A stretch of 64,000 nucleotides of DNA from positions 984,142-1,048,141 of the forward strand of contig CP058998.1 of the NCBI GenBank assembly GCA_013426015.1, written 5' to 3'. Origin of the DNA: Candidatus Fermentimicrarchaeum limneticum (GTDB lineage: Archaea > Micrarchaeota > Micrarchaeia > Burarchaeales > Fermentimicrarchaeaceae). The position numbers and the translations under genes are program-made. Below the pieces are notes generated by a model. It ran no database searches. It had not been told where the DNA came from and saw nothing but the letters and a program-made list of their open reading frames with translations. Below, piece by piece: positions 1 through 64,000 of this stretch (within the stretch, counting starts at the first letter, position 1; every line of letters starts with the position of its first letter).

Positions 1-1043
1 TTACTGAGAAGAAGGATCTGCCGGTTATCAAAGAACTGCTTGCTAGGGGAGATGTGCTTAGGAGCGCCGAGAGCAAGCACATCTCCTGCTCTCTCACGGA
101 GAAGGGCACGAAGCTTGCAAGCAAGATTTCTTCTATAGACAAGGATGAAGCGGGCAGGTATGTGAACACCCTGTCAAAGGAGGACATTGTAACCGGCAGA
201 TGGAAGGAACTCAAGCTGAGGGAATATGAAGTCAGCATGCCGGTCATGAAATCCCTCCCAGGCAAGAGGCATCCGCTTGACGTCGTGAGGAACAGGATAA
301 GGAAGATATTCATAGAGATGGGCTTCGAGGAAATGGAGGACAGGCTTGTCGAGTCGTCCTTCTGGAACTTCGATGCGTTGTTCCAGCCACAGGACCATCC
401 CGCGAGGGACCTGATGGACACGTTCTACCTCTCGGCACCGGAGAGAATCCCGCTTCCAAGAGACGAGGTTGTTGAAAGGGTGAAGAAGGTTCATGAGGAG
501 AAGTGGAAGTACAAGTGGAGCAGGGAGGTTGCGGAGCAGGCGGTTCTGCGAACGCATGATACTGCCATATCGCCGCAGTACCTGCTGTCGATAAGGAAGG
601 GCGAGAGGAAAGCGCCTGCAAAGTTCTTCACTGTCGGAAGGGTGTACAGGAACGAGGCGACGGATTACAAACATCTGAGCGAGTTCCACCAGGTGGGGGG
701 AATAATCGTATACGAAGGTGCGACCTTCCGGGACCTGCTGGGCTTGCTGAAGGAGTTCTACAGCAAGCTTGGTTTTGAAAAAATAAGGTTCTCGCCGAGC
801 TACTTCCCCTACACAGAACCAAGTTTGGAAGTAGAGGTCTATTACAAGGACAGGAAGCAGTGGCTCGAACTGGGCGGAGCCGGAGTGTTCAGGCCGGAGG
901 TTTGCCTGCCAACATGGGGAAAGTATCCCGTACTGGCATGGGGCCTGAGCCTTGAAAGACCAATCATGCTGATGATGAACATGAAGGACATAAGGCAGTT
1001 CTACAGGAATGACGTTTCATGGCTGAGGGAAGCGAGGGTGTGA
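1..1043 (+). CDS. pheS: Phenylalanyl-tRNA synthetase alpha subunit (5' end outside window)
   Basis: Catalytic subunit of the heterotetrameric PheRS that charges tRNA-Phe. The frame is open from base 3, so the true start lies upstream and about 346 C-terminal residues are visible. Class II synthetase signatures are present: motif 2 around RVYRNEATD with the following HLSEFHQ stretch, and motif 3 around GLSLERP near the C-terminus. The GAGVFRPEV segment is typical of the archaeal/eukaryotic alpha subunit. It overlaps pheT by 25 nt, so the two subunits are probably translationally coupled. Identification is firm; only the N-terminal winged-helix part is unseen. Confidence 0.96.
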   Translation, partial: TEKKDLPVIKELLARGDVLRSAESKHISCSLTEKGTKLASKISSIDKDEAGRYVNTLSKEDIVTGRWKELKLREYEVSMPVMKSLPGKRHPLDVVRNRIRKIFIEMGFEEMEDRLVESSFWNFDALFQPQDHPARDLMDTFYLSAPERIPLPRDEVVERVKKVHEEKWKYKWSREVAEQAVLRTHDTAISPQYLLSIRKGERKAPAKFFTVGRVYRNEATDYKHLSEFHQVGGIIVYEGATFRDLLGLLKEFYSKLGFEKIRFSPSYFPYTEPSLEVEVYYKDRKQWLELGGAGVFRPEVCLPTWGKYPVLAWGLSLERPIMLMMNMKDIRQFYRNDVSWLREARV

Positions 1044-2665
1044 GTTTGGCATCTGTAACATTCTCAAAAAAGGAGCTGGAAGCGCTTGTGGGCAGGAAGC
1101 TCGGTAGCGGTTGCATAGAGACGGCCCTGCCATCGCTCGGGATGCCGATAGAAAATGTCGAGGAGGAGGAAATCTGCGTTGACATAACTCCGAACAGGCC
1201 AGATTTGCTCAGCGTTGAGGGAATTGCAAGAGCACTCGCAGCATTCATCGGGGGTAAAGCAAAGGAGTATGATGCGGAGGAATCCGACGTGAAGCTGCGC
1301 ATAGACAGCTCAGTCCTCTCCATGAGACCCTTCATAGTGGGGGCGGTTGTCAAGGACGTGAAAATTAATGATGAGGTTGTAGAGTCATTGATGCAGCTGC
1401 AGGAGAAACTGCACGAGACGTACGGCAGGAAGAGGAGGAAGGTTTCAATCGGCGTGCACAACTTCGATGCAGTCCAGCCGCCTTTCCTCTACAAGGCAGT
1501 CAAACCCCGCAGCTATTCATTCGTGCCTTTGGGCATGGAGGAGAAGCTGAACCTCTCCCAGATACTCGAGAAGCATCCGAAGGGAAGGGAGTATGGAAGC
1601 ATAATCTCGCATTTCAGCGGGTATCCTCTTCTGGTTGACAGCAAGGAGCAGGTCCTGTCCTTCCCGCCGGTAATCAATGGTGAGCTCACAAGGGTGAACA
1701 GAAACACAAAGAATCTTTTCATAGACGTGACCGGAACTGACGAGAATGCCGTGATGGACGCTCTGAAAATAGTTGCGCTTTCCCTGGTTGACAGGGGAGG
1801 GAAGCTCCACACAGTGGAAGTTGCAGGCAAGAGGAAATTCAAAACTCCTGATTTAAGGGAAAGGGTTGTCGAGCTTCCTGCCGAGAAGATAAATAATATG
1901 CTCGGCACGAATTTCACGCAGGCCCAGCTGTTCAAGCTTCTTGAAAGAATGGGTTATGCAAGAACTGGTGGAAGGCTCAAGGTCCCGTGCTACAGGGTCG
2001 ACATAATGGACTGGGTCGACCTTGCGGAGGATGTTGCGATTGCATATGGCTACAACAGCTTAACCCCATCCCTCCCTAATTTCTTCAGCATCGGCAAGGA
2101 GAAGCGTTCCGAGATTGTGGAGGGCAGGCTGAAGGAACTGCTTGTGGGGCTTGGCTTCAACCAGGCGGTATGCCAGAATCTTATCAGCGAGCGGGAGTGC
2201 TTCGAGAAGGCGCTGCTTCCGGAGAAGCCACACGTGAAAATAAAGAACCCCAAGGTTGAGGAGTACACCATGATGCGCTGCTGGCTGCTTCCATCCCTAC
2301 TGAGCGTCCTTTTCCAGAGCAGACAGGCAGAGCTGCCTATAAAGTTGTTTGAGATTGGCGATGTCCTCTCACTTGACGGCAGTCATGTCACAGAATCCAG
2401 AAGTCTGGCGTGCGCGTTGTACGACTCAAAGGCAACATTCAACGAGATAAAGTCCATGGCAGAAGCCGTAGCCAGAGAAATGGGCTGGAAGGTCGGGATG
2501 AGAGTTGCCGAACACCCGTCATTCATCAAGGGCCGGGCTGCAGAGCTATTCTGCGGGAAGAAAAAAGTAGGTGTGCTTGGCGAGATACACCCGCAGGTGA
2601 TAAACAACTTCGGGCTTGAACAGCCCGTTGCATTGCTGGAGATGGACATCACTTCGTTCTTCTAG
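1019..2665 (+). CDS. pheT: Phenylalanyl-tRNA synthetase beta subunit
   Basis: Beta subunit of PheRS, carrying the B3/B4 editing region and B5 tRNA/DNA-binding-like region. About 548 residues is the usual length of the archaeal/eukaryotic form, much shorter than bacterial PheT. The NRPDLLSVEGIARAL segment near residue 65 is characteristic. The ATG at 1019 lies inside pheS; GTG at 1040 or TTG at 1046, beside the pheS stop, are alternative starts that would place the SKKELEAL segment nearer the N-terminus, as in relatives. The last 17 bases overlap the 3' end of convergent rfcL. Confidence 0.95.
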   Translation: MAEGSEGVSLASVTFSKKELEALVGRKLGSGCIETALPSLGMPIENVEEEEICVDITPNRPDLLSVEGIARALAAFIGGKAKEYDAEESDVKLRIDSSVLSMRPFIVGAVVKDVKINDEVVESLMQLQEKLHETYGRKRRKVSIGVHNFDAVQPPFLYKAVKPRSYSFVPLGMEEKLNLSQILEKHPKGREYGSIISHFSGYPLLVDSKEQVLSFPPVINGELTRVNRNTKNLFIDVTGTDENAVMDALKIVALSLVDRGGKLHTVEVAGKRKFKTPDLRERVVELPAEKINNMLGTNFTQAQLFKLLERMGYARTGGRLKVPCYRVDIMDWVDLAEDVAIAYGYNSLTPSLPNFFSIGKEKRSEIVEGRLKELLVGLGFNQAVCQNLISERECFEKALLPEKPHVKIKNPKVEEYTMMRCWLLPSLLSVLFQSRQAELPIKLFEIGDVLSLDGSHVTESRSLACALYDSKATFNEIKSMAEAVAREMGWKVGMRVAEHPSFIKGRAAELFCGKKKVGVLGEIHPQVINNFGLEQPVALLEMDITSFF

Positions 2666-3869
2666 TCCTTGAAGCAGCCTTCCTCCCTCCGACATACTCC
2701 ATCTCCTCGTCATCGAACCCAAAATACTCCTGAACTCTCTCCACATTCCCGCTCTCCTTGCACAGCAGCTTCAGAAGAGGGATGAAGAGGCTGATCGCAT
2801 CCTTTGATGACACGTGGCACTTCCTACCCACCTTCGTGCCGATGCTTTTCCTCAGTGCTCGTTCCCCCCTGCTGCTCCCCAATGCTCTTATTATCTTCGG
2901 GAATTGGTACTTCACGAACTTATGGTACGGCTCCTCCTTTGCCAAAGCAACACCGGCAGTCGCAAGGTCGCTGGAGTAGCGCAGGAAACCCCAGTACTGC
3001 CGCCTCATGATTCTCCCGTCAAAAACGTCTGCCCTTGACAGCCTTTCGAATGCGTTAGCCACGTCACATCCCTTCTCGTACTCAAGCGGGATGTTCTCCT
3101 CAATCCACCTGACAAACATCTCCCTATCATCAACACCCCACATCACTTCCCTTGCCTCCTTGTACTCCATTGCCTTGAAAACGGCCCTCACAGAATCGAA
3201 GATGTTCCTCTCCCTGTCCCTGTGCCCTATGACTTCCGCAGCACCCACTTCGCCCTCCCCCAGTGCCTGCATGTCGTTTATTGCGGACCGCAAATCACCG
3301 GAGCTGCTACTTGCTATGTTCGTAACAACTTCCTCAGAAACACTGAGCTTCTCATGCTCAGCTATCTTCTTAAGCAGCGAGGCGATTGTTCTCGAATTCA
3401 CCTTCCTCATGGGAAGAACTGTGCAAGCGCTTCTAAGGCTCGCAAGCGCAGGCTTCCAGACATTGTTTGCGGTCAGTATCACGGGCTGGGAGGTGCCTCT
3501 GGCAATCTCAAGAATCGCCTTGCTTCCTCCCCTATCGCTCCTCTGCAGGCCGTCAACCTCATCAATCAGGATGAGCTTCCTACCCCCAAATAACGTATTA
3601 GAGGCAGACGCCTCCCCGACAATCCTCCTGACGCTCTCCTCGTCCCTTAGGTCGCTCGCGTTCATCTCAATCACAGGCCATCCCATGGAAACTGCCAGCG
3701 CATAGGCAAGGGTGCTCTTCCCAACTCCCGGCGAGCCGTGAAGCAGGATGGGCTTGCCCGCCTTGCCTCTTTCCCAGTCCATCGCCCACTTCCTAACCTC
3801 CTCAACAGCTTCGGGATTTCCTGAGAACTGCTCAAGGGTTTTAGGGCGGTACTTGTCATTCCAGAGCAT
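2649..3869 (-). CDS. rfcL: Replication factor C large subunit
   Basis: AAA+ clamp-loader subunit that, with RfcS, loads PCNA onto primed DNA. The N-terminus WNDKYRPKTLEQFSG is the RFC box; Walker A GSPGVGKS is at residues 45-52 and Walker B LIDEVDG at about 101-107. The C-terminal collar region follows to residue 406. The C-terminus is basic (SRTRRTK); I do not see a clear PCNA-interacting QxxLxxF box there, although many archaeal RfcL proteins end with one. It converges on and overlaps pheT by 17 nt. Confidence 0.95.
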   Translation of the reverse strand: MLWNDKYRPKTLEQFSGNPEAVEEVRKWAMDWERGKAGKPILLHGSPGVGKSTLAYALAVSMGWPVIEMNASDLRDEESVRRIVGEASASNTLFGGRKLILIDEVDGLQRSDRGGSKAILEIARGTSQPVILTANNVWKPALASLRSACTVLPMRKVNSRTIASLLKKIAEHEKLSVSEEVVTNIASSSSGDLRSAINDMQALGEGEVGAAEVIGHRDRERNIFDSVRAVFKAMEYKEAREVMWGVDDREMFVRWIEENIPLEYEKGCDVANAFERLSRADVFDGRIMRRQYWGFLRYSSDLATAGVALAKEEPYHKFVKYQFPKIIRALGSSRGERALRKSIGTKVGRKCHVSSKDAISLFIPLLKLLCKESGNVERVQEYFGFDDEEMEYVGGRKAASRTRRTK

Positions 3870-3903
3870 AGGATAATTAAGTTTGAGAGAATATTATATT
3901 TGT

Positions 3904-5076
3904 ATGCTCATTGGCGTTGTAGGCAAGACAAACACCGGCAAGTCAACGTTCTTCGCAGCTTCAACTCTGGTGGATGCGAAGATTGCGCCGTTTCCATTCA
4001 CAACAATAGAGCCAAACCTCGGAAAGGCATATGTCCGCGCGCTATGTCCGTGCAAGGAGCTTGGGGTGAAGTGCGCTCCAAGGAATTCGCTGTGCGAGAA
4101 CGGCACAAGGCTGATCCCGATAGACTTGATAGATGTAGCAGGCCTTGTTCCAGACGCGCATCTGGGGAAGGGGCTGGGCCTTAAGTTTCTGGATGACCTC
4201 CGCACTGCTGACGCGCTGATACAGGTGATAGACGTTTCCGGCACGACAGATTCCGAGGGCAATCCGACGGATTTCTACGACCCGGCGAATGAAATCGTTT
4301 TTCTGGAGGAGGAGATGAGCTACTGGATAGCCGGGATAATAAAGAGGAGCTGGAGCAGGATAAAGGGAAAGGAGCTTGATTCTGTCACAGGTCTCCTGTC
4401 AGGCTTGAAGATGACGCAGGACGAGGTTGACAGGGCAGCCTCCCATCTTTTCCTTGCTGAGGAGGATATCAACTGGAGCGATGACGACATCCTGGCATTC
4501 TCAAGGGAAGTCAGGAAGATTTCAAAGCCGATACTAATAGCAGCGAACAAGATAGACCTGCCAAAAGGCGAGGAGAACTACAATAATCTGAAAGAAAAAT
4601 TCAAGGATAAGATAATCGTTCCAACCTGCGCTGAGGCAGAGCTTGCATTGAGGAAGGCGGACAAACATGGGAGCATACACTATGTGCCCGGAGACAAGGA
4701 TTTCAAAATCCTTGCGTCAGACATGCCTGAGAGGCAGCTTGCTGCGTTGAACTTCATAAAGGAGAAAGTGCTGAAGAAATACGGCGGAACTGGCGTGCAG
4801 GAGCTGATAAACCGGGCCACGTTTGATCTGTTGAACCTCATAGTTGTATACCCTGTCGAGGATGAGGGTAAGTTCGCGGACCACTTCGGGAATGCGCTGC
4901 CCGATGCAGTCCTCCTCAGGAAGGGTTCAATCGCGTTTGATCTGGCTGCGAAGATACATACTGACTTGGCGCAGGGCTTCATATGCGCAGTAAATGCAAG
5001 GACAAGGATGAGGGTGGGAAAGGAGTACGTGCTGAAGAACGGCGATGTGATAAAGGTAGTCTCCTCCGTCAGATAA
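3904..5076 (+). CDS. YchF/Obg-type GTPase with TGS domain
   Basis: Translation-factor-class GTPase of the archaeal YchF-related family (COG0012-like), thought to act with ribosomes or RNA. G1 loop GVVGKTNTGKST lies at residues 4-15, DVAGLV is the G3 region, and ANKIDL the G4 motif. The C-terminal 80 residues, with GSIAFDLAAKIH and a final KNGDVIKV, form a TGS domain. I chose ATG 3904 because the protein then begins MLIGVVGKT; the upstream TTG adds an unlikely extension. An AT-rich element just upstream suggests a leaderless transcript. It is divergent from rfcL. Confidence 0.9.
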   Translation: MLIGVVGKTNTGKSTFFAASTLVDAKIAPFPFTTIEPNLGKAYVRALCPCKELGVKCAPRNSLCENGTRLIPIDLIDVAGLVPDAHLGKGLGLKFLDDLRTADALIQVIDVSGTTDSEGNPTDFYDPANEIVFLEEEMSYWIAGIIKRSWSRIKGKELDSVTGLLSGLKMTQDEVDRAASHLFLAEEDINWSDDDILAFSREVRKISKPILIAANKIDLPKGEENYNNLKEKFKDKIIVPTCAEAELALRKADKHGSIHYVPGDKDFKILASDMPERQLAALNFIKEKVLKKYGGTGVQELINRATFDLLNLIVVYPVEDEGKFADHFGNALPDAVLLRKGSIAFDLAAKIHTDLAQGFICAVNARTRMRVGKEYVLKNGDVIKVVSSVR

Positions 5077-5118
5077 CTTTAAATACCATTTCAATTACTT
5101 TCTTATGGGGTGATATAC

Positions 5119-5427
5119 TTGCCAGCAAAAAACAAAGCTGAAAAACCATCAAAGGAAGGGAATATGATGTACATTTTGATATACTTCTTTACATGGCTGA
5201 GTGGACTGATATTCTACCTGATTGAAAAGGAAGACAAGAAAATCAGGTTCCACGCAATGCAGTCCATACTGCTCGGCGTGGTGATGTTCATAGTCTCCCT
5301 GCCGATGATTACCTTCCCACTGGTTTTCCTGCTATGGTTGTACGGTATATACGTCGGCTACAAGGAGTACACCGGAGAAACAGTCAGGATACCTTATCTG
5401 GCGGAATACGCGGAAAAGTACGCCTGA
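5119..5427 (+). CDS. Small DUF4870/UPF0132-like membrane protein
   Basis: Protein of about 102 residues with a short polar N-terminus followed by two or three hydrophobic helices. The pattern matches the DUF4870/UPF0132 family: an aromatic first helix (YILIYFFTWLSGLIFYLIE), the FHAMQSILLG motif, then a hydrophobic segment ending LYGIYVGYKEYTGE. Function is unknown. TTG 5119 is preferred as start because GGTGAT lies four bases upstream; a GTG at 5110 is the alternative. A TTTAAATA promoter element sits at about 5078-5085. Confidence 0.75.
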   Translation: MPAKNKAEKPSKEGNMMYILIYFFTWLSGLIFYLIEKEDKKIRFHAMQSILLGVVMFIVSLPMITFPLVFLLWLYGIYVGYKEYTGETVRIPYLAEYAEKYA

Positions 5428-5429
5428 TT

Positions 5430-6515
5430 TCATTTTTTAATTTTTATTATTCTCGTTCTTCCCCTTTTCCCTATATTGCCCTTCGCATCCTCGGCACTGA
5501 CGAATCCGAGTGAGCACAGCCTGTCAATGTAATTTCTGACGCTTCTATCGCTGTCCTCCTTGAATTTCTCGTAAAGTTCGCTGCTTGTAACCTCTCCCTT
5601 CTCCTGGATGAACTCGTATACCTCCCTCTCCCTTCCATTCAGCTTCTCGGAAGAGTTCTCCCCCTCGCCAACCTCCTCGAAAGCCTTTCTGACATGCTCC
5701 TCAGCAACCTTCTCGGCGTTCTCCCTCTCCGCAATCTTACCAGCTTTCCACAGGATATTTATCGCCAGTCTTGCGTCACCGTTGTTCTTTGCAGCCCTTG
5801 CAGCGCAGAGCGGTATCACTTCCTCCGAAAGGCTTTCCGGGAAGAATGCAAGCTTCGCCCTGCTCTTCAGTATATCCTTCAGTTCAATCGGCGAGTATTG
5901 CTTGAAAACAAGCTGCTTCTGCACAAGTGAGCTCTTTATCCTCTGGTCAAGTTTTGCAAGGAACTCACGGTTGTTTGTTATAGCAACAATGCCAAAATCA
6001 ACTGAGAAAAGCTCCTTTCCCCTGGCAAGGTCGTACAGCACCTTCTCCTCCCCGTATTGGCTTGCAAACAGTCTGTCAACCTCATCCAGCGCGATAACAG
6101 GAGTCTTCTTCTCCTTCTTCAAAACTTCGCCAATCTTATCGGTTATCTCGTCTGTTGATATACCTCTTCGCGGGACGAATTCCCCAAGCGCATAAGCGAT
6201 GCCGTTGAGTATGGAGTGCCTCGTACTGGATTCCCAGCAGTTCACGTATATTGGTACTACTCTTTGCGAGTACTCCTGCAGTTGTTTCAGCACGTATCTC
6301 ACAGAAGAAGTCTTTCCCGTGCCGCTCGCCCCGAGAATGAGCACATTCTCGCTTTTCTTGCCATCGGCAGCCCCCCTCAATGCATACGCAATCTCCTTTA
6401 TCTGCTCCTCCCTGTGCGGCATCACTTCCGGCAGGTAGTCCGGCATGAGCACTCTCTCATCTCGAAATATCTCCTTCTCTGTCGAAATTTTCCTGAATAT
6501 GTTCTCCACCATCAC
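5430..6515 (-). CDS. cdc6: Orc1/Cdc6 replication initiator
   Basis: AAA+ origin-recognition and helicase-loading protein. Walker A GASGTGKTS is at residues 62-70 and Walker B IALDEVDRLF near 140-150; the C-terminal third is a winged-helix domain with SSELYEKF and a basic end. The length of 361 residues is somewhat short for the family but complete. In many archaea the gene lies beside an origin. The 104-bp upstream spacer is short, and I could not recognise an origin-recognition-box repeat there, so an origin here is unproven. Confidence 0.92.
   Translation of the reverse strand: MMVENIFRKISTEKEIFRDERVLMPDYLPEVMPHREEQIKEIAYALRGAADGKKSENVLILGASGTGKTSSVRYVLKQLQEYSQRVVPIYVNCWESSTRHSILNGIAYALGEFVPRRGISTDEITDKIGEVLKKEKKTPVIALDEVDRLFASQYGEEKVLYDLARGKELFSVDFGIVAITNNREFLAKLDQRIKSSLVQKQLVFKQYSPIELKDILKSRAKLAFFPESLSEEVIPLCAARAAKNNGDARLAINILWKAGKIAERENAEKVAEEHVRKAFEEVGEGENSSEKLNGREREVYEFIQEKGEVTSSELYEKFKEDSDRSVRNYIDRLCSLGFVSAEDAKGNIGKRGRTRIIKIKK
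5431..5448 (+). terminator. T-rich probable terminator
   Basis: Two runs of five to six T with an intervening AA lie immediately after the stop of the small membrane protein gene. Archaeal RNA polymerase often stops at oligo-T without a hairpin. The same bases encode the lysine-rich C-terminus of convergent orc1/cdc6, so coding need could also explain them. Confidence 0.35.
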
Positions 6516-6592
6516 CCATTTATTCGCTTCATGAGGTTAAAAATGTTTAGGTGCATCCCATCCACACATTTACTGGCAAAATACCGATAACC

Positions 6593-6600
6593 TATAAATA
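6593..6600 (+). promoter_or_regulatory. TATA box of the surface protein gene
   Basis: TATAAATA is centred about 24-26 nt before the ATG at 6620, the spacing expected between an archaeal TATA box and the start of a leaderless transcript. No Shine-Dalgarno sequence precedes the ATG, which supports leaderless initiation. Confidence 0.6.
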
Positions 6601-6619
6601 GAGCGTCCAATATAGCTTC

Positions 6620-9600
6620 ATGAAAACCAGAATCCTATTCTTACTCGCTCTTTTGCTCTGCAGCGTTAGTCTGATAAGAGCATCCCCGACCGTGTACAAT
6701 GGTTGCGTGAATATCACCAGTCAGGGGCAGTTCGCTCTTGGGAGTGACATCTCAGGTGCCAACCTAAGCGCCAACCACGCTTTGACAGCTGCATGCATCC
6801 TCATCTCCGAGTCGAATGTGGAGTTGGACTGTCTCGGCCACGTAGTAAGCAACGAGGTTACCGGCCAGACAGTAAGCGGCAATACCACGGGCATCATCAT
6901 GGACAGCGACGATTCGGATCAACTTGTGAACGTCACGGTAAAGAACTGCGGGGTATCAAATTACACGTGGGGCATAACGGCGTACCGCGTCAATGACAGC
7001 GTGATAAGGAACAACTCCGTAAAACTCAGCGAGAACATAGCAATCGAACTTGTCAACAGCACAGGAGTCAACGTTACAAATAACACCGCATACTCAAACC
7101 ACGGGGATGGTTTCTCGCTTTTCTACTCAAATAATAACATACTTGATAACAATACAGCGCGCAACAGCACGTACGGGTTTGCACCGCAGAGCAACTCGGC
7201 GTATAACACCCTGGCAAACAACACAGCTTACAACCTAACGGTAGGCTTTTACCTAACTGATGTATACAACAACACACTCAACAATAATACTGCTAGGAAT
7301 AACACGTGGGGATTCATAGTAAGAGACGACTCCAGCGGCAACAACTTCACAAGCAACACTGCCTACGGTAGCTTTTGGCATGGCTTCCTGGCAGAGGAGT
7401 TTTCCAACAATAACACATTTGCGGATAACACCGCCTACAGCAACTCGTACGAAGGCTTCTATCTGGTTGATTCATCCTCCAACACTCTCACAAACAACAC
7501 TGCGCATGACAACCTGGAAGACGGTTTCCTTGTCGGGAACAGTTCAAGTTACAATACGCTTGCGAATAATACAGCCTACGGCAACGAATACAACGGCTTC
7601 GAGGTATACCTCTCAAGCTACAATACGCTGCAGAACAACACGGCGTACGACAACGTAGTCCATAACGGATTTTCGCTTTACTCCTCGGATTATAACAACC
7701 TTACGGATAACACAGCCTACAACCACACCGGCACTTATAGTGACTGGACGAGCCACGGAAACGGCTTCTACTTAGGAAATTCCTCCAGCAACAACTTCGT
7801 GAACAACACCGCGTACAACAACTCCGAATCAGGTTTCCTACTTATCGACAGTTCAGAATACAATTCCTTCAACAACAACACGGCGATAAACAACACCGAT
7901 GCAGGATTCTATCTTTACTCTGCCAACGACAATTCATTCTCGAACTGCATTGCATACAAAAACCAAAACTACGGTTTTGAGATATATCTGAGCTACGGAA
8001 ACAACATCACCAACAGCTTTGCGCAGGAAAACACGTATTTTGACCTGTATGCGGATCCTCTGTTCTGGGATTACCTTTCGCCTTCTGTAGAAGGCGACAT
8101 ATACTGCAATAACCTGGTGGACAACCTGACAGGCTCAGGCGGCAGGCCGGTAAACTATACAAACACAACAGTGGACTGGAGCGACTTCGAGGCATCCGAG
8201 ATAGTGATGTGCAATGCAGATGGCTCAACTCTTGACAATGTGACAATAAGCGGCTCAGATGATATCAGCAACAACGGAGTTATCATGACTAGGACGGATA
8301 ACGCAGTTATAACAAACTCCAACTCCTCGGAAAACATAATAGGCTTCTTCGCGCTTTACTCAGACTATAACAACTTCACAAGCAATGTGGCAGGCAGCAA
8401 TGCATTCGCAGGCTTTGCTGCATTCCTAAGTGTAAACAACAGCTTCTTCGACAACATTCAATCAGATAGCGTTTACGGAGGTTTCGTGTCCTTAGTGGCG
8501 AATGGCACGACATTTTCCAATAACACTGCATCCAATAATACAGCCGCTGGTTTCCTCATTCAGGAGAGCACGTATAACATGCTCGTAAACAATACCGTGC
8601 GCGGCACTACAGTGATTGGAACCGCAGTGCTGGACGCAAACAACACCGTGATATCCGGTGACCACTACTACGCCAATGATGTAGATCTGTACGTGGGTTC
8701 TAGCGGCGGTCTAGGAATTGCAGATGGATTTCTATCAGACTACCCGTTCTTGCTTGACGTCTACCAAGTTATTTTTGACAACCCAGCCGGAGACTTCACA
8801 AACTATACGAATCTATCGATACACGACATTGTTGACAACAACACGGGCTATACGATAACATGGACTACGCAACCCGTTTCTCTTGGGGAATACAAAATAC
8901 CATTTGAAAACAAAAACATAAACATAGTCAACACCTCAGGTTCGCCAATAATAGACGAGCTGGCTTGGTACTGGACGGACCAGGAGGCATCTGGATATAA
9001 CGAGACCGATTTGCAATTAATGAAGTACGACGATGCCCATGGCTGGCAGTCTGTCCAGAGGCAGACTCTGGACGCAGATACGAATCGAATCTTAGTCGGA
9101 GATCTCATCCGCTTCAGCGTGTTTGTGCTTGTCCAGACCCAGCCATCGCCACTGCCCTCTGGCGGCGGAAGCGGATGCGTGCAAGCAACCATATCAATAG
9201 AGGACAGGATATGCCCCGGCAATTGGGTGGTGCTCAGGCTCACCGACAGTGGAAACGACCCCATACATTCCGGCTACGAGGTTACGCTCACAGGCCCTGA
9301 CAGGACATGGGATTCCAACTATACCAACAAAAATGGCGAGGTTGTTTTCGCAATGCCGCGCAGCGGAACGTATGAAGCAAAAATCACCGGTGCTTACTGT
9401 GGCGAATACTCGTTTGATTACGACATGTGCACCAGCGGATGCCACTCTGATGTCGAATGTTCCGACACACAGTACTGCCAAACCAGCAGCGGGATATGCA
9501 AGCCAGTGGGATGCCCGTGCGGGCAGATTTATGACCAATCATGCCATCCATATGCCTGCTGTGCGAATGCAGACTGCCAGACAGGTTATGCATGCATAGA

Positions 9601-10159
9601 CCACATCTGCAAGCAACAGACACTTGCAGGATGCAAATCCAACAGCGACTGCAACGATACGGAATACTGCACTGAGGGAACATGCATGCCAGTGCAGGTT
9701 GGCGCATGTGGCGGAATACAGAACCACGCATGGCTCCCATACGAATGCTGCAACAGCACTGACTGCAGCTTTGGGTATACCTGCTCGGACCATACCTGCG
9801 TGACGTACAGGATAGTGACCGAACCAACAGGAGACATAGGCACGCAGCACGAGCTGAGTGTCATCCCTGAAGGCAGTTACACCCTGCGTGTTGTAATGCC
9901 GAACGGCGAGAGCAGGACTATAGAAACCGACGGGAGGGGGCATGCGACATTCTTGCTTGATATAAGTGGCGCGTATTCTGTGTCACTGATAAAAGACGAG
10001 AAAACTGCAGCCAACGTGACGGTCAACGCAGTCAACAAGACTGCTCCCCAACAACCTGAGAAGCCGCAAGCCGAGCAGAACCTGTGTATTCCCGGAGTGA
10101 TAATTGCAATAGTGCTGCTGGCCGCTCTGGTCTACCTTCTCTACAGAAGACGGCGCTGA
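6620..10159 (+). CDS. Giant secreted beta-helix surface protein with Cys-rich modules and C-terminal anchor
   Basis: 1179-residue cell-surface protein. Residues 1-22 form a signal peptide (MKTRILFLLALLLCSVSLIRA). From about 90 to 680 run many repeats of about 24 residues built on NNTAYxN...GFxLxxSSxN, the NosD/CASH-type right-handed parallel beta-helix pattern. A linker around 750-860 is followed by an Ig-like segment and two tandem Cys-rich modules (about 945-1070) with PYxCC...DC..GY.C spacing reminiscent of Dickkopf-type disulfide modules. A final Ig-like segment leads to a hydrophobic helix and RRRR at the C-terminus, so the protein is probably anchored with its body outside. NxS/T sequons are extremely frequent, implying heavy N-glycosylation. 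The ligand is unknown. Confidence 0.85.
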   Translation: MKTRILFLLALLLCSVSLIRASPTVYNGCVNITSQGQFALGSDISGANLSANHALTAACILISESNVELDCLGHVVSNEVTGQTVSGNTTGIIMDSDDSDQLVNVTVKNCGVSNYTWGITAYRVNDSVIRNNSVKLSENIAIELVNSTGVNVTNNTAYSNHGDGFSLFYSNNNILDNNTARNSTYGFAPQSNSAYNTLANNTAYNLTVGFYLTDVYNNTLNNNTARNNTWGFIVRDDSSGNNFTSNTAYGSFWHGFLAEEFSNNNTFADNTAYSNSYEGFYLVDSSSNTLTNNTAHDNLEDGFLVGNSSSYNTLANNTAYGNEYNGFEVYLSSYNTLQNNTAYDNVVHNGFSLYSSDYNNLTDNTAYNHTGTYSDWTSHGNGFYLGNSSSNNFVNNTAYNNSESGFLLIDSSEYNSFNNNTAINNTDAGFYLYSANDNSFSNCIAYKNQNYGFEIYLSYGNNITNSFAQENTYFDLYADPLFWDYLSPSVEGDIYCNNLVDNLTGSGGRPVNYTNTTVDWSDFEASEIVMCNADGSTLDNVTISGSDDISNNGVIMTRTDNAVITNSNSSENIIGFFALYSDYNNFTSNVAGSNAFAGFAAFLSVNNSFFDNIQSDSVYGGFVSLVANGTTFSNNTASNNTAAGFLIQESTYNMLVNNTVRGTTVIGTAVLDANNTVISGDHYYANDVDLYVGSSGGLGIADGFLSDYPFLLDVYQVIFDNPAGDFTNYTNLSIHDIVDNNTGYTITWTTQPVSLGEYKIPFENKNINIVNTSGSPIIDELAWYWTDQEASGYNETDLQLMKYDDAHGWQSVQRQTLDADTNRILVGDLIRFSVFVLVQTQPSPLPSGGGSGCVQATISIEDRICPGNWVVLRLTDSGNDPIHSGYEVTLTGPDRTWDSNYTNKNGEVVFAMPRSGTYEAKITGAYCGEYSFDYDMCTSGCHSDVECSDTQYCQTSSGICKPVGCPCGQIYDQSCHPYACCANADCQTGYACIDHICKQQTLAGCKSNSDCNDTEYCTEGTCMPVQVGACGGIQNHAWLPYECCNSTDCSFGYTCSDHTCVTYRIVTEPTGDIGTQHELSVIPEGSYTLRVVMPNGESRTIETDGRGHATFLLDISGAYSVSLIKDEKTAANVTVNAVNKTAPQQPEKPQAEQNLCIPGVIIAIVLLAALVYLLYRRRR

Positions 10160-10212
10160 GAAAACCTCGCCCTATAATTTAAAGACGTTGCTGCAAATCT
10201 ATAGTGGAGGAT

Positions 10213-11442
10213 ATGCTCATAGCGGATTTTCACATCCATTCCAAATACTCCAGGGCGACAAGCCCCAACATGAATGTGGAGAGTATAGCGAAGTATGCGA
10301 AAATAAAGGGCATCTCGCTAGTCGGGACAGGGGATTTCACCCACCCCCTGTGGCTGGATGAGCTTAAGAGGAAGCTGAAGCCCCTTGGCAACGGACTGTT
10401 TGACTATGACGGCGTTTTCTTCATGCTCACCAATGAAGTTAACAACTTCTTCAGGAAAGGGGGGAAGCTCAAGCAGATTCACAACATACTATTCGCCCCC
10501 TCCTTTGAGGTTGTGGAGCAGGTGAACGAGCAGCTTGCCAAGAAAGGCGATTTGAAATCCGATGGAAGACCTTCGCTCGACATGACAGCAGCCGAGCTGG
10601 TTGAAATCCTGATGGGCATATCAAAAGATTGTGCGGTTGTTCCTGCGCATGTCTGGACCCCGTGGAGGTCCATATTCGGCTCCACCTCCGGATTTGATTC
10701 CGTGGAGGAGTGCTTCGAGGAGCAGAGCAGGCACATCTTTGCCCTTGAAACTGGTCTAAGCAGCGACCCGAAAATGAACTGGATGCTCAGCTCACTTGAC
10801 AAATACACGCTCATCTCAAACTCGGACAGCCACTCCCCGCAGAAAATCGGGAGGGAGGCAAACGTGTTCTCGTTTGAAGAGCCCAGTTACGCGGAAATAA
10901 TGGAAGCAATAAAGAAGAAGGACAGAAATAAATTCAAAATGACTGTTGAGTTCTTCCCGCAGGAGGGCAAATACCACTATGATGGGCACAGGGCGTGCAA
11001 TGTGCGCCTCTCCCCGGAAGAAAGCATTAAAAACAAGAACATCTGCCCGGTCTGCAAGAGGAAGCTCACAATAGGAGTGATGCACAGAGTGATGGATCTA
11101 GCGGACAGGAAATACTGCTATACCCCCCAGGATGTAATCCCCTTCGTGCATGCAATACCGCTCGATGAACTCATTGCAAGCGTGCACGGGAAGCAGGTGA
11201 ACAGCGTGGCAGTGCAGAGAGAATACTCCTCCATCCTCTCCTCGCTCGGGACGGAGTTTCACATACTGCTCGAAGCAACCTACGAGGAGCTGAAGAGAGG
11301 GATGCCGGAAGACATAGCCGAATCAATAATGCGAGTCCGGGAGGGCAAGGTGGAGATAGCGCCTGGCTATGACGGGGTATACGGCGAGATAAGACCGCTT
11401 CATATTAAAGGAGGGCAGAGCAGCCTCTCAAAGTTTTTCTGA
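10213..11442 (+). CDS. endoQ: Endonuclease Q-like PHP-domain DNA repair nuclease
   Basis: Resembles archaeal endonuclease Q, which nicks DNA 5' to uracil, hypoxanthine or abasic sites. The N-terminal PHP domain shows DFHIHSKYS near the start, TGDFTHP, PAHVWTPW and NSDSHSP metal-ligand motifs. A central C...CPVC zinc-binding segment near residue 270 and a C-terminal helix-hairpin-like region follow, the order known for EndoQ. The length of about 410 residues fits. ATG 10213 gives MLIADFHIHS; GTG 10204 is possible, because a TTTAAA element 26 nt before it could make it leaderless. It probably acts with the Nfo-like enzyme at 18.8 kb in base repair. Confidence 0.85.
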   Translation: MLIADFHIHSKYSRATSPNMNVESIAKYAKIKGISLVGTGDFTHPLWLDELKRKLKPLGNGLFDYDGVFFMLTNEVNNFFRKGGKLKQIHNILFAPSFEVVEQVNEQLAKKGDLKSDGRPSLDMTAAELVEILMGISKDCAVVPAHVWTPWRSIFGSTSGFDSVEECFEEQSRHIFALETGLSSDPKMNWMLSSLDKYTLISNSDSHSPQKIGREANVFSFEEPSYAEIMEAIKKKDRNKFKMTVEFFPQEGKYHYDGHRACNVRLSPEESIKNKNICPVCKRKLTIGVMHRVMDLADRKYCYTPQDVIPFVHAIPLDELIASVHGKQVNSVAVQREYSSILSSLGTEFHILLEATYEELKRGMPEDIAESIMRVREGKVEIAPGYDGVYGEIRPLHIKGGQSSLSKFF

Positions 11443-11478
11443 GCAACTTTTATTAACACCGGAATCCTAAACACTCTT

Positions 11479-12489
11479 ATGAAGGAGGCAATGCTATACC
11501 AGCGATTAGATGGAAAAAGGGTTAAATGCGCCCTCTGCTCCCATCGTTGCCTCATCCTTGACCGCAAGAGAGGCTTCTGCGGAGTGAGGGAGAACAGGGG
11601 AGGGACCCTGTACTCGCTTGTCTACGGCAAGTGTGCATCATGGGCGGTTGACAGGATTGAGAAGAAACCGTTCTACCACTTCTTCCCTGGAACAGACGTC
11701 TTCTCCTTTGCAACTGTTGGCTGCAACTTCAGATGCCTCCACTGCCAGAACTTCGAGCTAAGCCAGGTGCAGGAAATCTTCGGGGAAGACCTCTCACCGG
11801 AACAGCTCGTGAAGCTTGCGAAGAAGTACAGGTGCGTGGGTATGGCGTATACATACACAGAGCCGACAATATTCTTCGAATATGCAAATGACACCGCTAT
11901 TCTTGCGAGGAAGGAGGGCATGTATAATGTTTTCGTTACAAACGGCTACATGACGCCTGAGACGATAAGCGAGATGGACAACATTGATGCGAGCAGGATA
12001 GACTTGAAGTCGATGAATGACAAGTTCTACAAGCGGATATGCAGCGCATCCCTTGAACCTGTCCTCAATTCAATAAAGCTGCTGCACAAGAGAGGACATA
12101 TAGAGATAATCAACCTTGTAATACCCACGAAGAACGACTCTGATGAAGATTTAAGAGCGCTGGCAAAATGGGTGGCCGCGCTTGACAAGGACATACCCCT
12201 GCACTTCACTGCATTCTATCCTGCAAACAAGATGCTTGACATCCCGCCAACACCTGCCCAGCTCCTCGAGAAGGCGCGCAATATAGCAATGGAAGAAGGC
12301 CTCAGGTATGTCTATACCGGCAACGTGCCCGGGCATGATGGAGAGAATACCTACTGCCCCAACTGCAAGGAGCTGCTGATAAAGAGATTTGGTTTTGATA
12401 TCGTCGATTATAGGATAACAAAAGATAAGAAGTGCCCGAAATGTGGGACTGGTATAAAGATAATAACCGAGCTCCCAAAAGATATTTAA
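11479..12489 (+). CDS. amrS: AmmeMemoRadiSam system radical SAM enzyme
   Basis: Radical SAM protein of the AmrS family (related to pyruvate formate-lyase activases). The cluster motif CNFRCLHCQN is at about residues 83-92. The N-terminal segment CALCSHRCLI...GFCGVRENR is the extra Cys motif typical of this family, and a C-terminal CPNC...CPKC pair looks like a zinc ribbon. The chemistry of the family is not established. The partner AMMECR1 and Memo genes are not in this window. A TTTTATTA element about 28 nt upstream and no ribosome site suggest a leaderless message. Confidence 0.9.
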   Translation: MKEAMLYQRLDGKRVKCALCSHRCLILDRKRGFCGVRENRGGTLYSLVYGKCASWAVDRIEKKPFYHFFPGTDVFSFATVGCNFRCLHCQNFELSQVQEIFGEDLSPEQLVKLAKKYRCVGMAYTYTEPTIFFEYANDTAILARKEGMYNVFVTNGYMTPETISEMDNIDASRIDLKSMNDKFYKRICSASLEPVLNSIKLLHKRGHIEIINLVIPTKNDSDEDLRALAKWVAALDKDIPLHFTAFYPANKMLDIPPTPAQLLEKARNIAMEEGLRYVYTGNVPGHDGENTYCPNCKELLIKRFGFDIVDYRITKDKKCPKCGTGIKIITELPKDI

Positions 12490-12520
12490 CTCTTAGAATC
12501 GGATAAATGGTGGTAATCGA

Positions 12521-13600
12521 ATGAAAGGGATAACCGAGCTCCTGCAGATGTTCAAAAGCAAGAAGAAGCTTGAGCTATGTGAAGTCGCAAAAATTCTCAA
12601 TCTTCCCGAACCCTCGGCTCTCATCTGGGCGAGGACGCTCAAGCAAGACAAGATCCTTGACATAGTGCAGGAGGACGGCAGGACGTTCCTTGTTCTCCTA
12701 GAGGAAGTTAAGGCACCGCAGCTTAGGGAGCCGGAGAAACCAATACGCGAGGTTGTGCAGGAGACAATTTCTTCAAAAGAGCTCTCCAAGCTGATAGACG
12801 AATATGCTGTGAAGATTGAGGAGATGAAGAAGAAGGCTGCTGATTTGAGGAACATGGAGAGGGAAAGGTCTTCCATACTATACAAGGACTATGTGCCGCT
12901 TGAGAGGAGGTTTGAGGTGGAGCTGCATCTCATCAACGAGCAGCTTGCGGACAAGGAGACAAAGATAAAGGAGCTGGAAGGCAGGATACGGGAAGTGCCG
13001 AAGAGAGTGAATATGATAGAGACGCAGGCAGCAAAGCTTGAGAAGATCGAGTCATACATACGATTCAACCTAGATAAATCCCGAGTGAGGATAGAGAAAG
13101 AGGTCGACAGAATAGAGGAGATACGCTCACTTGTAGACAAATATACGAATGAAGTGAACAAGAAGATTGGGGACCAGATATCCAACATAAGGAGTGTGCA
13201 GAAGGAGCTGGCCAGGCTGAAGAAAATGGAGGACTGGATATATCTGCAGCAGGACATGCTTGAAAAGAACATGAAGGACTACTCGCAGATGAGGAAGCAG
13301 AGCCTTGTCGAGCTTGAGGAACTGCGCGATATAGTGCGGGCCGGCTTCCTCAAGAAGTATGAGAAGGAGTTAAAGAAAATGAGAGAGATGCATCTTGAGG
13401 AGATAGAACGGATAAAGATACGCGAGAAGGAGTTCCAAGGAAGGATAGAATCAGAGAGCAAGGAACTGAAAAAATTGACTGAAGAAACTGAGGGGATACT
13501 CAAGACTTTCGAGGCGCTTTCAAAGAAGAAAGTAAAAGTGGAGAAGGACAAGTATTTTGTGGGGGAACTTGAGAGAGTCCCTGCAGCCGGCATAGAGTAA
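12521..13600 (+). CDS. Coiled-coil protein with N-terminal winged-helix-like segment
   Basis: Unrecognised 359-residue protein. The first 60 residues (ITELLQMFK...VAKILNLPE...WARTLKQDKILDIV) read like a winged helix. Residues 90-330 are highly charged, with heptad-like Leu/Ile/Met spacing typical of long coiled coils. It is cytoplasmic: no signal or membrane segment is visible. The start is supported by GGTGGT seven bases upstream of the ATG. It lies between amrS and glyA, only 24 nt before the latter, so it may be cotranscribed with the folate genes. A structural or DNA-associated role is conceivable but not shown. Confidence 0.75.
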   Translation: MKGITELLQMFKSKKKLELCEVAKILNLPEPSALIWARTLKQDKILDIVQEDGRTFLVLLEEVKAPQLREPEKPIREVVQETISSKELSKLIDEYAVKIEEMKKKAADLRNMERERSSILYKDYVPLERRFEVELHLINEQLADKETKIKELEGRIREVPKRVNMIETQAAKLEKIESYIRFNLDKSRVRIEKEVDRIEEIRSLVDKYTNEVNKKIGDQISNIRSVQKELARLKKMEDWIYLQQDMLEKNMKDYSQMRKQSLVELEELRDIVRAGFLKKYEKELKKMREMHLEEIERIKIREKEFQGRIESESKELKKLTEETEGILKTFEALSKKKVKVEKDKYFVGELERVPAAGIE

Positions 13601-13624
13601 CTGTTTACAATTGGAGGGGATTGA

Positions 13625-14872
13625 ATGAGCAGCTTGAGGGAGACCGACCCTGAGGTGTACGAAGCGATAAGGAATGAGCTCGGAAGGCAGAGATACGGCT
13701 TGGAACTCATCCCATCCGAGAATTTTGCGAGCCCTGCGGTGCTTGAGGCGCAGGGAAGCGTCCTGACCAACAAATACTCAGAGGGATACCCCCATAAGAG
13801 GTATTACGGAGGAAACCAGTTCATAGATGTTACAGAAACACTTGCAATCGAGAGGGCGAAGAAGCTCTTCGGGGCGGAGCATGCGAATGTGCAGCCTCAT
13901 GCAGGAAGCCAGGCGAATATGGCTGCGTATTTCGCTTTTATGGAAATTGGGGATAAAATGATGGGGCTGAGTTTGACCCACGGGGGGCATCTCTCGCAGG
14001 GAAGCCCCGTGAACTTCTCAGGTAAGTGGTACAAAGTCATCCCATACTACTTGGACAAGGAAACGCAGATGCTCGACTACGATGCGATAAAGAAGATTGC
14101 CATGCAGGAGAAGCCGAAACTGGTGCAGTGTGGCTACACTGCCTACCCGAGGATAATTGACTTCAAGGCATTCAGGGAGATTGCTGACGCCTGCGGTGCA
14201 TACTTCATGGTTGACATGGCGCACATAGCCGGCCTGATTGCAGGAGGCGCCCATCCCTCGCCGGTTCCGTATGCAGATGTCGTGACAAGTACCACGCACA
14301 AGACGCTGAGGGGACCTAGAGGAGCGATAGTCCTGTGCAAGGAGAAGTACGCCTTGAACATTGACAAGGCAGTATTCCCTGGCCTGCAGGGAGGGCCGCT
14401 TGACCACGTGATAGCTGCGAAAGCAGTCTGCTTCAAGGAGGCGATGCAGCCCAGCTTCAAGGAGTATGCAAAGCAGATAGTGAAGAATGCAAAGGCGCTT
14501 GCTGAGGAGCTGATGGCGCGTGGCTTCAAGCTTGTCTCTGGGGGAACGGACAACCACCTGCTGCTTGTTGACCTTACAACGAAGGGGATGACCGGAAAGG
14601 AAGCGCAGGAGCTGCTTGACAGCGTAGGGATAACTGTCAACAAGAACACGATTCCGTACGACACCCAGAAGCCGTTCGTAACCAGCGGCATACGGCTGGG
14701 GACTCCGCCCCTGACCACAAGAGGGATGAAGGAAAGCGAGATGAAGGAGGTTGGAGGGATGATTGCAAAGGTGTTTGACAGCAAGGGAGACGCGGCCGTT
14801 CTTGCAAAGGTGAAGACGCAGGTGAAGGAGCTGTGCGACAGGTTCCCGCTTTACAAATCTCTTGGTGCATAA
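13625..14872 (+). CDS. glyA: Serine hydroxymethyltransferase
   Basis: PLP enzyme interconverting serine and glycine while loading a C1 unit on tetrahydrofolate. The PLP lysine is in [12 protein letters not shown] near residue 225; the N-terminus has [12 protein letters not shown] and YPHKRYYGG. 415 residues is the bacterial-like length. The GGAGG at 13613-13617 supports the ATG. The stop (TAA ending at 14872) directly abuts the folD ATG, making a tight one-carbon operon with folD and folC. Confidence 0.96.
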
Positions 14873-15706
14873 ATGGCAAAAATAATCGACGGAACGAATA
14901 TTGCGAAGCAGATGCTTGATGAGCTGAAGCTTCAGATAAAAGAAAGTGGGTTAACGCCGAAGCTTGCTGTTGTGCTTGTGGGGGACGACCCATCATCAAA
15001 GCTGTACCTGAAAAGCAAGGAGGCAGCCTGCTCCCATGCCGGTGTTATCTACGAGAAATACATCCTCCCCAAATCCACCCCGCAGGATGAGTTGCTCAAC
15101 CTGATAGGCGAGCTTAATGAAAGCGACACGAATGCAATTCTCGTTCAGTTCCCCCTGCCCTCCGGAATCCGAGAGGAATCCGTTGTCGAGGCAATAGACC
15201 CATCAAAAGATGTTGACGGATTCCATCCTGTCAACATGGGCAGGCTTCTCGCAGGTGACGAGGTGATCGCCCCCTGCACGCCAGCAGGAATAATAGAGCT
15301 GCTGAAAAGAGGCAGGATTGACATCGCCAGCAAGCATGCGGTTGTTGTGGGGAGGAGCAACATAGTGGGCAAGCCTCTTGCGGCAATGCTGCTCAACAGG
15401 GATGCGACAGTCACCGTATGCCACAGCAAGACAAGGAACATGGCCGAAATCACAAGGAGGGCAGACATCCTCGCTGTTGCTGTCGGGAAGCCCCGCTTCA
15501 TAACAGCCGATATGGTGAAGGAAGGCGCGGTCGTAGTCGACATCGGGATAAATGTCGTGGGCGGCAAAACAGTCGGCGATGTGGATTTTGAGAAAGTGAA
15601 GGAGAAAGCATCTGCCATAACCCCGGTGCCGGGCGGTGTTGGCCCCATGACCGTGGCATCTCTCATTAAAAACACCCTCTCTCTTGCCATTGCTCAGCGC
15701 AGCTGA
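14873..15706 (+). CDS. folD: Methylene-THF dehydrogenase/cyclohydrolase
   Basis: Bifunctional enzyme converting methylene-THF to methenyl-THF and formyl-THF. Visible signatures are YLKSKEAAC near residue 44 (active-site Lys), VQFPLP, DPSKDVDGF and the NAD(P)-site VVVGRSNIVGKPLA, with PGGVGPMTVA at the C-terminus. 277 residues is the normal length. The product formyl-THF would feed the purN product encoded 2 kb downstream. It starts one base after the glyA stop and is followed after four bases by the likely folC start. Confidence 0.97.
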   Translation: MAKIIDGTNIAKQMLDELKLQIKESGLTPKLAVVLVGDDPSSKLYLKSKEAACSHAGVIYEKYILPKSTPQDELLNLIGELNESDTNAILVQFPLPSGIREESVVEAIDPSKDVDGFHPVNMGRLLAGDEVIAPCTPAGIIELLKRGRIDIASKHAVVVGRSNIVGKPLAAMLLNRDATVTVCHSKTRNMAEITRRADILAVAVGKPRFITADMVKEGAVVVDIGINVVGGKTVGDVDFEKVKEKASAITPVPGGVGPMTVASLIKNTLSLAIAQRS

Positions 15707-15710
15707 TTGG

Positions 15711-16994
15711 ATGAACTACGCCGAATCCATGAAATACCTCAATAGCTTCGGGAGGTTCAGCAGCAAGCCCGGTTTGTCTAGGACGCTTGAACTGCTCAGG
15801 ATGCTTGGCAATCCTCAGAATGACTTCAAGTCAGTTCACGTTGCGGGAACGAATGGCAAAGGTTCTGTTACTGCTATGGTGGCCAGCATACTGCGGGAGG
15901 AGGGCTTCAGGACTGGGAGGTATACATCACCGCATCTTGACGACTTCAGGGAGAGGATTGTGGTTGACGGAAAGTTCATTCCAAGGAATGCGCTGAACTC
16001 GCTTGTTGAAACTGTGAAGTTGCTCGTCCCAGAAGTTGAGAGGAAGTGCTCCCATCCAACATTCTTTGAGGTGACAACCGCAATCGCATTCAGATATTTT
16101 TCGCAGAAGAGGGTTGATTATTCCATCGTTGAGGTCGGGTTGGGAGGAAGGCTTGATGCAACCAACGTAATAACTCCGGCGGTTTCCGTTATAACAAACA
16201 TAGGACTGGAGCACACTGAGGTTCTTGGAAAAACCCTCACGGCAATTGCAAGGGAAAAGGGGGGGATAATAAAGAACGGAATCCCGCTCGTTACCGCCGA
16301 GAGAAAGACGGAAGTGCTTGATGTTTTCGAGAGAATATGCCGAGAGAAAGATGCGAAGCTAATATCCTTGAATCATGACACGGAGTGCAGGAAGGTCAGA
16401 TGCAATCTGAATGGCTGCGTGTTTGATCTGAGGACCCCTGCAAGAAATTACACTGCCCTGAGGACGAATCTGCTTGGGGAGCACCAGATAGAGAATGCTG
16501 CACTGAGTGTCTTGGTTGCGGAGCAGCTCGGAGTTGGTGGGAGGGCAGTACGCGCAGGCCTGCAGAAAGCGAAATGGCCCGGTAGGCTTGAAATAATCCA
16601 GAGGAAACCCTTTGTCGTAATGGACTGCGCCCACAATCCTCCGGCGATGAGAATCCTCAGGAATTCACTGAAGCTTTTCAAGTATGACAGGCTCCTTCTT
16701 ATTATTGGAATAATGAAGGACAAGGCAATACCCGACATCCTGCAGGAAATCGCTCCTGCTGCGGACTGCATAATAATAAACAAACCGAAGCTTGAAAGGG
16801 CTGCAGAGCTTGAAGTCATAAAGAGAGAAGCAGAGAAGTTCGGAAAGCCGGTAAAAATCGTCAATGACGTAAAAAAATCAGTGAAATATGCAAAATCCAT
16901 CGCAGGAAAAGACGATCTTGTCCTGATAGCGGGCTCCATCTACATGTTGTCAGAGGCAAGAGCAAAGAGGAGAAAGGAAAGGCTGGCGCAATGA
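15711..16994 (+). CDS. folC: Folylpolyglutamate/dihydrofolate synthase
   Basis: Mur-ligase-family enzyme adding glutamates to folates. Signatures: VAGTNGKGSV (P-loop, about residue 43), YTSPHL, GGRLDATN and the Mur-type LGEHQIENAALS, then CAHNPPA. ATG 15711, four bases after the folD stop, gives the normal N-terminus MNYAESMKYLNS; a TTG at 15684 would add nine unlikely residues. Together with glyA and folD it shows that this cell uses polyglutamylated folate rather than only methanopterin-type carriers. Confidence 0.94.
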   Translation: MNYAESMKYLNSFGRFSSKPGLSRTLELLRMLGNPQNDFKSVHVAGTNGKGSVTAMVASILREEGFRTGRYTSPHLDDFRERIVVDGKFIPRNALNSLVETVKLLVPEVERKCSHPTFFEVTTAIAFRYFSQKRVDYSIVEVGLGGRLDATNVITPAVSVITNIGLEHTEVLGKTLTAIAREKGGIIKNGIPLVTAERKTEVLDVFERICREKDAKLISLNHDTECRKVRCNLNGCVFDLRTPARNYTALRTNLLGEHQIENAALSVLVAEQLGVGGRAVRAGLQKAKWPGRLEIIQRKPFVVMDCAHNPPAMRILRNSLKLFKYDRLLLIIGIMKDKAIPDILQEIAPAADCIIINKPKLERAAELEVIKREAEKFGKPVKIVNDVKKSVKYAKSIAGKDDLVLIAGSIYMLSEARAKRRKERLAQ

Positions 16995-17013
16995 GGTTTC
17001 TCAGAACCCAAAT

Positions 17014-17412
17014 CTAACACTGAATTTTTACAACTCTGGAAGAGAAACACGCCGTATTGTTCAGCCAGTAGCTCAGGTGACTTCTAACATACCTTAGATA
17101 TGTCTGCAATGCCTCAGCAGTGACATCAGCAACAATTATCGTACTTGGTCTGAGTCGGAAGCCCCATCGGTTGTTATATCTATCCACAGTTCCGCAAACA
17201 AAGCGCTCTTTCTTAGTCAAGTACATCTGAGTCAGATCCGACCAAACAATTTCGTTTGTCGTTTCCACAACAAGAGTGTCGTTCCACGTGTCCGCAATTA
17301 CCACATAACGTCTTTTCACTTCAGCAGAAGGCCCACACACTGAAAGCGAGCTGGCAAGGCACGTTGAGGTCAGAAGCAATACGACAAAAATTGAAATAAT
17401 CATTCTTCCCAT
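17014..17412 (-). CDS. Small secreted protein of unknown function
   Basis: I do not recognise this protein. From ATG 17412, after GGAGGGAGG, about 132 residues are encoded, starting MGRMIISIFVVLLLTSTCLA, a clear signal peptide with a probable cleavage site near residue 21. The mature part of about 110 residues is predicted beta-rich, with several Trp/Tyr and four Cys (near SVCGPS, FVCGT, ACFSS and the C-terminal IQC), which may form two disulfides. It lies on the opposite strand between folC and purN. Confidence 0.6.
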   Translation of the reverse strand: MGRMIISIFVVLLLTSTCLASSLSVCGPSAEVKRRYVVIADTWNDTLVVETTNEIVWSDLTQMYLTKKERFVCGTVDRYNNRWGFRLRPSTIIVADVTAEALQTYLRYVRSHLSYWLNNTACFSSRVVKIQC

Positions 17413-17513
17413 AACCTCCCTCCAACTAAAATTACGCATTCAGTATTTATAAATTTAAATGATTACGTTCGGTAGAAAGGGAGATTTTTAAACTTCCCGA
17501 ACATAATTAACTC

Positions 17514-18137
17514 ATGGGAAAAATAAAAGTTGGTGTGTTGGCAAGCGGCAGGGGAAGCGACTTCCAGTCCATAATCGACGGAGTGGAGAGCGGGCGCGTT
17601 AATGCCGATATTGCAGTGCTTATCTCTGACAATCCGCTTGCAAAAGCGCTTGACCGAGCAAAGGAGCACAAGATACCTGCGATATGCATAAACCCGAATG
17701 ATTACCTCTCAAGGGAGGAGCATGACAAAGCGATAAGGAAGAAGCTTGAGGAGTTCAAGGTTGAGCTGGTGGTGCTTGCTGGCTACATGAGGCTGATAAA
17801 GGATAAGAAATTCCTTCAGGATTACAGAGGAAGGATGATAAACATCCATCCAGCCCTGCTTCCCTCATTCCCAGGAGCGCATGCGCAGAGGGATGCCTTC
17901 AACTACGGAGCGAAGGTATCCGGCTATACGATTCATTTTGTTGATGAAAACCCCGACGGGGGTCCAGTTATCTACCAAGAGGCAGTTGACATAAGCGACT
18001 GCAAGACAGAGGACGAGGTTGCCGCAAAGATACTGAAAAGGGAGCATGTCGGACTTCCCATCATAGTGGACTCTTTCTCAAAAGGAAAATATGTAATAGA
18101 AGGGAGAAGGGTTCGTTACACCCCTACTTCTCCCTGA
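17514..18137 (+). CDS. purN: Phosphoribosylglycinamide formyltransferase
   Basis: Transfers formyl from formyl-THF to GAR in purine synthesis. The N-terminus is VGVLASGRGSDFQSI (phosphate-binding loop); the catalytic Asn and His are in NIHPALLPSFPG (about residues 107-118), and the catalytic Asp is expected in the DENPDGGPVIYQ region. 207 residues is the usual length. A TTTTTAAA element upstream and no clear ribosome site suggest a leaderless message. The last 14 bases overlap the convergent membrane-protein gene. Confidence 0.95.
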   Translation: MGKIKVGVLASGRGSDFQSIIDGVESGRVNADIAVLISDNPLAKALDRAKEHKIPAICINPNDYLSREEHDKAIRKKLEEFKVELVVLAGYMRLIKDKKFLQDYRGRMINIHPALLPSFPGAHAQRDAFNYGAKVSGYTIHFVDENPDGGPVIYQEAVDISDCKTEDEVAAKILKREHVGLPIIVDSFSKGKYVIEGRRVRYTPTSP

Positions 18138-18789
18138 AAAGAACGTATCTCGGGTCTACTTTCAGAGTTCTGACATCAACCCTGCTTGAGATGCTGCTCA
18201 GGATTGTGTTCACTGCGATGTAGGAGATGCTTATCCCAACTGCAAAGCAGAGCCTTTCAAAGGCGGTTATCGGCACGAGTGTCGCCCAGACATCCGCGGG
18301 TATGCTGAACGCATACAGGAATGCCACCGAGCCTATTGCATGCGCAGTGAAGGTTGCGCCCAGGCTCCTCAGGAACAGCCTGTCCTTCCATATTGCTGCT
18401 GCAACTGGTATCAGCCAGTAAAGGGAATAATACCATGCCTGCCTTCCGATGGGGTTCAATATGAATAATGCCATGCAGCCAAGCGGGACAGCCACCCTGA
18501 ACCTGCTCCTTGAGCCAAAGTAGAACGCTGCGAACATCATCGGCGTGAACCTTATGAGAGTAACTGGATCCAGTGCCTTTCCTGAAATGAGGAAATTCAG
18601 AGCCTCGACGAACAGAACCGATGCAACTCCCAGAATCGGGTTGAATATGCCTGCTCCAATCGGACCTATGAACTGGAAGAAGTTGAAGTTCTGGGATGGA
18701 ACACCGAGTATTGTTGAGAACTTCAGCTGGTATGCTGCAAGTGAAATTATTGTGAACAAACCAACGAAAGCAACTTTTCTCATGTCCAT
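18124..18789 (-). CDS. Polytopic membrane protein, possibly ECF-transporter S-component-like
   Basis: About 221 residues with six or so hydrophobic segments. The N-terminus MDMRKVAFVGLFTIISLAAY and a conserved-looking IGPIGAGIFNPILG loop resemble small substrate-binding subunits of ECF transporters, but the match is weak. ATG 18789 is preferred because GGGAGGTG lies just upstream; the longer frame begins far before it. No ATPase gene is adjacent, so a shared energising module would have to be elsewhere. It could equally be another small transporter. Confidence 0.6.
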   Translation of the reverse strand: MDMRKVAFVGLFTIISLAAYQLKFSTILGVPSQNFNFFQFIGPIGAGIFNPILGVASVLFVEALNFLISGKALDPVTLIRFTPMMFAAFYFGSRSRFRVAVPLGCMALFILNPIGRQAWYYSLYWLIPVAAAIWKDRLFLRSLGATFTAHAIGSVAFLYAFSIPADVWATLVPITAFERLCFAVGISISYIAVNTILSSISSRVDVRTLKVDPRYVLFREK

Positions 18790-18838
18790 CCGAACACCTC
18801 CCAAAGCATTATTCTTACAAATGGCAAAATATAAATAT

Positions 18839-19678
18839 TCATACTTTGTTTGATGCGACCTCATCGTAGATTCTCTTCATTTTCAGCGCATCAACGTCAA
18901 GCAGAGGGCTCTCCGAGATTATTGTCCCGTCAAACCCATTCTCGACAATCACTTCTGCAAGCGGTTTGAAGGGAGGCGAATACTCCTCCCCCAGAATCAT
19001 GTGGTGCCTCTCCCCCCTCTCGTTCCACGCAACCTCGCTGAAATGGGAGTGGAAGTGTCTTACCGCATCCTTGCCAAGCTTGTTTTCAATTTCAGTGAAA
19101 ATTCTTAGGTAATCCGCCTTCTTTTTCAGCGTTCCTCCCTCCCTTGCGTGGACGTGTGCGAAATCAACGACAGGCTTTGTCACCTCCAGTGAAGCGGAAA
19201 GCTCAATATTCTCAGAAAGGGTGCCGAACTGCGTTTTCTTTCCTGTAGTCTCCAGACCCAGCCATACCCCCTTTATTTCTTCCTGCTTCATCCTGTCGAC
19301 TACATCCTCAAGTGTTTTCTTCACAAGCCTCATCGTCTCTTCAGGGCTCCTCCCCATGTAAAAACCGGGGTGAAACACGATAACTCCTGCTCCAAGAACC
19401 TGCGCTATCCTAGCGGTCTCCATGATGTTCCTTATGGCGGCATCAATCTTCATCCTCTCCATCGCAGCGCAGTTTATCCAGTAGGGTGCATGGGCGCTCA
19501 GCGAAACTCTCTTCTCCTCAGCAATCCTCCTCGCCTCCGATGCCAGCTCATGCTTCATCCTCACCCCTTTAACAAACTCACACTCAAACGCATCCAGCCC
19601 TTCATCTGCAGCATACCCGATCGCCTCAGCAGTGCTTCCCTTGAAATCAAAAGGTATGCCCGCAGGTCCCCAGCGCAT
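18839..19678 (-). CDS. Endonuclease IV (Nfo)-like TIM-barrel AP endonuclease
   Basis: AP-endonuclease family 2 TIM barrel, about 280 residues. Metal-ligand positions known for Nfo can be followed: His in SLSAHAPYW, His in FHPGFYMG, Glu in GLETTGK, Asp and His in VDFAHVHA, His in HFHSHFSE, the DRH equivalent as ERH in NERGERHH (Asp to Glu), and Glu in ISESP. It probably incises abasic DNA; a sugar-isomerase role is less likely. ATG 19678 comes just after the stop of the M50 protease gene, so the two are cotranscribed. Confidence 0.82.
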   Translation of the reverse strand: MRWGPAGIPFDFKGSTAEAIGYAADEGLDAFECEFVKGVRMKHELASEARRIAEEKRVSLSAHAPYWINCAAMERMKIDAAIRNIMETARIAQVLGAGVIVFHPGFYMGRSPEETMRLVKKTLEDVVDRMKQEEIKGVWLGLETTGKKTQFGTLSENIELSASLEVTKPVVDFAHVHAREGGTLKKKADYLRIFTEIENKLGKDAVRHFHSHFSEVAWNERGERHHMILGEEYSPPFKPLAEVIVENGFDGTIISESPLLDVDALKMKRIYDEVASNKV

Positions 19679-19682
19679 TGAA

Positions 19683-20252
19683 TCAACCCACAAATAGCAG
19701 GAACGTCAGTATCACCATAATGAATGCCCACAAAGGAAAGTTCCATGCCGCAACCTTGCTGCCGTCAAGTGGCGGTATGGGGAGCAGATTGAAGAAGGCA
19801 AGGTAGAGATTGATATATGTTCCAAAACTTAAAAGGGACTGGGCCAGCAATTCGGCATTCGGCGTGCCGCGCAATCCTACTGCAACTGAGAGGAATAGGA
19901 ATACTATCGCAAGTAGGATGTTGGTGAGGGGACCGGCGAGGGATATTATGCCATTCTCCCTTCTGCTCAGGTAGCTGGAGTAGATGTACACCGCCCCCGG
20001 GGCCGCAAATAGGAATCTCCCGCCGCTGATTATCGCCGTTGCCAACATGAAGAGAAGCCCTTCCGGCCAGGCCCTGTAGAATGCCCTTGCCCCATAATGA
20101 TTTGCGGCAAACCTGTGCATCAGCTCATGCGCTACGAACCCAACCCCTACAGTGAGCAGGATTATTGGGAAGAACGCTAGCTTTCCGATTGAAAATGCAA
20201 TTGCAATCGCAAGTACGGATATCGTTATATCCTGCAGTTCCCCTGCTTCCAT
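19683..20252 (-). CDS. M50-family (site-2 protease-like) membrane metalloprotease
   Basis: Intramembrane zinc protease. HELMH at residues 42-46 lies in a hydrophobic helix and NLLPIPPLDGSK near 164-175 supplies the third ligand region (the Asp of the LDG motif). Four to five further membrane segments follow, 189 residues in all, a minimal S2P core with no PDZ domain. Substrates are unknown. It is three bases downstream of the membrane protein at 20256 and just ahead of the Nfo-like gene. Confidence 0.88.
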   Translation of the reverse strand: MEAGELQDITISVLAIAIAFSIGKLAFFPIILLTVGVGFVAHELMHRFAANHYGARAFYRAWPEGLLFMLATAIISGGRFLFAAPGAVYIYSSYLSRRENGIISLAGPLTNILLAIVFLFLSVAVGLRGTPNAELLAQSLLSFGTYINLYLAFFNLLPIPPLDGSKVAAWNFPLWAFIMVILTFLLFVG

Positions 20253-20255
20253 CCC

Positions 20256-20651
20256 TCACATCACCTCTATCTCCTTCTGAAGAATCTTCACCTTTGCGGG
20301 ACTGAAAAGACTGGCGTAGGAGACAACAATGCACTCCTCCTCACTCCCACCCTTCAGCCGAACTCCTATCCTCTCTCCGATTCTGCCGTTCTCCATGGCA
20401 ACTGCGAATGAAGGTGCCGATAAGATGCTGAAAGGCAGCTTCTGTTCTGAAAGGACTACTCTCACCTCGTCTCCTGCCCTCACCCCTCTTACATGCGGAT
20501 ACAGGAAAGGCATGAGCAGGGAGGAACCGAATGCAAATGCAAGTGATTTGAGAAGAAAATCAATTCCCGCGTTTGGGGTTACGGCGTATACTATCAGCGC
20601 AATTGCAATGAACAGCACGATTGACTTGAAGAATATCCTGATGTCTATCAT
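20256..20651 (-). CDS. Hypothetical membrane protein with small soluble domain
   Basis: I do not recognise this 131-residue protein. Residues 6-25 and about 32-52 are hydrophobic helices; the remaining 75 residues are a soluble, beta-rich domain (VRAGDEVRVVLS...RIGVRLKGGSEEECIVVSYA). It lies four bases after cdc48 and directly before the M50 protease in the same orientation, which hints at a membrane protein quality-control role, but this is inference from context only. Confidence 0.65.
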   Translation of the reverse strand: MIDIRIFFKSIVLFIAIALIVYAVTPNAGIDFLLKSLAFAFGSSLLMPFLYPHVRGVRAGDEVRVVLSEQKLPFSILSAPSFAVAMENGRIGERIGVRLKGGSEEECIVVSYASLFSPAKVKILQKEIEVM

Positions 20652-20656
20652 TCGAA

Positions 20657-23590
<2,934 letters not shown>

Positions 23591-23594
<4 letters not shown>

Positions 23595-23974
23595 AACATC
23601 CTCCTCGCATCCTTGATTATCTTCGCGTGGTCAAAAGCAAGGGGAGGCAGTTCGTCTAGCTTGAACCACTTCACTTCTTTTGCTTCATCGCCCTTACCCA
23701 ATTTCCCGCCAACAAATTTCACGAGGAAGGCAACAGTAATATTGCCTCTCCTATCCCTCCTCGGGTCGGAGTAAACTCCAATAATTTTTTTTACCTTCAC
23801 CTTGAGGCTGGTTTCCTCCAAAGCCTCCCTCCCAACAGCCTGCTCAACTGTTTCGTTATCATCAACAAAACCGCCGGGAAGTGCCCAGCGTCCTTTGAAA
23901 GGCTCAAATCTCCTTTTCACTAGCAGGACTCTGCTCCCATCAATTATTACTGCATCAACTGTTGCGGGCCTCAT
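23591..23974 (-). CDS. NUDIX hydrolase
   Basis: Small pyrophosphohydrolase of 127 residues. The Nudix box is present from GGFVDDNETVEQAVGREALEET (about residues 34-56), with the REALEE core intact; the glycine normally three residues after EE is replaced by Ser. RRDRRGNITVAFLV in the second half resembles ADP-ribose or nucleotide-sanitising members. The substrate cannot be read from sequence. The stop overlaps the NFACT-R start by 4 nt. Confidence 0.9.
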
Positions 23975-23995
23975 AGTTCACCTCTGAGGAGACCA

Positions 23996-25205
23996 CCCAT
24001 TTCAATGGGCGGAGGAATTGGGAATACTGGAAAGTTACCCCCTCCGAGCATTTAAATACTTCTTTCTGCGTCGTATATTCATGATGAAGACCCTCCAGAC
24101 AGTTCTTGAGGAAACACCACAACAAAGAGTTATCCTTGATGACACTCTGGCTAGGATGTCTGAGGCGCAGAACTTCGTGGTTGCTTCCTGCTATGAGCAT
24201 GAAGAAACAAACACTTTCAGAATGCATCATTTCACTTACCCCGTCCTCAGGAAGAAGTTTGGACTGCCTGCACAGCTTGCTGTTGTCGCAAACAAGTATG
24301 CCTGCTCTGCAGTCAAGGGGGCAGTGAGAAAGAAGGGGAGACAGCCTGTCTTCTCGGGTAGAGCAATCCATTATGATGCAAGAAGTAGCAGCATCAGTCT
24401 TGAGAAGGGTCTTGCAAGTCTGCTCACTCCTAGAGGAAGAGTGAAAGTCAGATTCACCATTCCCAAGTATTTCCAGAAATTTGTAATGTGGAAAATCAAG
24501 GAGAGCAATCTTGTCAGATGCAGGGATAGGAAATACCGCCTCATGATTTCCATTGAGAAGATTACCATCAAATCCAGAAAAACAGGTAAAGTTGTTGGGG
24601 TCGACAGAGGAATCAATAATATTATCGCAACTTCTGACGGCTGGTTGCATGACAGCATCCATGTTTTTGAGATCAAACGACATTATGTTTCTTTGAGAGG
24701 TAGGTTGCAGAGCAAAGGAACTCCCTCTGCCAGAAGGCATCTGAAGAAACTCTCCGGCAAGGAGAAACGTTTTATGCGTGATGTCAACCATTGCCTCAGC
24801 AGGAGATTGATTGACAGTGCAGAAAAAGACGGAGTAATTGTCTTGGAGAATCTCAAAGGAGTCAGGAATGTCAGACACCGAAGAAAACAGAACTGGCTCT
24901 TCTCCAACTGGGCTTTCTACCAGCTGGAGCAATTCCTCGCTTACAAGGCAGAGGAGAGTGGAGTTGCTGTTGAGTTCATCCCTGCAAGAGACACCTCCAA
25001 GACCTGCTCTATCTGCGGCATTAGGGGTCAGAGGCATGGCTCTATCTTCAGGTGCAAAGCCTGCGGAGCTGTCCTCAATGCAGACCTCAATGCTGCCAAG
25101 AATATCCTGCATAGGTACACCCCGCTTACGGGCTGTTGTCAACCAGCCTATTGTAACGCTGAAAAGGCAGTTACAAGCCACTGAATTTATTTAGTGGTAG
25201 TTGAC
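23996..25205 (+). mobile_element. IS200/IS605-family solo TnpB element (IS1341 type)
   Basis: A transposon carrying only tnpB, without a tnpA for the Y1 transposase. The left end shows a CCCATT/AATGGG hairpin at 23996-24009 and a CGGAGG/CCTCCG pair (24010-24015 with 24041-24046) bracketing ACTGGAAAGTTACCCCC. The same 20-base end recurs inverted at 58931-58951. The right end probably lies in the CCACT...AGTGG dyad around 25178-25197, overlapping the topA stop. Exact ends need comparison with an empty site. Movement would need TnpA from elsewhere. Confidence 0.75.
24081..25184 (+). CDS. tnpB: TnpB RNA-guided nuclease of IS200/IS605 family
   Basis: 367 residues from ATG 24081. RuvC-like catalytic residues look intact: Asp in VGVDRGINNI, Glu in IVLENLKGV, Asp in LNADLNAAKNI, with the zinc finger CSIC...CKAC between the last two. 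TnpB proteins are RNA-guided nucleases whose omega RNA comes from the transposon right end, here the 3' part of the gene and the sequence just after it. TTTAAATA at 24051-24058 lies about 27 nt upstream, so the message is probably leaderless. The C-terminus is short, ending two bases before the convergent topA stop. Confidence 0.93.
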   Translation: MMKTLQTVLEETPQQRVILDDTLARMSEAQNFVVASCYEHEETNTFRMHHFTYPVLRKKFGLPAQLAVVANKYACSAVKGAVRKKGRQPVFSGRAIHYDARSSSISLEKGLASLLTPRGRVKVRFTIPKYFQKFVMWKIKESNLVRCRDRKYRLMISIEKITIKSRKTGKVVGVDRGINNIIATSDGWLHDSIHVFEIKRHYVSLRGRLQSKGTPSARRHLKKLSGKEKRFMRDVNHCLSRRLIDSAEKDGVIVLENLKGVRNVRHRRKQNWLFSNWAFYQLEQFLAYKAEESGVAVEFIPARDTSKTCSICGIRGQRHGSIFRCKACGAVLNADLNAAKNILHRYTPLTGCCQPAYCNAEKAVTSH

Positions 25206-27226
25206 TTCTTCCCCCAGCCTTCCTTGCTCTTGCATTTAGGGTCTATGCACATCTGGAAAACCTTTTTGCCGCTCCTTACAAATATCATTGGCAAGCCGCA
25301 TTCCTTGCAGCTCTTCTTCAGCGGCGTTATGCTCCCGAACTGCGGTATGGGGTAGCTCTGGGTGCATTTCGGGTAGTTGGAGCAGCCGCAGAACCTCTTG
25401 CCGCTTGCCTTTGACACGATAATTTTCAACTCGCCCCCACAGCTCGGGCATTTGCCAAGGAAGTTCCGCTCGAAATTAGTGCTCTTCAACGCAACCACAA
25501 GTTCGCTGCCAATCTCGTGCTCCTTCTTCTTGAAATCGTGAAGGATCTCTGACAGAACCGTCTTACCGCTCTCAATCACCTTGCTCTCCTCTATCTTGCC
25601 CTCCTGTATCCACTCCATCTCCCTTTCAAGTTTCCTAGTCAGCTCCTCATCCAGGATTTCGGGGGAGTGGCGCTCAAGCGCATCGCACACGGCAAGCCCG
25701 AAGGTCGTCACCTTTATGCCCCTTCCTTCAATATAGCCTCTCTTGTACAGTGTGTCAATGATCATGGAGCGCGTCCCTTTCGTGCCAAGCTCCCTCTCCT
25801 CCAGAGTCTGGACAATCGAGGCAGGCGTATACCTTGCAGGTGGCTTCGTCTTGTCCTTCTTCATCTCCAATCTTTCAACTTCAACTGCCTCTCCCTCATT
25901 GAAGCCTGACAGGTCAATTTCCTCGAATTTCACGTATGGCTTGTAGAAGCTTATCCACCCTTCCTTCAGCACCCTTGCACCATCGCCGACATACCTCTGG
26001 TCGCCAAGCAGAAGCTCAACATGCACCTTCTCCCTCACTGCGTTCTCTGCAAAGCATGAGAGGAACCTCTTGGCAATCAAGTCGTACACCTTCAGCCCTG
26101 CCTCCGGAGTTCCCCTCTTTGGCATGACCCCTGTGGCGAATATCGCGGGGTGGGCGGGGTCGTCCTTACTCCCCTCCCTTGGATGGAATCTTCTCTTGTC
26201 AATAAGCTCATTTGCGAACTTCTCATAAATGGGATTCTTTGACAGCATATTGATTATCCTCGGCAGATTGAGCTTTGCGGGCAGCTTCTGCGATGCAGTT
26301 CTTGGATAAGAAATCAAACTGGCCTCGTACAGGGACTGAGCAATCTCCTGCGTTTGTGACGGCGAGAAGCCGAACCACCGGTATGCCTCAATCTGCAGCG
26401 AAGTCAAATCAAACGGCGGGTTGGGCAGCTGCTCGAATCTCTTCCTCTCAACCTTGTCAACAGTCCCGCTTCTTTCCGTTTTTTTCTTAGCCTCTTCTGC
26501 TTCCTTCTTCTCGAAGAATCTTCCTTTCTCATGGGTGAATCTCACCCCTCTGCATTGGGCGAAAAGCTGCCAGAATGGAACAGGAATGAATGCAATTATC
26601 TCCCTCTCCCTCAGACTGAGTATTTTAAGAGTTGGGCCTTGCACTCTGCCTATGCTCATGACCTTATACTCGCCGCACTTTCTGATTGCGCTCATCAACC
26701 CCCTTGAGAGGTTTATGCCCCACAGCCAGTCAATTATGCTTCTTGCCTCCCCAGCGTAGGCGTTGTTATAATCCAGCTCGCTTCTGTTGTCGTATGCCTC
26801 CGCAAGCTCCTCCTCCGTAAGAGTGGAGAACCTCATCCTCTTGCCTTCCTTGCTTCCGCATGCAAAACGGATGATGTTGTAACCAATTATGCTCCCCTCG
26901 GTGTCAAAATCGCACGAGTTGACGAACTCCTTCGCATTCTTGGAAAGGAACTTTATCGTTTCCAAATACTTTCTGGTGTAGTACGCGCTCTTCTCAACTT
27001 GGTATGAAGGGACCCATCCAACATCAAAGACAGGATAGCCCCCACCATTCTTCTCCTTCAGCATGTACACGTGACCCACTGTCGGAGCGATGTAAATCTG
27101 CTCACCATTCCTTTCCACTTCATAGTAAGCAACACCGTTGAACATCTTTCTCTTGGCATCCCTCCCAAGTGCGGTTGCAACTCTCTCTGCAACACGCGGT
27201 TTCTCGCAGATAACCAGCACTGCCAT
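25187..27226 (-). CDS. topA: Type IA DNA topoisomerase I
   Basis: Relaxes negatively supercoiled DNA. The N-terminal Toprim domain starts VLVICEKPRVAERVA; FDTEGSIIGYN is the acidic metal motif; the active-site Tyr is in SLISYPRTASQKLP near residue 320. The C-terminal 90 residues carry two Cys-rich zinc ribbons (CPSCGG...CGCSNYPKC and CKECGLP...CIDPKC). 679 residues is normal. The TnpB element lies directly against its 3' end and may have replaced its last codons or terminator. Confidence 0.96.
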   Translation of the reverse strand: MAVLVICEKPRVAERVATALGRDAKRKMFNGVAYYEVERNGEQIYIAPTVGHVYMLKEKNGGGYPVFDVGWVPSYQVEKSAYYTRKYLETIKFLSKNAKEFVNSCDFDTEGSIIGYNIIRFACGSKEGKRMRFSTLTEEELAEAYDNRSELDYNNAYAGEARSIIDWLWGINLSRGLMSAIRKCGEYKVMSIGRVQGPTLKILSLREREIIAFIPVPFWQLFAQCRGVRFTHEKGRFFEKKEAEEAKKKTERSGTVDKVERKRFEQLPNPPFDLTSLQIEAYRWFGFSPSQTQEIAQSLYEASLISYPRTASQKLPAKLNLPRIINMLSKNPIYEKFANELIDKRRFHPREGSKDDPAHPAIFATGVMPKRGTPEAGLKVYDLIAKRFLSCFAENAVREKVHVELLLGDQRYVGDGARVLKEGWISFYKPYVKFEEIDLSGFNEGEAVEVERLEMKKDKTKPPARYTPASIVQTLEERELGTKGTRSMIIDTLYKRGYIEGRGIKVTTFGLAVCDALERHSPEILDEELTRKLEREMEWIQEGKIEESKVIESGKTVLSEILHDFKKKEHEIGSELVVALKSTNFERNFLGKCPSCGGELKIIVSKASGKRFCGCSNYPKCTQSYPIPQFGSITPLKKSCKECGLPMIFVRSGKKVFQMCIDPKCKSKEGWGKKSTTTK

Positions 27227-27234
27227 AAAAACAC

Positions 27235-28119
27235 CTAAATCTTCTCACTCTGCTCCCACATCTTGTTGAATTCCTTTATGTATTTGTCAACAATCTTAAG
27301 TTCATATGTCCTCATCCCAAGCTCGATATTCCTCTCCAGGCTCGTCTTGGTGAGGTTTGCGGAAGTGAAAAGCACCTCGACCTCGTCAACTATCAGGAAT
27401 TTGGCATGCACTACTGCATTCAAAACTATCGGCATGCCCGCCTTCTTCAACCTTTCAACCATCGCGCCGTGTGCCGCATCCCCCTCAAGTGCCGGCCTGC
27501 AAACGATCTCTATATCAAGATTCTTTTTCTTCAAATCCTCCAGCCTCTCAAGTATGGCGTCAACACCCCATATCCACGGAGAGACAAGCAGAACGCTCTC
27601 CTCTGCGAAGTCAAGCATGCTGATTATATTCGTCTTTATCTGCTCCGGCTCCAGTATCTCGCTCCTCCCCCTTCCGGATAAGTAGCAGGCGGCAAGCCTC
27701 AGCGCCCTTTTGTAACCTCCTTCAATGACGCGGTCTACCTTCCCAAGAGTTTCCTCCTTGTACCTCTCCCTTGCTTTTATGAATGATTCGTAGAGAACCC
27801 TCTCATCAAGAGTCAGCCTGTCGAAGTTCAGCGAGCCCACCCTCAGAGCCTCAAGGTTCTTCTCATCCCTCATGCTGTGGATTTCGTGGATTTTCTTAAG
27901 GTCATAACCAACTTTCTCCTCCAGCATGTCCTTGACATTCCTGGATTCAACACTTGCCCCCTTTAGCATCAGCTTCTCCACCTCCTCAAGGATTTCATGA
28001 ACCTCGTCTTCCACATGCTCCTCCATCTCCTTGTAGAAGCTGTTGCTCATCCTCTCCAGATTCCTCGTTTCCTTCTCGCCGCTCCACAGTTTGAACAGCT
28101 TTTCCTTTGGGTCCATCAA
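27235..28119 (-). CDS. Putative GINS-like domain fused to phospholipase-D-type phosphodiesterase
   Basis: 294 residues. Residues 8-125 read like the A-domain of archaeal GINS: FKLWSGEKETRNLERM..SFYKEMEEHV, a charged helix, KKIHEIHSMRDEKNLEAL, then LTLDERVLYESF. From about 160 comes a PLD-superfamily domain with one HKD motif, HAKFLIVD (H238, K240, D245), followed by SANLTKTSLERNIELG. A single HKD domain would have to dimerise to make an active site, as known for Nuc-type nucleases. It lies eight bases upstream of topA in the same direction, consistent with a DNA role. The PLD call is firm; the GINS reading is by eye. Confidence 0.7.
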   Translation of the reverse strand: MMDPKEKLFKLWSGEKETRNLERMSNSFYKEMEEHVEDEVHEILEEVEKLMLKGASVESRNVKDMLEEKVGYDLKKIHEIHSMRDEKNLEALRVGSLNFDRLTLDERVLYESFIKARERYKEETLGKVDRVIEGGYKRALRLAACYLSGRGRSEILEPEQIKTNIISMLDFAEESVLLVSPWIWGVDAILERLEDLKKKNLDIEIVCRPALEGDAAHGAMVERLKKAGMPIVLNAVVHAKFLIVDEVEVLFTSANLTKTSLERNIELGMRTYELKIVDKYIKEFNKMWEQSEKI

Positions 28120-28153
28120 TAATTATTAAAAGCCTTTCTTAATAAAAACTAAT

Positions 28154-29776
28154 ATGCAATCTTCTACTTCGTCTGGGGAAAAGGAGAGGAAATACCTAAT
28201 CGTCCTAGGTTCCTTGATGAGCGGCTTGGGAAAAGGGATAGTAACGGCCTCCATTGGAAAGGAGCTGCAGTCAAAAGGATTCAAGGTAGTCCCAGTAAAA
28301 TTCGACGGCTACCTCAACGTGGACTGCGGGACGATGAACCCATACAGGCACGGGGAGGTATTCGTGCTTGATGACGGCGCGGAGTGCGACATGGACCTTG
28401 GGGCATATGAACGGTTCCTTAATATTGACTTGAAGTGGGACAACAACATCACCGGAGGGAAAATATTCAGGCTTATCATTGACAAGGAGAGGAGGGGAGG
28501 TTATCTGGGGTATGATGTGCAGATAGTGCCTCACCTCACAAATGAGATAACGAAATGGGTGAAAAAGGTAGGAAGCGATTTTGACGCAGATATCGTGCTT
28601 GTAGAAGTTGGTGGGACTGTTGGTGATTTGGAAAACTCATACTTCATTGAAGCAATGAGGCAGCTGGCGCTTGAGAATAAGAACAGCACAATGTTCATTC
28701 AGGTTACCTACGTACCAATTCTTGAAACCGTAGGGGAGCAGAAGACGAAGCCGACTCAGCATGCAACAAGATTATTGCAGAGCATGGGTGTGCAGCCTGA
28801 TGTAATAATATGCAGAGGTTCCGAGAAGCTCTCTGCGAATGCGAAGAAGAAAATAGCTCTCTTCTGCAATGTTCCTGAGGAAGCAGTTATAGATGACCCG
28901 GACAGTGAGACAATATACGAGGTTCCACTTCTATTCGAAAAGCAGAATCTCGTAGAGCTGATAATGCAGAAGCTCTGCATAAAGCCGAGCAAAAAAGACC
29001 TGAAGAACTGGGAAGGGCTTGTAGAGAAGATAAAGAGCCCGAAGAAAAATGTTACAGTTGGGATAACGGGCAAGTATACTGCCTTGAAGGATGCATACGT
29101 AAGTATAAAGGAGGCGTTGATCCACTCGGGAGCGCATAATGACTGCAGGGTGAACATAAAATGGATTGAGACAACGGAGATAGAAGATGGAAAACAAACT
29201 CTTGATGTGCTGAAGGATTGCGATGGAGTCATAGTGCCAGGCGGGTTCGGTGAGAGAGGGATGGAGGGAAAGATTCAGTGCATTAGGTATGCTAGGGAGA
29301 AGAACATACCTTTCCTTGGTCTATGCTTGGGGATGCAGCTGGCGGTTGTTGAGTTTGCAAGAGACGTTTGTGGCTTGGAAGGTGCGAATACAACTGAGAG
29401 CGACCCGAATACAAAGCACCCTGTTGTGGATTTGTTGCCAGAGCAGAGGAGAGTTGTTTATAAAGGAGCAACCATGCGTTTGGGAGGGCATGACGTTCAG
29501 ATAAAGGAGGGAACTCTTGCCCATAAGCTATATGGAAGCACAAAGGCAAGGGAGCGCTTCAGGCACAGATATGAGATAAATGAGAATTATGTCAAAACTT
29601 TTGAGGAGAAAGGTCTGGTTTTCTCAGGCAAGGCGGTTGGTGAGAACGTGATGCAGATTTCTGAGCTGCCCAACCACAGATTCTTCATAGGAACCCAGTT
29701 CCACCCAGAATTCACATCAAGGTTGGAGAGGCCGAACCCGCTTTTCAGCGGATTTTTGAAGGCGTGCATGAAATAA
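28154..29776 (+). CDS. pyrG: CTP synthase
   Basis: Amidotransferase making CTP from UTP. The N-terminal synthetase domain has LGSLMSGLGKGIVTASIG (P-loop), the KFDGYLNVDCGTMNP stretch and GGTVGDLEN. The C-terminal class I glutaminase has GVIVPGGFGERG, the nucleophile in LGLCLGMQ and a His-Pro-Glu motif in QFHPEFTSR. 540 residues is the usual length. It has its own promoter region, divergent from the GINS-like/PLD gene. Confidence 0.97.
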   Translation: MQSSTSSGEKERKYLIVLGSLMSGLGKGIVTASIGKELQSKGFKVVPVKFDGYLNVDCGTMNPYRHGEVFVLDDGAECDMDLGAYERFLNIDLKWDNNITGGKIFRLIIDKERRGGYLGYDVQIVPHLTNEITKWVKKVGSDFDADIVLVEVGGTVGDLENSYFIEAMRQLALENKNSTMFIQVTYVPILETVGEQKTKPTQHATRLLQSMGVQPDVIICRGSEKLSANAKKKIALFCNVPEEAVIDDPDSETIYEVPLLFEKQNLVELIMQKLCIKPSKKDLKNWEGLVEKIKSPKKNVTVGITGKYTALKDAYVSIKEALIHSGAHNDCRVNIKWIETTEIEDGKQTLDVLKDCDGVIVPGGFGERGMEGKIQCIRYAREKNIPFLGLCLGMQLAVVEFARDVCGLEGANTTESDPNTKHPVVDLLPEQRRVVYKGATMRLGGHDVQIKEGTLAHKLYGSTKARERFRHRYEINENYVKTFEEKGLVFSGKAVGENVMQISELPNHRFFIGTQFHPEFTSRLERPNPLFSGFLKACMK

Positions 29777-29849
29777 TACAACTGCTGAAAATTCTAAAAC
29801 TCCTTTTAAACAGTAGTGCGAGAAAAAGAACAAAGCAAAAGGTATCCAT

Positions 29850-30797
29850 ATGTTTAATAGGACTATAGAACTCAGTGTTAAAGAAGGATGCGCGTGTAAT
29901 AATAACTGCATATTTTGTGAGGGTTTATCAAGAGAAGGATATCGCGAGGATTATATACATCCACAAGACAGCGAGACTAAAAAAATTAAACTTGAACTCT
30001 ATAAGCTAAGACTTGAAAAAGCAGAAGGAGTTACGTTTACTGTCAGTGGAGGCGAACCTACTATACGATCCGATATAATCGAGCTTCTCTCGTATGCGAA
30101 TGAACTCAGTTATAAGTATATCAACTTGGAGACTAATGGACGGATATTCTGTTATACCGAATTCACAAAAAAGTTTGTCAAGAGTGGATGCACCCACGTA
30201 ACGATCTCACTACATGCTTCAAATGCGAAGCTTCATGATGAGATAACTAGTGCTTCTGGAAGTTTTGAGCAGACAGTGGGCGGAATAAAGAACCTGCTCA
30301 CCTATAAAGACAGGGTTAAAGTGCGAATACGGGTTCTAATCCATAAATTGAATTATAAAAACCTTTACGCAATTGCGAAATTTATCTCCAAAGAATTTAA
30401 AGGAATCGATGAAGTGGAATTCTTCCCGGCAGACTTACGTGGAGCGTCTCCAAGGAATCATAAGAAGCTTACAGTGCGACTTAGCGCCGTAAAACCTCAT
30501 CTTGAGAAGGCATTCAATTTATTAAAGAGAAATGAATCTCACTTCCTTCTATTTCACATTCCATTCTGTGTTGTTGATAGAAAATACTGGGAGAACATAG
30601 GTTACAGAGTAGTTAAAGATGGTCTGACGACATACAAACCTAGTAGCCCAAAAGATTGCGGCGTTTGCACTATTTTTGAATCCTGCAATGATTGTATTAT
30701 GAGCGAAAAATGTCCTGGTGTGTGGGAGGACTATACATCCTGGTTTGGTACAAGAGAATTTAAATCAATCAGAAGTAGATTGCAAGTGACAATTTGA
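29850..30797 (+). CDS. Radical SAM protein with C-terminal Cys-rich segment
   Basis: 315 residues. Radical SAM cluster motif CNNNCIFC (CX3CX2C) at residues 17-24; SGGEPT is the SAM-binding GGE motif, and INLETNGR follows. The C-terminal region CGVC...CNDC...KCPGVW can hold an auxiliary Fe-S cluster as in SPASM/Twitch-type enzymes. The substrate is unknown and no precursor peptide gene is evident beside it. Codons are visibly more A/T-rich at third positions (AAT, ATA, AAA, TTT) than in pyrG and rtcA, suggesting recent acquisition. An oligo-A/T stretch with TTTTAAA lies upstream. Confidence 0.8.
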   Translation: MFNRTIELSVKEGCACNNNCIFCEGLSREGYREDYIHPQDSETKKIKLELYKLRLEKAEGVTFTVSGGEPTIRSDIIELLSYANELSYKYINLETNGRIFCYTEFTKKFVKSGCTHVTISLHASNAKLHDEITSASGSFEQTVGGIKNLLTYKDRVKVRIRVLIHKLNYKNLYAIAKFISKEFKGIDEVEFFPADLRGASPRNHKKLTVRLSAVKPHLEKAFNLLKRNESHFLLFHIPFCVVDRKYWENIGYRVVKDGLTTYKPSSPKDCGVCTIFESCNDCIMSEKCPGVWEDYTSWFGTREFKSIRSRLQVTI

Positions 30798-30847
30798 CTT
30801 TCAAATTTCAAATATGACCGCAACCCATCAAATCTCAATCAGTATAG

Positions 30848-31423
30848 CTACTTCTCCTTCTTCTTTATAACGCAGATCTCCCCCAAGCCCACCCTGCCGT
30901 CGCTCTCCTTCTGCATGAACGGCTCACTCTCCTTCTGCCTCTCCTCCTCCACTTTCCTTTTCAGCTTAAGCAATTTCCTTTCCTCAGCCGACTTCCTCTC
31001 GGTGTGGTGCTTCTCCTGCAGTGCCTTTCTAAGTTCGTCTATCCTCTTCTCAAGCTGGGCGACCTGCATCTCGGCGCCCTTTATATCCTCACCGATAAAC
31101 CTTAGTTTCCTCTCCGTCCTCTCGATATTGACTGCTTGGTCCAGTTTCTTCTCCCAATTCCTGACTTCCTTGACGAGCTCCCTTTCCTGCTTCAGCGTCC
31201 TTGCCTCGGTTGAAATGATGAACTCAAGCCTGCGTATCCTCCTCCTTATCTCGCTTGCCGGAGGAAGTGTAATCTCCTTCCTCTTCTCCAACATCTCTCT
31301 TAATGCCTTAGACTCGTACATCTTGTAGCGGTACCTTCTGTCAACCTCCTTCAACTTCTCAACTAACCCTGCCTTCTCCTTCTCCAGGGCAGTTATCTCA
31401 TCATGTTTTCCTTCCTCTTCCAC
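30848..31423 (-). CDS. Coiled-coil protein of unknown function
   Basis: 191 residues, almost entirely charged helix (KAGLVEKLKEVDRRYRYKMY, RIDELRKALQEKHHTERK). No signal or membrane segment. The C-terminal 15 residues (GRVGLGEICVIKKKEK) may form a small extra element. It starts with GTG at 31423, about 28 nt after a TAATATAAA promoter element that is read in both directions. Not recognised. Confidence 0.65.
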   Translation of the reverse strand: MEEEGKHDEITALEKEKAGLVEKLKEVDRRYRYKMYESKALREMLEKRKEITLPPASEIRRRIRRLEFIISTEARTLKQERELVKEVRNWEKKLDQAVNIERTERKLRFIGEDIKGAEMQVAQLEKRIDELRKALQEKHHTERKSAEERKLLKLKRKVEEERQKESEPFMQKESDGRVGLGEICVIKKKEK

Positions 31424-31474
31424 GTCATTCCCTCACAAGCGAAAGCTTTATATTAGGGTGTAAGTATAATAAAT

Positions 31475-31560
31475 CCTGCATTTTCTGCGTCTTCTCTAAT
31501 ACTGCCGAAAGGCAGCAAAACTGGTCGCCTTGCCAGCGCATGACGCGCTGGCCTATTTTT
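31475..31560 (+). ncRNA. Candidate small structured RNA with terminator hairpin
   Basis: In a 248-bp spacer between divergent genes. Two perfect hairpins stand in a row: CTGCC-GAAA-GGCAG (31502-31515, a GNRA tetraloop) and an 8-bp stem GCCAGCGC/GCGCTGGC with loop ATGAC (31532-31552), then CTATTTTT. A TTTATATTA box at 31448-31456 would place a transcript start near 31480. Tetraloop, GC-rich second stem and trailing T-run suggest a short transcript ending at about 31560. The RNA family is not recognised, and a plain terminator or repeat is possible. Confidence 0.45.
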
Positions 31561-31671
31561 AACGACCCGCTAATCTTTACCATATCCTCATTTTCCAACT
31601 GTTAACCTACAGTATAAGAATCAAAAATTTCTCGTCGTGCTTATATTTATTCCTTTGCTTAAAATACTCGT

Positions 31672-32730
31672 ATGATTGAGATTAAGGCAGATGAGATGGA
31701 GGGGGGCGGCCAGATACTGCGCTCATCAGTTTCCCTCTCCTCGGTGCTGCGCATCCCCGTTAAGCTGTTCAACATACGTGCCAAGAGGACAAAGCCCGGC
31801 ATGCAGGCGCAGCATCTCATGGGGGTTTCAGCTGCGGCAAAGATGACCGATGCGAAGGCAGAGGGGCTTGCTAAGGGATCGACCGAACTGCTTTACGCCC
31901 CCTCTTCAACAAAGGGCGGGCGATTCAACTTCAATGTCGGAACTGCAGGCTCATCCATGCTGGTCCTGCAGACAATTCTCCCTCTCGCGGTTTATTCTCC
32001 TTCGGAAGTTCAACTGAAAATAACTGGAGGGACCCATGTTGCGTGGTCGCCGAACTTCCACTTCATAAAGGAGGTCTTCTTCCCTGCTTTGGATAGGATG
32101 GGTTACTCCCCTTCTTCATTTGAGATGGAGAAGGCAGGCTGGTATCCGAAGGGAGGCGGGGTTGTAACTTTCTCGTCAAAACCAGCCGGCAGTTTGAAGC
32201 CCATCAAACTGGAATCGCCAGGTCAGCTTCTAAAAATAACAGGAGTTTCCTGCTGCTCCAATCTACCAGAGACAGTGGCTGAGAGGCAGGCCGAATCTGC
32301 AAAGCAACTGCTGGCAAAGAATGGTTACGAGGCGGAGCTGGAGAGGAAGGTCCTGCCTTCGTCATCAAGAGGTTCCGCGTTGACCCTCTGGGCGATATAC
32401 GAGAACAGCATTCTCGGAGCATCCGCGCTTGGGGCGTTGGGCAAGAAATCAGAGCATGTTGGGGCGGAAGCAGCTCAGAACCTCATTAAGGAAATGAAAA
32501 GCGGGGCTGCCTTTGACAGGCACATAGGGGATCAGCTGCTCATCTACATGGCGCTTGCAAAAGGAGAGTCCTCAATCACCGTGAGCGAGCTCACGCCGCA
32601 CATAAAGACGAACATATGGGTTCTAGAACAGTTCACAAAAGAAAGATTCGGGATTGAGGAGCTTGAGAACCGGATCGCGAGGATCACGGTGCGTGGCATA
32701 GGCTTGGAGAGAGGCAGCCTTACTGCATGA
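31672..32730 (+). CDS. rtcA: RNA 3'-terminal phosphate cyclase
   Basis: Uses ATP to turn RNA 3'-phosphate into a 2',3'-cyclic phosphate. The N-terminus EMEGGGQILRSSVSLS is diagnostic; RTKPGMQAQHL and GTHVAWSPNF follow; the AMP-accepting His lies in FDRHIGDQLLIYMALA near the C-terminus. 352 residues is normal. A TATATTTA element about 26 nt upstream indicates a leaderless message. Its 3' end overlaps the convergent prepilin peptidase gene by 11 nt. Confidence 0.96.
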   Translation: MIEIKADEMEGGGQILRSSVSLSSVLRIPVKLFNIRAKRTKPGMQAQHLMGVSAAAKMTDAKAEGLAKGSTELLYAPSSTKGGRFNFNVGTAGSSMLVLQTILPLAVYSPSEVQLKITGGTHVAWSPNFHFIKEVFFPALDRMGYSPSSFEMEKAGWYPKGGGVVTFSSKPAGSLKPIKLESPGQLLKITGVSCCSNLPETVAERQAESAKQLLAKNGYEAELERKVLPSSSRGSALTLWAIYENSILGASALGALGKKSEHVGAEAAQNLIKEMKSGAAFDRHIGDQLLIYMALAKGESSITVSELTPHIKTNIWVLEQFTKERFGIEELENRIARITVRGIGLERGSLTA

Positions 32731-33601
32731 TGCCCAGCGGGTATAGATAAACAAGCGGGTCTCCGAAAAGCGCAGAGAGCAGCAGAGCAATGAGCACGTA
32801 GGGCATGAAGACAGGCATCTCCTTATAGACAGGGAATTTCTTTCTCTTTCCCATCTTCTTCAGCTTCTCTATTTCAGAAGCAGTCAGCAGCTTGTCCAGT
32901 TTGTACTTGCTCACCAGCTTCTGATCCATCTTCTCAATTGCGAGCACGTCCTCCTCATCTATGTCCTCCACACTAACCATCCTGATCATGTGTTTCTCCG
33001 CTATGTGCTCCTTGAGGCTGAACACGCTCGTCGCGCATATGACAACCGCCGTAAAGACTGCAAGCTGCACCTGCGGCATCTCAACTATGCTGTTCAGGAA
33101 GTATAGGAGCACCAGATACAGTACCATCATTGCAGTTGACAGCAATGCATGTGTGCGGTTTATTTCGATTTTCTCACCCCTAATAATCTCATAGAGGGTC
33201 GCAGGAACGTACTTCAGGAATATCCCAAAAACACCCAGCATACCGGAAAGAACGAATATGGAAACCACAAAGGGAAAGCTAAGCTGCGGTTCAACATTTG
33301 CGAGGAGCGGCTTTGGAGCATTTGGTAGCAGCAGCGCAATGGATACGAACATCAGCACGTCTGCCCCGCCGATCTGTCCTGTCCTATAAAGCAGGTAACC
33401 GAATGCGAATATGGCTAGCGCTACGGCGAAAGCGAATATAATACCAGAGGTGTTGAGCGTTGCAAGGGTGAAGACTACCCCTAGCGCAACAAGCGAATAA
33501 GTGAGCCAGGTCGGAACATTCCTCTTGTTGAAAAGGTCATAGTATGTGGCCGCGGTGCATCCAACGAAACAGGTTGCAAACCTCAGCATCTCCAGCTCCA
33601 T
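32720..33601 (-). CDS. A24-family prepilin/pre-archaellin peptidase
   Basis: Membrane aspartyl peptidase processing class III signal peptides of type IV pilin-like proteins. First catalytic Asp in YYDLFNKRNVP (about residue 22), second in the GxGD-like motif as GGADVLMF (about residue 79). Multiple membrane helices; a cytosolic loop of about 60 residues precedes the last helix. Start ATG 33601 follows GGTGAG, just after the mscS stop, and is preferred to the TTG at 33616. It is the last gene of the srp54-ridA-mscS operon. Confidence 0.85.
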   Translation of the reverse strand: MELEMLRFATCFVGCTAATYYDLFNKRNVPTWLTYSLVALGVVFTLATLNTSGIIFAFAVALAIFAFGYLLYRTGQIGGADVLMFVSIALLLPNAPKPLLANVEPQLSFPFVVSIFVLSGMLGVFGIFLKYVPATLYEIIRGEKIEINRTHALLSTAMMVLYLVLLYFLNSIVEMPQVQLAVFTAVVICATSVFSLKEHIAEKHMIRMVSVEDIDEEDVLAIEKMDQKLVSKYKLDKLLTASEIEKLKKMGKRKKFPVYKEMPVFMPYVLIALLLSALFGDPLVYLYPLGIMQ

Positions 33602-33605
33602 CGAC

Positions 33606-34532
33606 TCACCCGACAACCTTTATTCTTCTCTGGTTCTTCCCGATCCCTTCGAGAATCTTCTCCGTTATCCTTGCTTCAGCCTGTCTCTTCTTCCTTGCAG
33701 AAACGAGGTAGCGCACCGCAACCCTGATTGCACCGCCTTCCATCGAAAGATATGCAATTGGCTCCTCCTTGATGTCCCTTATCTTGAGCTTGTACTTCCT
33801 TGAAGCGAGGAACTTGGCTGCATCCTTCATCTTTTCACCGACGACCTCATTCACCGCCTTCTCGGCAATCTTTTTCGCAAGTTCGTAATCACTCCCGTGT
33901 GATATCCTGAATGACGTCTCGTCCCATATGAAGGGGCTCTCTGCAGTGTAGTTTATAACGCTCTTCTCCAGCACAATTCTGTTGGGCAGGCTCACGAAAC
34001 CGCCCGTCTCCTGCCAGCTCTTTCTGTCCAGCTCGTTTATCCTCGTGAAGAGCAGGTTTATGTCGGAGATATCCCCCAGAGCGCCCCACATACTGTCACC
34101 TATGAAAACCCTGTCGCCTATCTTGTACAGTTTGGAGACGACAATTGCTATCCACCCGATTATGTTGAGCATTGTCGGCTGCAGGGTTATTGCAAGGCCC
34201 GCGCCGACAAGGCCTGAGAAGAGTGTGAGTGAGGTGGTGTCCCCAATGAAAAGGAAGCCTATGAAAAGCAGAGCAAGTCCTCCTAGGATGTAGCGTATTA
34301 TGCTTGAAATGTACCTTGCCTCGTCTTCAGAGAGCTTGAAGTGGCTTCTCACCCACCCCTCAATGATTGCAAGGAAGACAAACGCGCTTATTACTATCAC
34401 AAATGTTGCAACAACCTTGTCAATTAGCAGGGTGAATTCCTTGGGTACGCCCAGCCACGTCTCCGCAAGTGGAAGGGCGTATACTATTATGTAAATAAAC
34501 GCAATGTACAGCAGCAGTGTCAGCATCCTCAT
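33606..34532 (-). CDS. mscS: MscS-family small-conductance mechanosensitive channel
   Basis: Osmotic safety valve. Three or four N-terminal membrane segments precede the pore-lining/beta region (GLVGAGLAITLQPTMLNIIGWIAIV, KIGDRVFIGD), followed by an alpha/beta C-terminal domain of about 130 residues. 308 residues is typical of a minimal MscS. The start overlaps the ridA stop by 4 nt (ATGA), so it is translationally coupled within the operon. Confidence 0.9.
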   Translation of the reverse strand: MRMLTLLLYIAFIYIIVYALPLAETWLGVPKEFTLLIDKVVATFVIVISAFVFLAIIEGWVRSHFKLSEDEARYISSIIRYILGGLALLFIGFLFIGDTTSLTLFSGLVGAGLAITLQPTMLNIIGWIAIVVSKLYKIGDRVFIGDSMWGALGDISDINLLFTRINELDRKSWQETGGFVSLPNRIVLEKSVINYTAESPFIWDETSFRISHGSDYELAKKIAEKAVNEVVGEKMKDAAKFLASRKYKLKIRDIKEEPIAYLSMEGGAIRVAVRYLVSARKKRQAEARITEKILEGIGKNQRRIKVVG

Positions 34533-34870
34533 ACCTTCACCATCGCATCAATCTCAATCAACGCCCCTTTCGGCAGTTCCGCAACGCCGACTGTTGTCCT
34601 TGCAGGCGGGTCTTTCTTGAAATACTCCGAGTAAACAATGTTCATAGCATTAAAGTCTCTCATATCTCTTAAATATACTGTCACCTTCACTGTGTCCTCA
34701 ACCCTCCCTCCAGCCTCCTTTATCACGGCAATGAGGTTCTCAATCGCCTTTCTTGTCTGCAGCTCTATGTTGCCTACCGCCCTGCCCTCATCGTCAACGC
34801 CGAGCTGCCCGGAAATGAAAATGAAGCCTCCCTTCTTCACGTAACGGGAATATGGGCCTATAGGTTTCAT
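34529..34870 (-). CDS. ridA: RidA-family imine deaminase
   Basis: YjgF/YER057c/UK114 protein that hydrolyses reactive enamine/imine intermediates. Signatures: IGPYSRYV at residue 3-10, FISGQLGVD, VYLRDMRDFNAMN, and the C-terminal PARTTVGVAELPKGALIEID with the Arg and Glu expected in the active site. 113 residues is slightly shorter than usual because the extreme N-terminus is trimmed. It is coupled by 4-nt overlaps to srp54 upstream and mscS downstream. Confidence 0.93.
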   Translation of the reverse strand: MKPIGPYSRYVKKGGFIFISGQLGVDDEGRAVGNIELQTRKAIENLIAVIKEAGGRVEDTVKVTVYLRDMRDFNAMNIVYSEYFKKDPPARTTVGVAELPKGALIEIDAMVKV

Positions 34871-36192
34871 CCTATCATCCCCGGCAGATTCCCTCCTTTC
34901 ATCATCTTCTCAACCTGCTTTCTCAAGCCCCTGTTCTTCTTGAATGCATTCAGGAATTTCCTCATTTTCTCAAACTGGCTGAGCAGCTCCCTCACGTCCT
35001 CAGGCTTGGTACCCGAACCCATTGCTATCCTGTCTGTCCTTTGCTTGCTCTTCCTCACAAGTTCCACATCCTTCCTCTCCTGTTTCGTCATTGAATTGAT
35101 GATCACTTCGTACTTCTTCAGCTTCTCCTCGCTCTCCTCCATCAGTTCCTTTGGGAGGTCGACCATGCCCATCATCTGGAAAACCCCCTTCAACGGGCCG
35201 AGCTTCTTCGTCGCCTTGAGCTGCTCGTAGAAACTCTCTATGGTCAAATCCTTCTCCAATATCCTACCTGCATCCACTTCCTCCACGCCTGCTTTCTTCA
35301 CTTTCTCAAGCAGCGCCTCCAGGTCAGGGAAGCCCAGCAGCCTACCAACGAACTTCTTCGCATCAAAAACTTCAAAATCACCAATCTTCTCCCCCGTACC
35401 GATGAATGCAACCTTCGCGCTGGACACAGCAACAGAGCTCAGCGCGCCTCCGCCTTTCCCGCTCCCGTCCATCTTTGTGACAAGCACTCCTGTGATGCCA
35501 ACTGCCCTGTTGAACTCCTCAGCCTGCTCCTTTGCCACTTGTCCGATGTCCGCGCTGACCACGAGCAGCTTCTCATCAGGCTTGAATGCCTCATTTATGT
35601 CCTTCAACTCCTGCGACAACTCCTCGTCAAACGCATCCCTTCCAGAGGAGTCGACAATGATGACGTCCTTGTCCTTGAAGTGCTCCAGCCCATTCTCCAC
35701 TATCTTCTTCACATCCCTCTCCCCCTTGATTCCGTAGAAAGGGATGCCCGTCATGGCTGAGAGTTGCTCCACCTGCTCGTATGCTGCAGGCCGGTACGTA
35801 TCACAGCAGACCAGCCCAACGCTCAGACCCCTGTCCCTGTAGAACTTTGCAAGCTTCGCTGTGCTGGTGGTCTTGCCGCTTCCGAAAAGCCCGAGCAGCA
35901 GCACACGCTGTTTTCCAAGCCTCGGCTCGTACCTCTCCCCCATCAATGCAACTAGCTCATCATAAACAACCTTGACAACATGCTCCCTTGCGCCAACTCC
36001 CCCCGCAGGCTTCTCCTTCACGGCTCTGTCCTGGATCTTCTTTGAGAGCTCGAAAACAAGCTTAACATTCACATCGTTGCTTATCAGCACTCTCTGCAGC
36101 TCCTTCACTAGCTCGGCTACTGCCTTCTCGTCAACTATTGCCGCACCGGTTATCCTCGCCAGCGCCTTCCTGAGACCAGCTCCTAGGTCCAT
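34867..36192 (-). CDS. srp54: Signal recognition particle GTPase SRP54
   Basis: Recognises signal sequences and targets ribosomes to the membrane with 7S RNA and FtsY (encoded at 54.5 kb). N-domain helices, then G-domain with GLFGSGKTTSTAKLA, DTYRPAAYEQ, DSSGRDAFDEEL and TKMDGSGKGGGALS; the M-domain is Met-rich with GSGTKPEDV and FEKMRKFL. I chose ATG 36192, giving MDLGAGLRKALARI; a TTAAATA box is spaced for a leaderless start, whereas the longer frame adds an uncharacteristic octapeptide. Confidence 0.95.
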   Translation of the reverse strand: MDLGAGLRKALARITGAAIVDEKAVAELVKELQRVLISNDVNVKLVFELSKKIQDRAVKEKPAGGVGAREHVVKVVYDELVALMGERYEPRLGKQRVLLLGLFGSGKTTSTAKLAKFYRDRGLSVGLVCCDTYRPAAYEQVEQLSAMTGIPFYGIKGERDVKKIVENGLEHFKDKDVIIVDSSGRDAFDEELSQELKDINEAFKPDEKLLVVSADIGQVAKEQAEEFNRAVGITGVLVTKMDGSGKGGGALSSVAVSSAKVAFIGTGEKIGDFEVFDAKKFVGRLLGFPDLEALLEKVKKAGVEEVDAGRILEKDLTIESFYEQLKATKKLGPLKGVFQMMGMVDLPKELMEESEEKLKKYEVIINSMTKQERKDVELVRKSKQRTDRIAMGSGTKPEDVRELLSQFEKMRKFLNAFKKNRGLRKQVEKMMKGGNLPGMIG

Positions 36193-36260
36193 AGATTCAC
36201 GGAATATACTTTGCACGTAGAGTATTTAATTCGTTGCGGGATTGACAGAATCAGAAGCAG

Positions 36261-36725
36261 CTACATGAAACGCCTAGTTCTGAAATCCTCTATATTCTTG
36301 GCTGCGACATTAGCCAGATGCTCATCCAGCTTCCCCAGCTCCTCCTTCACCACCTTGTTTTTCAGAAAATTTGCAAGGTTTTTCGTAAGCGCTTGGACCT
36401 CGACATCAGCGGTATCCGACACGTTTTTTATCAAAACAAGTTCTGGTTTCGGATTAAAAACCAAGTCGACTCTAGGGGTATACTGAACAGGTGCATCAAT
36501 AGCCATAAACGACGTGCCGTGTTCCTGGTAGTTTATCCTCCCGTTTTTCATAATCGCAACGTAGATATCCGTCGGGCCCTTCTCGCCAAGTCTTTTTTCC
36601 CTTACGCCGTGCCACACCTTCCAGGCATCACTCAGTTTCGGCGGCTTCTGGTTTTCAGCGAGTTCCCTCATCTCTATGCTGCCGAACTTGAGCTTATCCG
36701 CAACGACGCCTTCAGCTAGAGCCAT
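36261..36725 (-). CDS. Hypothetical protein with recently duplicated start region
   Basis: I do not recognise this protein of about 154 residues. It is soluble, mixed alpha/beta, with AWKVWHGVREKRLGEKG, a KPELVLIKNVSDTADVEV stretch and a C-terminal helix. A 51-bp tandem duplication repeats the start codon and upstream region, so translation can begin at 36725 (ancestral-looking start) or in the second copy at 36776, giving 17 additional residues. An ATATATATAATG promoter-like stretch lies upstream near 36820. Confidence 0.6.
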   Translation of the reverse strand: MALAEGVVADKLKFGSIEMRELAENQKPPKLSDAWKVWHGVREKRLGEKGPTDIYVAIMKNGRINYQEHGTSFMAIDAPVQYTPRVDLVFNPKPELVLIKNVSDTADVEVQALTKNLANFLKNKVVKEELGKLDEHLANVAAKNIEDFRTRRFM

Positions 36726-36804
36726 GAAATCCCCAGTACTAACTTCTGCAGTTACGACGCCTTCAGCTAGAGCCATGAAATCCCCAGTACTAACTTCTGC
36801 AGTT
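36703..36804. repeat. 51-bp perfect tandem duplication over a start codon
   Basis: Two identical 51-base units (36703-36753 and 36754-36804). Each contains the ATG and first seven codons (MALAEGVV) and the preceding 28 bases of leader of the gene at 36261. Because 51 is divisible by three and the unit has no stop, the second copy extends the reading frame. Confidence 0.95.
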
Positions 36805-36906
36805 TATAGTATATAAACATTATATATAATCAGATAAATTGCAGATTACTCGGGAGGAACACCACATTAATAAAAATACATGAGCAAATCTATATGCGGT
36901 GTTTGA

Positions 36907-38124
36907 ATGAATGAACTTGTAAAAAAGCTCGTCGCTGGGAAGATTGGCTTCCATGATGTTCAGAAGTTTACCACTGCTGCCGAGGCGGTTGAGGTCAGGA
37001 GGGCTGCACTGGAGCAGCTCACAAAAACCAAGCTGGAGCATACTGGCAAATACACCATAGATCTGGGAATTGCAACAAACAGGAATATCGACAACCCGAT
37101 AGGTGTCGCGCAGATTCCCGTCGGAATTGCCGGTCCGCTCAAAATAAACGGAGAATACGCAAAAGGCAGCTTCTACGTCCCCCTTGCAACAACAGAGGGT
37201 GCGCTGGTTGCATCCGTGAGCAGAGGAATCCGGGCCATAACCACAAGCGGTGGATGCGATGTTCGGATACTACAGGAGGGGATGACAAGGGCGCCCCTCT
37301 TCAAGGTGAAAAGTCTTTCCGAAGCAACCAAACTCAGGGATTGGGTCAATACAAACTTCTACAAGCTGAAGGAGCTGATGGAGCAGGACAGGTTCCTGAA
37401 ACTGAAGATGGTGCAGCCATTCATAGTGGGAAGGCATGTCTTCCTGAGGTTCGTGTGCGACACAGGGGATGCGATGGGCATGAACATGATAACCATCGGC
37501 TTGGAGAGGGTTGTTGAGTTCGTCGAGAAGGAGAACAAGGGAGCAAGGTGCATCGCCCTGAGCGGCAACATGTGCACGGACAAGAAACCATCCGCAGCAA
37601 ACTTCATCCTCGGCAGGGGAAGGAGCGTCAGCGCTGACGTTGTAATACCGAAAGCAGTCGTTGCAAAGGTGCTCAAGACAACACCTAAGCAGATTGTTGA
37701 GACGAACTACGGAAAGAACTTCATCGGTTCGGCAAGGGCGGGCACACTTGGCGGCTTCAACGCTCATGTGGCGAACCCCATTGCCGCTTTGTACATTGCA
37801 TGCGGACAGGATCCAGCGCAGATAATGAACAGTGCAATGGCCATAACCTCAGCGGAGGAGGAGAAGGACGGCGTGTACTTCTCCATACTAATGCCTAGCA
37901 TCGAGAGCGGCGCCCTGGGAGGAGGGACGAACCTCCCAACGCAGAAGGAGGCGCTGCAGGTAATGGGATGCTATGGGCCGGGCAACCCTCCGGGAAGCAA
38001 CGCAAGAAAATTTGCAGAGATAGCCTGCGCAACAGCCCTTGCGGGAGAAGTAAGCCTCATATCCGCTTTGGCTGCAGGGCATCTTGCAAGAGCTCACGAT
38101 AGGCTAGGAAGGGGAAAGGGATAG
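36907..38124 (+). CDS. hmgA: HMG-CoA reductase
   Basis: Makes mevalonate for archaeal isoprenoid lipids and dolichol. Class I signatures: IPVGIAGPL near residue 73, catalytic Glu in TTEGALVAS, Lys near DKKPSAANF, Asp in GDAMGMNMI, ALGGGTNLPTQ and the C-terminal catalytic His in GHLARAHDRLGRGKG. About 405 residues is the archaeal length. It is followed after 7 bases by the GT-C-like membrane protein and then a GlcNAc-phosphate transferase, both likely users of dolichol. Confidence 0.96.
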   Translation: MNELVKKLVAGKIGFHDVQKFTTAAEAVEVRRAALEQLTKTKLEHTGKYTIDLGIATNRNIDNPIGVAQIPVGIAGPLKINGEYAKGSFYVPLATTEGALVASVSRGIRAITTSGGCDVRILQEGMTRAPLFKVKSLSEATKLRDWVNTNFYKLKELMEQDRFLKLKMVQPFIVGRHVFLRFVCDTGDAMGMNMITIGLERVVEFVEKENKGARCIALSGNMCTDKKPSAANFILGRGRSVSADVVIPKAVVAKVLKTTPKQIVETNYGKNFIGSARAGTLGGFNAHVANPIAALYIACGQDPAQIMNSAMAITSAEEEKDGVYFSILMPSIESGALGGGTNLPTQKEALQVMGCYGPGNPPGSNARKFAEIACATALAGEVSLISALAAGHLARAHDRLGRGKG

Positions 38125-38131
38125 TGACTCC

Positions 38132-39898
38132 ATGAACAACGAGGAGAGACTCATACTGGGGTTAATCCTGCTGCTTGCAGTTTCCATCTCAGCATACACG
38201 ATAACCAGCAAGCACCTTTCCGACCTCAATTCCTACTCCGAGCTGCTGACTGCCAAGCGTCTTCTGGAGGGAAACTCATCTGGTGCAGGATTAATCCACC
38301 AGATAACCACCTCCCTCTACCGCATGTTCAGTTCAGGAGAGGAATTCAATTACGAACTTTTCACTAACATAGCAAAAGTTTTGACAGTAATCCTGTCGGC
38401 AGTCTGTGCGGTTTCCTTCTACTTCATGCTCAGGCAGATGTTCTCGGATGTTGCTTCAATTGGCGGTGCTGTCCTGCTGGTCTCATCCCAAGCCTTCCTT
38501 CTTAATATGGAATCTGGCGTGTACTCACCCGACTCGTTGGGGATGTGCCTATTCGCCCTCGCATGCTCCTCCCTCTTCATATTCTACAGCAAAAAGAACC
38601 ACCTGCTGCTACTTGCCTCAGCGCTCCTCTTCTTGGTATCAGCACTGAGTTGGAACGCCGGCTGGATCCTGATCGGGATTCTGCTGCTCTCCCTCACTGT
38701 GCAGCTCATATGCCAGCCCAGAAAGTGGGATGACGTTCTGGCACGCGGAGTTGCTGCGCTTATAATCGTATTCATTATCTCATATCTCATCACCTCTCAC
38801 CAGAATATTTTCAAGGAAGCGGAGGAAACGAATCTCCTGCTCTATCTGCCAAACGTTCCACTAGCCGCAGTCGGCATCGTAGCATTCGCGCTGCACCTGG
38901 CTGGCAGGCACAAAAGCCGAGGGAGGTTTGAATTCTTTGCAGCGTCCTTCTTCCTCCTTTCAGTTTTCCTCTCAGTTTTCGCAGCTTTCCCCTCCTCTCT
39001 CGGAATCGCGCTGTTCTCGGCATTTGCCATCAACGAGCTTTTTGGAGTCAAGGATCAGAATACCGCGATTGCAGTCCTCTCCATAGTGCTCTTCTTCGCC
39101 TCGTTCGAATACTCGCAGACTTTCCTCAAAACAGAGCAGGCTGCGCTTGCATCCTTCCTGATTGCATTAACTTCGGTATTCATCGCCTCTCTATACAGGG
39201 AGAAGAGAGTTGCAGCTTATATAATCTTCTCAGTCATAGCGCTCTCACTCCTTTCCTCGCTGAGCACCGCCGCAATAATCGAGTCACAGCGCATTGACAG
39301 GCTCGGGACATCAATCGATGATATGCTCACGTGGGTGAAGGATGAGCTTCACCCTGATGCGAACATATGGGCATACGGAATATCGCCCCTTGTGGAGTTC
39401 ACAACGGGCAGAAGCAGCTACTACAACGACACTGAATTCGCGCGCTTCATACTCTCAAACGATTCGGCAGCAGTGCTGAAACAAAAGAACATCACCTATG
39501 TGGTGTTGGATGCATCGCTTTTTGACAATATTGAAGAAATAAAGACGATTGCGAACAACAGCAAGGTCAGGATCGACTCTTTCAGGCTTTACCGGTACGA
39601 GATGAACGCCAACGGCAATATATACGCCGTTTTTGTATCAAGAAACGGCAATGCAATCTTCGCCCAGGCAGACCCAGTGAGCGGGAGCCTCCTTGAGGGT
39701 GACGTACTCGTGGTAGGAGCGGACTGGAGGAAACTTGTTCCGCTGAAGAAGCTGCTAAGAATCGGGAACTACAGGTTCGTCTACCCGCAGGATAACTACG
39801 ACGTCAACCTCTTCAGGATGTTCTTCGAGCATGTTGACGGGATGAAGGAAGTTTATACTTCAGATGATGGCGAGATAAAAGTGTTTGAGGTACTGTAA
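38132..39898 (+). CDS. Divergent GT-C/STT3-like polytopic membrane protein
   Basis: 588 residues with about 11-13 membrane helices in the first 400 and a soluble C-terminal domain. Order and texture resemble archaeal oligosaccharyltransferase (AglB/STT3): an acidic first external loop (SDLNSYSELLTAKRLLEGN), hydrophobic helices, then a segment starting WAYGISPLVEF...KNITYVVLD like the AglB WWDYG region, although the WWDYG motif itself is not present. It may be a degenerate oligosaccharyltransferase or another lipid-linked sugar transferase. The stop overlaps the start of the next gene by one base (TAATG). Confidence 0.6.
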   Translation: MNNEERLILGLILLLAVSISAYTITSKHLSDLNSYSELLTAKRLLEGNSSGAGLIHQITTSLYRMFSSGEEFNYELFTNIAKVLTVILSAVCAVSFYFMLRQMFSDVASIGGAVLLVSSQAFLLNMESGVYSPDSLGMCLFALACSSLFIFYSKKNHLLLLASALLFLVSALSWNAGWILIGILLLSLTVQLICQPRKWDDVLARGVAALIIVFIISYLITSHQNIFKEAEETNLLLYLPNVPLAAVGIVAFALHLAGRHKSRGRFEFFAASFFLLSVFLSVFAAFPSSLGIALFSAFAINELFGVKDQNTAIAVLSIVLFFASFEYSQTFLKTEQAALASFLIALTSVFIASLYREKRVAAYIIFSVIALSLLSSLSTAAIIESQRIDRLGTSIDDMLTWVKDELHPDANIWAYGISPLVEFTTGRSSYYNDTEFARFILSNDSAAVLKQKNITYVVLDASLFDNIEEIKTIANNSKVRIDSFRLYRYEMNANGNIYAVFVSRNGNAIFAQADPVSGSLLEGDVLVVGADWRKLVPLKKLLRIGNYRFVYPQDNYDVNLFRMFFEHVDGMKEVYTSDDGEIKVFEVL

Positions 39899-40917
39899 TG
39901 AACATACCTTTCTTTGCCGCATGCGCGATCATCTTCCTGATAAGCTTTCTTCTTGTTTACCTTGTGACTCCAAGGGCTGCAAGGAAAATGAAGGAGCGTG
40001 GTCTTACTGCAAGAGACGTTAACAAGGCTGACAGACCTCTGATCCCCAACCTGGGGGGCATCGTCATGCTGATGGGTTTCTCAATTGCACTTCTGCTATC
40101 CCTCCAGCTTCATTCGAAGGATATAAACCATGAGTATATGCTAGCTGCCGTCTGCTCAATAACTCTCATAGCAGTGATGGGATTGCTTGATGACATACTT
40201 GGATTGTCAGACAAGTACCGGGTAATCCTCCCACTATTCGCGGCAATTCCCCTCATGGTCACGAAGGCGGGAGTCACCACCATGAACCTTGTATTCTTTA
40301 CAGTGAACTTCGACCTTGGTGTTTACGCAGTGCCCTTGCTTGGAGTGGTAAACATCAACCTCTACTCTCTCCTACTCATCCCTATAGGGGTGATTGCCTG
40401 CTCGAATCTCGTGAACCTGCTTGCAGGCTTCAACGGTTTGGAAGCAGGCGCAGGAACAATAATCTCGGCCTCCATTTTCATTGCAAGTATCGTGCTGATG
40501 TTCATGGGTTTGCACACAACCGAGGCAAGTTTCCTGATGATTGCTCTCTTTGGAGTATGCCTTGCATTCCTCTTCTTCAATTGGTATCCCGCAAGGATAT
40601 TCCCGGGCAATGTTGCCACGTACATGATTGGGGCTGCCATAGTTGCCGCTGTTGTCACGGGCAATATGGAGAGGATTGGCGTAATAGCACTGACTCCGCA
40701 GATAATTGAATTCTTCCTCAAAGCGCGCTCAAAATTCGCAGCAGAGAATTTTGGAAGACTCGGGAAGGGCGACAGGTTGTATTACCGGGGAAAAATCCAC
40801 TCCCTCACCCATCTGCTGATGAAAACCATCCACCCGACAGAGAAACAACTCGTACTGATACTTCTGCTCTTTCAAGCAGTCTTCGGTGCATTGGCAGTGT
40901 GGAGCATATACTGGTAA
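39898..40917 (+). CDS. MraY/WecA/Alg7-family GlcNAc-1-phosphate transferase
   Basis: Transfers a sugar-1-phosphate from UDP-sugar to dolichyl phosphate, the first step of archaeal N-glycan assembly. Ten hydrophobic helices; the conserved acidic motif is LLDDILGLSDKYR (about residues 98-110), with NLLAGFNGLEAG and a C-terminal KIHSLTHLLMK region near the family's His-rich loop. It follows the STT3-like gene with TAATG coupling. It probably serves glycosylation of the sequon-rich surface proteins in this window. Confidence 0.88.
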   Translation: MNIPFFAACAIIFLISFLLVYLVTPRAARKMKERGLTARDVNKADRPLIPNLGGIVMLMGFSIALLLSLQLHSKDINHEYMLAAVCSITLIAVMGLLDDILGLSDKYRVILPLFAAIPLMVTKAGVTTMNLVFFTVNFDLGVYAVPLLGVVNINLYSLLLIPIGVIACSNLVNLLAGFNGLEAGAGTIISASIFIASIVLMFMGLHTTEASFLMIALFGVCLAFLFFNWYPARIFPGNVATYMIGAAIVAAVVTGNMERIGVIALTPQIIEFFLKARSKFAAENFGRLGKGDRLYYRGKIHSLTHLLMKTIHPTEKQLVLILLLFQAVFGALAVWSIYW

Positions 40918-41619
40918 TCAGTGCGTCACCAAGTCTACTATACTTATTATGTGATTGAGCTGCTCGTAATCCGGGACTCTCCCAATGTCAACCCAGTATT
41001 CATTAAATATATACCCGTAAACCTTCTTTTTCTCCTTTAGCAATCTGGGGAAGACATCCTGAGCGAAGTCATACCCATCCTTTATGTATCTGAATATCTC
41101 CGGCTCGAAGCAGTACATACCTGAGTTTATGAGGTTCTGCACTATTGGCTTCTCCTCGAACTTCTCTATCCTGCCCTCTCTGTCCGTATGAGCCACGCCG
41201 TATTCCAGCGGAACACCTGTCCTTTTCAGTGCCATTGTTGCCAATGCCCCTTTCTTCTTGTGGAAATCGGCAAGCTTCATTGGGTTCGCCGCAGTGAGAT
41301 GGTCCCCCATCACTACTATAAACGTATCCTCAACACATTCCTTGCACGGGAGTATCGAGCCCGCAGTGTTCATCTCCCTGCTCTCTTCGAAATACTTTAT
41401 CTTCACGCCAAACTTGCTCCCATCACCAAAATACTTCACTATGTGGTCTTTCAGGTACCCTACCGTGAGGTATATCTCCTTGAAGCCATTGTGCTTTAGG
41501 TTGTTCACAACGAACTCAAGTATGGGCTTCTTGCCCAGTGGAAGCATTGGCTTAGGTATTGAGTAGGTGTACGGCCTCAGCCTCGTCCCCTTGCCACCGC
41601 ATAATACAATTGCTTTCAT
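40918..41619 (-). CDS. Sugar-phosphate nucleotidyltransferase
   Basis: GT-A-fold pyrophosphorylase of 233 residues making an NDP-sugar. The N-terminal AIVLCGGKGTRLRPYT nucleotide-binding loop, PKPMLPLGKKPILE, VVMGDHLTA (metal Asp) and FEEKP are present. Closest in texture to glucose-1-P or mannose-1-P transferases without a C-terminal left-handed helix. It follows glmM in the same direction (11 nt apart), so the two likely supply sugar nucleotides for glycosylation. Confidence 0.9.
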   Translation of the reverse strand: MKAIVLCGGKGTRLRPYTYSIPKPMLPLGKKPILEFVVNNLKHNGFKEIYLTVGYLKDHIVKYFGDGSKFGVKIKYFEESREMNTAGSILPCKECVEDTFIVVMGDHLTAANPMKLADFHKKKGALATMALKRTGVPLEYGVAHTDREGRIEKFEEKPIVQNLINSGMYCFEPEIFRYIKDGYDFAQDVFPRLLKEKKKVYGYIFNEYWVDIGRVPDYEQLNHIISIVDLVTH

Positions 41620-41630
41620 TTCACCACCAA

Positions 41631-42974
41631 CTATAATTTATCGACAATTCTTTTATACTTTCGCAGCAGCTCATCCACCTTCCTCTGGCTTTTTGCTTCC
41701 GCGAATATTCTCATCAAATTCTCCGTGCCTGACGCCCTGACTATCACCCAGGAATCGTCAAAGTCAACCCTCACGCCGTCCATACTGTTTATCCTGCCGT
41801 CCCTCTTCACCTTCTCCTTGAACCTCTTGAGGATTGTCTGTTTCCTGTCGGCAGGGCACTCCACCTTCGTTTTTGAATTGTAGTAAGCCGGCATGTCCGC
41901 AATGAGGGATGAGAGAGGTCTCTCCTCCTTGCACATCCTCTCCAGGATCTTCAGTGCGGTTATGAAACCATCCTTGCCGAGATGGACGGATGGCCAGATC
42001 ACCCCGCCGGCTTCCTCCCCTGCTATTACTGCGTTAAGCTCCTTTGCCCTTCTCGAGAGGTATGGCCCGCCCACCTTTACATACTCGATGGTCCCTCCTC
42101 TCTCACTTGCAACGTCCGCAATAGCATTGCTCGTTGCAACAGTCGTGACAACCGCCCCCTTCCTCTCCCTCAGCGCGATATCCGTTGCAAGTGCGAAGCT
42201 CTTGTCTCCGAATATGTAGCTTCCCTTCTCGTCCACAAATATCACTCGGTCAGAATCGCCGTCCCACGCCACTCCTAAGTCTGCCCCAAGCGCAACAACC
42301 GCTTTCATAAGCTCTTGGACATTCTGGGGAGTGGGCTCGGAGTCCCTTCCAGGGAAGGAGCCGTCAAGCTGCCCGTTCAGTGTTGTCACATTGCAGCCGA
42401 ACTCCTTGAAGAGCTTCGGGGCAATCAGGCCTGCGGTCCCGTTTCCGCAGTCCAGCAGGACTCTTGGAGATTCCTTGAGTATGTGCCTCCTCTCAATGCA
42501 CCTTCTCAGCGCATCCATGTGCTCCTCGAGCCCGAGCATGTAATGCTCCATCCGCCCCAACCTGTTCCATTCGGCTTTCTTGGAGCTCCCATTCTCGAAT
42601 ACCCTCTCAATCGCCTCCCCCTCTTCACTTGATATGCCTATCCCATCCTTGTCTGCAAACTTCAAACCGTTCCACTCTGGGGGGTTGTGCGAAGCTGTTA
42701 TCATAACCCCACCGGCCGCGGAGAGTTTCCTTACCTCAAACTCCAGTGTAGGAAGCGGGATAATTCCCAAGTCTAGGACGTCGCAGCCCGAGCCGAGCAG
42801 CCCCGCGATTACCGAGTACTTCAGCATGGTTCCGCTGAGGCGTGCATCCCTCCCGACAAGGACCTTGCCGCCTTTTACGTATGTGCCAAAAGCAGAGCTC
42901 ATCCTCAGTGCGAATTCTGGGGTAAGGCTGTCCAACCTGCCCCTTATTCCATACGTCCCGAAGTATTTTGCCAT
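41631..42974 (-). CDS. glmM: Phosphoglucosamine/phosphomanno mutase
   Basis: Alpha-D-phosphohexomutase of about 447 residues. N-terminal FGTYGIRG, catalytic phosphoserine in TASHNPPEWNG near residue 92, metal loop DGDSDR, sugar loop GEEAGG and phosphate-binding RASGTENLMRI at the C-terminus. GlmM versus phosphomannomutase specificity cannot be told by eye. ATG 42974 gives the usual MAKYFGTYG; an upstream ATG adds three residues. Confidence 0.9.
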   Translation of the reverse strand: MAKYFGTYGIRGRLDSLTPEFALRMSSAFGTYVKGGKVLVGRDARLSGTMLKYSVIAGLLGSGCDVLDLGIIPLPTLEFEVRKLSAAGGVMITASHNPPEWNGLKFADKDGIGISSEEGEAIERVFENGSSKKAEWNRLGRMEHYMLGLEEHMDALRRCIERRHILKESPRVLLDCGNGTAGLIAPKLFKEFGCNVTTLNGQLDGSFPGRDSEPTPQNVQELMKAVVALGADLGVAWDGDSDRVIFVDEKGSYIFGDKSFALATDIALRERKGAVVTTVATSNAIADVASERGGTIEYVKVGGPYLSRRAKELNAVIAGEEAGGVIWPSVHLGKDGFITALKILERMCKEERPLSSLIADMPAYYNSKTKVECPADRKQTILKRFKEKVKRDGRINSMDGVRVDFDDSWVIVRASGTENLMRIFAEAKSQRKVDELLRKYKRIVDKL

Positions 42975-42985
42975 ATAACCCACAT

Positions 42986-43873
42986 TTATTGCTCCGTATT
43001 TTTAACGCTTGCACCTGCCCTTCCCAGCAAACCTAAGAGTTTTATTTCTGGGTACAAGGCAATCAGCAGAATCTGCAGTATTAACATTGTCGGGATGAAC
43101 AGGAGGAGCAGCAGTCCTCCTATGAACATGCAGAGCTTGTACGTCTGCTCATCAATTGCGGACAGCCCTACCGACTGCGGCGGAGTAGCCGCAAGAATAC
43201 CCATGATAGAGAGTATAAGTGAGAGTATGACCTGGATGAAGAGGAAAAAGAATATGGTCGAGATGAGCATCCTGCCGTACGGCTTGGTTGGGGGAAAGAA
43301 GTAGAGGAATATGCCTATTGGAAAGAGCAGCACCCCAAGAGATATGAAAAAGAAACGTATTATCAGAAATGCATTGAATAGGACGAGCAACGGGACTATG
43401 AATAGAAACAGCGCCAGCGTTGTGATTGAGGGGTAACCCACCTCGGGGAAAGGCGCAGATATGAAATACGAAGAAATAAGCTGCGAGAGGTTCAGCAGCA
43501 GATTGTAGATCTGAAGGGAGGATGCAACTAGAATCATGCTTATCACGGAGTTCTGTATTGTTATGCGTGCGTTCGCCTGTGTGGATACCGCGGTGCTGGC
43601 CATTATCTGTATGCCATTCCACGTTAGTATTATGAGGTATAAGGGGACGAGCAGGCCTATGACCTTGGAGTGTATGGCCAGAAGCGCTTCAACAATCACT
43701 GGGTTGTACGCCACAAAGCTGTTTGCGAGTGAGATGAAGAGGGAGAGCGCGTATTTGAGGATACTGAAAAACGTTTCGACAAGTGCATCCGCAATTGCAT
43801 TCGGGTCTGGCCATGCGGCGTAGCTGACCGAGGAGAGCAGTATCAGCAAGACTATGAAACTACCCCATCTCAT
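42986..43873 (-). CDS. TrbL/VirB6-like polytopic membrane protein
   Basis: 295 residues. An N-terminal signal-like helix (FIVLLILLSSVSYA) is followed by six to seven long hydrophobic segments and a long amphipathic N-terminal region, the arrangement of the VirB6/TrbL channel component of type IV secretion systems. The match is in topology and hydrophobic pattern, not specific residues. Its start overlaps the stop of the surface-protein gene at 43870 (ATGA), so the two are produced together. No VirB4 ATPase is visible in the window. Confidence 0.55.
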   Translation of the reverse strand: MRWGSFIVLLILLSSVSYAAWPDPNAIADALVETFFSILKYALSLFISLANSFVAYNPVIVEALLAIHSKVIGLLVPLYLIILTWNGIQIMASTAVSTQANARITIQNSVISMILVASSLQIYNLLLNLSQLISSYFISAPFPEVGYPSITTLALFLFIVPLLVLFNAFLIIRFFFISLGVLLFPIGIFLYFFPPTKPYGRMLISTIFFFLFIQVILSLILSIMGILAATPPQSVGLSAIDEQTYKLCMFIGGLLLLLFIPTMLILQILLIALYPEIKLLGLLGRAGASVKNTEQ

Positions 43874-45375
43874 CGTCCACCCCCAACCATCCGTCTTAAG
43901 GCAGTATAGCTCAGAGCTAGAATAAAAAGTAATGCCAGGAGGGAAAGAAGATACGTTAATGTGGAGGAGCGGTAAACCATGATGTTCCTGCTCGCTTTCA
44001 CCCCCGCATAACTTCCGTCATACTCTGTTTTTGCCTCTATCAAGCTCTGCTTGGCTTTAAGTTTGAAGACTGCCTCTCCGTTTGAGTCGGTTGTTTCTGT
44101 GTATTCCTCAGCCGAGTACAGAACCTTCACTTTCCTGCCTGGCAGCGCTGAACCTCCCTCCGAAAGTTTGACAGCTGCTTGGAAATCTGAACCTTCCTCC
44201 GCCCAATGAGGCGCAGAGAGTTCAATAACGGGATTGAGAGGACAGGAGACCTCAGTGTAGTTTGTTAGGTTGTGTTCCTCCCCAAACAAATCCACGAGCA
44301 TTAAGCTTGCATGGGAAACTCGCAAATATTCCCGAGGAACTCCCGTGAAGTTGAGGAGGATTGCGCCGTCAGAGATGTTGACTCCGCTCACGAACGCTTT
44401 TTGGGAAAATTCATGATTCCGAGACACGGATCTTGCCTCGAGCACGTTGTGCGGCTTTAGAACAGGCATTATGTCAAGCTCATGAGTCTGCAGTGAGATG
44501 TTTGAGTCAAAAAAAGATAGAAGGATCGACTGGACGGGAGCGCTGGTTGCAAGCGACAGATTGCCTGATGCCGTGCTGAGTGGGTCCTTTGGGCATTGCA
44601 GCATTGTCAGTACAGCGGAGATGTTCACTCGGTATACCCTCCTGTCGAGCGAGTTGCTGAGGTTAAGGCGCTCCTCAACCACTTCGCTGTTTGAGAACTT
44701 GCATGAACAGCATGTGGACTCGCAGCCCTCATCCCCGTAGCCGCAGCAGTAGCACTCCGAAACGTAGTAATCCTCCTTCACCATTGCTGAAACAAGCAGT
44801 TCTGCGTCTGCTCCCACATCTGTCGAGTCTGTCTCGTAGTCCGTCAGCGTTGAACTGCCAAGATAAACTCCATTGATGTATACAGACAGCTCGTTGCTTG
44901 AGTTGAGCAAAGTGTAAACAACCCCACAGTCAGGATAACTGTTCGTTGCACTTGGCGGCAGCTGGATGGAGTAGTTGTGCGCGACCAGCACCTTTCCTCG
45001 CGGTTGGACCCAGCCATTCCCCCCCTCATCCGTCACAGACGGCATTATGCTTATGACGCGCACCCACGCCCCCTTAATGAAATTCCTGTCAGTAACCTGT
45101 GTTCCATCTGGAGGACAGGAGAACGGAAGAAGGAGGTCGTATCCCATTATATTTGAAAGTAGAGGCGCTTCGGGGAAGCTGTTGTGGATGAGCAGGTAGA
45201 ATTTCTCCTCAGGGGATATGTTCTGCGAGTGTATATCCCTATTCACCTGTTCGCTCATGTTGAAATACGAAGGATTCGCTCCAAAGGAAGGGTCTATGCT
45301 CTGCAGGCATGCGCACGTCTGGCGGGATAACAAGAGAATAGAAAGCAGTATGAGGAGGTTTGAAGTGTTTTTCAC
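43870..45375 (-). CDS. Secreted Cys-rich surface protein with C-terminal membrane anchor
   Basis: 501 residues. Signal peptide at 1-21 (LLILLSILLLSRQTCA), an extracellular region rich in NxS/T sequons, a compact Cys cluster near 210-230 (CYCCGYGDEGCESTCCSC), an Ig-like/carboxypeptidase-regulatory-like domain around 395-470 (ELSAPHWAEEGSDFQAAVKLSEGG...TDSNGEAVFKLK), then one helix and a basic tail. The overall fold is unknown. It is translationally coupled to the VirB6-like gene, suggesting a shared envelope structure. Confidence 0.7.
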   Translation of the reverse strand: MKNTSNLLILLSILLLSRQTCACLQSIDPSFGANPSYFNMSEQVNRDIHSQNISPEEKFYLLIHNSFPEAPLLSNIMGYDLLLPFSCPPDGTQVTDRNFIKGAWVRVISIMPSVTDEGGNGWVQPRGKVLVAHNYSIQLPPSATNSYPDCGVVYTLLNSSNELSVYINGVYLGSSTLTDYETDSTDVGADAELLVSAMVKEDYYVSECYCCGYGDEGCESTCCSCKFSNSEVVEERLNLSNSLDRRVYRVNISAVLTMLQCPKDPLSTASGNLSLATSAPVQSILLSFFDSNISLQTHELDIMPVLKPHNVLEARSVSRNHEFSQKAFVSGVNISDGAILLNFTGVPREYLRVSHASLMLVDLFGEEHNLTNYTEVSCPLNPVIELSAPHWAEEGSDFQAAVKLSEGGSALPGRKVKVLYSAEEYTETTDSNGEAVFKLKAKQSLIEAKTEYDGSYAGVKASRNIMVYRSSTLTYLLSLLALLFILALSYTALRRMVGGGR

Positions 45376-45391
45376 ACCTTTCCCTTCTTCA

Positions 45392-46438
45392 CTAATAGAC
45401 CACCCTGTCCAGCTTATTGAGCTTCGCAGCCCTCTTTATCTCTCTGGCTATCCTTCTTCCGGTGCTCATCGGCTCCCTGTAAGAGTAGCAGGTGTAAGGG
45501 GAACCGAGCGGGTAGAGGTTCGTCCCGGCAACTATCCTTGCGGAAATCTCAAAAACATAAAACTTCAAGTCTTCTGTGCATATCATCTCCACGCAGAACG
45601 GGCCGGGCAGCCCTCCGAAGAGCCTGTAGGAGGATTCAACAACGTTCGCCCCCATCTCCATAATCGTCCTGACAAGCGACTCCCTCAACGTGATCGGCTC
45701 GTTTCCTATGACAGTGAAGCTGGGCTCCACCTTAACTCCGGCAAGCGTAGCCCTGTAGCTTTCATCGATATTGCTCTCCAGCCTCTTGTCTATGCTCATC
45801 AGTTCAAGCGAGCCCCCCCTGACTTCGTAACCTCCTTTTGCAATTGGGGAGAAGAAGTAGTGCGGGTAAACCCTCACTCCGGAGATGTACTCCTGTATGA
45901 CGAACTTCTCCTCCTTAACCTTCTTCCTGAAATCTTCAGGTGAATTCACTATCGTATACCCCTTACCACCCTTTGCTCCAGGAAGCTTCACTATGCACGG
46001 CCTGTCTATAGTCTCAGGGGTGAAAAGCTTCGGCACCCTCAAATCCGAGTCGCGCATCCACTCAAACAGCTTGTCCCTGTTGCCCTCCCAAACCAGGCTC
46101 ATCCTGTTGCCGAACATTGGCACTGCAGCTTCCTCCAGTTTCTTGCCGGTATACTCGACAAACGAGCCGTGGGGGACAATTATCGCGTCATCCTCAACCA
46201 GCTCTTTCTCGGGTATGTCCCTGTAGCTATCAACAATTATGTACTCGTGCGGCTTGCCGTACGGGAATGAATCATAGGTTTTCTTGTACTGTTCCAAGCA
46301 GATTCCAACAGTCTTCATCCCCTCCTCCCTTGCCCCGTGGAAAATCTGCAGTGAACTATGCGAGCATATGCTTGCTATCTTTATCCTCCTCTTGTCATAC
46401 CCCTTAAGAATATCAAGAATCTTACTCCTTGGAATCAT
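45392..46438 (-). CDS. purP: PurP: formate-dependent AICAR formyltransferase (ATP-grasp)
   Basis: Archaeal enzyme making FAICAR from AICAR, formate and ATP. N-terminus IASICSHSSLQIFHGAREEG is the family substrate loop; ATP-grasp loop KLPGAKGGKGY is intact; VPHGSFVEYTG and FEISARIVAGTN are recognisable. 348 residues, slightly short: the segment that precedes EEYVVGA in relatives is reduced to KEEKFVIQEYISGVRV. It overlaps the upstream paralogue by 4 nt. Confidence 0.88.
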   Translation of the reverse strand: MIPRSKILDILKGYDKRRIKIASICSHSSLQIFHGAREEGMKTVGICLEQYKKTYDSFPYGKPHEYIIVDSYRDIPEKELVEDDAIIVPHGSFVEYTGKKLEEAAVPMFGNRMSLVWEGNRDKLFEWMRDSDLRVPKLFTPETIDRPCIVKLPGAKGGKGYTIVNSPEDFRKKVKEEKFVIQEYISGVRVYPHYFFSPIAKGGYEVRGGSLELMSIDKRLESNIDESYRATLAGVKVEPSFTVIGNEPITLRESLVRTIMEMGANVVESSYRLFGGLPGPFCVEMICTEDLKFYVFEISARIVAGTNLYPLGSPYTCYSYREPMSTGRRIAREIKRAAKLNKLDRVVY

Positions 46439-47565
46439 GTGACTACCTCTCCCAACCTCCTCTTCCTGAATGCATTCTTGATTTCAATTGCAGTCCTCCT
46501 TCCCATGCTCAGGCTCTCACCATACAAATATTCAGTGTAGGGGGTGAACCTCACTCCTGGGGAACCGGGCAGCCTGAAGCTAACGTCAAATATGATAATC
46601 TCCTCGCCCTTCTCCTCTGGAACAATTGCACCCTGCAGTGCGAAGGCTCCTATCAAACCAGGCGGGTATTCCCTCCTGCAGGTCCCAACGAATTTCTCCC
46701 CAATGTCAAAAACCTTCTCGAGCATACTTTCCCTCAATGTGCAGGCAACATGCCCTATCTCAATATTCTTCATCCTCAGGTGCTTCAGCACTTCCAGTTG
46801 CTCCCTTGCGGGCAGCTTCAGCAAGCCGTCAAGGTTCGTCTGCCTTCTTGTATCCGTCCCAATAAGCTCCAGTTCTTCATTCAGGGGCGAGTAGAAGTAG
46901 TTGAAGTTGTACTGAGCGCCAACAACAAACTCCTCTATCGGGGCTGCTTTCAAGCCTTCCTCTGTAACGATGCCTTTCTTCAGCATGTTGCTGCTCTCCC
47001 TCTCATACTCTTCTTCTGAGCTTGCGAAGAAGAAAGCCCTTTCGTAGCTTCTCCTCGCCTCGCTAGCTTTCACCAGGGCAAGCCTGTCTATGTCAGAGGG
47101 CTTACTGAAACTCTTCGGCGTCCTTATCCCCGCCTTCTTCAGGAGGTAGAGCTGGTTCCTGGGAGCATCCCTCTCCTCCGCTCTCAGGAGAAACCTGTTG
47201 CCGAAAATCGGGACTTCAAAGCTCTTTTCAATCGCGTCATAGCCGACATAAACAGAGAAGGAGCGGTGCGGTATGAAGACAGCATTCTTCCTCTGCAGCT
47301 GCTTCACCACGGCAGGTGTTGCTATGTTCGAGAATTTGTCCAGGAGCATTATCTCGTCTACGCAGCCAATCCCCTTTTCAAGCCTCTTCCTTGCAGAGTA
47401 GTACTTCTGGTAAGTTCTCTCCCTGCCTTTCTGGCAGACAACAAGGGTTTTGATGCCCTCCCTCTTGGCGCCCTCGCATATGTCAAGGGCGGAATGGGAG
47501 CCAAGGGTAGCAATCCTGAAACTTCTGTAAGAATCAGCCAGTTTTCGTATATATGAAGCCTCCAT
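46435..47565 (-). CDS. PurP paralogue lacking the canonical glycine-rich ATP loop
   Basis: 376 residues, homologous along its whole length to PurP (IATLGSHSALDICEGAKREG, FIPHRSFSVYVGY, IEEFVVGAQYNFNYFYSPL, SLSMGRRTAIEIKNAF). The ATP-grasp loop that reads PGAxGGxGY in PurP is SEARRSYERAFF here, so catalytic ability is doubtful or altered. Conversely it keeps the TEEGLKAAPIEEFVVGA region that the neighbouring purP has shortened. The two overlap by 4 nt, which suggests a heteromeric pair. Confidence 0.8.
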   Translation of the reverse strand: MEASYIRKLADSYRSFRIATLGSHSALDICEGAKREGIKTLVVCQKGRERTYQKYYSARKRLEKGIGCVDEIMLLDKFSNIATPAVVKQLQRKNAVFIPHRSFSVYVGYDAIEKSFEVPIFGNRFLLRAEERDAPRNQLYLLKKAGIRTPKSFSKPSDIDRLALVKASEARRSYERAFFFASSEEEYERESSNMLKKGIVTEEGLKAAPIEEFVVGAQYNFNYFYSPLNEELELIGTDTRRQTNLDGLLKLPAREQLEVLKHLRMKNIEIGHVACTLRESMLEKVFDIGEKFVGTCRREYPPGLIGAFALQGAIVPEEKGEEIIIFDVSFRLPGSPGVRFTPYTEYLYGESLSMGRRTAIEIKNAFRKRRLGEVVT

Positions 47566-47655
47566 TAATGGTATTTAGGAAACGAGATTTTTAATGTTTT
47601 CTCTATTTCTCTGACAATGAAAGATTTTTTATAGTGCTATACTCAATACACTAAC

Positions 47656-48615
47656 ATGACATTCGAACCCCAAAGGTTCATAGAGGATGCAGTGGCTCAG
47701 ATAAAGAGAACCATTGGCATGGGGAAGGCGATTGTTGCAGTTTCAGGAGGGGTGGATAGCACAGTCACTGCGGTGCTGATGAATGAGGCTTTGGGTAAGA
47801 AGTGCGTTGCTGTCTTCGTTGATACCGGCTTCATGAGGAAGGGAGAGCCCGAAAGCATAAGGGAGCTCGCAGGGAAGATAAACATGAACCTGCGCTTCGT
47901 TGACGCGGGGAAGAAGTTCTATGCGGCATTGAAGGGAGTGAAGGACCCTGAGAAGAAGAGGAAGATAATTGGTGAGATGTTCATAACAATATTCGAGAAG
48001 ATTGCCAAGGAGGAGAAGGCCAAATTCCTCGGGCAGGGGACGCTTGCACCGGACTGGATTGAGTCGGGTGCAGGAATGCGAGCAACCATTAAGACGCATC
48101 ATAATGTTGGCGGTCTGCCAAAAGGAATGAAGCTGAAGCTTGTCGAGCCCGTGAGGGAGCTTTACAAGGATGAGGTCAGAAAAGTTGGTAGAGAGCTTGG
48201 CCTTTCCGATGAGATATGCAACAGGCAGCCGTTCCCAGGTCCGGGACTCGCTATACGGGTAATAGGAGAAATCACACCTGAGAAGGTTGAGGTTGTGAGG
48301 GAGGCATGCGCAATTGTTGAAGAGGAATTGGAGCAGGCGGCTGCAAGGGGAGAGATGGAGCTTCCTTGGCAGTATTTCGCGGTTCTGCTTCCTTCAAGGA
48401 GCGTTGGAGTGCTTGGAGACGAGAGGGCTTATGGCTACACTGTTGCTGTCAGGGCGGTTTACAGCGTGGATGCAATGACTGCGCAGTATGCTCGCATCCC
48501 TGACAACATCATGGAGAACATCTCCAACAGAATCACGCGCGAACTTAAGGATAGCGTGAACAGGGTCGTTTACGACATAACCAGCAAGCCGCCCGCATGC
48601 ATAGAGTGGGAATAA
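47656..48615 (+). CDS. guaAB: GMP synthase ATP-pyrophosphatase subunit B
   Basis: Archaeal split GMP synthetase: this subunit adenylates XMP and accepts ammonia from the glutaminase. PP-loop SGGVDST near residue 31; QGTLAPDWIESG, TIKTHHNVGGLP and the dimerisation-domain RQPFPGPGLAIRVIGE; the C-terminus is KPPACIEWE. 319 residues is normal. The stop TAA shares its last base with the ATG of the glutaminase gene (TAATG). Confidence 0.96.
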   Translation: MTFEPQRFIEDAVAQIKRTIGMGKAIVAVSGGVDSTVTAVLMNEALGKKCVAVFVDTGFMRKGEPESIRELAGKINMNLRFVDAGKKFYAALKGVKDPEKKRKIIGEMFITIFEKIAKEEKAKFLGQGTLAPDWIESGAGMRATIKTHHNVGGLPKGMKLKLVEPVRELYKDEVRKVGRELGLSDEICNRQPFPGPGLAIRVIGEITPEKVEVVREACAIVEEELEQAAARGEMELPWQYFAVLLPSRSVGVLGDERAYGYTVAVRAVYSVDAMTAQYARIPDNIMENISNRITRELKDSVNRVVYDITSKPPACIEWE

Positions 48616-49178
48616 TGAGGATACTTGTTGTTGATCTGGGTTCGCAGTGGACCCACAGGATTCTGAGAACTTTGAAATACTTAGAAGTAGACTCGGAGAT
48701 AATCCCCTGCAAGACTCCCCTGAGCAAGATAGATGCTGATGGGTTGGTTCTCTCGGGCGGCGCGATAAGAATCGGCTTGGGGGAAGTGAAGGAGCTGAAG
48801 GAACTTTCCAACTACCTCGACAATTTTGGAAAGCCAATACTCGGAATCTGCGCAGGTCACCAGTTCATCGGACTGCATTTTGGAGGAAAGGCACAGCCAT
48901 CCAAGAAACCTGAATACGGGAAGGTGGAGCTGTCCATTGATGAGGAAGATGACCTGTTTAGAGGGTTGCCCAACAAATTCGTGGTGTGGGCATCCCACAA
49001 CGACGAGGTCGTCAATGTGCCGCATTTCAAAATCCTCGCCCATTCCAAGGACTGCTCCAATGAAGCAATGAAGCATGAGAAGAAGCCCATCTACGGCTGC
49101 ATCTTCCACCCTGAAGTTGAGTATACTGAGCATGGCGAGGAAATATACGCAAACTTTTCGAAAATTTGCAAGATCTGA
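48615..49178 (+). CDS. guaAA: GMP synthase glutaminase subunit A
   Basis: Class I amidotransferase of about 187 residues. ATG 48615 gives MRILVVDLGSQW; the nucleophile Cys is in LGICAGHQFIG, and the His/Glu pair in IFHPEVEYTEHG. VLSGGAI is the oxyanion region. It is coupled to subunit B by TAATG and followed by a VTT membrane protein. Confidence 0.95.
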   Translation: MRILVVDLGSQWTHRILRTLKYLEVDSEIIPCKTPLSKIDADGLVLSGGAIRIGLGEVKELKELSNYLDNFGKPILGICAGHQFIGLHFGGKAQPSKKPEYGKVELSIDEEDDLFRGLPNKFVVWASHNDEVVNVPHFKILAHSKDCSNEAMKHEKKPIYGCIFHPEVEYTEHGEEIYANFSKICKI

Positions 49179-49192
49179 ATGGGGGTTGCAGG

Positions 49193-49738
49193 ATGAAATT
49201 TAAGCGTTGGACTACTAAACACCACAAATTCCTCCTCTTCGTTCTTGTAGTCAGCTGTTCCCTCTGGCTGTGGCTCTCAGGTACTATTGAAAAATTCGTT
49301 TTGAGGTTGGGGGATTATGGATACCTCGGCGCGTTCGTTGGCGGCTTCTTCTACAGCTATGGGGTGACCTCTCCCTTCTCGGTTGTTCTCTTTGCAGCAT
49401 TGGCAGAGAATGTCAATATGACAGTTGCGGCCGTTCTCGGAGGCCTCTCCGCAATGGTGAGCGATTACTTGATCTTCAAGAGTGTGGAGGAGAGCCTGAA
49501 AAAACCAGTTAGAATAAACCACCACAAAATAAAGATCCCCAAAATAAAATCAAAGCTCTTCCTCATCCTCTCCCTCCCGCTTGCAGCCTTTATAATCGGC
49601 TCCCCTCTTCCTGACGAGCTGGCCGCAGCTTTGTTGGGCTTGGAGGGGTTTGACGACAAGGCGTTCATCCTCATCTCATTCGCGTTCAATTCACTAGGGC
49701 TGCTTGTGATAATGCTTCTTGCAAAGACCCTCGTATAA
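49193..49738 (+). CDS. VTT/SNARE-associated-like small membrane protein
   Basis: About 181 residues with four to five hydrophobic segments. The GYLGAFVGGFFYSYGVTSPFSVVLFAA stretch and following GGLSAMVSDYLIFKSVEES resemble the VTT (DedA-like) core, and SPLPDELAAALLGLEGFD the second reentrant region. Function is unknown; DedA relatives affect lipid or envelope homeostasis. ATG 49193 after a GGTTGCAGG stretch is preferred to the earlier in-frame start inside guaAA. Confidence 0.65.
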   Translation: MKFKRWTTKHHKFLLFVLVVSCSLWLWLSGTIEKFVLRLGDYGYLGAFVGGFFYSYGVTSPFSVVLFAALAENVNMTVAAVLGGLSAMVSDYLIFKSVEESLKKPVRINHHKIKIPKIKSKLFLILSLPLAAFIIGSPLPDELAAALLGLEGFDDKAFILISFAFNSLGLLVIMLLAKTLV

Positions 49739-49774
49739 AATATTAAAAGGGGAGCTTGCGTAAACTATATCCGC

Positions 49775-49859
49775 GCAGGGGTGGCGGAGCCTGGTCAAAC
49801 GCGACAGACTCAAGATCTGTTGGCTTAGGCCTGCGAGAGTTCAAATCTCTCCCCCTGCA
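49775..49859 (+). tRNA. tRNA-Leu(CAA)
   Basis: Class II tRNA of 85 nt. Acceptor stem GCAGGGG pairs fully with CCCCTGC, discriminator A. D-loop GAGCCTGGTCAAA; anticodon arm ACAGA-CTCAAGA-TCTGT gives CAA; a long variable arm (TGGCTTAGGCCTGC region) and T-arm GAGAG-TTCAAAT-CTCTC follow. No intron and no encoded CCA. Its 3' end begins a small accessory island. Confidence 0.97.
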
Positions 49860-49958
49860 TCTTGTATGATTCTATAGTCTTGCCCCTCCGTCAACCCCCT
49901 AACAAAGTGCTAGATTCTGCAGCAATCTGTATATAGACCTTCGACCAGACGCAGGCAC

Positions 49959-50531
49959 ATGAATGAATTCACCATATACAAGCACCAGACGAACTTTGAA
50001 AAGGAGTTAGGACGCCTGCGAGCTTCTGCTCTGCCCGCAAAGACGAAAAAGCAAATAGAGGACTTCGCCCACATCAGGCTAGCAAAAGGTTCAAGCAAGC
50101 TCCGCGTGGTCAAATGTATGTGGTGCGTCCGCTACCTTGCGGGATGGCTTGGAAAGGATTTTTCCAGCGCAAGCAAAGAGGATCTGATAAAGCTCGTCTC
50201 CTTCATTGATTCAAAGGAATATTCCGAATATACAATGTACGATTTCAAGATTGTTCTCAAGATGTTTTACAAATGGCTTCTCGGAAAAGACGAGGAATTT
50301 CCGGAGGTTATCACGTGGCTAAAGCCAAAGATAAGGAACGAAAAACACAAACTGCCTGAAGAGTTGCTAACTGTTGAGGAAGTCCAGAAACTAGCAAACG
50401 CAACGACTAACTCACGAGATAGGGCAGCAATTGCAGTGGTGTTCCGAATACTAGTAGTTATAGTGCTCTCAGTTGTTCTATTACTAATTGCCACAGTGAT
50501 AGGATTGTATAAAATCATTGGTGGTAGTTAA
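49959..50531 (+). pseudogene. Truncated tyrosine integrase (N-terminal domain) with foreign hydrophobic tail
   Basis: Residues 1-150 match the SAM-like core-binding domain and start of the catalytic domain of XerC/D-type integrases (KLRVVKCMWCVRYLAGWLG..., EDLIKLVSFIDSK, LLTVEEVQKLANATTNSRDRAAIAVVF). The R...HxxR...Y catalytic part is absent. Instead the frame continues for about 27 residues as a strongly hydrophobic helix (ILVVIVLSVVLLLIATVIG) and stops. Probably a deletion product with a fused tail; a membrane-tethered DNA-binding protein cannot be excluded. Confidence 0.75.
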
Positions 50532-50676
50532 AGATATTCAATTCTAGGACTAACATGTTTGGTAATATAAGTCAAGCGCTCCAGCAAGATCCTCAGCCCA
50601 AATAAATCTTAAATCTCACTTGCTAAACTTCAAAAAATCAGTGAGGTGAAAACGGTAACGTATAAAAAATAATGTC

Positions 50677-50692
50677 GCGGGCATAAGCCCGC
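50677..50692. promoter_or_regulatory. GC-rich hairpin in the spacer before the toxin-antitoxin genes
   Basis: Perfect inverted repeat GCGGGC-ATAA-GCCCGC in an otherwise AT-rich 255-bp spacer (50532-50786). A GTATAAAAAATA stretch sits 6-17 bases before it. It could be a terminator, a small RNA element or the end of the decayed island. I see no gene in the spacer. Confidence 0.4.
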
Positions 50693-50759
50693 CAGACTCA
50701 AGCTTCCTTCTTGCCTCGCCATTCGGCACTCTTCCGACCAAAAGCCTTAAATATCACTA

Positions 50760-50777
50760 TTGTATAAGTTTATACAA
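50760..50777. promoter_or_regulatory. Perfect 18-bp palindrome, probable toxin-antitoxin operator
   Basis: TTGTATAA-GT-TTATACAA, an 8-bp perfect inverted repeat with a 2-base centre, starting about 9 bases after a CCTTAAATATC TATA-like box and ending 9 bases before the antitoxin ATG. A repressor bound here would cover the transcription start. Autorepression by the antitoxin is typical of type II systems. Confidence 0.6.
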
Positions 50778-50786
50778 GTGGTTGAA

Positions 50787-51065
50787 ATGAGACAGTTGCA
50801 GAACGTACTCCATTACCCGAGGCTGGACACCGTACTCATGGTAGAGGATGCCATAAAAAAGGCAAGCGAATATCCCACCCGTGCACAGCTCTGGCGTTCG
50901 CTGCCCAAGGGAGTACAATACCAGACCCTCCAGCTCATCCTCTCTTATTTACAGGAATCAAACAAGATATTTATCACAAAAGAAGGGAAAATAATGTGGG
51001 TTCTTGCGGAAAACCCGGCAGCCAGAAAACTGATTAAAGAGAGTGTCAGATATGCACGAAGTTAG
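50787..51065 (+). CDS. Putative antitoxin, small winged-helix-like protein
   Basis: 92 residues from ATG 50787. The sequence (TRAQLWRSLPKGVQYQTLQLILSYLQESNKIFITKEGKIMW) reads as a winged helix: helix-turn-helix then a beta hairpin. It precedes and overlaps a RelE/ParE-type toxin gene and is preceded by a palindromic operator, so it is probably the antitoxin and autorepressor. It does not resemble RelB, PHD or AbrB types that I know. Confidence 0.65.
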   Translation: MRQLQNVLHYPRLDTVLMVEDAIKKASEYPTRAQLWRSLPKGVQYQTLQLILSYLQESNKIFITKEGKIMWVLAENPAARKLIKESVRYARS

Positions 51066-51393
51066 CCTCAGCCCAGAATTCAATAAGGAATTCGTCGAAC
51101 TTCGAGCGAAAGCGGAAAAAGGGAACGGCGAAGCCCGCTATCTGCTCGAAATCGTCGAAAAGGGGCTCGCCAAGCTCATGACCTCGCCGGAGGCGGGCAA
51201 GCACGTCCCGAAACGCCTCATCCCGAAGGAATACGTCGTGAAGTACGGAGTCACCAACCTCTGGAAACTCAATCTCGACTCCTACTGGCGCCTGATTTAT
51301 ACTCTGGAGGGAGACCGCGTCAAACTCTACGCCATTGTCCTCGAGGTCTTAGACCACAGGAGATACAACCGCAAATTCGGATATCGTTCCTGA
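51052..51393 (+). CDS. RelE/ParE-superfamily toxin
   Basis: About 113 residues. A C-terminal beta sheet typical of RelE-fold toxins is visible: KYGVTNLWKLNLDSYWRLIYTLEGDRVKLYAIVLEVLDHRRYNRKF, with conserved-looking Arg (WRLIYT) and the final HxxYxR-like DHRRYNRKFGY. The N-terminal half is helical (FNKEFVELRAKAEKG). It probably cleaves mRNA on ribosomes or inhibits gyrase. The start could be GTG 51043 or ATG 51052; either overlaps the antitoxin gene. Confidence 0.82.
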   Translation: MHEVSLSPEFNKEFVELRAKAEKGNGEARYLLEIVEKGLAKLMTSPEAGKHVPKRLIPKEYVVKYGVTNLWKLNLDSYWRLIYTLEGDRVKLYAIVLEVLDHRRYNRKFGYRS

Positions 51394-51601
51394 AGCGAAG
51401 TCAGACTCTAGTTTTTCCCTTGCCTTGCTCCCCCTGCACTTTCAGAGTCGTTTATGCTCGAACCAGCATTTCAACCACCAGTTATGCTGCATAAAAAGCC
51501 AGTGGTTTAATGCAACATTGGCAGAAAAATCTAAAGTTGGTGAAGAGAGGGTTAGCTTACTAAGTATTTTATGTCGAATCCATTCTAACAGTAGTGGTCA
51601 A

Positions 51602-52342
51602 ATGGCATTCCTAGATTTGCTTTTTGGGGCGTTAACCGTATTTCTGGCGACTTCCCTCGGCTCGGCAGGCATACTCCTGTTCAACGGGAGGAAAATCGGG
51701 CGGGTGGATTATTCAAATATCATCTCTTTCTGCGCCGGAGTCATGGCATTCTCCGCTATGGAAATGTTTGGCCAATCCCTAATCTACGCTGGCGACTTAG
51801 TTGCCACGCTATCCCTGCTCGTAGGATTTTTGGTATTCCTTGTGCTTGAGAGATCACTGCCGCATCTGCATTTTTTAGTGAGAAAAACAAGCATAAGCGA
51901 CTCAAAGAAAAAGGCAGCCTTAATTGCCGGCACGATAACAATACACAACCTGCCTGAAGGATTTGCAATTGCATCCTCATTCGCACAGTCAAACCCTCTG
52001 GGATGGCTGGTAACTTCAACAATAGCCATTCAAGACGTGCCCGAGGGGACTCTTGTCTCCGCTCCTCTTGCATGCTACGGAATCGACTGCGTGCGTTCCT
52101 TCAAATTCGGGGTTCTTTCAGGCCTTATTGAAGGCGTTGCTGCAATATTTGGTTACATATTTCTAAGCTTGGTTAAGGAAGTAATCCCCTCTGCCCTCGG
52201 GTTTGCCGCAGGAGCCATGTCCTACGTAATTCTTGCCGAACTTCTTCCAGATGCCTTCAAAGGCAGGTCGTGGAAGGTTGCGCTGTCATTCATCCTAGGG
52301 GTAGTGGCTGCAATTGGCATTTCCTCGTTTTTGAGATTTTGA
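51602..52342 (+). CDS. ZIP-family metal transporter
   Basis: 246 residues, about eight membrane helices. The helix IV motif HNLPEGFAIA and the helix V motif QDVPEGTLVSAPL carry the metal-binding residues (His, Glu, Asp, Glu). A short His-containing loop (LERSLPHLHFLV) lies in the variable region. It probably imports zinc or another divalent metal. ATG 51602 begins MAFLDLLFG; the longer frame upstream is not membrane-like and lies in the island boundary region. Confidence 0.9.
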   Translation: MAFLDLLFGALTVFLATSLGSAGILLFNGRKIGRVDYSNIISFCAGVMAFSAMEMFGQSLIYAGDLVATLSLLVGFLVFLVLERSLPHLHFLVRKTSISDSKKKAALIAGTITIHNLPEGFAIASSFAQSNPLGWLVTSTIAIQDVPEGTLVSAPLACYGIDCVRSFKFGVLSGLIEGVAAIFGYIFLSLVKEVIPSALGFAAGAMSYVILAELLPDAFKGRSWKVALSFILGVVAAIGISSFLRF

Positions 52343-52444
52343 GCATTCCTTCTATCGGCTTCTGCATCCCTAACAAATCAAATTATTAATTGGTACTGTG
52401 TAATACTATCACAATATAGCTAATGCTAATTGTGGAGTTTTTGA

Positions 52445-53656
52445 ATGAACATTAAATTCAGCGAGCCTATTTCCAAGGCACTTGCAGAACTGGGCTTCAA
52501 GGAGCTTACTGAAGTGCAGAAACAGGCCATCCCTTACATCCTGCAAGGAGAAGACCTGATAGCGCAGGCAAGGACAGGTACAGGAAAGACTGCAGCATTT
52601 GCAATCCCTCTGCTGGAAATAGTGGGTGAGAAGCCTTTCGTGCAGGTAATTGTGCTTGCGCCTACGAGGGAGCTTGCAATCCAGGTGGGGAACGACTTCA
52701 GGAAGATAGGCAGGTACTCGAAGGCGCGCGTTCTTGTTGCATACGGCGGAGTCGGGATAGAGCCCCAGATTGAGAAGCTGAGAGGAGGGGTGCACATTGT
52801 CGTTGGCACGCCAGGCAGAATCATTGATCTGATGTCACGCGGTGCACTGAATCTTTCCAGAATAGAGTTCTTTGTTATTGACGAGGCAGACGTGATGCTC
52901 GCAATGGGCTTCATCAGAGATGTAGATCGGATAATCGCTGCTACTCCCCAGAGGAAGCAGATGCTGCTCTTCTGCGTTGACTTCCCAGAGGAGATACTTT
53001 CCCTTGCAAAGAAGCACATGCGCTATCCACAGCACGTTAAGCTCATATCCTCGGAAAAGAGCGCGCAGGGAGTGAGGCAGTACTTCTACATAGTCCAGTC
53101 CGGGAGAAAACTCGGAGCGCTACTGTTCCTCTTAAGGCAGATTAAGCCGCAGAGGACGCTGATATTCTGCAGGACTAAAAGGAGGGTTGACGAGCTGGCT
53201 AGGATACTGAACTACAACGGGATAAAGGCAAGGGGGATACAGGGCGACTTGACACAGGCTCAGAGAACAAGGACGATGGACGCGTTCAAGGATGGTTCGA
53301 TAGACCTGCTTGTTGCCACGGATGTTGCCTCAAGAGGCATTCAAGTAGAGAAAATCTCCCACGTGTTCAACTACGAGCTTCCCTACGATATAAACTACTA
53401 CCTGCACCGCATAGGCAGGACTGGGAGAATGAGTGATGTGGGAGAAGCCATAACACTCTGCTATTCGGATGAAATGGGCACTATGGGGCAGATAGAGAGG
53501 CTTATTGGCACAACTCTCGAGGAGAAATTCCTGCCAGCAAATACTCCAGCTCCGAGAATGCCTCCCTATCAAAGCTATGGGGGTAAGGGCAGAAACCGTC
53601 CCTATGGTCAGAGTAGCTTCGGAGACAGGCGCAGACCCCCGCGTTTCCGCAGGTAA
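52445..53656 (+). CDS. DEAD-box RNA helicase with altered motif III
   Basis: 403 residues. Q motif FKELTEVQKQAIP, motif I ARTGTGKTA, PTRELAIQ, TPGRIIDL, DEAD in VIDEADVMLAMGF, IFCRTKRRVDELA, TDVASRGIQ, and HRIGRTGR are all intact. Motif III, normally SAT, is CVD here (MLLFCVDFPEEI). The C-terminus is a short Gly/Arg/Pro tail (GKGRNRPYGQ...RRRPPRFRR) typical of RNA-binding tails. ATP coupling may be altered. Confidence 0.93.
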   Translation: MNIKFSEPISKALAELGFKELTEVQKQAIPYILQGEDLIAQARTGTGKTAAFAIPLLEIVGEKPFVQVIVLAPTRELAIQVGNDFRKIGRYSKARVLVAYGGVGIEPQIEKLRGGVHIVVGTPGRIIDLMSRGALNLSRIEFFVIDEADVMLAMGFIRDVDRIIAATPQRKQMLLFCVDFPEEILSLAKKHMRYPQHVKLISSEKSAQGVRQYFYIVQSGRKLGALLFLLRQIKPQRTLIFCRTKRRVDELARILNYNGIKARGIQGDLTQAQRTRTMDAFKDGSIDLLVATDVASRGIQVEKISHVFNYELPYDINYYLHRIGRTGRMSDVGEAITLCYSDEMGTMGQIERLIGTTLEEKFLPANTPAPRMPPYQSYGGKGRNRPYGQSSFGDRRRPPRFRR

Positions 53657-53718
53657 CTTTCCTGAAATTTACACAATCTATAAATACCCTTTTCTATACG
53701 TTAATACCAGGTGGTCTG

Positions 53719-54555
53719 ATGGTTGATGTTTTCAGGATAATAACGGAAGCGTATGAGTTGTACAGGGAGAACTGGAGGAGCGTAGTAACCGCCTTCGGAG
53801 TAGTATTCGTAATAACCCTTGCTTTTGGCATCATCAATCTCTTCGCTCAGCTCCCCGGAAATTTCATATGCGGCGAAGACTCGCCGTTTGAAACGCAGAA
53901 CGCCCTTCTCATACTGATATTCTGCATCAGCCCGGTGATTCTGCAGATGATACTTGGTATTGTCGATAGGTTGCTAGGCGTCTTGATAGCAATGGCAGTA
54001 ATCACCCCAATGGACGAGATGGCTACGGGAAAACCGATCTCAAACTGGATGGGTCATTTCTCGAGGCAGATAGTCAATGCAGTGCTCGTCATATTGGCAA
54101 GGCTGGTTGTCACACTGGTTTCGTTTGCTCCTCTTATCGCAGCGATTTTGCTGAATCTCTCCGCTCTGATAGCCCTCAGGCAAAGTCAGAACTTCGGGCT
54201 TCTTTTGGGAGGCGGGCTCATAATAATCCTGCTCGCATGCGCCGTCAGCATCGCTGCCTTCATAATACTAGATTTCCTCCTGCTCTTCTTGGAAATGGAG
54301 ATGGTGCTTGGAGGCGGAAGCGTTCTGAATGCGGCTGCAAGATCCGCAAAACTCGTCTATGCCAATCGTGGCGATGTCGTAGTCTACTCCCTGCTCTGGT
54401 TCGTAATCGGGATAGGCGTTGCTATTGCGACGTTCATCATAGCATGCACCATATGCCTGCTCCCGCTCGCCTGGCTTATACCAGCATTTGTGGTGCAGCC
54501 AATACAGCTCCTCTCAGGAATAATCCTGTGGAGGAGGCTGAAGGATTCAGGTTAA
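53719..54555 (+). CDS. Polytopic membrane protein, GPDPase_memb/DUF-type
   Basis: 278 residues, six hydrophobic segments with a repeated short amphipathic start (VDVFRIITEAYELYRENWRSV). The pattern resembles the glycerophosphodiester-phosphodiesterase-associated membrane domain family of uncharacterised archaeal proteins. Function is unknown. GGTGGTCTG just before the ATG is a good ribosome site. It converges on ftsY with a 9-nt overlap. Confidence 0.6.
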   Translation: MVDVFRIITEAYELYRENWRSVVTAFGVVFVITLAFGIINLFAQLPGNFICGEDSPFETQNALLILIFCISPVILQMILGIVDRLLGVLIAMAVITPMDEMATGKPISNWMGHFSRQIVNAVLVILARLVVTLVSFAPLIAAILLNLSALIALRQSQNFGLLLGGGLIIILLACAVSIAAFIILDFLLLFLEMEMVLGGGSVLNAAARSAKLVYANRGDVVVYSLLWFVIGIGVAIATFIIACTICLLPLAWLIPAFVVQPIQLLSGIILWRRLKDSG

Positions 54556-55635
54556 CAAGTTCCCTACCACAAAGTCAGCTGAGAACTCCTGCAGGTCATC
54601 TACTTCCTGCCCTACCCCCAGATAAATTATCGGTTTCCCTGTCGCATGGAAGACGGAGAGGGCAGCTCCACCCTTCTCATCCACATCAACCTTTGTAAGA
54701 ATCACCCCATCTATCCCTATAACCTTGTCAAACTCCCTGACCTGCTCGATTATCGCGTTGCCAGTTATTGCCTCCCCGACATACAGCTTCAAGTCGGGCT
54801 TTATCACCCTATTCATCTTCTCCAGCTCCTTCATGAGATTCCTGCTCGTCTCCTGTCTTCCCGCTGTATCGACTAGAACCGCATTTACGCCCTTTGCCTT
54901 GGCATGCGCAACCGCATTCCATGCGATAGACGTAGGGTCAGAACCGTACTGCCCCCCAATTGCCTTTATCCCAAGCCTTCCAGCCCAGACCTCAGCCTGC
55001 TCCTGCGAGGCAGCCCTCCACGTATCCGCGGCAGCAATAACCGATGAAATACCGTTCTTCTTCAGCAGATTCGCAACCTTTGCAATGGAGGTAGTTTTGC
55101 CAGAGCCGTTGGGCCCTAGGAAAAGAACCACAAAAGGCTCTCTGGAGGAAGCCTTCTTCTTCGCCAGTCCAACCAGATCAGGCTTCTCCTTCTCCATAAT
55201 TTCAAGAAGCGTTGTCCTTATCATCTCATTCGCAGTCCTGCCGACATCGTTCTTCTTCACATGCAATCCTACGAGCTTCTTCCTAAGCTCGGATGTTATC
55301 CCCTTTGAAGCCTCGTAAGCAACATCCGCCTCAAGCAGCGACATCTCCAGCTCGTCCAGCAGGTTCGAAACATCCTTCTCCCGTATCTCAACCTCAGGTG
55401 ACAGGATGCTTCTCACACGCGTTTCAAGGCTGAGCTTCACCTCAGGTTTCCTCTCCTCCTTCGGCTTCTCTGCAGGCCTCTTCCGGGGCTGCTCCTTGAC
55501 TTGCACGGCCTTCTCATGCCCTCTCTCTTCAGCAGGCTTCTCCGCAGGAGCCTCTGCCAGCTCAGCCCTCTCCTCAACCTTCTTGGAAAGAGAGTTGACG
55601 AATGAGGACAGCTTGTTTTTTAGAAGGTTGAACAT
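54547..55635 (-). CDS. ftsY: Signal recognition particle receptor FtsY
   Basis: Membrane-associated SRP receptor GTPase, partner of SRP54. After an amphipathic N-terminus (MFNLLKNKLSSFVNSL) comes a linker of about 60 residues rich in Lys/Glu/Pro, then the NG domain: LGPNGSGKTTSIAKVA, DTWRAASQEQ, DTAGRQETSRNL and TKVDVDEKGGAALS. ATG 55635 is chosen over one six codons upstream because the amphipathic helix then starts the protein. It is the last gene of the S19e operon. Confidence 0.96.
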   Translation of the reverse strand: MFNLLKNKLSSFVNSLSKKVEERAELAEAPAEKPAEERGHEKAVQVKEQPRKRPAEKPKEERKPEVKLSLETRVRSILSPEVEIREKDVSNLLDELEMSLLEADVAYEASKGITSELRKKLVGLHVKKNDVGRTANEMIRTTLLEIMEKEKPDLVGLAKKKASSREPFVVLFLGPNGSGKTTSIAKVANLLKKNGISSVIAAADTWRAASQEQAEVWAGRLGIKAIGGQYGSDPTSIAWNAVAHAKAKGVNAVLVDTAGRQETSRNLMKELEKMNRVIKPDLKLYVGEAITGNAIIEQVREFDKVIGIDGVILTKVDVDEKGGAALSVFHATGKPIIYLGVGQEVDDLQEFSADFVVGNLLT

Positions 55636-55652
55636 CTTACCCGCCTTCTTCA

Positions 55653-56111
55653 CTACCTGTACTCCTCATCCTCTTTAGACGCTTGGCCCTTATCACTCTT
55701 CATTTTCTCAACGAGCTTGTTTGCGGACTCCTCCAGCTCCTTCATCTTCTTAGAAACATCCTCAAAGCCGGATTGCAGTTTGTCCCTCATCGAATCAATT
55801 TCCTTCATCCTTGCCTTTAGTAGCAGCACCGCCTCGGGGATTTGCTTCTCCACGATGATGCCAGCACCGACGTCAATCAGTGCAACCTCGTTGTTCTCCA
55901 CCTTTGACTTGATGTACGCCCCCGAGCCAACCGGCAGGAGCACATCCTCGTTCTTATTTATTTTCTTAATGTTTTCAAGCGTCTGTACTGCCGACTCCAA
56001 AGAAGCGTAGTTGAGCTGTATGTTTGCCATCTGCTGCTGCATGAGCTGCGCCTGCTCCCTGTAAGCCTGCATCTCATATGCGATCTTCGCAAGATCATCC
56101 CTGCCTGCCAT
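55653..56111 (-). CDS. pfdA: Prefoldin alpha subunit
   Basis: ATP-independent holdase chaperone subunit that hands nascent proteins to the thermosome. About 152 residues: N-terminal coiled coil (YREQAQLMQQQMANIQLNYASLE), the central beta hairpin region VLLPVGSGAYIKSKV and DVGAGIIVEKQIPEA, then a C-terminal coiled coil with an acidic tail. The ATG shares a base with the L18Ae stop (TGATG). Confidence 0.94.
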   Translation of the reverse strand: MAGRDDLAKIAYEMQAYREQAQLMQQQMANIQLNYASLESAVQTLENIKKINKNEDVLLPVGSGAYIKSKVENNEVALIDVGAGIIVEKQIPEAVLLLKARMKEIDSMRDKLQSGFEDVSKKMKELEESANKLVEKMKSDKGQASKEDEEYR

Positions 56112-56287
56112 CACTTCACCTCCTCAACAGAATCTATCCTCACGTCCTTCCTCTTCAGACCGTGGTTGCTCCCCAGCTTTGCGTAGACAATATCAACAGC
56201 CCGCTTCTGGTTGTCCGCCTCCACTTCCTTGTGGAACTTCCTGCTCTCCCCCTTCAGGAGCATCTCACCGTTTATTGCATATTTCAT
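56111..56287 (-). CDS. rplX: Ribosomal protein L18Ae (LX)
   Basis: 58 residues starting MKYAINGEMLLKGESRKF; the family core KAVDIVYAKLGSNHGLKRKDV is easily seen. It is a short archaeal LX protein of the large subunit. The start at 56287 is inside a longer frame that reads through the upstream gene; GGTGTGATC ahead of it serves as ribosome site and carries the stop of that gene. Position before pfdA is typical of archaea. Confidence 0.93.
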   Translation of the reverse strand: MKYAINGEMLLKGESRKFHKEVEADNQKRAVDIVYAKLGSNHGLKRKDVRIDSVEEVK

Positions 56288-56291
56288 AAGA

Positions 56292-56618
56292 TCACACCAC
56301 CCTTGTCCCGACAGGAACATCATCTGCAACGAAAATGACCGAGGTCCCTTCCTCCCAGTCCGCAGCAAGTATCATTGCCTCCGAATCAAGGCCCTTGAAC
56401 TTCTTGTGCTCAAGGTTGACAAGCACCACAAGGTTCCTGCCTATCAGCTGCTCCGGTAGGTAGCTCGCCCCTATCCCGGCTATAACCTGCCTCTTCTCCC
56501 CGCCTATGTCCATAACCATCTTCACCAGCTTATCTGTATTAAGAACCTTCTCGGCGCTTTCAACATGTCCCACTCGGAAGTCCATCTTCCTGAACTCGTC
56601 AAATGTCACGATACTCAT
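56292..56618 (-). CDS. Stand-alone tRNA-binding (EMAP/Arc1p-like OB-fold) protein
   Basis: 108 residues beginning MSIVTFDEFRKMDFRVGHV; the OB-fold tRNA-binding domain seen at the C-terminus of MetRS and in CsaA/Trbp111 is recognisable from RVGHVESAEKV, KMVMDIGGEKRQVIAGI and the NLVVLVNL segment. It probably delivers tRNA, perhaps as the beta subunit of a split MetRS. GGTGATTGG before the ATG is a strong ribosome site. It sits between eif6 and rplX, an uncommon insertion in this operon. Confidence 0.88.
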   Translation of the reverse strand: MSIVTFDEFRKMDFRVGHVESAEKVLNTDKLVKMVMDIGGEKRQVIAGIGASYLPEQLIGRNLVVLVNLEHKKFKGLDSEAMILAADWEEGTSVIFVADDVPVGTRVV

Positions 56619-56622
56619 CCAA

Positions 56623-57294
56623 TCACCTTCCAATTAAACCCAATGCCTCGTCTATCCTGCCGAGCTCAAAACCGCTTGTCATCTCGCCAGCCACGAAACC
56701 ATTGCTGTTGGCAATCATGCATAACCCTACGAAAGGCACTCCCATATTCGCCGTACCGCCCGTCCCCTTCACTTTGAAAACATCCTCAAGGAAGGAAAGC
56801 TCATGGTCAGAAACATTCGTCCTTGTCAGTATGCCGCAGTTCGTCACGACTGCCATTGCTCCAACGGTCTTCCCTCCCCCGATTGTTCCCTTGATTACTT
56901 CCACATCCAGACAATCCTTGATTTCCTGTATGCCCCTCGGGCTCATGGCGGGGTTGACAAGGCAGGCTGAATCATTCACAAGCACGTTGTTTCCAAGCGC
57001 CGTCCTCCTGTCCGTTATCACTCCTGTCTTGAATCCCTCTCCCTCAAGAAATTTCACTTCAGAATCATAAACTGTTCTGGGCAGCACTATCCCGCTTGAA
57101 TTCATCGCGGACATTATCCCCAGCAGATTCGAGTTCGCAATGGTTGCGGTGACAATCCTTGTTTTCAAAACCTCGCTGCATACCCTCTTGAGCTTCTCGT
57201 GCGCATTCCTTGGAAGAAGGGTGACATGGTCATTGGTTTTTGCGAAGATTCCAAGGAAAGAGCTTCCCTCCATCGTGGCTTTTGCAAGATGCAT
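56623..57294 (-). CDS. eif6: Translation initiation factor 6
   Basis: Anti-association factor that binds the large subunit at L24/SRL and blocks joining. 223 residues with the five-fold repeated pentein pattern: GSSFLGIFAKTND, IVTATIANSNLLGIMSAMNSSG, VLVNDSACLVNP, GAMAVVTNCG, ANMGVPFVGLCMIANSNG. ATG 57294 just after the L31e stop gives MHLAKATMEG; the longer frame belongs to the L31e region. Confidence 0.95.
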   Translation of the reverse strand: MHLAKATMEGSSFLGIFAKTNDHVTLLPRNAHEKLKRVCSEVLKTRIVTATIANSNLLGIMSAMNSSGIVLPRTVYDSEVKFLEGEGFKTGVITDRRTALGNNVLVNDSACLVNPAMSPRGIQEIKDCLDVEVIKGTIGGGKTVGAMAVVTNCGILTRTNVSDHELSFLEDVFKVKGTGGTANMGVPFVGLCMIANSNGFVAGEMTSGFELGRIDEALGLIGR

Positions 57295-57298
57295 CAAC

Positions 57299-57613
57299 TT
57301 ACCCCTTCTTCTCATCCTGCTTTTTCTCCTCGGCTTTCTCAGGCTTAGGCTCCTCAACAAGGCTGACTGAAACAAGTCCCTTCGCATCCCTCTTTGCCTT
57401 CACCTTGATTTTTCTTGGAGGTTTCTTTATGCCCCTTGCCCAGACAGCGGAGTTGACCTCCGCGCCGAGCTTCACCCTTTCCTCCTCTGTCTTCATGTGC
57501 CTTGCGAGGAAGGACTTCAGAATCTTGACTGCCCTTATGCTCCTCTTCCCCCTCACCGTAGCATATGCATCCGCAAGTGGCACGGTGTATATCCTTTCAA
57601 TCTCTTCAACCAT
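57299..57613 (-). CDS. rpl31e: Ribosomal protein L31e
   Basis: 104 residues: MVEEIERIYTVPLADAYAT, RSIRAVKILKSFLARHMK, and WARGIKKPPRKIKVKA are classic. The C-terminus has an extended Lys/Glu tail. Start ATG 57613 is preferred; the longer frame adds five residues from the L39e end. It is followed by eif6 and preceded by rpl39e at 4 bases. Confidence 0.95.
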   Translation of the reverse strand: MVEEIERIYTVPLADAYATVRGKRSIRAVKILKSFLARHMKTEEERVKLGAEVNSAVWARGIKKPPRKIKVKAKRDAKGLVSVSLVEEPKPEKAEEKKQDEKKG

Positions 57614-57617
57614 TCGC

Positions 57618-57785
57618 TCACCTGTCAATATGAAGCTTCAGCTTCCTGCTCCTCCAGTGCCTTGCATGGGGATTGGTCCTTGTGCGCCTGTTCGTCTTTG
57701 CGACAACAAACAAAGGAACTCGCTTGTTCCTCCTGAGGGCGCTTGCCAGCGCGGTCTTCTTCTGGTGGCTTTTCCTACTTCCCAT
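57618..57785 (-). CDS. rpl39e: Ribosomal protein L39e
   Basis: 55 residues, too short for many ORF finders. Translation from ATG 57785: MGSRKSHQKKTALASALRRN, then KRVPLFVVAKTNRRTRTNPH, then ARHWRSRKLKLHIDR and stop. The VPxxxVxKTNR and HxxRRHWR signatures of L39e are clear. It lies in the peptide exit tunnel. It is slightly longer at the C-terminus than the usual 50-51 residues. Confidence 0.93.
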   Translation of the reverse strand: MGSRKSHQKKTALASALRRNKRVPLFVVAKTNRRTRTNPHARHWRSRKLKLHIDR

Positions 57786-57794
57786 AAACTTCAC

Positions 57795-58106
57795 CTACTT
57801 CTTCTTGAACGTTATCTCGGATTCCTTCCTTGCTGTCAGTTTCGCAAGAATCGTCTTAATCTGCTCCTCGCTTACCTTTCCCTTCAGCTGACCGTTCTGC
57901 TGCAGGTAAACCAGCATCGTGACAATCTGGTCATACAACGCCGGGTTTGCAATCTTGACGTTCATCAGCCTCTCATACGCCGGTGCATCCACGAGGTATT
58001 TGAGCGCCACCTTCTTCTGCATTTCAATTTCTCTGGCCTGTTGGTACTTCTGCAGCCTCTCCCTCAGCTTCTGGTTCCTCAAATCCTCTATTTCGTTCTC
58101 ACCCAA
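57795..58106 (-). CDS. PDCD5-family DNA-binding protein
   Basis: 103 residues from TTG 58106 (MGENEIEDLRNQKLRERL). The triple-helix core KVALKYLVDAPAYERLMNVKIANPALYDQIV...LVYLQQNGQLKGKVSEEQIKTILAKL is the PDCD5/TF1-like family, often annotated as a double-stranded DNA-binding protein; its cellular role is unclear. No ATG is available; the TTG follows the S19e stop by two bases and an AGGTGG ribosome site lies 8 nt upstream inside S19e. Confidence 0.9.
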   Translation of the reverse strand: MGENEIEDLRNQKLRERLQKYQQAREIEMQKKVALKYLVDAPAYERLMNVKIANPALYDQIVTMLVYLQQNGQLKGKVSEEQIKTILAKLTARKESEITFKKK

Positions 58107-58107
58107 G

Positions 58108-58527
58108 CTAACCCACCTTGGATGCCTCCAACGCGGCAGAGTCAAGGAACGACCTGCCTTTTCCTGTCAGAAACCTGCCCTTCTTGCTGTGCCCTACGAA
58201 CTCGGCTTTCTCAAGCTGCTGCAATGCCTCTCTTACGACTGAGCCGCTGCCCTTCCTGAACCTCTCAGGCTTTACGCCTCTGTGCTTGCTCCCGCCGTAT
58301 TCCCTCCTCAGCCTGCTCACACCTATTACAGGATTCAGATAAAGCTTCCTCATTATCGAAGCGCATCTGGTATACCAGAAGTCCTCCTGCTCTGGAGGTC
58401 TCTCTCTATTAGCACCTGACTTTGCGAACTCCATCCAGTCCGGTGCTGTCACTTCCGGAATCTCCTTCAATTTCTGTGCAGCTTTCTTTATGAGTCTGTC
58501 TGCCAGCACGTCACAAACGCCTTTCAT
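58108..58527 (-). CDS. rps19e: Ribosomal protein S19e
   Basis: 139 residues: MKGVCDVLADRLIKKAAQKL, VTAPDWMEFAKSGANRERPP, FWYTRCASIMRKLYL, RLRREYGGSKHRGVKPERF and the winged-helix end are diagnostic. It is the first gene of the conserved downstream operon. The promoter region has TTAATATATTTTAAC, and GAGGTGAAC precedes the ATG. A second, broken copy of its 5' end lies at 58640-58720. Confidence 0.96.
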   Translation of the reverse strand: MKGVCDVLADRLIKKAAQKLKEIPEVTAPDWMEFAKSGANRERPPEQEDFWYTRCASIMRKLYLNPVIGVSRLRREYGGSKHRGVKPERFRKGSGSVVREALQQLEKAEFVGHSKKGRFLTGKGRSFLDSAALEASKVG

Positions 58528-58639
58528 CTGTTCACCTCAGAGGTATAGGATTAAGTAGTTAAAATATATTAATCTAGCGCCTACTTTGCAGGATTACGTA
58601 GTATCTACTTTTCTCCTTCAGTAGTTCGTAAGTTCATTA

Positions 58640-58720
58640 TTAAGTTCTCTTTTCGTCAGTTTCTTTATGAACCTGTCTGCGGGCAAATCGTACACTTTTC
58701 ATCGGATTTCACCTCAAAGT
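58640..58720 (-). pseudogene. Duplicated 5' fragment of rps19e
   Basis: Reading leftward from 58720 gives a GAGGTGAA ribosome site and ATG at 58702, then bases matching rps19e codons 1-15: the blocks GCAGACAG and TCATAAAGAAA line up with those of the intact gene. The frame drifts after a one-base change and stops at once. It is therefore a relic of the gene's 5' end, 175 bp upstream of the intact copy. Confidence 0.7.
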
Positions 58721-58731
58721 GCGTGGTTTTA

Positions 58732-58951
58732 TCAACTAACATATAGTGACATCCTCACACGGTTGACGTGTGCTTTCAGCCCCTGTTTCATGGCGTGTAG
58801 TTCCTGCTTCACAGACGTTGCTTCTGCAACATCTCTCTCCTTCTGCAAGGAATTGCAGGCGTTACTTCCCGAGTGCCCCTCGGTAGTTTTTTCTTTACAA
58901 AACTTAGTTACTACTGTTTATAAACGTCGTGGAGGGGGGTAACTTTCCAGT
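58732..58951 (-). mobile_element. Internally deleted TnpB element (left end joined to tnpB 3' end)
   Basis: On the minus strand, 58951-58931 matches the left end of the intact TnpB element (ACTGGAAAGTTACCCCC then CTCC, with one extra C), followed by a TTTATAAAC promoter-like box. After about 40 bases the frame TEGHSGSNACNSLQKERDVA leads to a stop at 58732; SGSNAC is typical of TnpB C-termini. The whole nuclease body is missing. It is a MITE-like remnant that keeps both ends. Apart from this and the rps19e fragment, I see no gene in 58528-58987. Confidence 0.7.
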
Positions 58952-58987
58952 GAACTTGGACCCATGATGGAATATAGCTGACCCCTC

Positions 58988-59323
58988 TCAGCCTACTATC
59001 TCTTTTTGTATTCTTGGATGCAGGGGGAATCCCCTCACCACTCCGCACTCACATCGGTACTCCATTACCTTTCTCCTTGAATTCAGCCTCACCTTCAAAT
59101 TATAACCAGGAATCCACAGGATTCCGCACTTCTTGCAGAACCTCCTCTTCAGTCTCCGGGGGAAGCGCACGTTATACTTCATCCCAAGTTTCCTTGCAAG
59201 GGAGATGTACCTTCTTGCCCTGTCAGGATGCGTTTTCAGCTCCTTCTCTGCGAGCTGGAAAAGTATGCTTATCCTTTCCCTTACAACCTGAAGGAGAAAG
59301 CCAGGCTTGTTTCCTCTTCTCAT
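58988..59323 (-). CDS. rnp4: Ribonuclease P protein component 4 (Rpp21 homologue)
   Basis: 111 residues. N-terminal helices (LLQVVRERISILFQLAEKELKTHPDRARRYISLARKLGMKYNVRFPRRLKR) are followed by the zinc ribbon FCKKCGILWIPG...YRCECG. RNase P matures tRNA 5' ends. ATG 59323 is chosen because an earlier in-frame ATG at 59338 overlaps the 3' base of the tRNA-Ile gene. The tRNA ends only 14 bases before the start, so the two may be cotranscribed. Confidence 0.92.
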   Translation of the reverse strand: MRRGNKPGFLLQVVRERISILFQLAEKELKTHPDRARRYISLARKLGMKYNVRFPRRLKRRFCKKCGILWIPGYNLKVRLNSRRKVMEYRCECGVVRGFPLHPRIQKEIVG

Positions 59324-59337
59324 CTGAAAACCATGCA

Positions 59338-59438
59338 TGGGCCCGGAGAGATTTGAACTCTCGACCTACAGCTTTCCTAGACATGTGTAAGAGCGTGTCG
59401 TATAAGACTGCCGCTCTGACCAGCTGAGCTACGGGCCC
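59338..59438 (-). tRNA. tRNA-Ile(UAU) with 27-nt bulge-helix-bulge intron
   Basis: Acceptor GGGCCCG/CGGGCCC with discriminator A; D-arm GCTC-AGCTGGTCA-GAGC; T-arm GAGAG-TTCAAAT-CTCTC. The anticodon arm GCAGT/GCTGT is interrupted after position 37 (59401) by an intron at 59400-59374. Intron ends form an hBHBh' motif: CTTA pairs with TAGG (4 bp), flanked by 3-nt bulges TAC and AAA, then GACA/TGTC. Spliced loop is CTTATAA, anticodon TAT. A TTTAAATATT box lies about 28 nt upstream. Confidence 0.88.
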
Positions 59439-59517
59439 CTTGCAGATATATTCGGCCGTTAATATTTAAAATGCTGACGCTGACCTTGTTACGTGTCCAT
59501 CGCTGAACTCCGTAAAA

Positions 59518-59862
59518 TCAGCATTCCAGAAGATGCCCTGCCTTGTTCTCCTCTCTTGGCAACCACCTGATTTTCACATCTTTCTCTTTTAGAAGCTTCT
59601 TTGCTTTTGCGACGAACTCGAAAAGGTGCGGCTTGTGGATTTTCCAGCCTCCCGTAACCTGTCCTACGATTAATTTGGAATCAGTCAGGATTTCGTCGCC
59701 GTTTTTAGCTTCCTCTAGAGCCTTGATAAGAGCAGCATACTCCATGGTGTTGTTCGTTTTATCTTCCGCAGTCTCGACTATCTCTGTCTTACCATCCTCG
59801 AAAGCCAGTGCGTATCTGCTCACCCTACCGTTCCAGCCAGAGCCGTCTATCCATATCTTCAT
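59518..59862 (-). CDS. rnhA: RNase HI-family protein
   Basis: 114 residues from ATG 59862 (MKIWIDGSGWNG). RNase H fold motifs: Asp in WIDGSG, Glu in NTMEYAALIKALE, Asp in ILTDSKLIVGQV, and a C-terminal WLPREENKAGH with the His/Asn-Glu region; the expected last Asp (NxxAD) appears as NKAGH, so the fourth acidic residue is not evident. It degrades RNA in RNA-DNA hybrids. Upstream of the ATG the frame continues but without homology. Confidence 0.85.
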   Translation of the reverse strand: MKIWIDGSGWNGRVSRYALAFEDGKTEIVETAEDKTNNTMEYAALIKALEEAKNGDEILTDSKLIVGQVTGGWKIHKPHLFEFVAKAKKLLKEKDVKIRWLPREENKAGHLLEC

Positions 59863-60167
59863 ATTCAGCCTCCTTGCTGTTGCGCATAAGTATGATGGCT
59901 TGTTGTTTAAAACCTTCTGATGAGTATCTGCGATGTATAAAATGCGCATGCAGAAATGCGTAAGGCGGTTTCCGAATGTCGCCACTATCAATAGTCAATA
60001 GTGCATAATACACTTCAAATAAAACCGGTAAACCAGCTTCTCCTGCCTTCAGAAGAAGCAGAAAATGCAGTAAACCTCAGTCCGGCATCGCCTAGACCGG
60101 TCAAGACCAGAAAAAGCAGGCTTCTTAGACGTTAAACTCTCAGCTTCTTGCATAAAACACTCAAAAT

Positions 60168-60224
60168 AAGGTGATTTACCTCGGAGAGGCAAAACAAGTA
60201 AATCACCTTTCAATGCCTCTCCGA
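60168..60224. other. Two interleaved perfect inverted repeats (mutually exclusive hairpins)
   Basis: A 12-bp repeat (60168-60179 with 60198-60209; AAGGTGATTTAC/GTAAATCACCTT) is interleaved with an 11-bp repeat (60181-60191 with 60214-60224; TCGGAGAGGCA/TGCCTCTCCGA). Both stems are perfect. The connecting segments are 1, 6 and 4 bases, too short to let both full stems form at once as a pseudoknot, so they are alternatives. A third dyad CCTGAT-TT-ATCAGG is at 60257-60270 and the 9-mer GATTTACCT recurs at 60173 and 60251. The surrounding 59863-60309 holds no gene that I can see. Confidence 0.8.
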
Positions 60225-60309
60225 CGGCAGGCTTTTCCGGAACGCGAGTGGATTTACCTGATTTATCAGGAGTATTTTATACCCAACTTACAGAACCAAA
60301 ACTAGGGAT

Positions 60310-60396
60310 TATAGGTAGCGGGATTTGAACCCGCGAAGTCACTTAGATACTCGCTTTCCAGGTGAGCCCATTTGACCTGGCTTTGGTTATACCCCC
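60310..60396 (-). tRNA. Irregular class II tRNA, probable tRNA-Ser(GGA) or pseudogene
   Basis: The T-arm GCGGG-TTCAAAT-CCCGC is perfect. D-loop AAGCCAGGTCAAA closely matches that of tRNA-Leu in this window, the D-stem is CCA/TGG, and the anticodon arm CTCAC-CTGGAAA-GCGAG gives GGA but has an A-C mismatch at 30-40. A variable arm AAG-TGA-CTT follows. The acceptor GGGGGTA/TACCTAT has one mismatch and two G-U pairs. It lies 15 bases after the 5S 3' end in the same direction. It may be edited, intron-modified or decayed. Confidence 0.55.
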
Positions 60397-60411
60397 AGAA
60401 TGAGCATGAGT

Positions 60412-60526
60412 GGTCAGCAACAATGGGCGTTCCCGCTGCAAAGCAGTACAGGCACCGTCGTGAGCGAGCTTAACTTCCGAGTTCGGAATGGGTTCGGGTG
60501 TTTCCCCGCTCCTATGGTCGCTGACC
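60412..60526 (-). rRNA. rrf: 5S ribosomal RNA
   Basis: About 115 nt. Reading the minus strand, the 5' GGTCAGCGAC pairs with the 3' GTTGCTGACC; the interior has the conserved CCCGAACCCATTCCGAAC and AGTTAAGCTCGC stretches of 5S RNA. No 16S or 23S gene is adjacent, so 5S is unlinked from the large rRNA operon, with a tRNA-like gene downstream. Confidence 0.95.
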
Positions 60527-60546
60527 GTCTATAATTATGCAGTTTG

Positions 60547-60556
60547 TATTTAAAAA
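60547..60556 (-). promoter_or_regulatory. TATA box of the 5S rRNA gene
   Basis: On the minus strand TTTTTAAATA is centred 26 bases before the 5S 5' end at 60526, the classical archaeal spacing. It lies in the 56-bp spacer after the HEAT-like gene. Confidence 0.65.
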
Positions 60557-60582
60557 GCTTACTTCCCGCTTTGGCTCTGGGG

Positions 60583-61167
60583 TTATTTTAAAGCTACCTT
60601 TTTCCTTTCCATGGATTCCTTTATTTTTCGTTCTGCATCCTTTGCCAGATGCCCCAGCTTCTTATCCTCTGTTACTGCAACCAGGAAATCCAGAACTTCC
60701 TTCTTCGTCCCTTTTGATATACCGAAGTAGTCGGCATTGCGCAGATCGTTAATCACCGTATTCCTGTCCAATTCATCATACTTTGACACCAGTTCCTTGA
60801 TTGTCTTTTCCCTCACTCCCGGGCTTGCCGAGTTCAACCACGTGAAGAGCCCGTCGGCGCATTTGTCCCGAACCTCTTTTTCCTTGTCTGAAAGTCCGGC
60901 TCTAAGAGCTTCAACAAGAACATCCTTGAGCCGGGATTTTTCTTTTAGATCATCCATATATACGCCGAATGTGCTGCGATCCATCCCTCCAAGGGCGTCT
61001 GCAGCACCAAGCCTCGCCAGCTTGAACGGATTCTTCAGAAGAACTTCCGCTAAAGGTTCTACTGCCTTGTGCTCCAACAGAGAAAGGTCGCCAACAGCAA
61101 ATTTATAGCTAAGGCCAACTTCATCAGTCTCCAGTCTTTTGATGAGCTTCTCTATCTTTGGTTCCAC
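60583..61167 (-). CDS. HEAT-like helical repeat protein
   Basis: 194 residues, GTG start. Helical pairs of about 30-40 residues with HEAT-like texture (HKAVEPLAEVLLKNPFKLARLGAADALGGM, KDVLVEALRAGLSDKEKEVRDKCADGLFTWL). No catalytic motif. Such repeats usually bind proteins. It is the first gene upstream of the 5S gene on the same strand and has a TTTAAATA box upstream. Not otherwise recognised. Confidence 0.65.
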   Translation of the reverse strand: MEPKIEKLIKRLETDEVGLSYKFAVGDLSLLEHKAVEPLAEVLLKNPFKLARLGAADALGGMDRSTFGVYMDDLKEKSRLKDVLVEALRAGLSDKEKEVRDKCADGLFTWLNSASPGVREKTIKELVSKYDELDRNTVINDLRNADYFGISKGTKKEVLDFLVAVTEDKKLGHLAKDAERKIKESMERKKVALK

Positions 61168-61238
61168 AGCAACACCGTTAAAATTGCATTTTTACTATTT
61201 AAAGATGCCGAAAAAGTAGAAAAAGACTCCAATTCAGC

Positions 61239-61541
61239 CTACTTCTTCACAGGGAGCGGCTTTGCGTGCGAAGCCAGCAGCTTTATTGCCTGCTCTATCG
61301 CAATCTTCACCTCCCCCTCGCTCTTGGAGCCTGTGCAGATTATCTTGCCGTTCTTGAAGAGCAAAAGAGAAGCACGGGGCTCCTTCAGCTTCAGTATGGC
61401 TCCCGGGAACTGCTCCGGCTCATATTCGACATTCCTCACTTTCTGAGCAATAGTGTACAGGTCAAGCTCCACTCCCAGATTCGCGGAGGCGACAATGTTC
61501 TCTATCTTAAATTTAGGATCAAGTTTGAGTTTTTTAGCCAT
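61239..61541 (-). CDS. tbp: Single-repeat (half-size) TATA-box-binding protein
   Basis: 100 residues, versus about 180-190 with two direct repeats in known archaeal TBPs. One complete repeat is seen: IENIVASANLGVELDL, NVEYEPEQFPGAILKLKEPR, ASLLLFKNGKIICTGSKSE, then a helix. The opening resembles repeat 1 and the middle repeat 2 of normal TBPs. DNA-wedging Phe residues (QFPG, LLLF) are kept. The frame ends cleanly at PVKK and stop; no second repeat follows. A homodimer could rebuild the saddle. GGTGGTCACCG precedes the ATG. It is divergent from rpl21e. Confidence 0.85.
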   Translation of the reverse strand: MAKKLKLDPKFKIENIVASANLGVELDLYTIAQKVRNVEYEPEQFPGAILKLKEPRASLLLFKNGKIICTGSKSEGEVKIAIEQAIKLLASHAKPLPVKK

Positions 61542-61619
61542 CGGTGACCACCAATTTATTTATAAACGTAAGTCTTTAAAATACTTAAGAAGGTTCAGAA
61601 GTGGCTTGGAGGTAAGCCC

Positions 61620-61898
61620 ATGAGAAGGTCAAAGGGAAAGTTCTCGAAAAGGACTAAATGCCTCAGGAAAAGGGCAAGGAAGAGAAGCCTCACAATGCAG
61701 AGAGTTCTGAGCAGCTTCAAGACTGGGGATAAAGTGTGCATAGACCCAGCTCCGTCGCAGGAGGGATTGCCCCACCCGAGATACAGGGGAAGGCACGCAG
61801 TTGTCTTGGGAACGAGAGGAAAATATTATGTTATCGAGGTAAGAACCGGAAAGGCAAGGAAGAAGCTGATAATACACGGCATGCATTTGAGGAGATGA
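61620..61898 (+). CDS. rpl21e: Ribosomal protein L21e
   Basis: 92 residues: MRRSKGKFSKRTKCLRKR basic N-terminus, VLSSFKTGDKVCIDPAPSQ, and HPRYRGRHAVVLGTRGKYYVIEV are the family core. GGAGGTAAGCCC before the ATG is a good ribosome site, and TTTAAAATAC lies upstream. It overlaps the rpoF start region, in the conserved archaeal order rpl21e-rpoF-DUF655-ksgA. Confidence 0.96.
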   Translation: MRRSKGKFSKRTKCLRKRARKRSLTMQRVLSSFKTGDKVCIDPAPSQEGLPHPRYRGRHAVVLGTRGKYYVIEVRTGKARKKLIIHGMHLRR

Positions 61899-62239
61899 TT
61901 ATGATAGACAAGGCAGTTCGGTCAAACAGGCCGGCAACGCTGGCAGAGGTTGCAGAGATATTGGAGAAGAGGAAAGAGGAGGGAGAATTGGGTTTCGAGC
62001 AGCAGACCACGCTTGCTTATGCGACTAAATACGCAAAATTGAGCAAGAAGAAGGCAGCAGAACTGATGGAGGAGCTGCAGAAGAAGGACAAAATCAAGCC
62101 GGCGGTTGCGGCAAAGATAGCGGACATCCTCCCGAAGAACTCTGACCAGATAAGGCTTATATTCGCAAACGAAAGGTATTCGCTGAGTTCAGCAGAGATT
62201 GAGGAAGTGCTTAAAATTGTCGAAAAATACAGGAAATAG
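61895..62239 (+). CDS. rpoF: RNA polymerase subunit F (Rpb4)
   Basis: About 112-114 residues. RPATLAEVAEILEKR near the start, QQTTLAYATKYAKLSKKKAAELMEEL, and DQIRLIFANERYSLSSAEIEEVLKIV are typical of RpoF, which with RpoE forms the polymerase stalk. The start may be ATG 61895, overlapping the L21e stop (ATGA), or ATG 61901, which is better spaced from TGAGGAG. Confidence 0.95.
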   Translation: MIMIDKAVRSNRPATLAEVAEILEKRKEEGELGFEQQTTLAYATKYAKLSKKKAAELMEELQKKDKIKPAVAAKIADILPKNSDQIRLIFANERYSLSSAEIEEVLKIVEKYRK

Positions 62240-62256
62240 AAAAAAGGGTTTGAAAG

Positions 62257-62829
62257 ATGAGAATAGGAATGGAAGAGTATGCAGTAGTAGTAGATTCGCT
62301 CCCTTACGGGAAATCGACAGATGCGAGAAGGGAGCCAGTTGCGCAGGTTATAGGAGAGGACTATTTTACGTTATTGGAAGTGACGCCTAAACCCGATACG
62401 ACTATTTCTGTCGGAGAGAGGATATACATTGGCAAGGGTCCTAGGGACAAGGTAGACCACATCAAGAGCAGGATAACCTACTTTGACCTGACTTCTTCTT
62501 CAAGGGCAGAACTGGAAAGGGCGATAAAGAGGATAATAACAGAGAAGGAGCCCTATTTTGTGAGCTTCTTCAACAAATGCGGGCCGATAAACATAAGGAT
62601 GCACCAGCTTGAAATTCTCCCAGGAGTCGGGAAGAAGCACATGAGGGACATTCTGGATGAAAGGGAGAGGAAGCCTTTCGAGAGCATTGCCGACATAAAC
62701 AAGAGGGTTGCGCTCCTGCCGGATGCCTCCAAGATAATCACAGATAGGGTGCTGGAGGAGCTGATGGGAAAGTCCAAGTACTACCTCCTCACGAGGCCGC
62801 CCTTCCAGAAAGAAGAGGGTCAGTTCTGA
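62257..62829 (+). CDS. DUF655 RNA-binding protein
   Basis: 190 residues of the archaeal DUF655/COG1491 family: N-terminal beta-rich domain (YAVVVDSLPYGKS, VGERIYIGKGPRDKVDHI) and a C-terminal helix-hairpin-helix (LEILPGVGKKHMRDILDERERKPFES). It probably binds RNA and, by conserved position between rpoF and ksgA, is linked to rRNA maturation. The last base overlaps the ksgA ATG (TGATG). Confidence 0.92.
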   Translation: MRIGMEEYAVVVDSLPYGKSTDARREPVAQVIGEDYFTLLEVTPKPDTTISVGERIYIGKGPRDKVDHIKSRITYFDLTSSSRAELERAIKRIITEKEPYFVSFFNKCGPINIRMHQLEILPGVGKKHMRDILDERERKPFESIADINKRVALLPDASKIITDRVLEELMGKSKYYLLTRPPFQKEEGQF

Positions 62830-63632
62830 TGCTCAGGGATGAGCTGCTGGCAATTTTTGAGAGGTACGACATACACCCAAGGAAGAGAATGAGCCAGAGC
62901 TTTCTTGTTGATGAAAGAGTAATAGAGAAGGAAGTAGATTACGCGGAAGTTGATGGCAAGGAGGTTCTTGAGATAGGTCCGGGAGTAGGCTTTTTGACAA
63001 GAGCACTTGCAGAAAGGGCAGGGAAGGTTGTTGCAGTTGAGAAGGATGGGCGGCTTGCCAGGCTGCTTCAGGATTCAATGCCCGAATCAGTTGAAGTTAT
63101 CGAAGCAGACTTCCTCAAATACAATGTGAAGAAAGCGGAGGTTATTGTTTCAAACGTACCCTACTCCATTTCGTCGCCTTTGCTGTTCAAAATTGCCGAG
63201 ATGGATTTTGAGAGGGCTGTTCTGTGCTTCCAGGAGGAGTTCGCAAGAAGGATGGTTGCCAAGTCAGGAAGCAGCGAATACTCCCGCCTTTCTGTCATGA
63301 GCCAGCTCAGCTTTGAACCGAGAATTCTGCAGAAAGTCTCAAGGGGCTGCTTCTTCCCGGTACCGAGGGTGGATTCCGCGCTTGTTCTGCTGAAACCTAA
63401 AGGAAAGAAGGTTGACGAGCTCTCAGGCAGGCTCATAAACTTCATCTTCCAGCACAGGAACAGGACGGTAAGAAGCGCGCTTGTGAGCTCTTCCAGAAAT
63501 CTCGGGATTGAAAAAAGGGAGCTGATGCAGCTGGCTGAACAACTGCCTTTCAGGGAAAGAAGGGTGATTTCGCTGACCTTGGAAGAGATCATGGAGCTTG
63601 TTGGAAAAAAGGAGCTCAGGGGAAAACTCTGA
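62829..63632 (+). CDS. ksgA: 16S rRNA (adenine-N6,N6)-dimethyltransferase
   Basis: Dimethylates the two adenines of helix 45 in 16S rRNA. SAM motif I EIGPGVGFLTRAL near residue 48, VVAVEKDGRL, EADFLKY and catalytic NVPYSISSPL are present; the C-terminal helical domain has FFPVPRVDSALV. 267 residues is normal. It converges on the histone-fold-like gene with no spacer. Confidence 0.96.
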   Translation: MLRDELLAIFERYDIHPRKRMSQSFLVDERVIEKEVDYAEVDGKEVLEIGPGVGFLTRALAERAGKVVAVEKDGRLARLLQDSMPESVEVIEADFLKYNVKKAEVIVSNVPYSISSPLLFKIAEMDFERAVLCFQEEFARRMVAKSGSSEYSRLSVMSQLSFEPRILQKVSRGCFFPVPRVDSALVLLKPKGKKVDELSGRLINFIFQHRNRTVRSALVSSSRNLGIEKRELMQLAEQLPFRERRVISLTLEEIMELVGKKELRGKL

Positions 63633-64000
63633 TCAGAATTCCTCCTCCGAGTGCTCCATTTCCATTATCACTTCCTCAAGCTCCGCCCTCTGTTTCATAA
63701 GAAGTTGCTTTATCCTGGCAAACCTCTTTGCCTGCAAATCAACACTCCTGTATTTCTTTGATGCCTTGTTGAAATGCTCGATTGAAAGGGTGTAGAACTC
63801 CTCGTTGTCCATAGCCTTTGCAACGTCATTAAGGATTCTCCCCAGCAGCTCGTTCGCGGATATCTTCACGTCTCTCCTTATCTGGTGCTCCTTCTGGAAG
63901 TTCTTTTTGAGGATTCGGACAACCCTTGCATTCGGGAATGGAAGTTCTAGTTTCTCAAGCTCCTCCTCTTCCTTCACCTCATCAGTTTCGCTAGTGGCAA
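63633..64000 (-). CDS. Histone-fold-like protein (5' end may lie outside window)
   Basis: At least 115 residues. LPFPNARVVRILKKN, VKISANELLGRILNDVAKAMDNE, and YTLSIEHFNKASKKYR read as the three helices of an archaeal histone/NF-YB fold, with a longer insertion after the first helix and a C-terminal acidic coiled extension ending EMEHSEEEF. The frame is open to the window edge; GTG 63977 after GATGAG is a possible start. It may act in chromatin or transcription. Confidence 0.6.
   Translation of the reverse strand, partial: ATSETDEVKEEEELEKLELPFPNARVVRILKKNFQKEHQIRRDVKISANELLGRILNDVAKAMDNEEFYTLSIEHFNKASKKYRSVDLQAKRFARIKQLLMKQRAELEEVIMEMEHSEEEF

Follow-up and report, generated by a model that had tools for sequence, protein, structure and literature searches.

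A one-lobe TATA-binding protein that is probably the general TBP of a micrarchaeal cell

The internal repeat of the TATA-binding protein (TBP) has been taken as a relic of an ancestor with one repeat, and that stage is usually regarded as lost. In the 64-kb stretch of micrarchaeal DNA analysed here (the window), one gene encodes a protein with a single TBP repeat, and the question is what such a protein does in its cell: the original prediction saw in it either a reversion to an ancestral-like symmetrical TBP or a second TBP-like factor. We consider it probable that the gene encodes the general TBP of the cell in a one-lobe form, which would pair with itself into the saddle. The gene and the site in front of it are:

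61239 to 61541, minus strand (read from 61541 to 61239): single-lobe TBP gene, ATG to TAG, 100 codons, 100 amino acids, PF00352
61542 to 61552, minus strand: GGTGGTCACCG, putative ribosome-binding site on its sequence, directly before the ATG

The coordinates first proposed for the gene were exact, and its 100 codons, start and stop were all confirmed, with a putative ribosome-binding site in front, on the minus strand, which had gone unstated. The protein matches PF00352 from residue 10 to residue 91 over profile positions 1–84 of 85 (E 2.9e-30), and its 104.4 bits against a cut-off of 22.9 place it within the TBP domain family. With the profile covered nearly in full and no second TBP lobe found in any reading frame across the window, the gene encodes exactly one repeat, as had been proposed. 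The protein falls far below every cut-off of the NCBIfam TBP models (98.6 vs 270 for the best model); automatic naming cut-offs would miss single-lobe TBP genes. Across an alignment of 30 single-lobe relatives 28 columns are invariant, which argues that the window gene is neither a chance open reading frame nor a pseudogene.

The residues by which a TBP makes its contacts are retained. The Phe of the FKNGK loop is a DNA contact and the Glu pair C.L3.2 and C.L3.4 a TFB contact (PMC7221094); in the window protein and its relatives (31 sequences), the DNA-wedging F45 and F62, which the original prediction had held to be kept, are invariant, as are E41 and E43 of YEPE (the TFB-contacting pair), N15, the ASA segment, and the motifs YEPEQFPG and FKNGK. 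YEPEQFPG is found in both lobes of the two-lobe relatives, where all contacts stay, whereas canonical N lobes can vary at this point (YNPE in Pyrococcus, YDPD in Sulfolobus). The claim that features of the two normal halves are mixed in the repeat is true only loosely: YEPEQFPG is of C-lobe type and IENIVAS is N-lobe-like, and when the protein was compared with both halves of known structures the best match was the N lobe for M. jannaschii and S. acidocaldarius and the C lobe for Pyrococcus. Compared with the canonical archaeal TBPs (1mp9; 2z8u from M. jannaschii; 1ais from P. woesei), it shares the lobe fold, the wedging Phe residues and the E-P-E contacts to TFB, is 43–46% identical to a lobe in structure matches, and belongs to a genome with TATA and BRE promoters and with the partner factors, namely a single ordinary, full TFB (Zn ribbon, two cyclin repeats) together with a single TFE-alpha. 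It differs in having one lobe per chain, where canonical TBPs have two direct repeats, which would dimerise in trans, and in that both stirrups of the single-lobe form would be of C-lobe (TFB-binding) type.

The genome that holds the window (Micrarchaeota, 1.2 Mb, 2 contigs, 96.9% complete) was searched by profile for a two-repeat TBP. None was found in this 96.9% complete assembly, and the search returned instead three single-lobe matches, in open frames of 106, 114 and 118 amino acids without internal stops. The other two copies are 75–77% identical to the window gene; with one another, these two (L002 at C1:448260 and L003 at C1:893905) share 92% nucleotide identity and 45 of 47 fourfold sites, and are recently duplicated. 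HEAT-like proteins that are 29% identical to each other adjoin two of the three paralogs (61167 to 60583 on the minus strand of the window, and L003:212-1246), and an open reading frame near L002 has what may be an HNH-like appearance. The closest public relatives of the window protein come from Ca. Micrarchaeota MAGs; among plasmids, phages and IMG/VR, the matches listed were haloarchaeal and haloviral TBPs of low identity and 11 distant viral contigs.

A survey of 60 genomes of the class, 54 of which have a TBP, revealed that one lobe is the rule in much of Micrarchaeota rather than the oddity of a single genome. Single-lobe TBPs alone occur in 41 of the 54 genomes and two-lobe TBPs in the other 13, with both forms together in none. 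Among the 41, a single copy of the window type is present in 26, two or three copies in four of the same genus as the window, and two copies in 11 of the family f9. One member of f9, Ca. Mancarchaeum acidiphilum Mia14, has a complete circular genome (a chromosome of 952,257 bp; PMC5498576) with two single-lobe TBPs and no two-lobe TBP, so that loss through assembly is excluded there. The copies within the genome, the relatives, the Mia14 genome and the invariant columns together rule out an assembly error or a pseudogene, and neither such an error nor a full-length TBP accompanied by loss of contact residues in the window gene, the two outcomes that would have spoken against the original prediction, was found. 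In many members of a large living clade, all TBPs are of the one-repeat kind, and they resemble the long-proposed single-repeat ancestor.

The position of the gene relates the two forms to each other. In the window, its divergent neighbours on the opposite strand are:

61620 to 61898, plus strand: ribosomal protein L21e, the divergent neighbour of TBP (PF01157, E 4.5e-16)
61901 to 62239, plus strand: RNA polymerase subunit F (RpoF, Rpb4 family; PF03874, E 1.5e-13; NCBIfam RpoF matches)
62257 to 62829, plus strand: DUF655 protein of the conserved cluster (PF04919, E 3.5e-64)
62829 to 63632, plus strand: KsgA/Dim1-type rRNA adenine dimethylase of the conserved cluster (PF00398, E 1.8e-50)

The same arrangement, with TBP divergent from L21e and then RpoF, DUF655 and often KsgA, recurs in single-lobe and two-lobe lineages alike; of 96 single-lobe loci, 54 have L21e at most 1 kb from TBP, as do 35 of the 51 two-lobe ones, many loci being truncated. 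This common slot makes the single-lobe and two-lobe forms positional orthologs, and because the slot is the same and the number of lobes is not, the gene has changed lobe number in place. In the ten f9 genomes read in detail, one of the two genes (type A) occupies the L21e slot, and the other (type B), which is divergent, lies elsewhere; since only type A holds the slot, type B is a later paralog.

How the lobe number changed was approached through the lobes themselves. The two-lobe TBPs of Micrarchaeota and Iainarchaeota (such as L040, L060, L091 and L133, and L112 of GW2011_AR10) share with the single-lobe proteins the YEPEQFPGAI/FKNGK core and, for most Micrarchaeota forms, the gene slot, and their lobes group with the single-lobe proteins; they differ in being two fused lobes, which are in many cases unusually alike. 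Identity between N and C lobes is 42–56% in three canonical archaeal TBPs vs 68–82% in many Micrarchaeota two-lobe TBPs. In lobe trees, which were unrooted and built from 85 columns and reduced sequence sets, a split (100/96) separates every canonical N and C lobe from all 60 Micrarchaeota and Iainarchaeota lobes, with N and C lobes of the latter pairing within Iainarchaeota (91/92) and within families f12/f15 (98/94). The AU test rejected a tree uniting the N lobes of all rows in one clade (p 0.003), and likewise the joining of canonical N lobes with those of Iainarchaeota (0.015), f15 (0.003) or f7 (0.028). These rejections argue against simple descent of the clade's two-lobe TBPs from the canonical duplication, each lobe retaining its identity; they would have been either re-duplicated from single lobes or homogenised. 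In an RpoB tree with a weak backbone, from which G037 was left out because of a wrong open reading frame, the single- or two-lobe state changes three to five times, and we propose that within Micrarchaeota and Iainarchaeota the lobe number of the TBP gene has changed in place several times. Sister lineages would offer freshly duplicated, nearly symmetric two-lobe TBPs, and one family has two separate half-TBP genes.

It is quite possible, although we lean against it, that no re-duplication took place, the lobes of the clade being alike by gene conversion or convergence and the single lobe being a repeat contraction of an ordinary two-lobe TBP. Tandem near-identical repeats contract and convert easily, and although the tree suggests separate duplications within the clade, the AU tests do not require them (p 0.14–0.49), so we did not retain them as a necessary event. 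However, the N and C lobes of L091 group together (97/84) nested inside single-lobe sequences and share 84% nucleotide identity and 25 of 29 fourfold sites, and by inspection of the RpoB tree losses alone need more events than gains. It seems distinctly unlikely that the one-lobe homodimeric TBP of Micrarchaeota is primitive and predates the duplication behind the two-lobe TBP of other archaea and eukaryotes, in which case two-lobe TBPs would have arisen at least twice, in the canonical line and then, perhaps more than once, within Micrarchaeota/Iainarchaeota. Being unrooted, the lobe tree does not distinguish reduction from retention. The predicted reversion to an ancestral-like symmetrical TBP stands as one possibility, and the two-lobe forms of the clade look re-duplicated or homogenised.

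We further considered how a single lobe could act as a TBP. The AlphaFold2 monomer (mean pLDDT 87.9) fits a single lobe of 1mp9, the TBP of S. acidocaldarius (TMq 0.82, rmsd 1.1 Å). For the natural two-lobe relative L060, with 80% identity between its lobes, a full saddle is predicted (TMt 0.85–0.92 against archaeal TBPs); in the light of this near-symmetric fused form, it is plausible that the single lobe could form a symmetric dimer. In the mechanism we propose, two copies would pair through the strand at the pseudo-dyad of an ordinary TBP, giving the saddle as a true two-fold dimer, in which each lobe would contribute two of the four Phe wedges that bend the TATA box. Both stirrups would be of the C-lobe type YEPEQFPG, and TFB could dock on either, its one-sided contacts to the BRE then fixing the direction of transcription. 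The three paralogs of the window's genome may exchange freely, with heterodimers possible among them. Intact contacts and the predicted folds are consistent with the original proposal that a homodimer could be functional.

That single-lobe proteins work chiefly by pairing with a different paralog, two genes restoring the asymmetry of TBP, is a reading we judge unlikely for the group as a whole. Two single-lobe genes are present in 11 of 11 sampled f9 genomes, and in the ten read in detail (L113–L132, of which L123 and L124 belong to Mia14) they are the types A and B described above; this A/B pair is predicted to be a split, heterodimeric TBP in which A and B together would form the saddle. The genus of the window also keeps two or three paralogs, those of the window's genome at the identity given above. 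However, L002 and L003 were copied recently, judging by their fourfold sites, and in the 26 genomes with one single-lobe gene of the window type, one of which (G009) also has a divergent TBP-domain protein, homodimers must suffice. The protein in G009 (L147, C12:19300) is a very divergent single-lobe paralog without YEPEQFPG, beside a normal single-lobe TBP.

Self-pairing, the reading we prefer for the window protein, would give a symmetrical TBP, for which a palindromic TATA core is expected. Upstream of the window gene lie two candidate elements:

61559 to 61566, minus strand: candidate TATA box TTTATAAA, palindromic, which fits the genome-wide motif
61574 to 61581, minus strand: second AT-rich candidate, TTTTAAAG, putatively assigned on sequence

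Motif discovery upstream of 158 genes returned aAnnTTTwwAtA, an ordinary BRE plus TATA (log-likelihood 123 vs 39–57 in shuffles), in which the TATA part, TTTwwAtA, is 8 bp long and centred most often 25–30 bases before the start codon. The A-rich BRE is one-sided, with 0.58 A vs 0.30 T at the mirror position, and TFB can therefore provide the polarity. The expectation that a symmetrical TBP loses one source of promoter polarity is plausible in itself, but the motif still carries a one-sided BRE through which TFB can supply direction. Asymmetry of the TATA core was 0.28 (0.17–0.49) vs 0.44 (0.27–0.60) in a two-lobe relative, with overlapping intervals. This is a weak trend, and the TATA box of a canonical archaeon can likewise be palindromic, as in TTTTAAAA (PMC8131849); we therefore rejected palindromic boxes as proof of a symmetric TBP. 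A symmetric TBP driving oriented transcription, polarity set by TFB and BRE alone, and the origin of the fused asymmetric TBP now become testable.

Action as a monomer, bound to half a TATA box or held by TFB without dimerisation, would be in keeping with the need for TFB in stable canonical TBP-DNA complexes of some archaea (review PMC7289017) and with the single TBP domain that RNase HIII and other proteins use on nucleic acid (PMC7221094), but it is very improbable given a TATA motif of full length, a gene slot filled elsewhere by two-lobe orthologs, and two-lobe TBPs of the clade that keep all contacts in both lobes. A secondary TBP-like factor, with the real two-lobe TBP missed by assembly or search, can hardly be what the window encodes: MAGs can miss genes and a separate divergent single-TBP-domain family coexists with a two-lobe TBP in Iainarchaeota, but that family reaches ~20–30 bits in the profile search vs 104 for the window gene, the complete Mia14 genome and the mutual exclusion of the two forms in 54 genomes speak against it, and the gene, in a genome where no two-lobe TBP was found, occupies the conserved slot in which other families have their two-lobe TBP.

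Proteins consisting of one TBP domain, as the window protein does, have been noticed before: Brindefalk et al. 2013 reportedly described single (‘monopartite’) TBP-domain proteins in some Archaea, ARMAN-type genes possibly among them. The divergent type found in Iainarchaeota has lost the core motifs and coexists with a two-lobe TBP, whereas the window type replaces TBP, its own genome and all 41 single-lobe genomes being without a two-lobe form. The N-terminal TBP domain of RNase HIII is likewise a single domain contacting duplex nucleic acid (PMC7221094), but is fused to an RNase and is not a transcription factor. DPANN surveys score TBP simply as conserved (PMC8407392, PMC8204110), and our literature search found no description of single-lobe-only archaea, heterodimeric half-TBP pairs or in-place changes of lobe number. 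Single-TBP-domain archaeal proteins are thus already known; one serving as the sole TBP of a clade appears to be new.

Further divergent TBP folds were encountered in the surveyed genomes. The Iainarchaeota type is a protein of ~95 amino acids (L269 in GW2011_AR10, C1:420110), with similar proteins in ~20 Iainarchaeota genomes. A 726-aa frame (L268, G070:C8) holds four divergent TBP lobes followed by a hydrophobic, probably membrane-spanning stretch, in a genome that also has a normal two-lobe TBP elsewhere. In a 218-aa frame (L271, G063:C1:23000-25500), a lipoprotein-like signal (AILLAGCTS) precedes two divergent TBP-like lobes; its product is apparently an extracytoplasmic TBP-fold protein.
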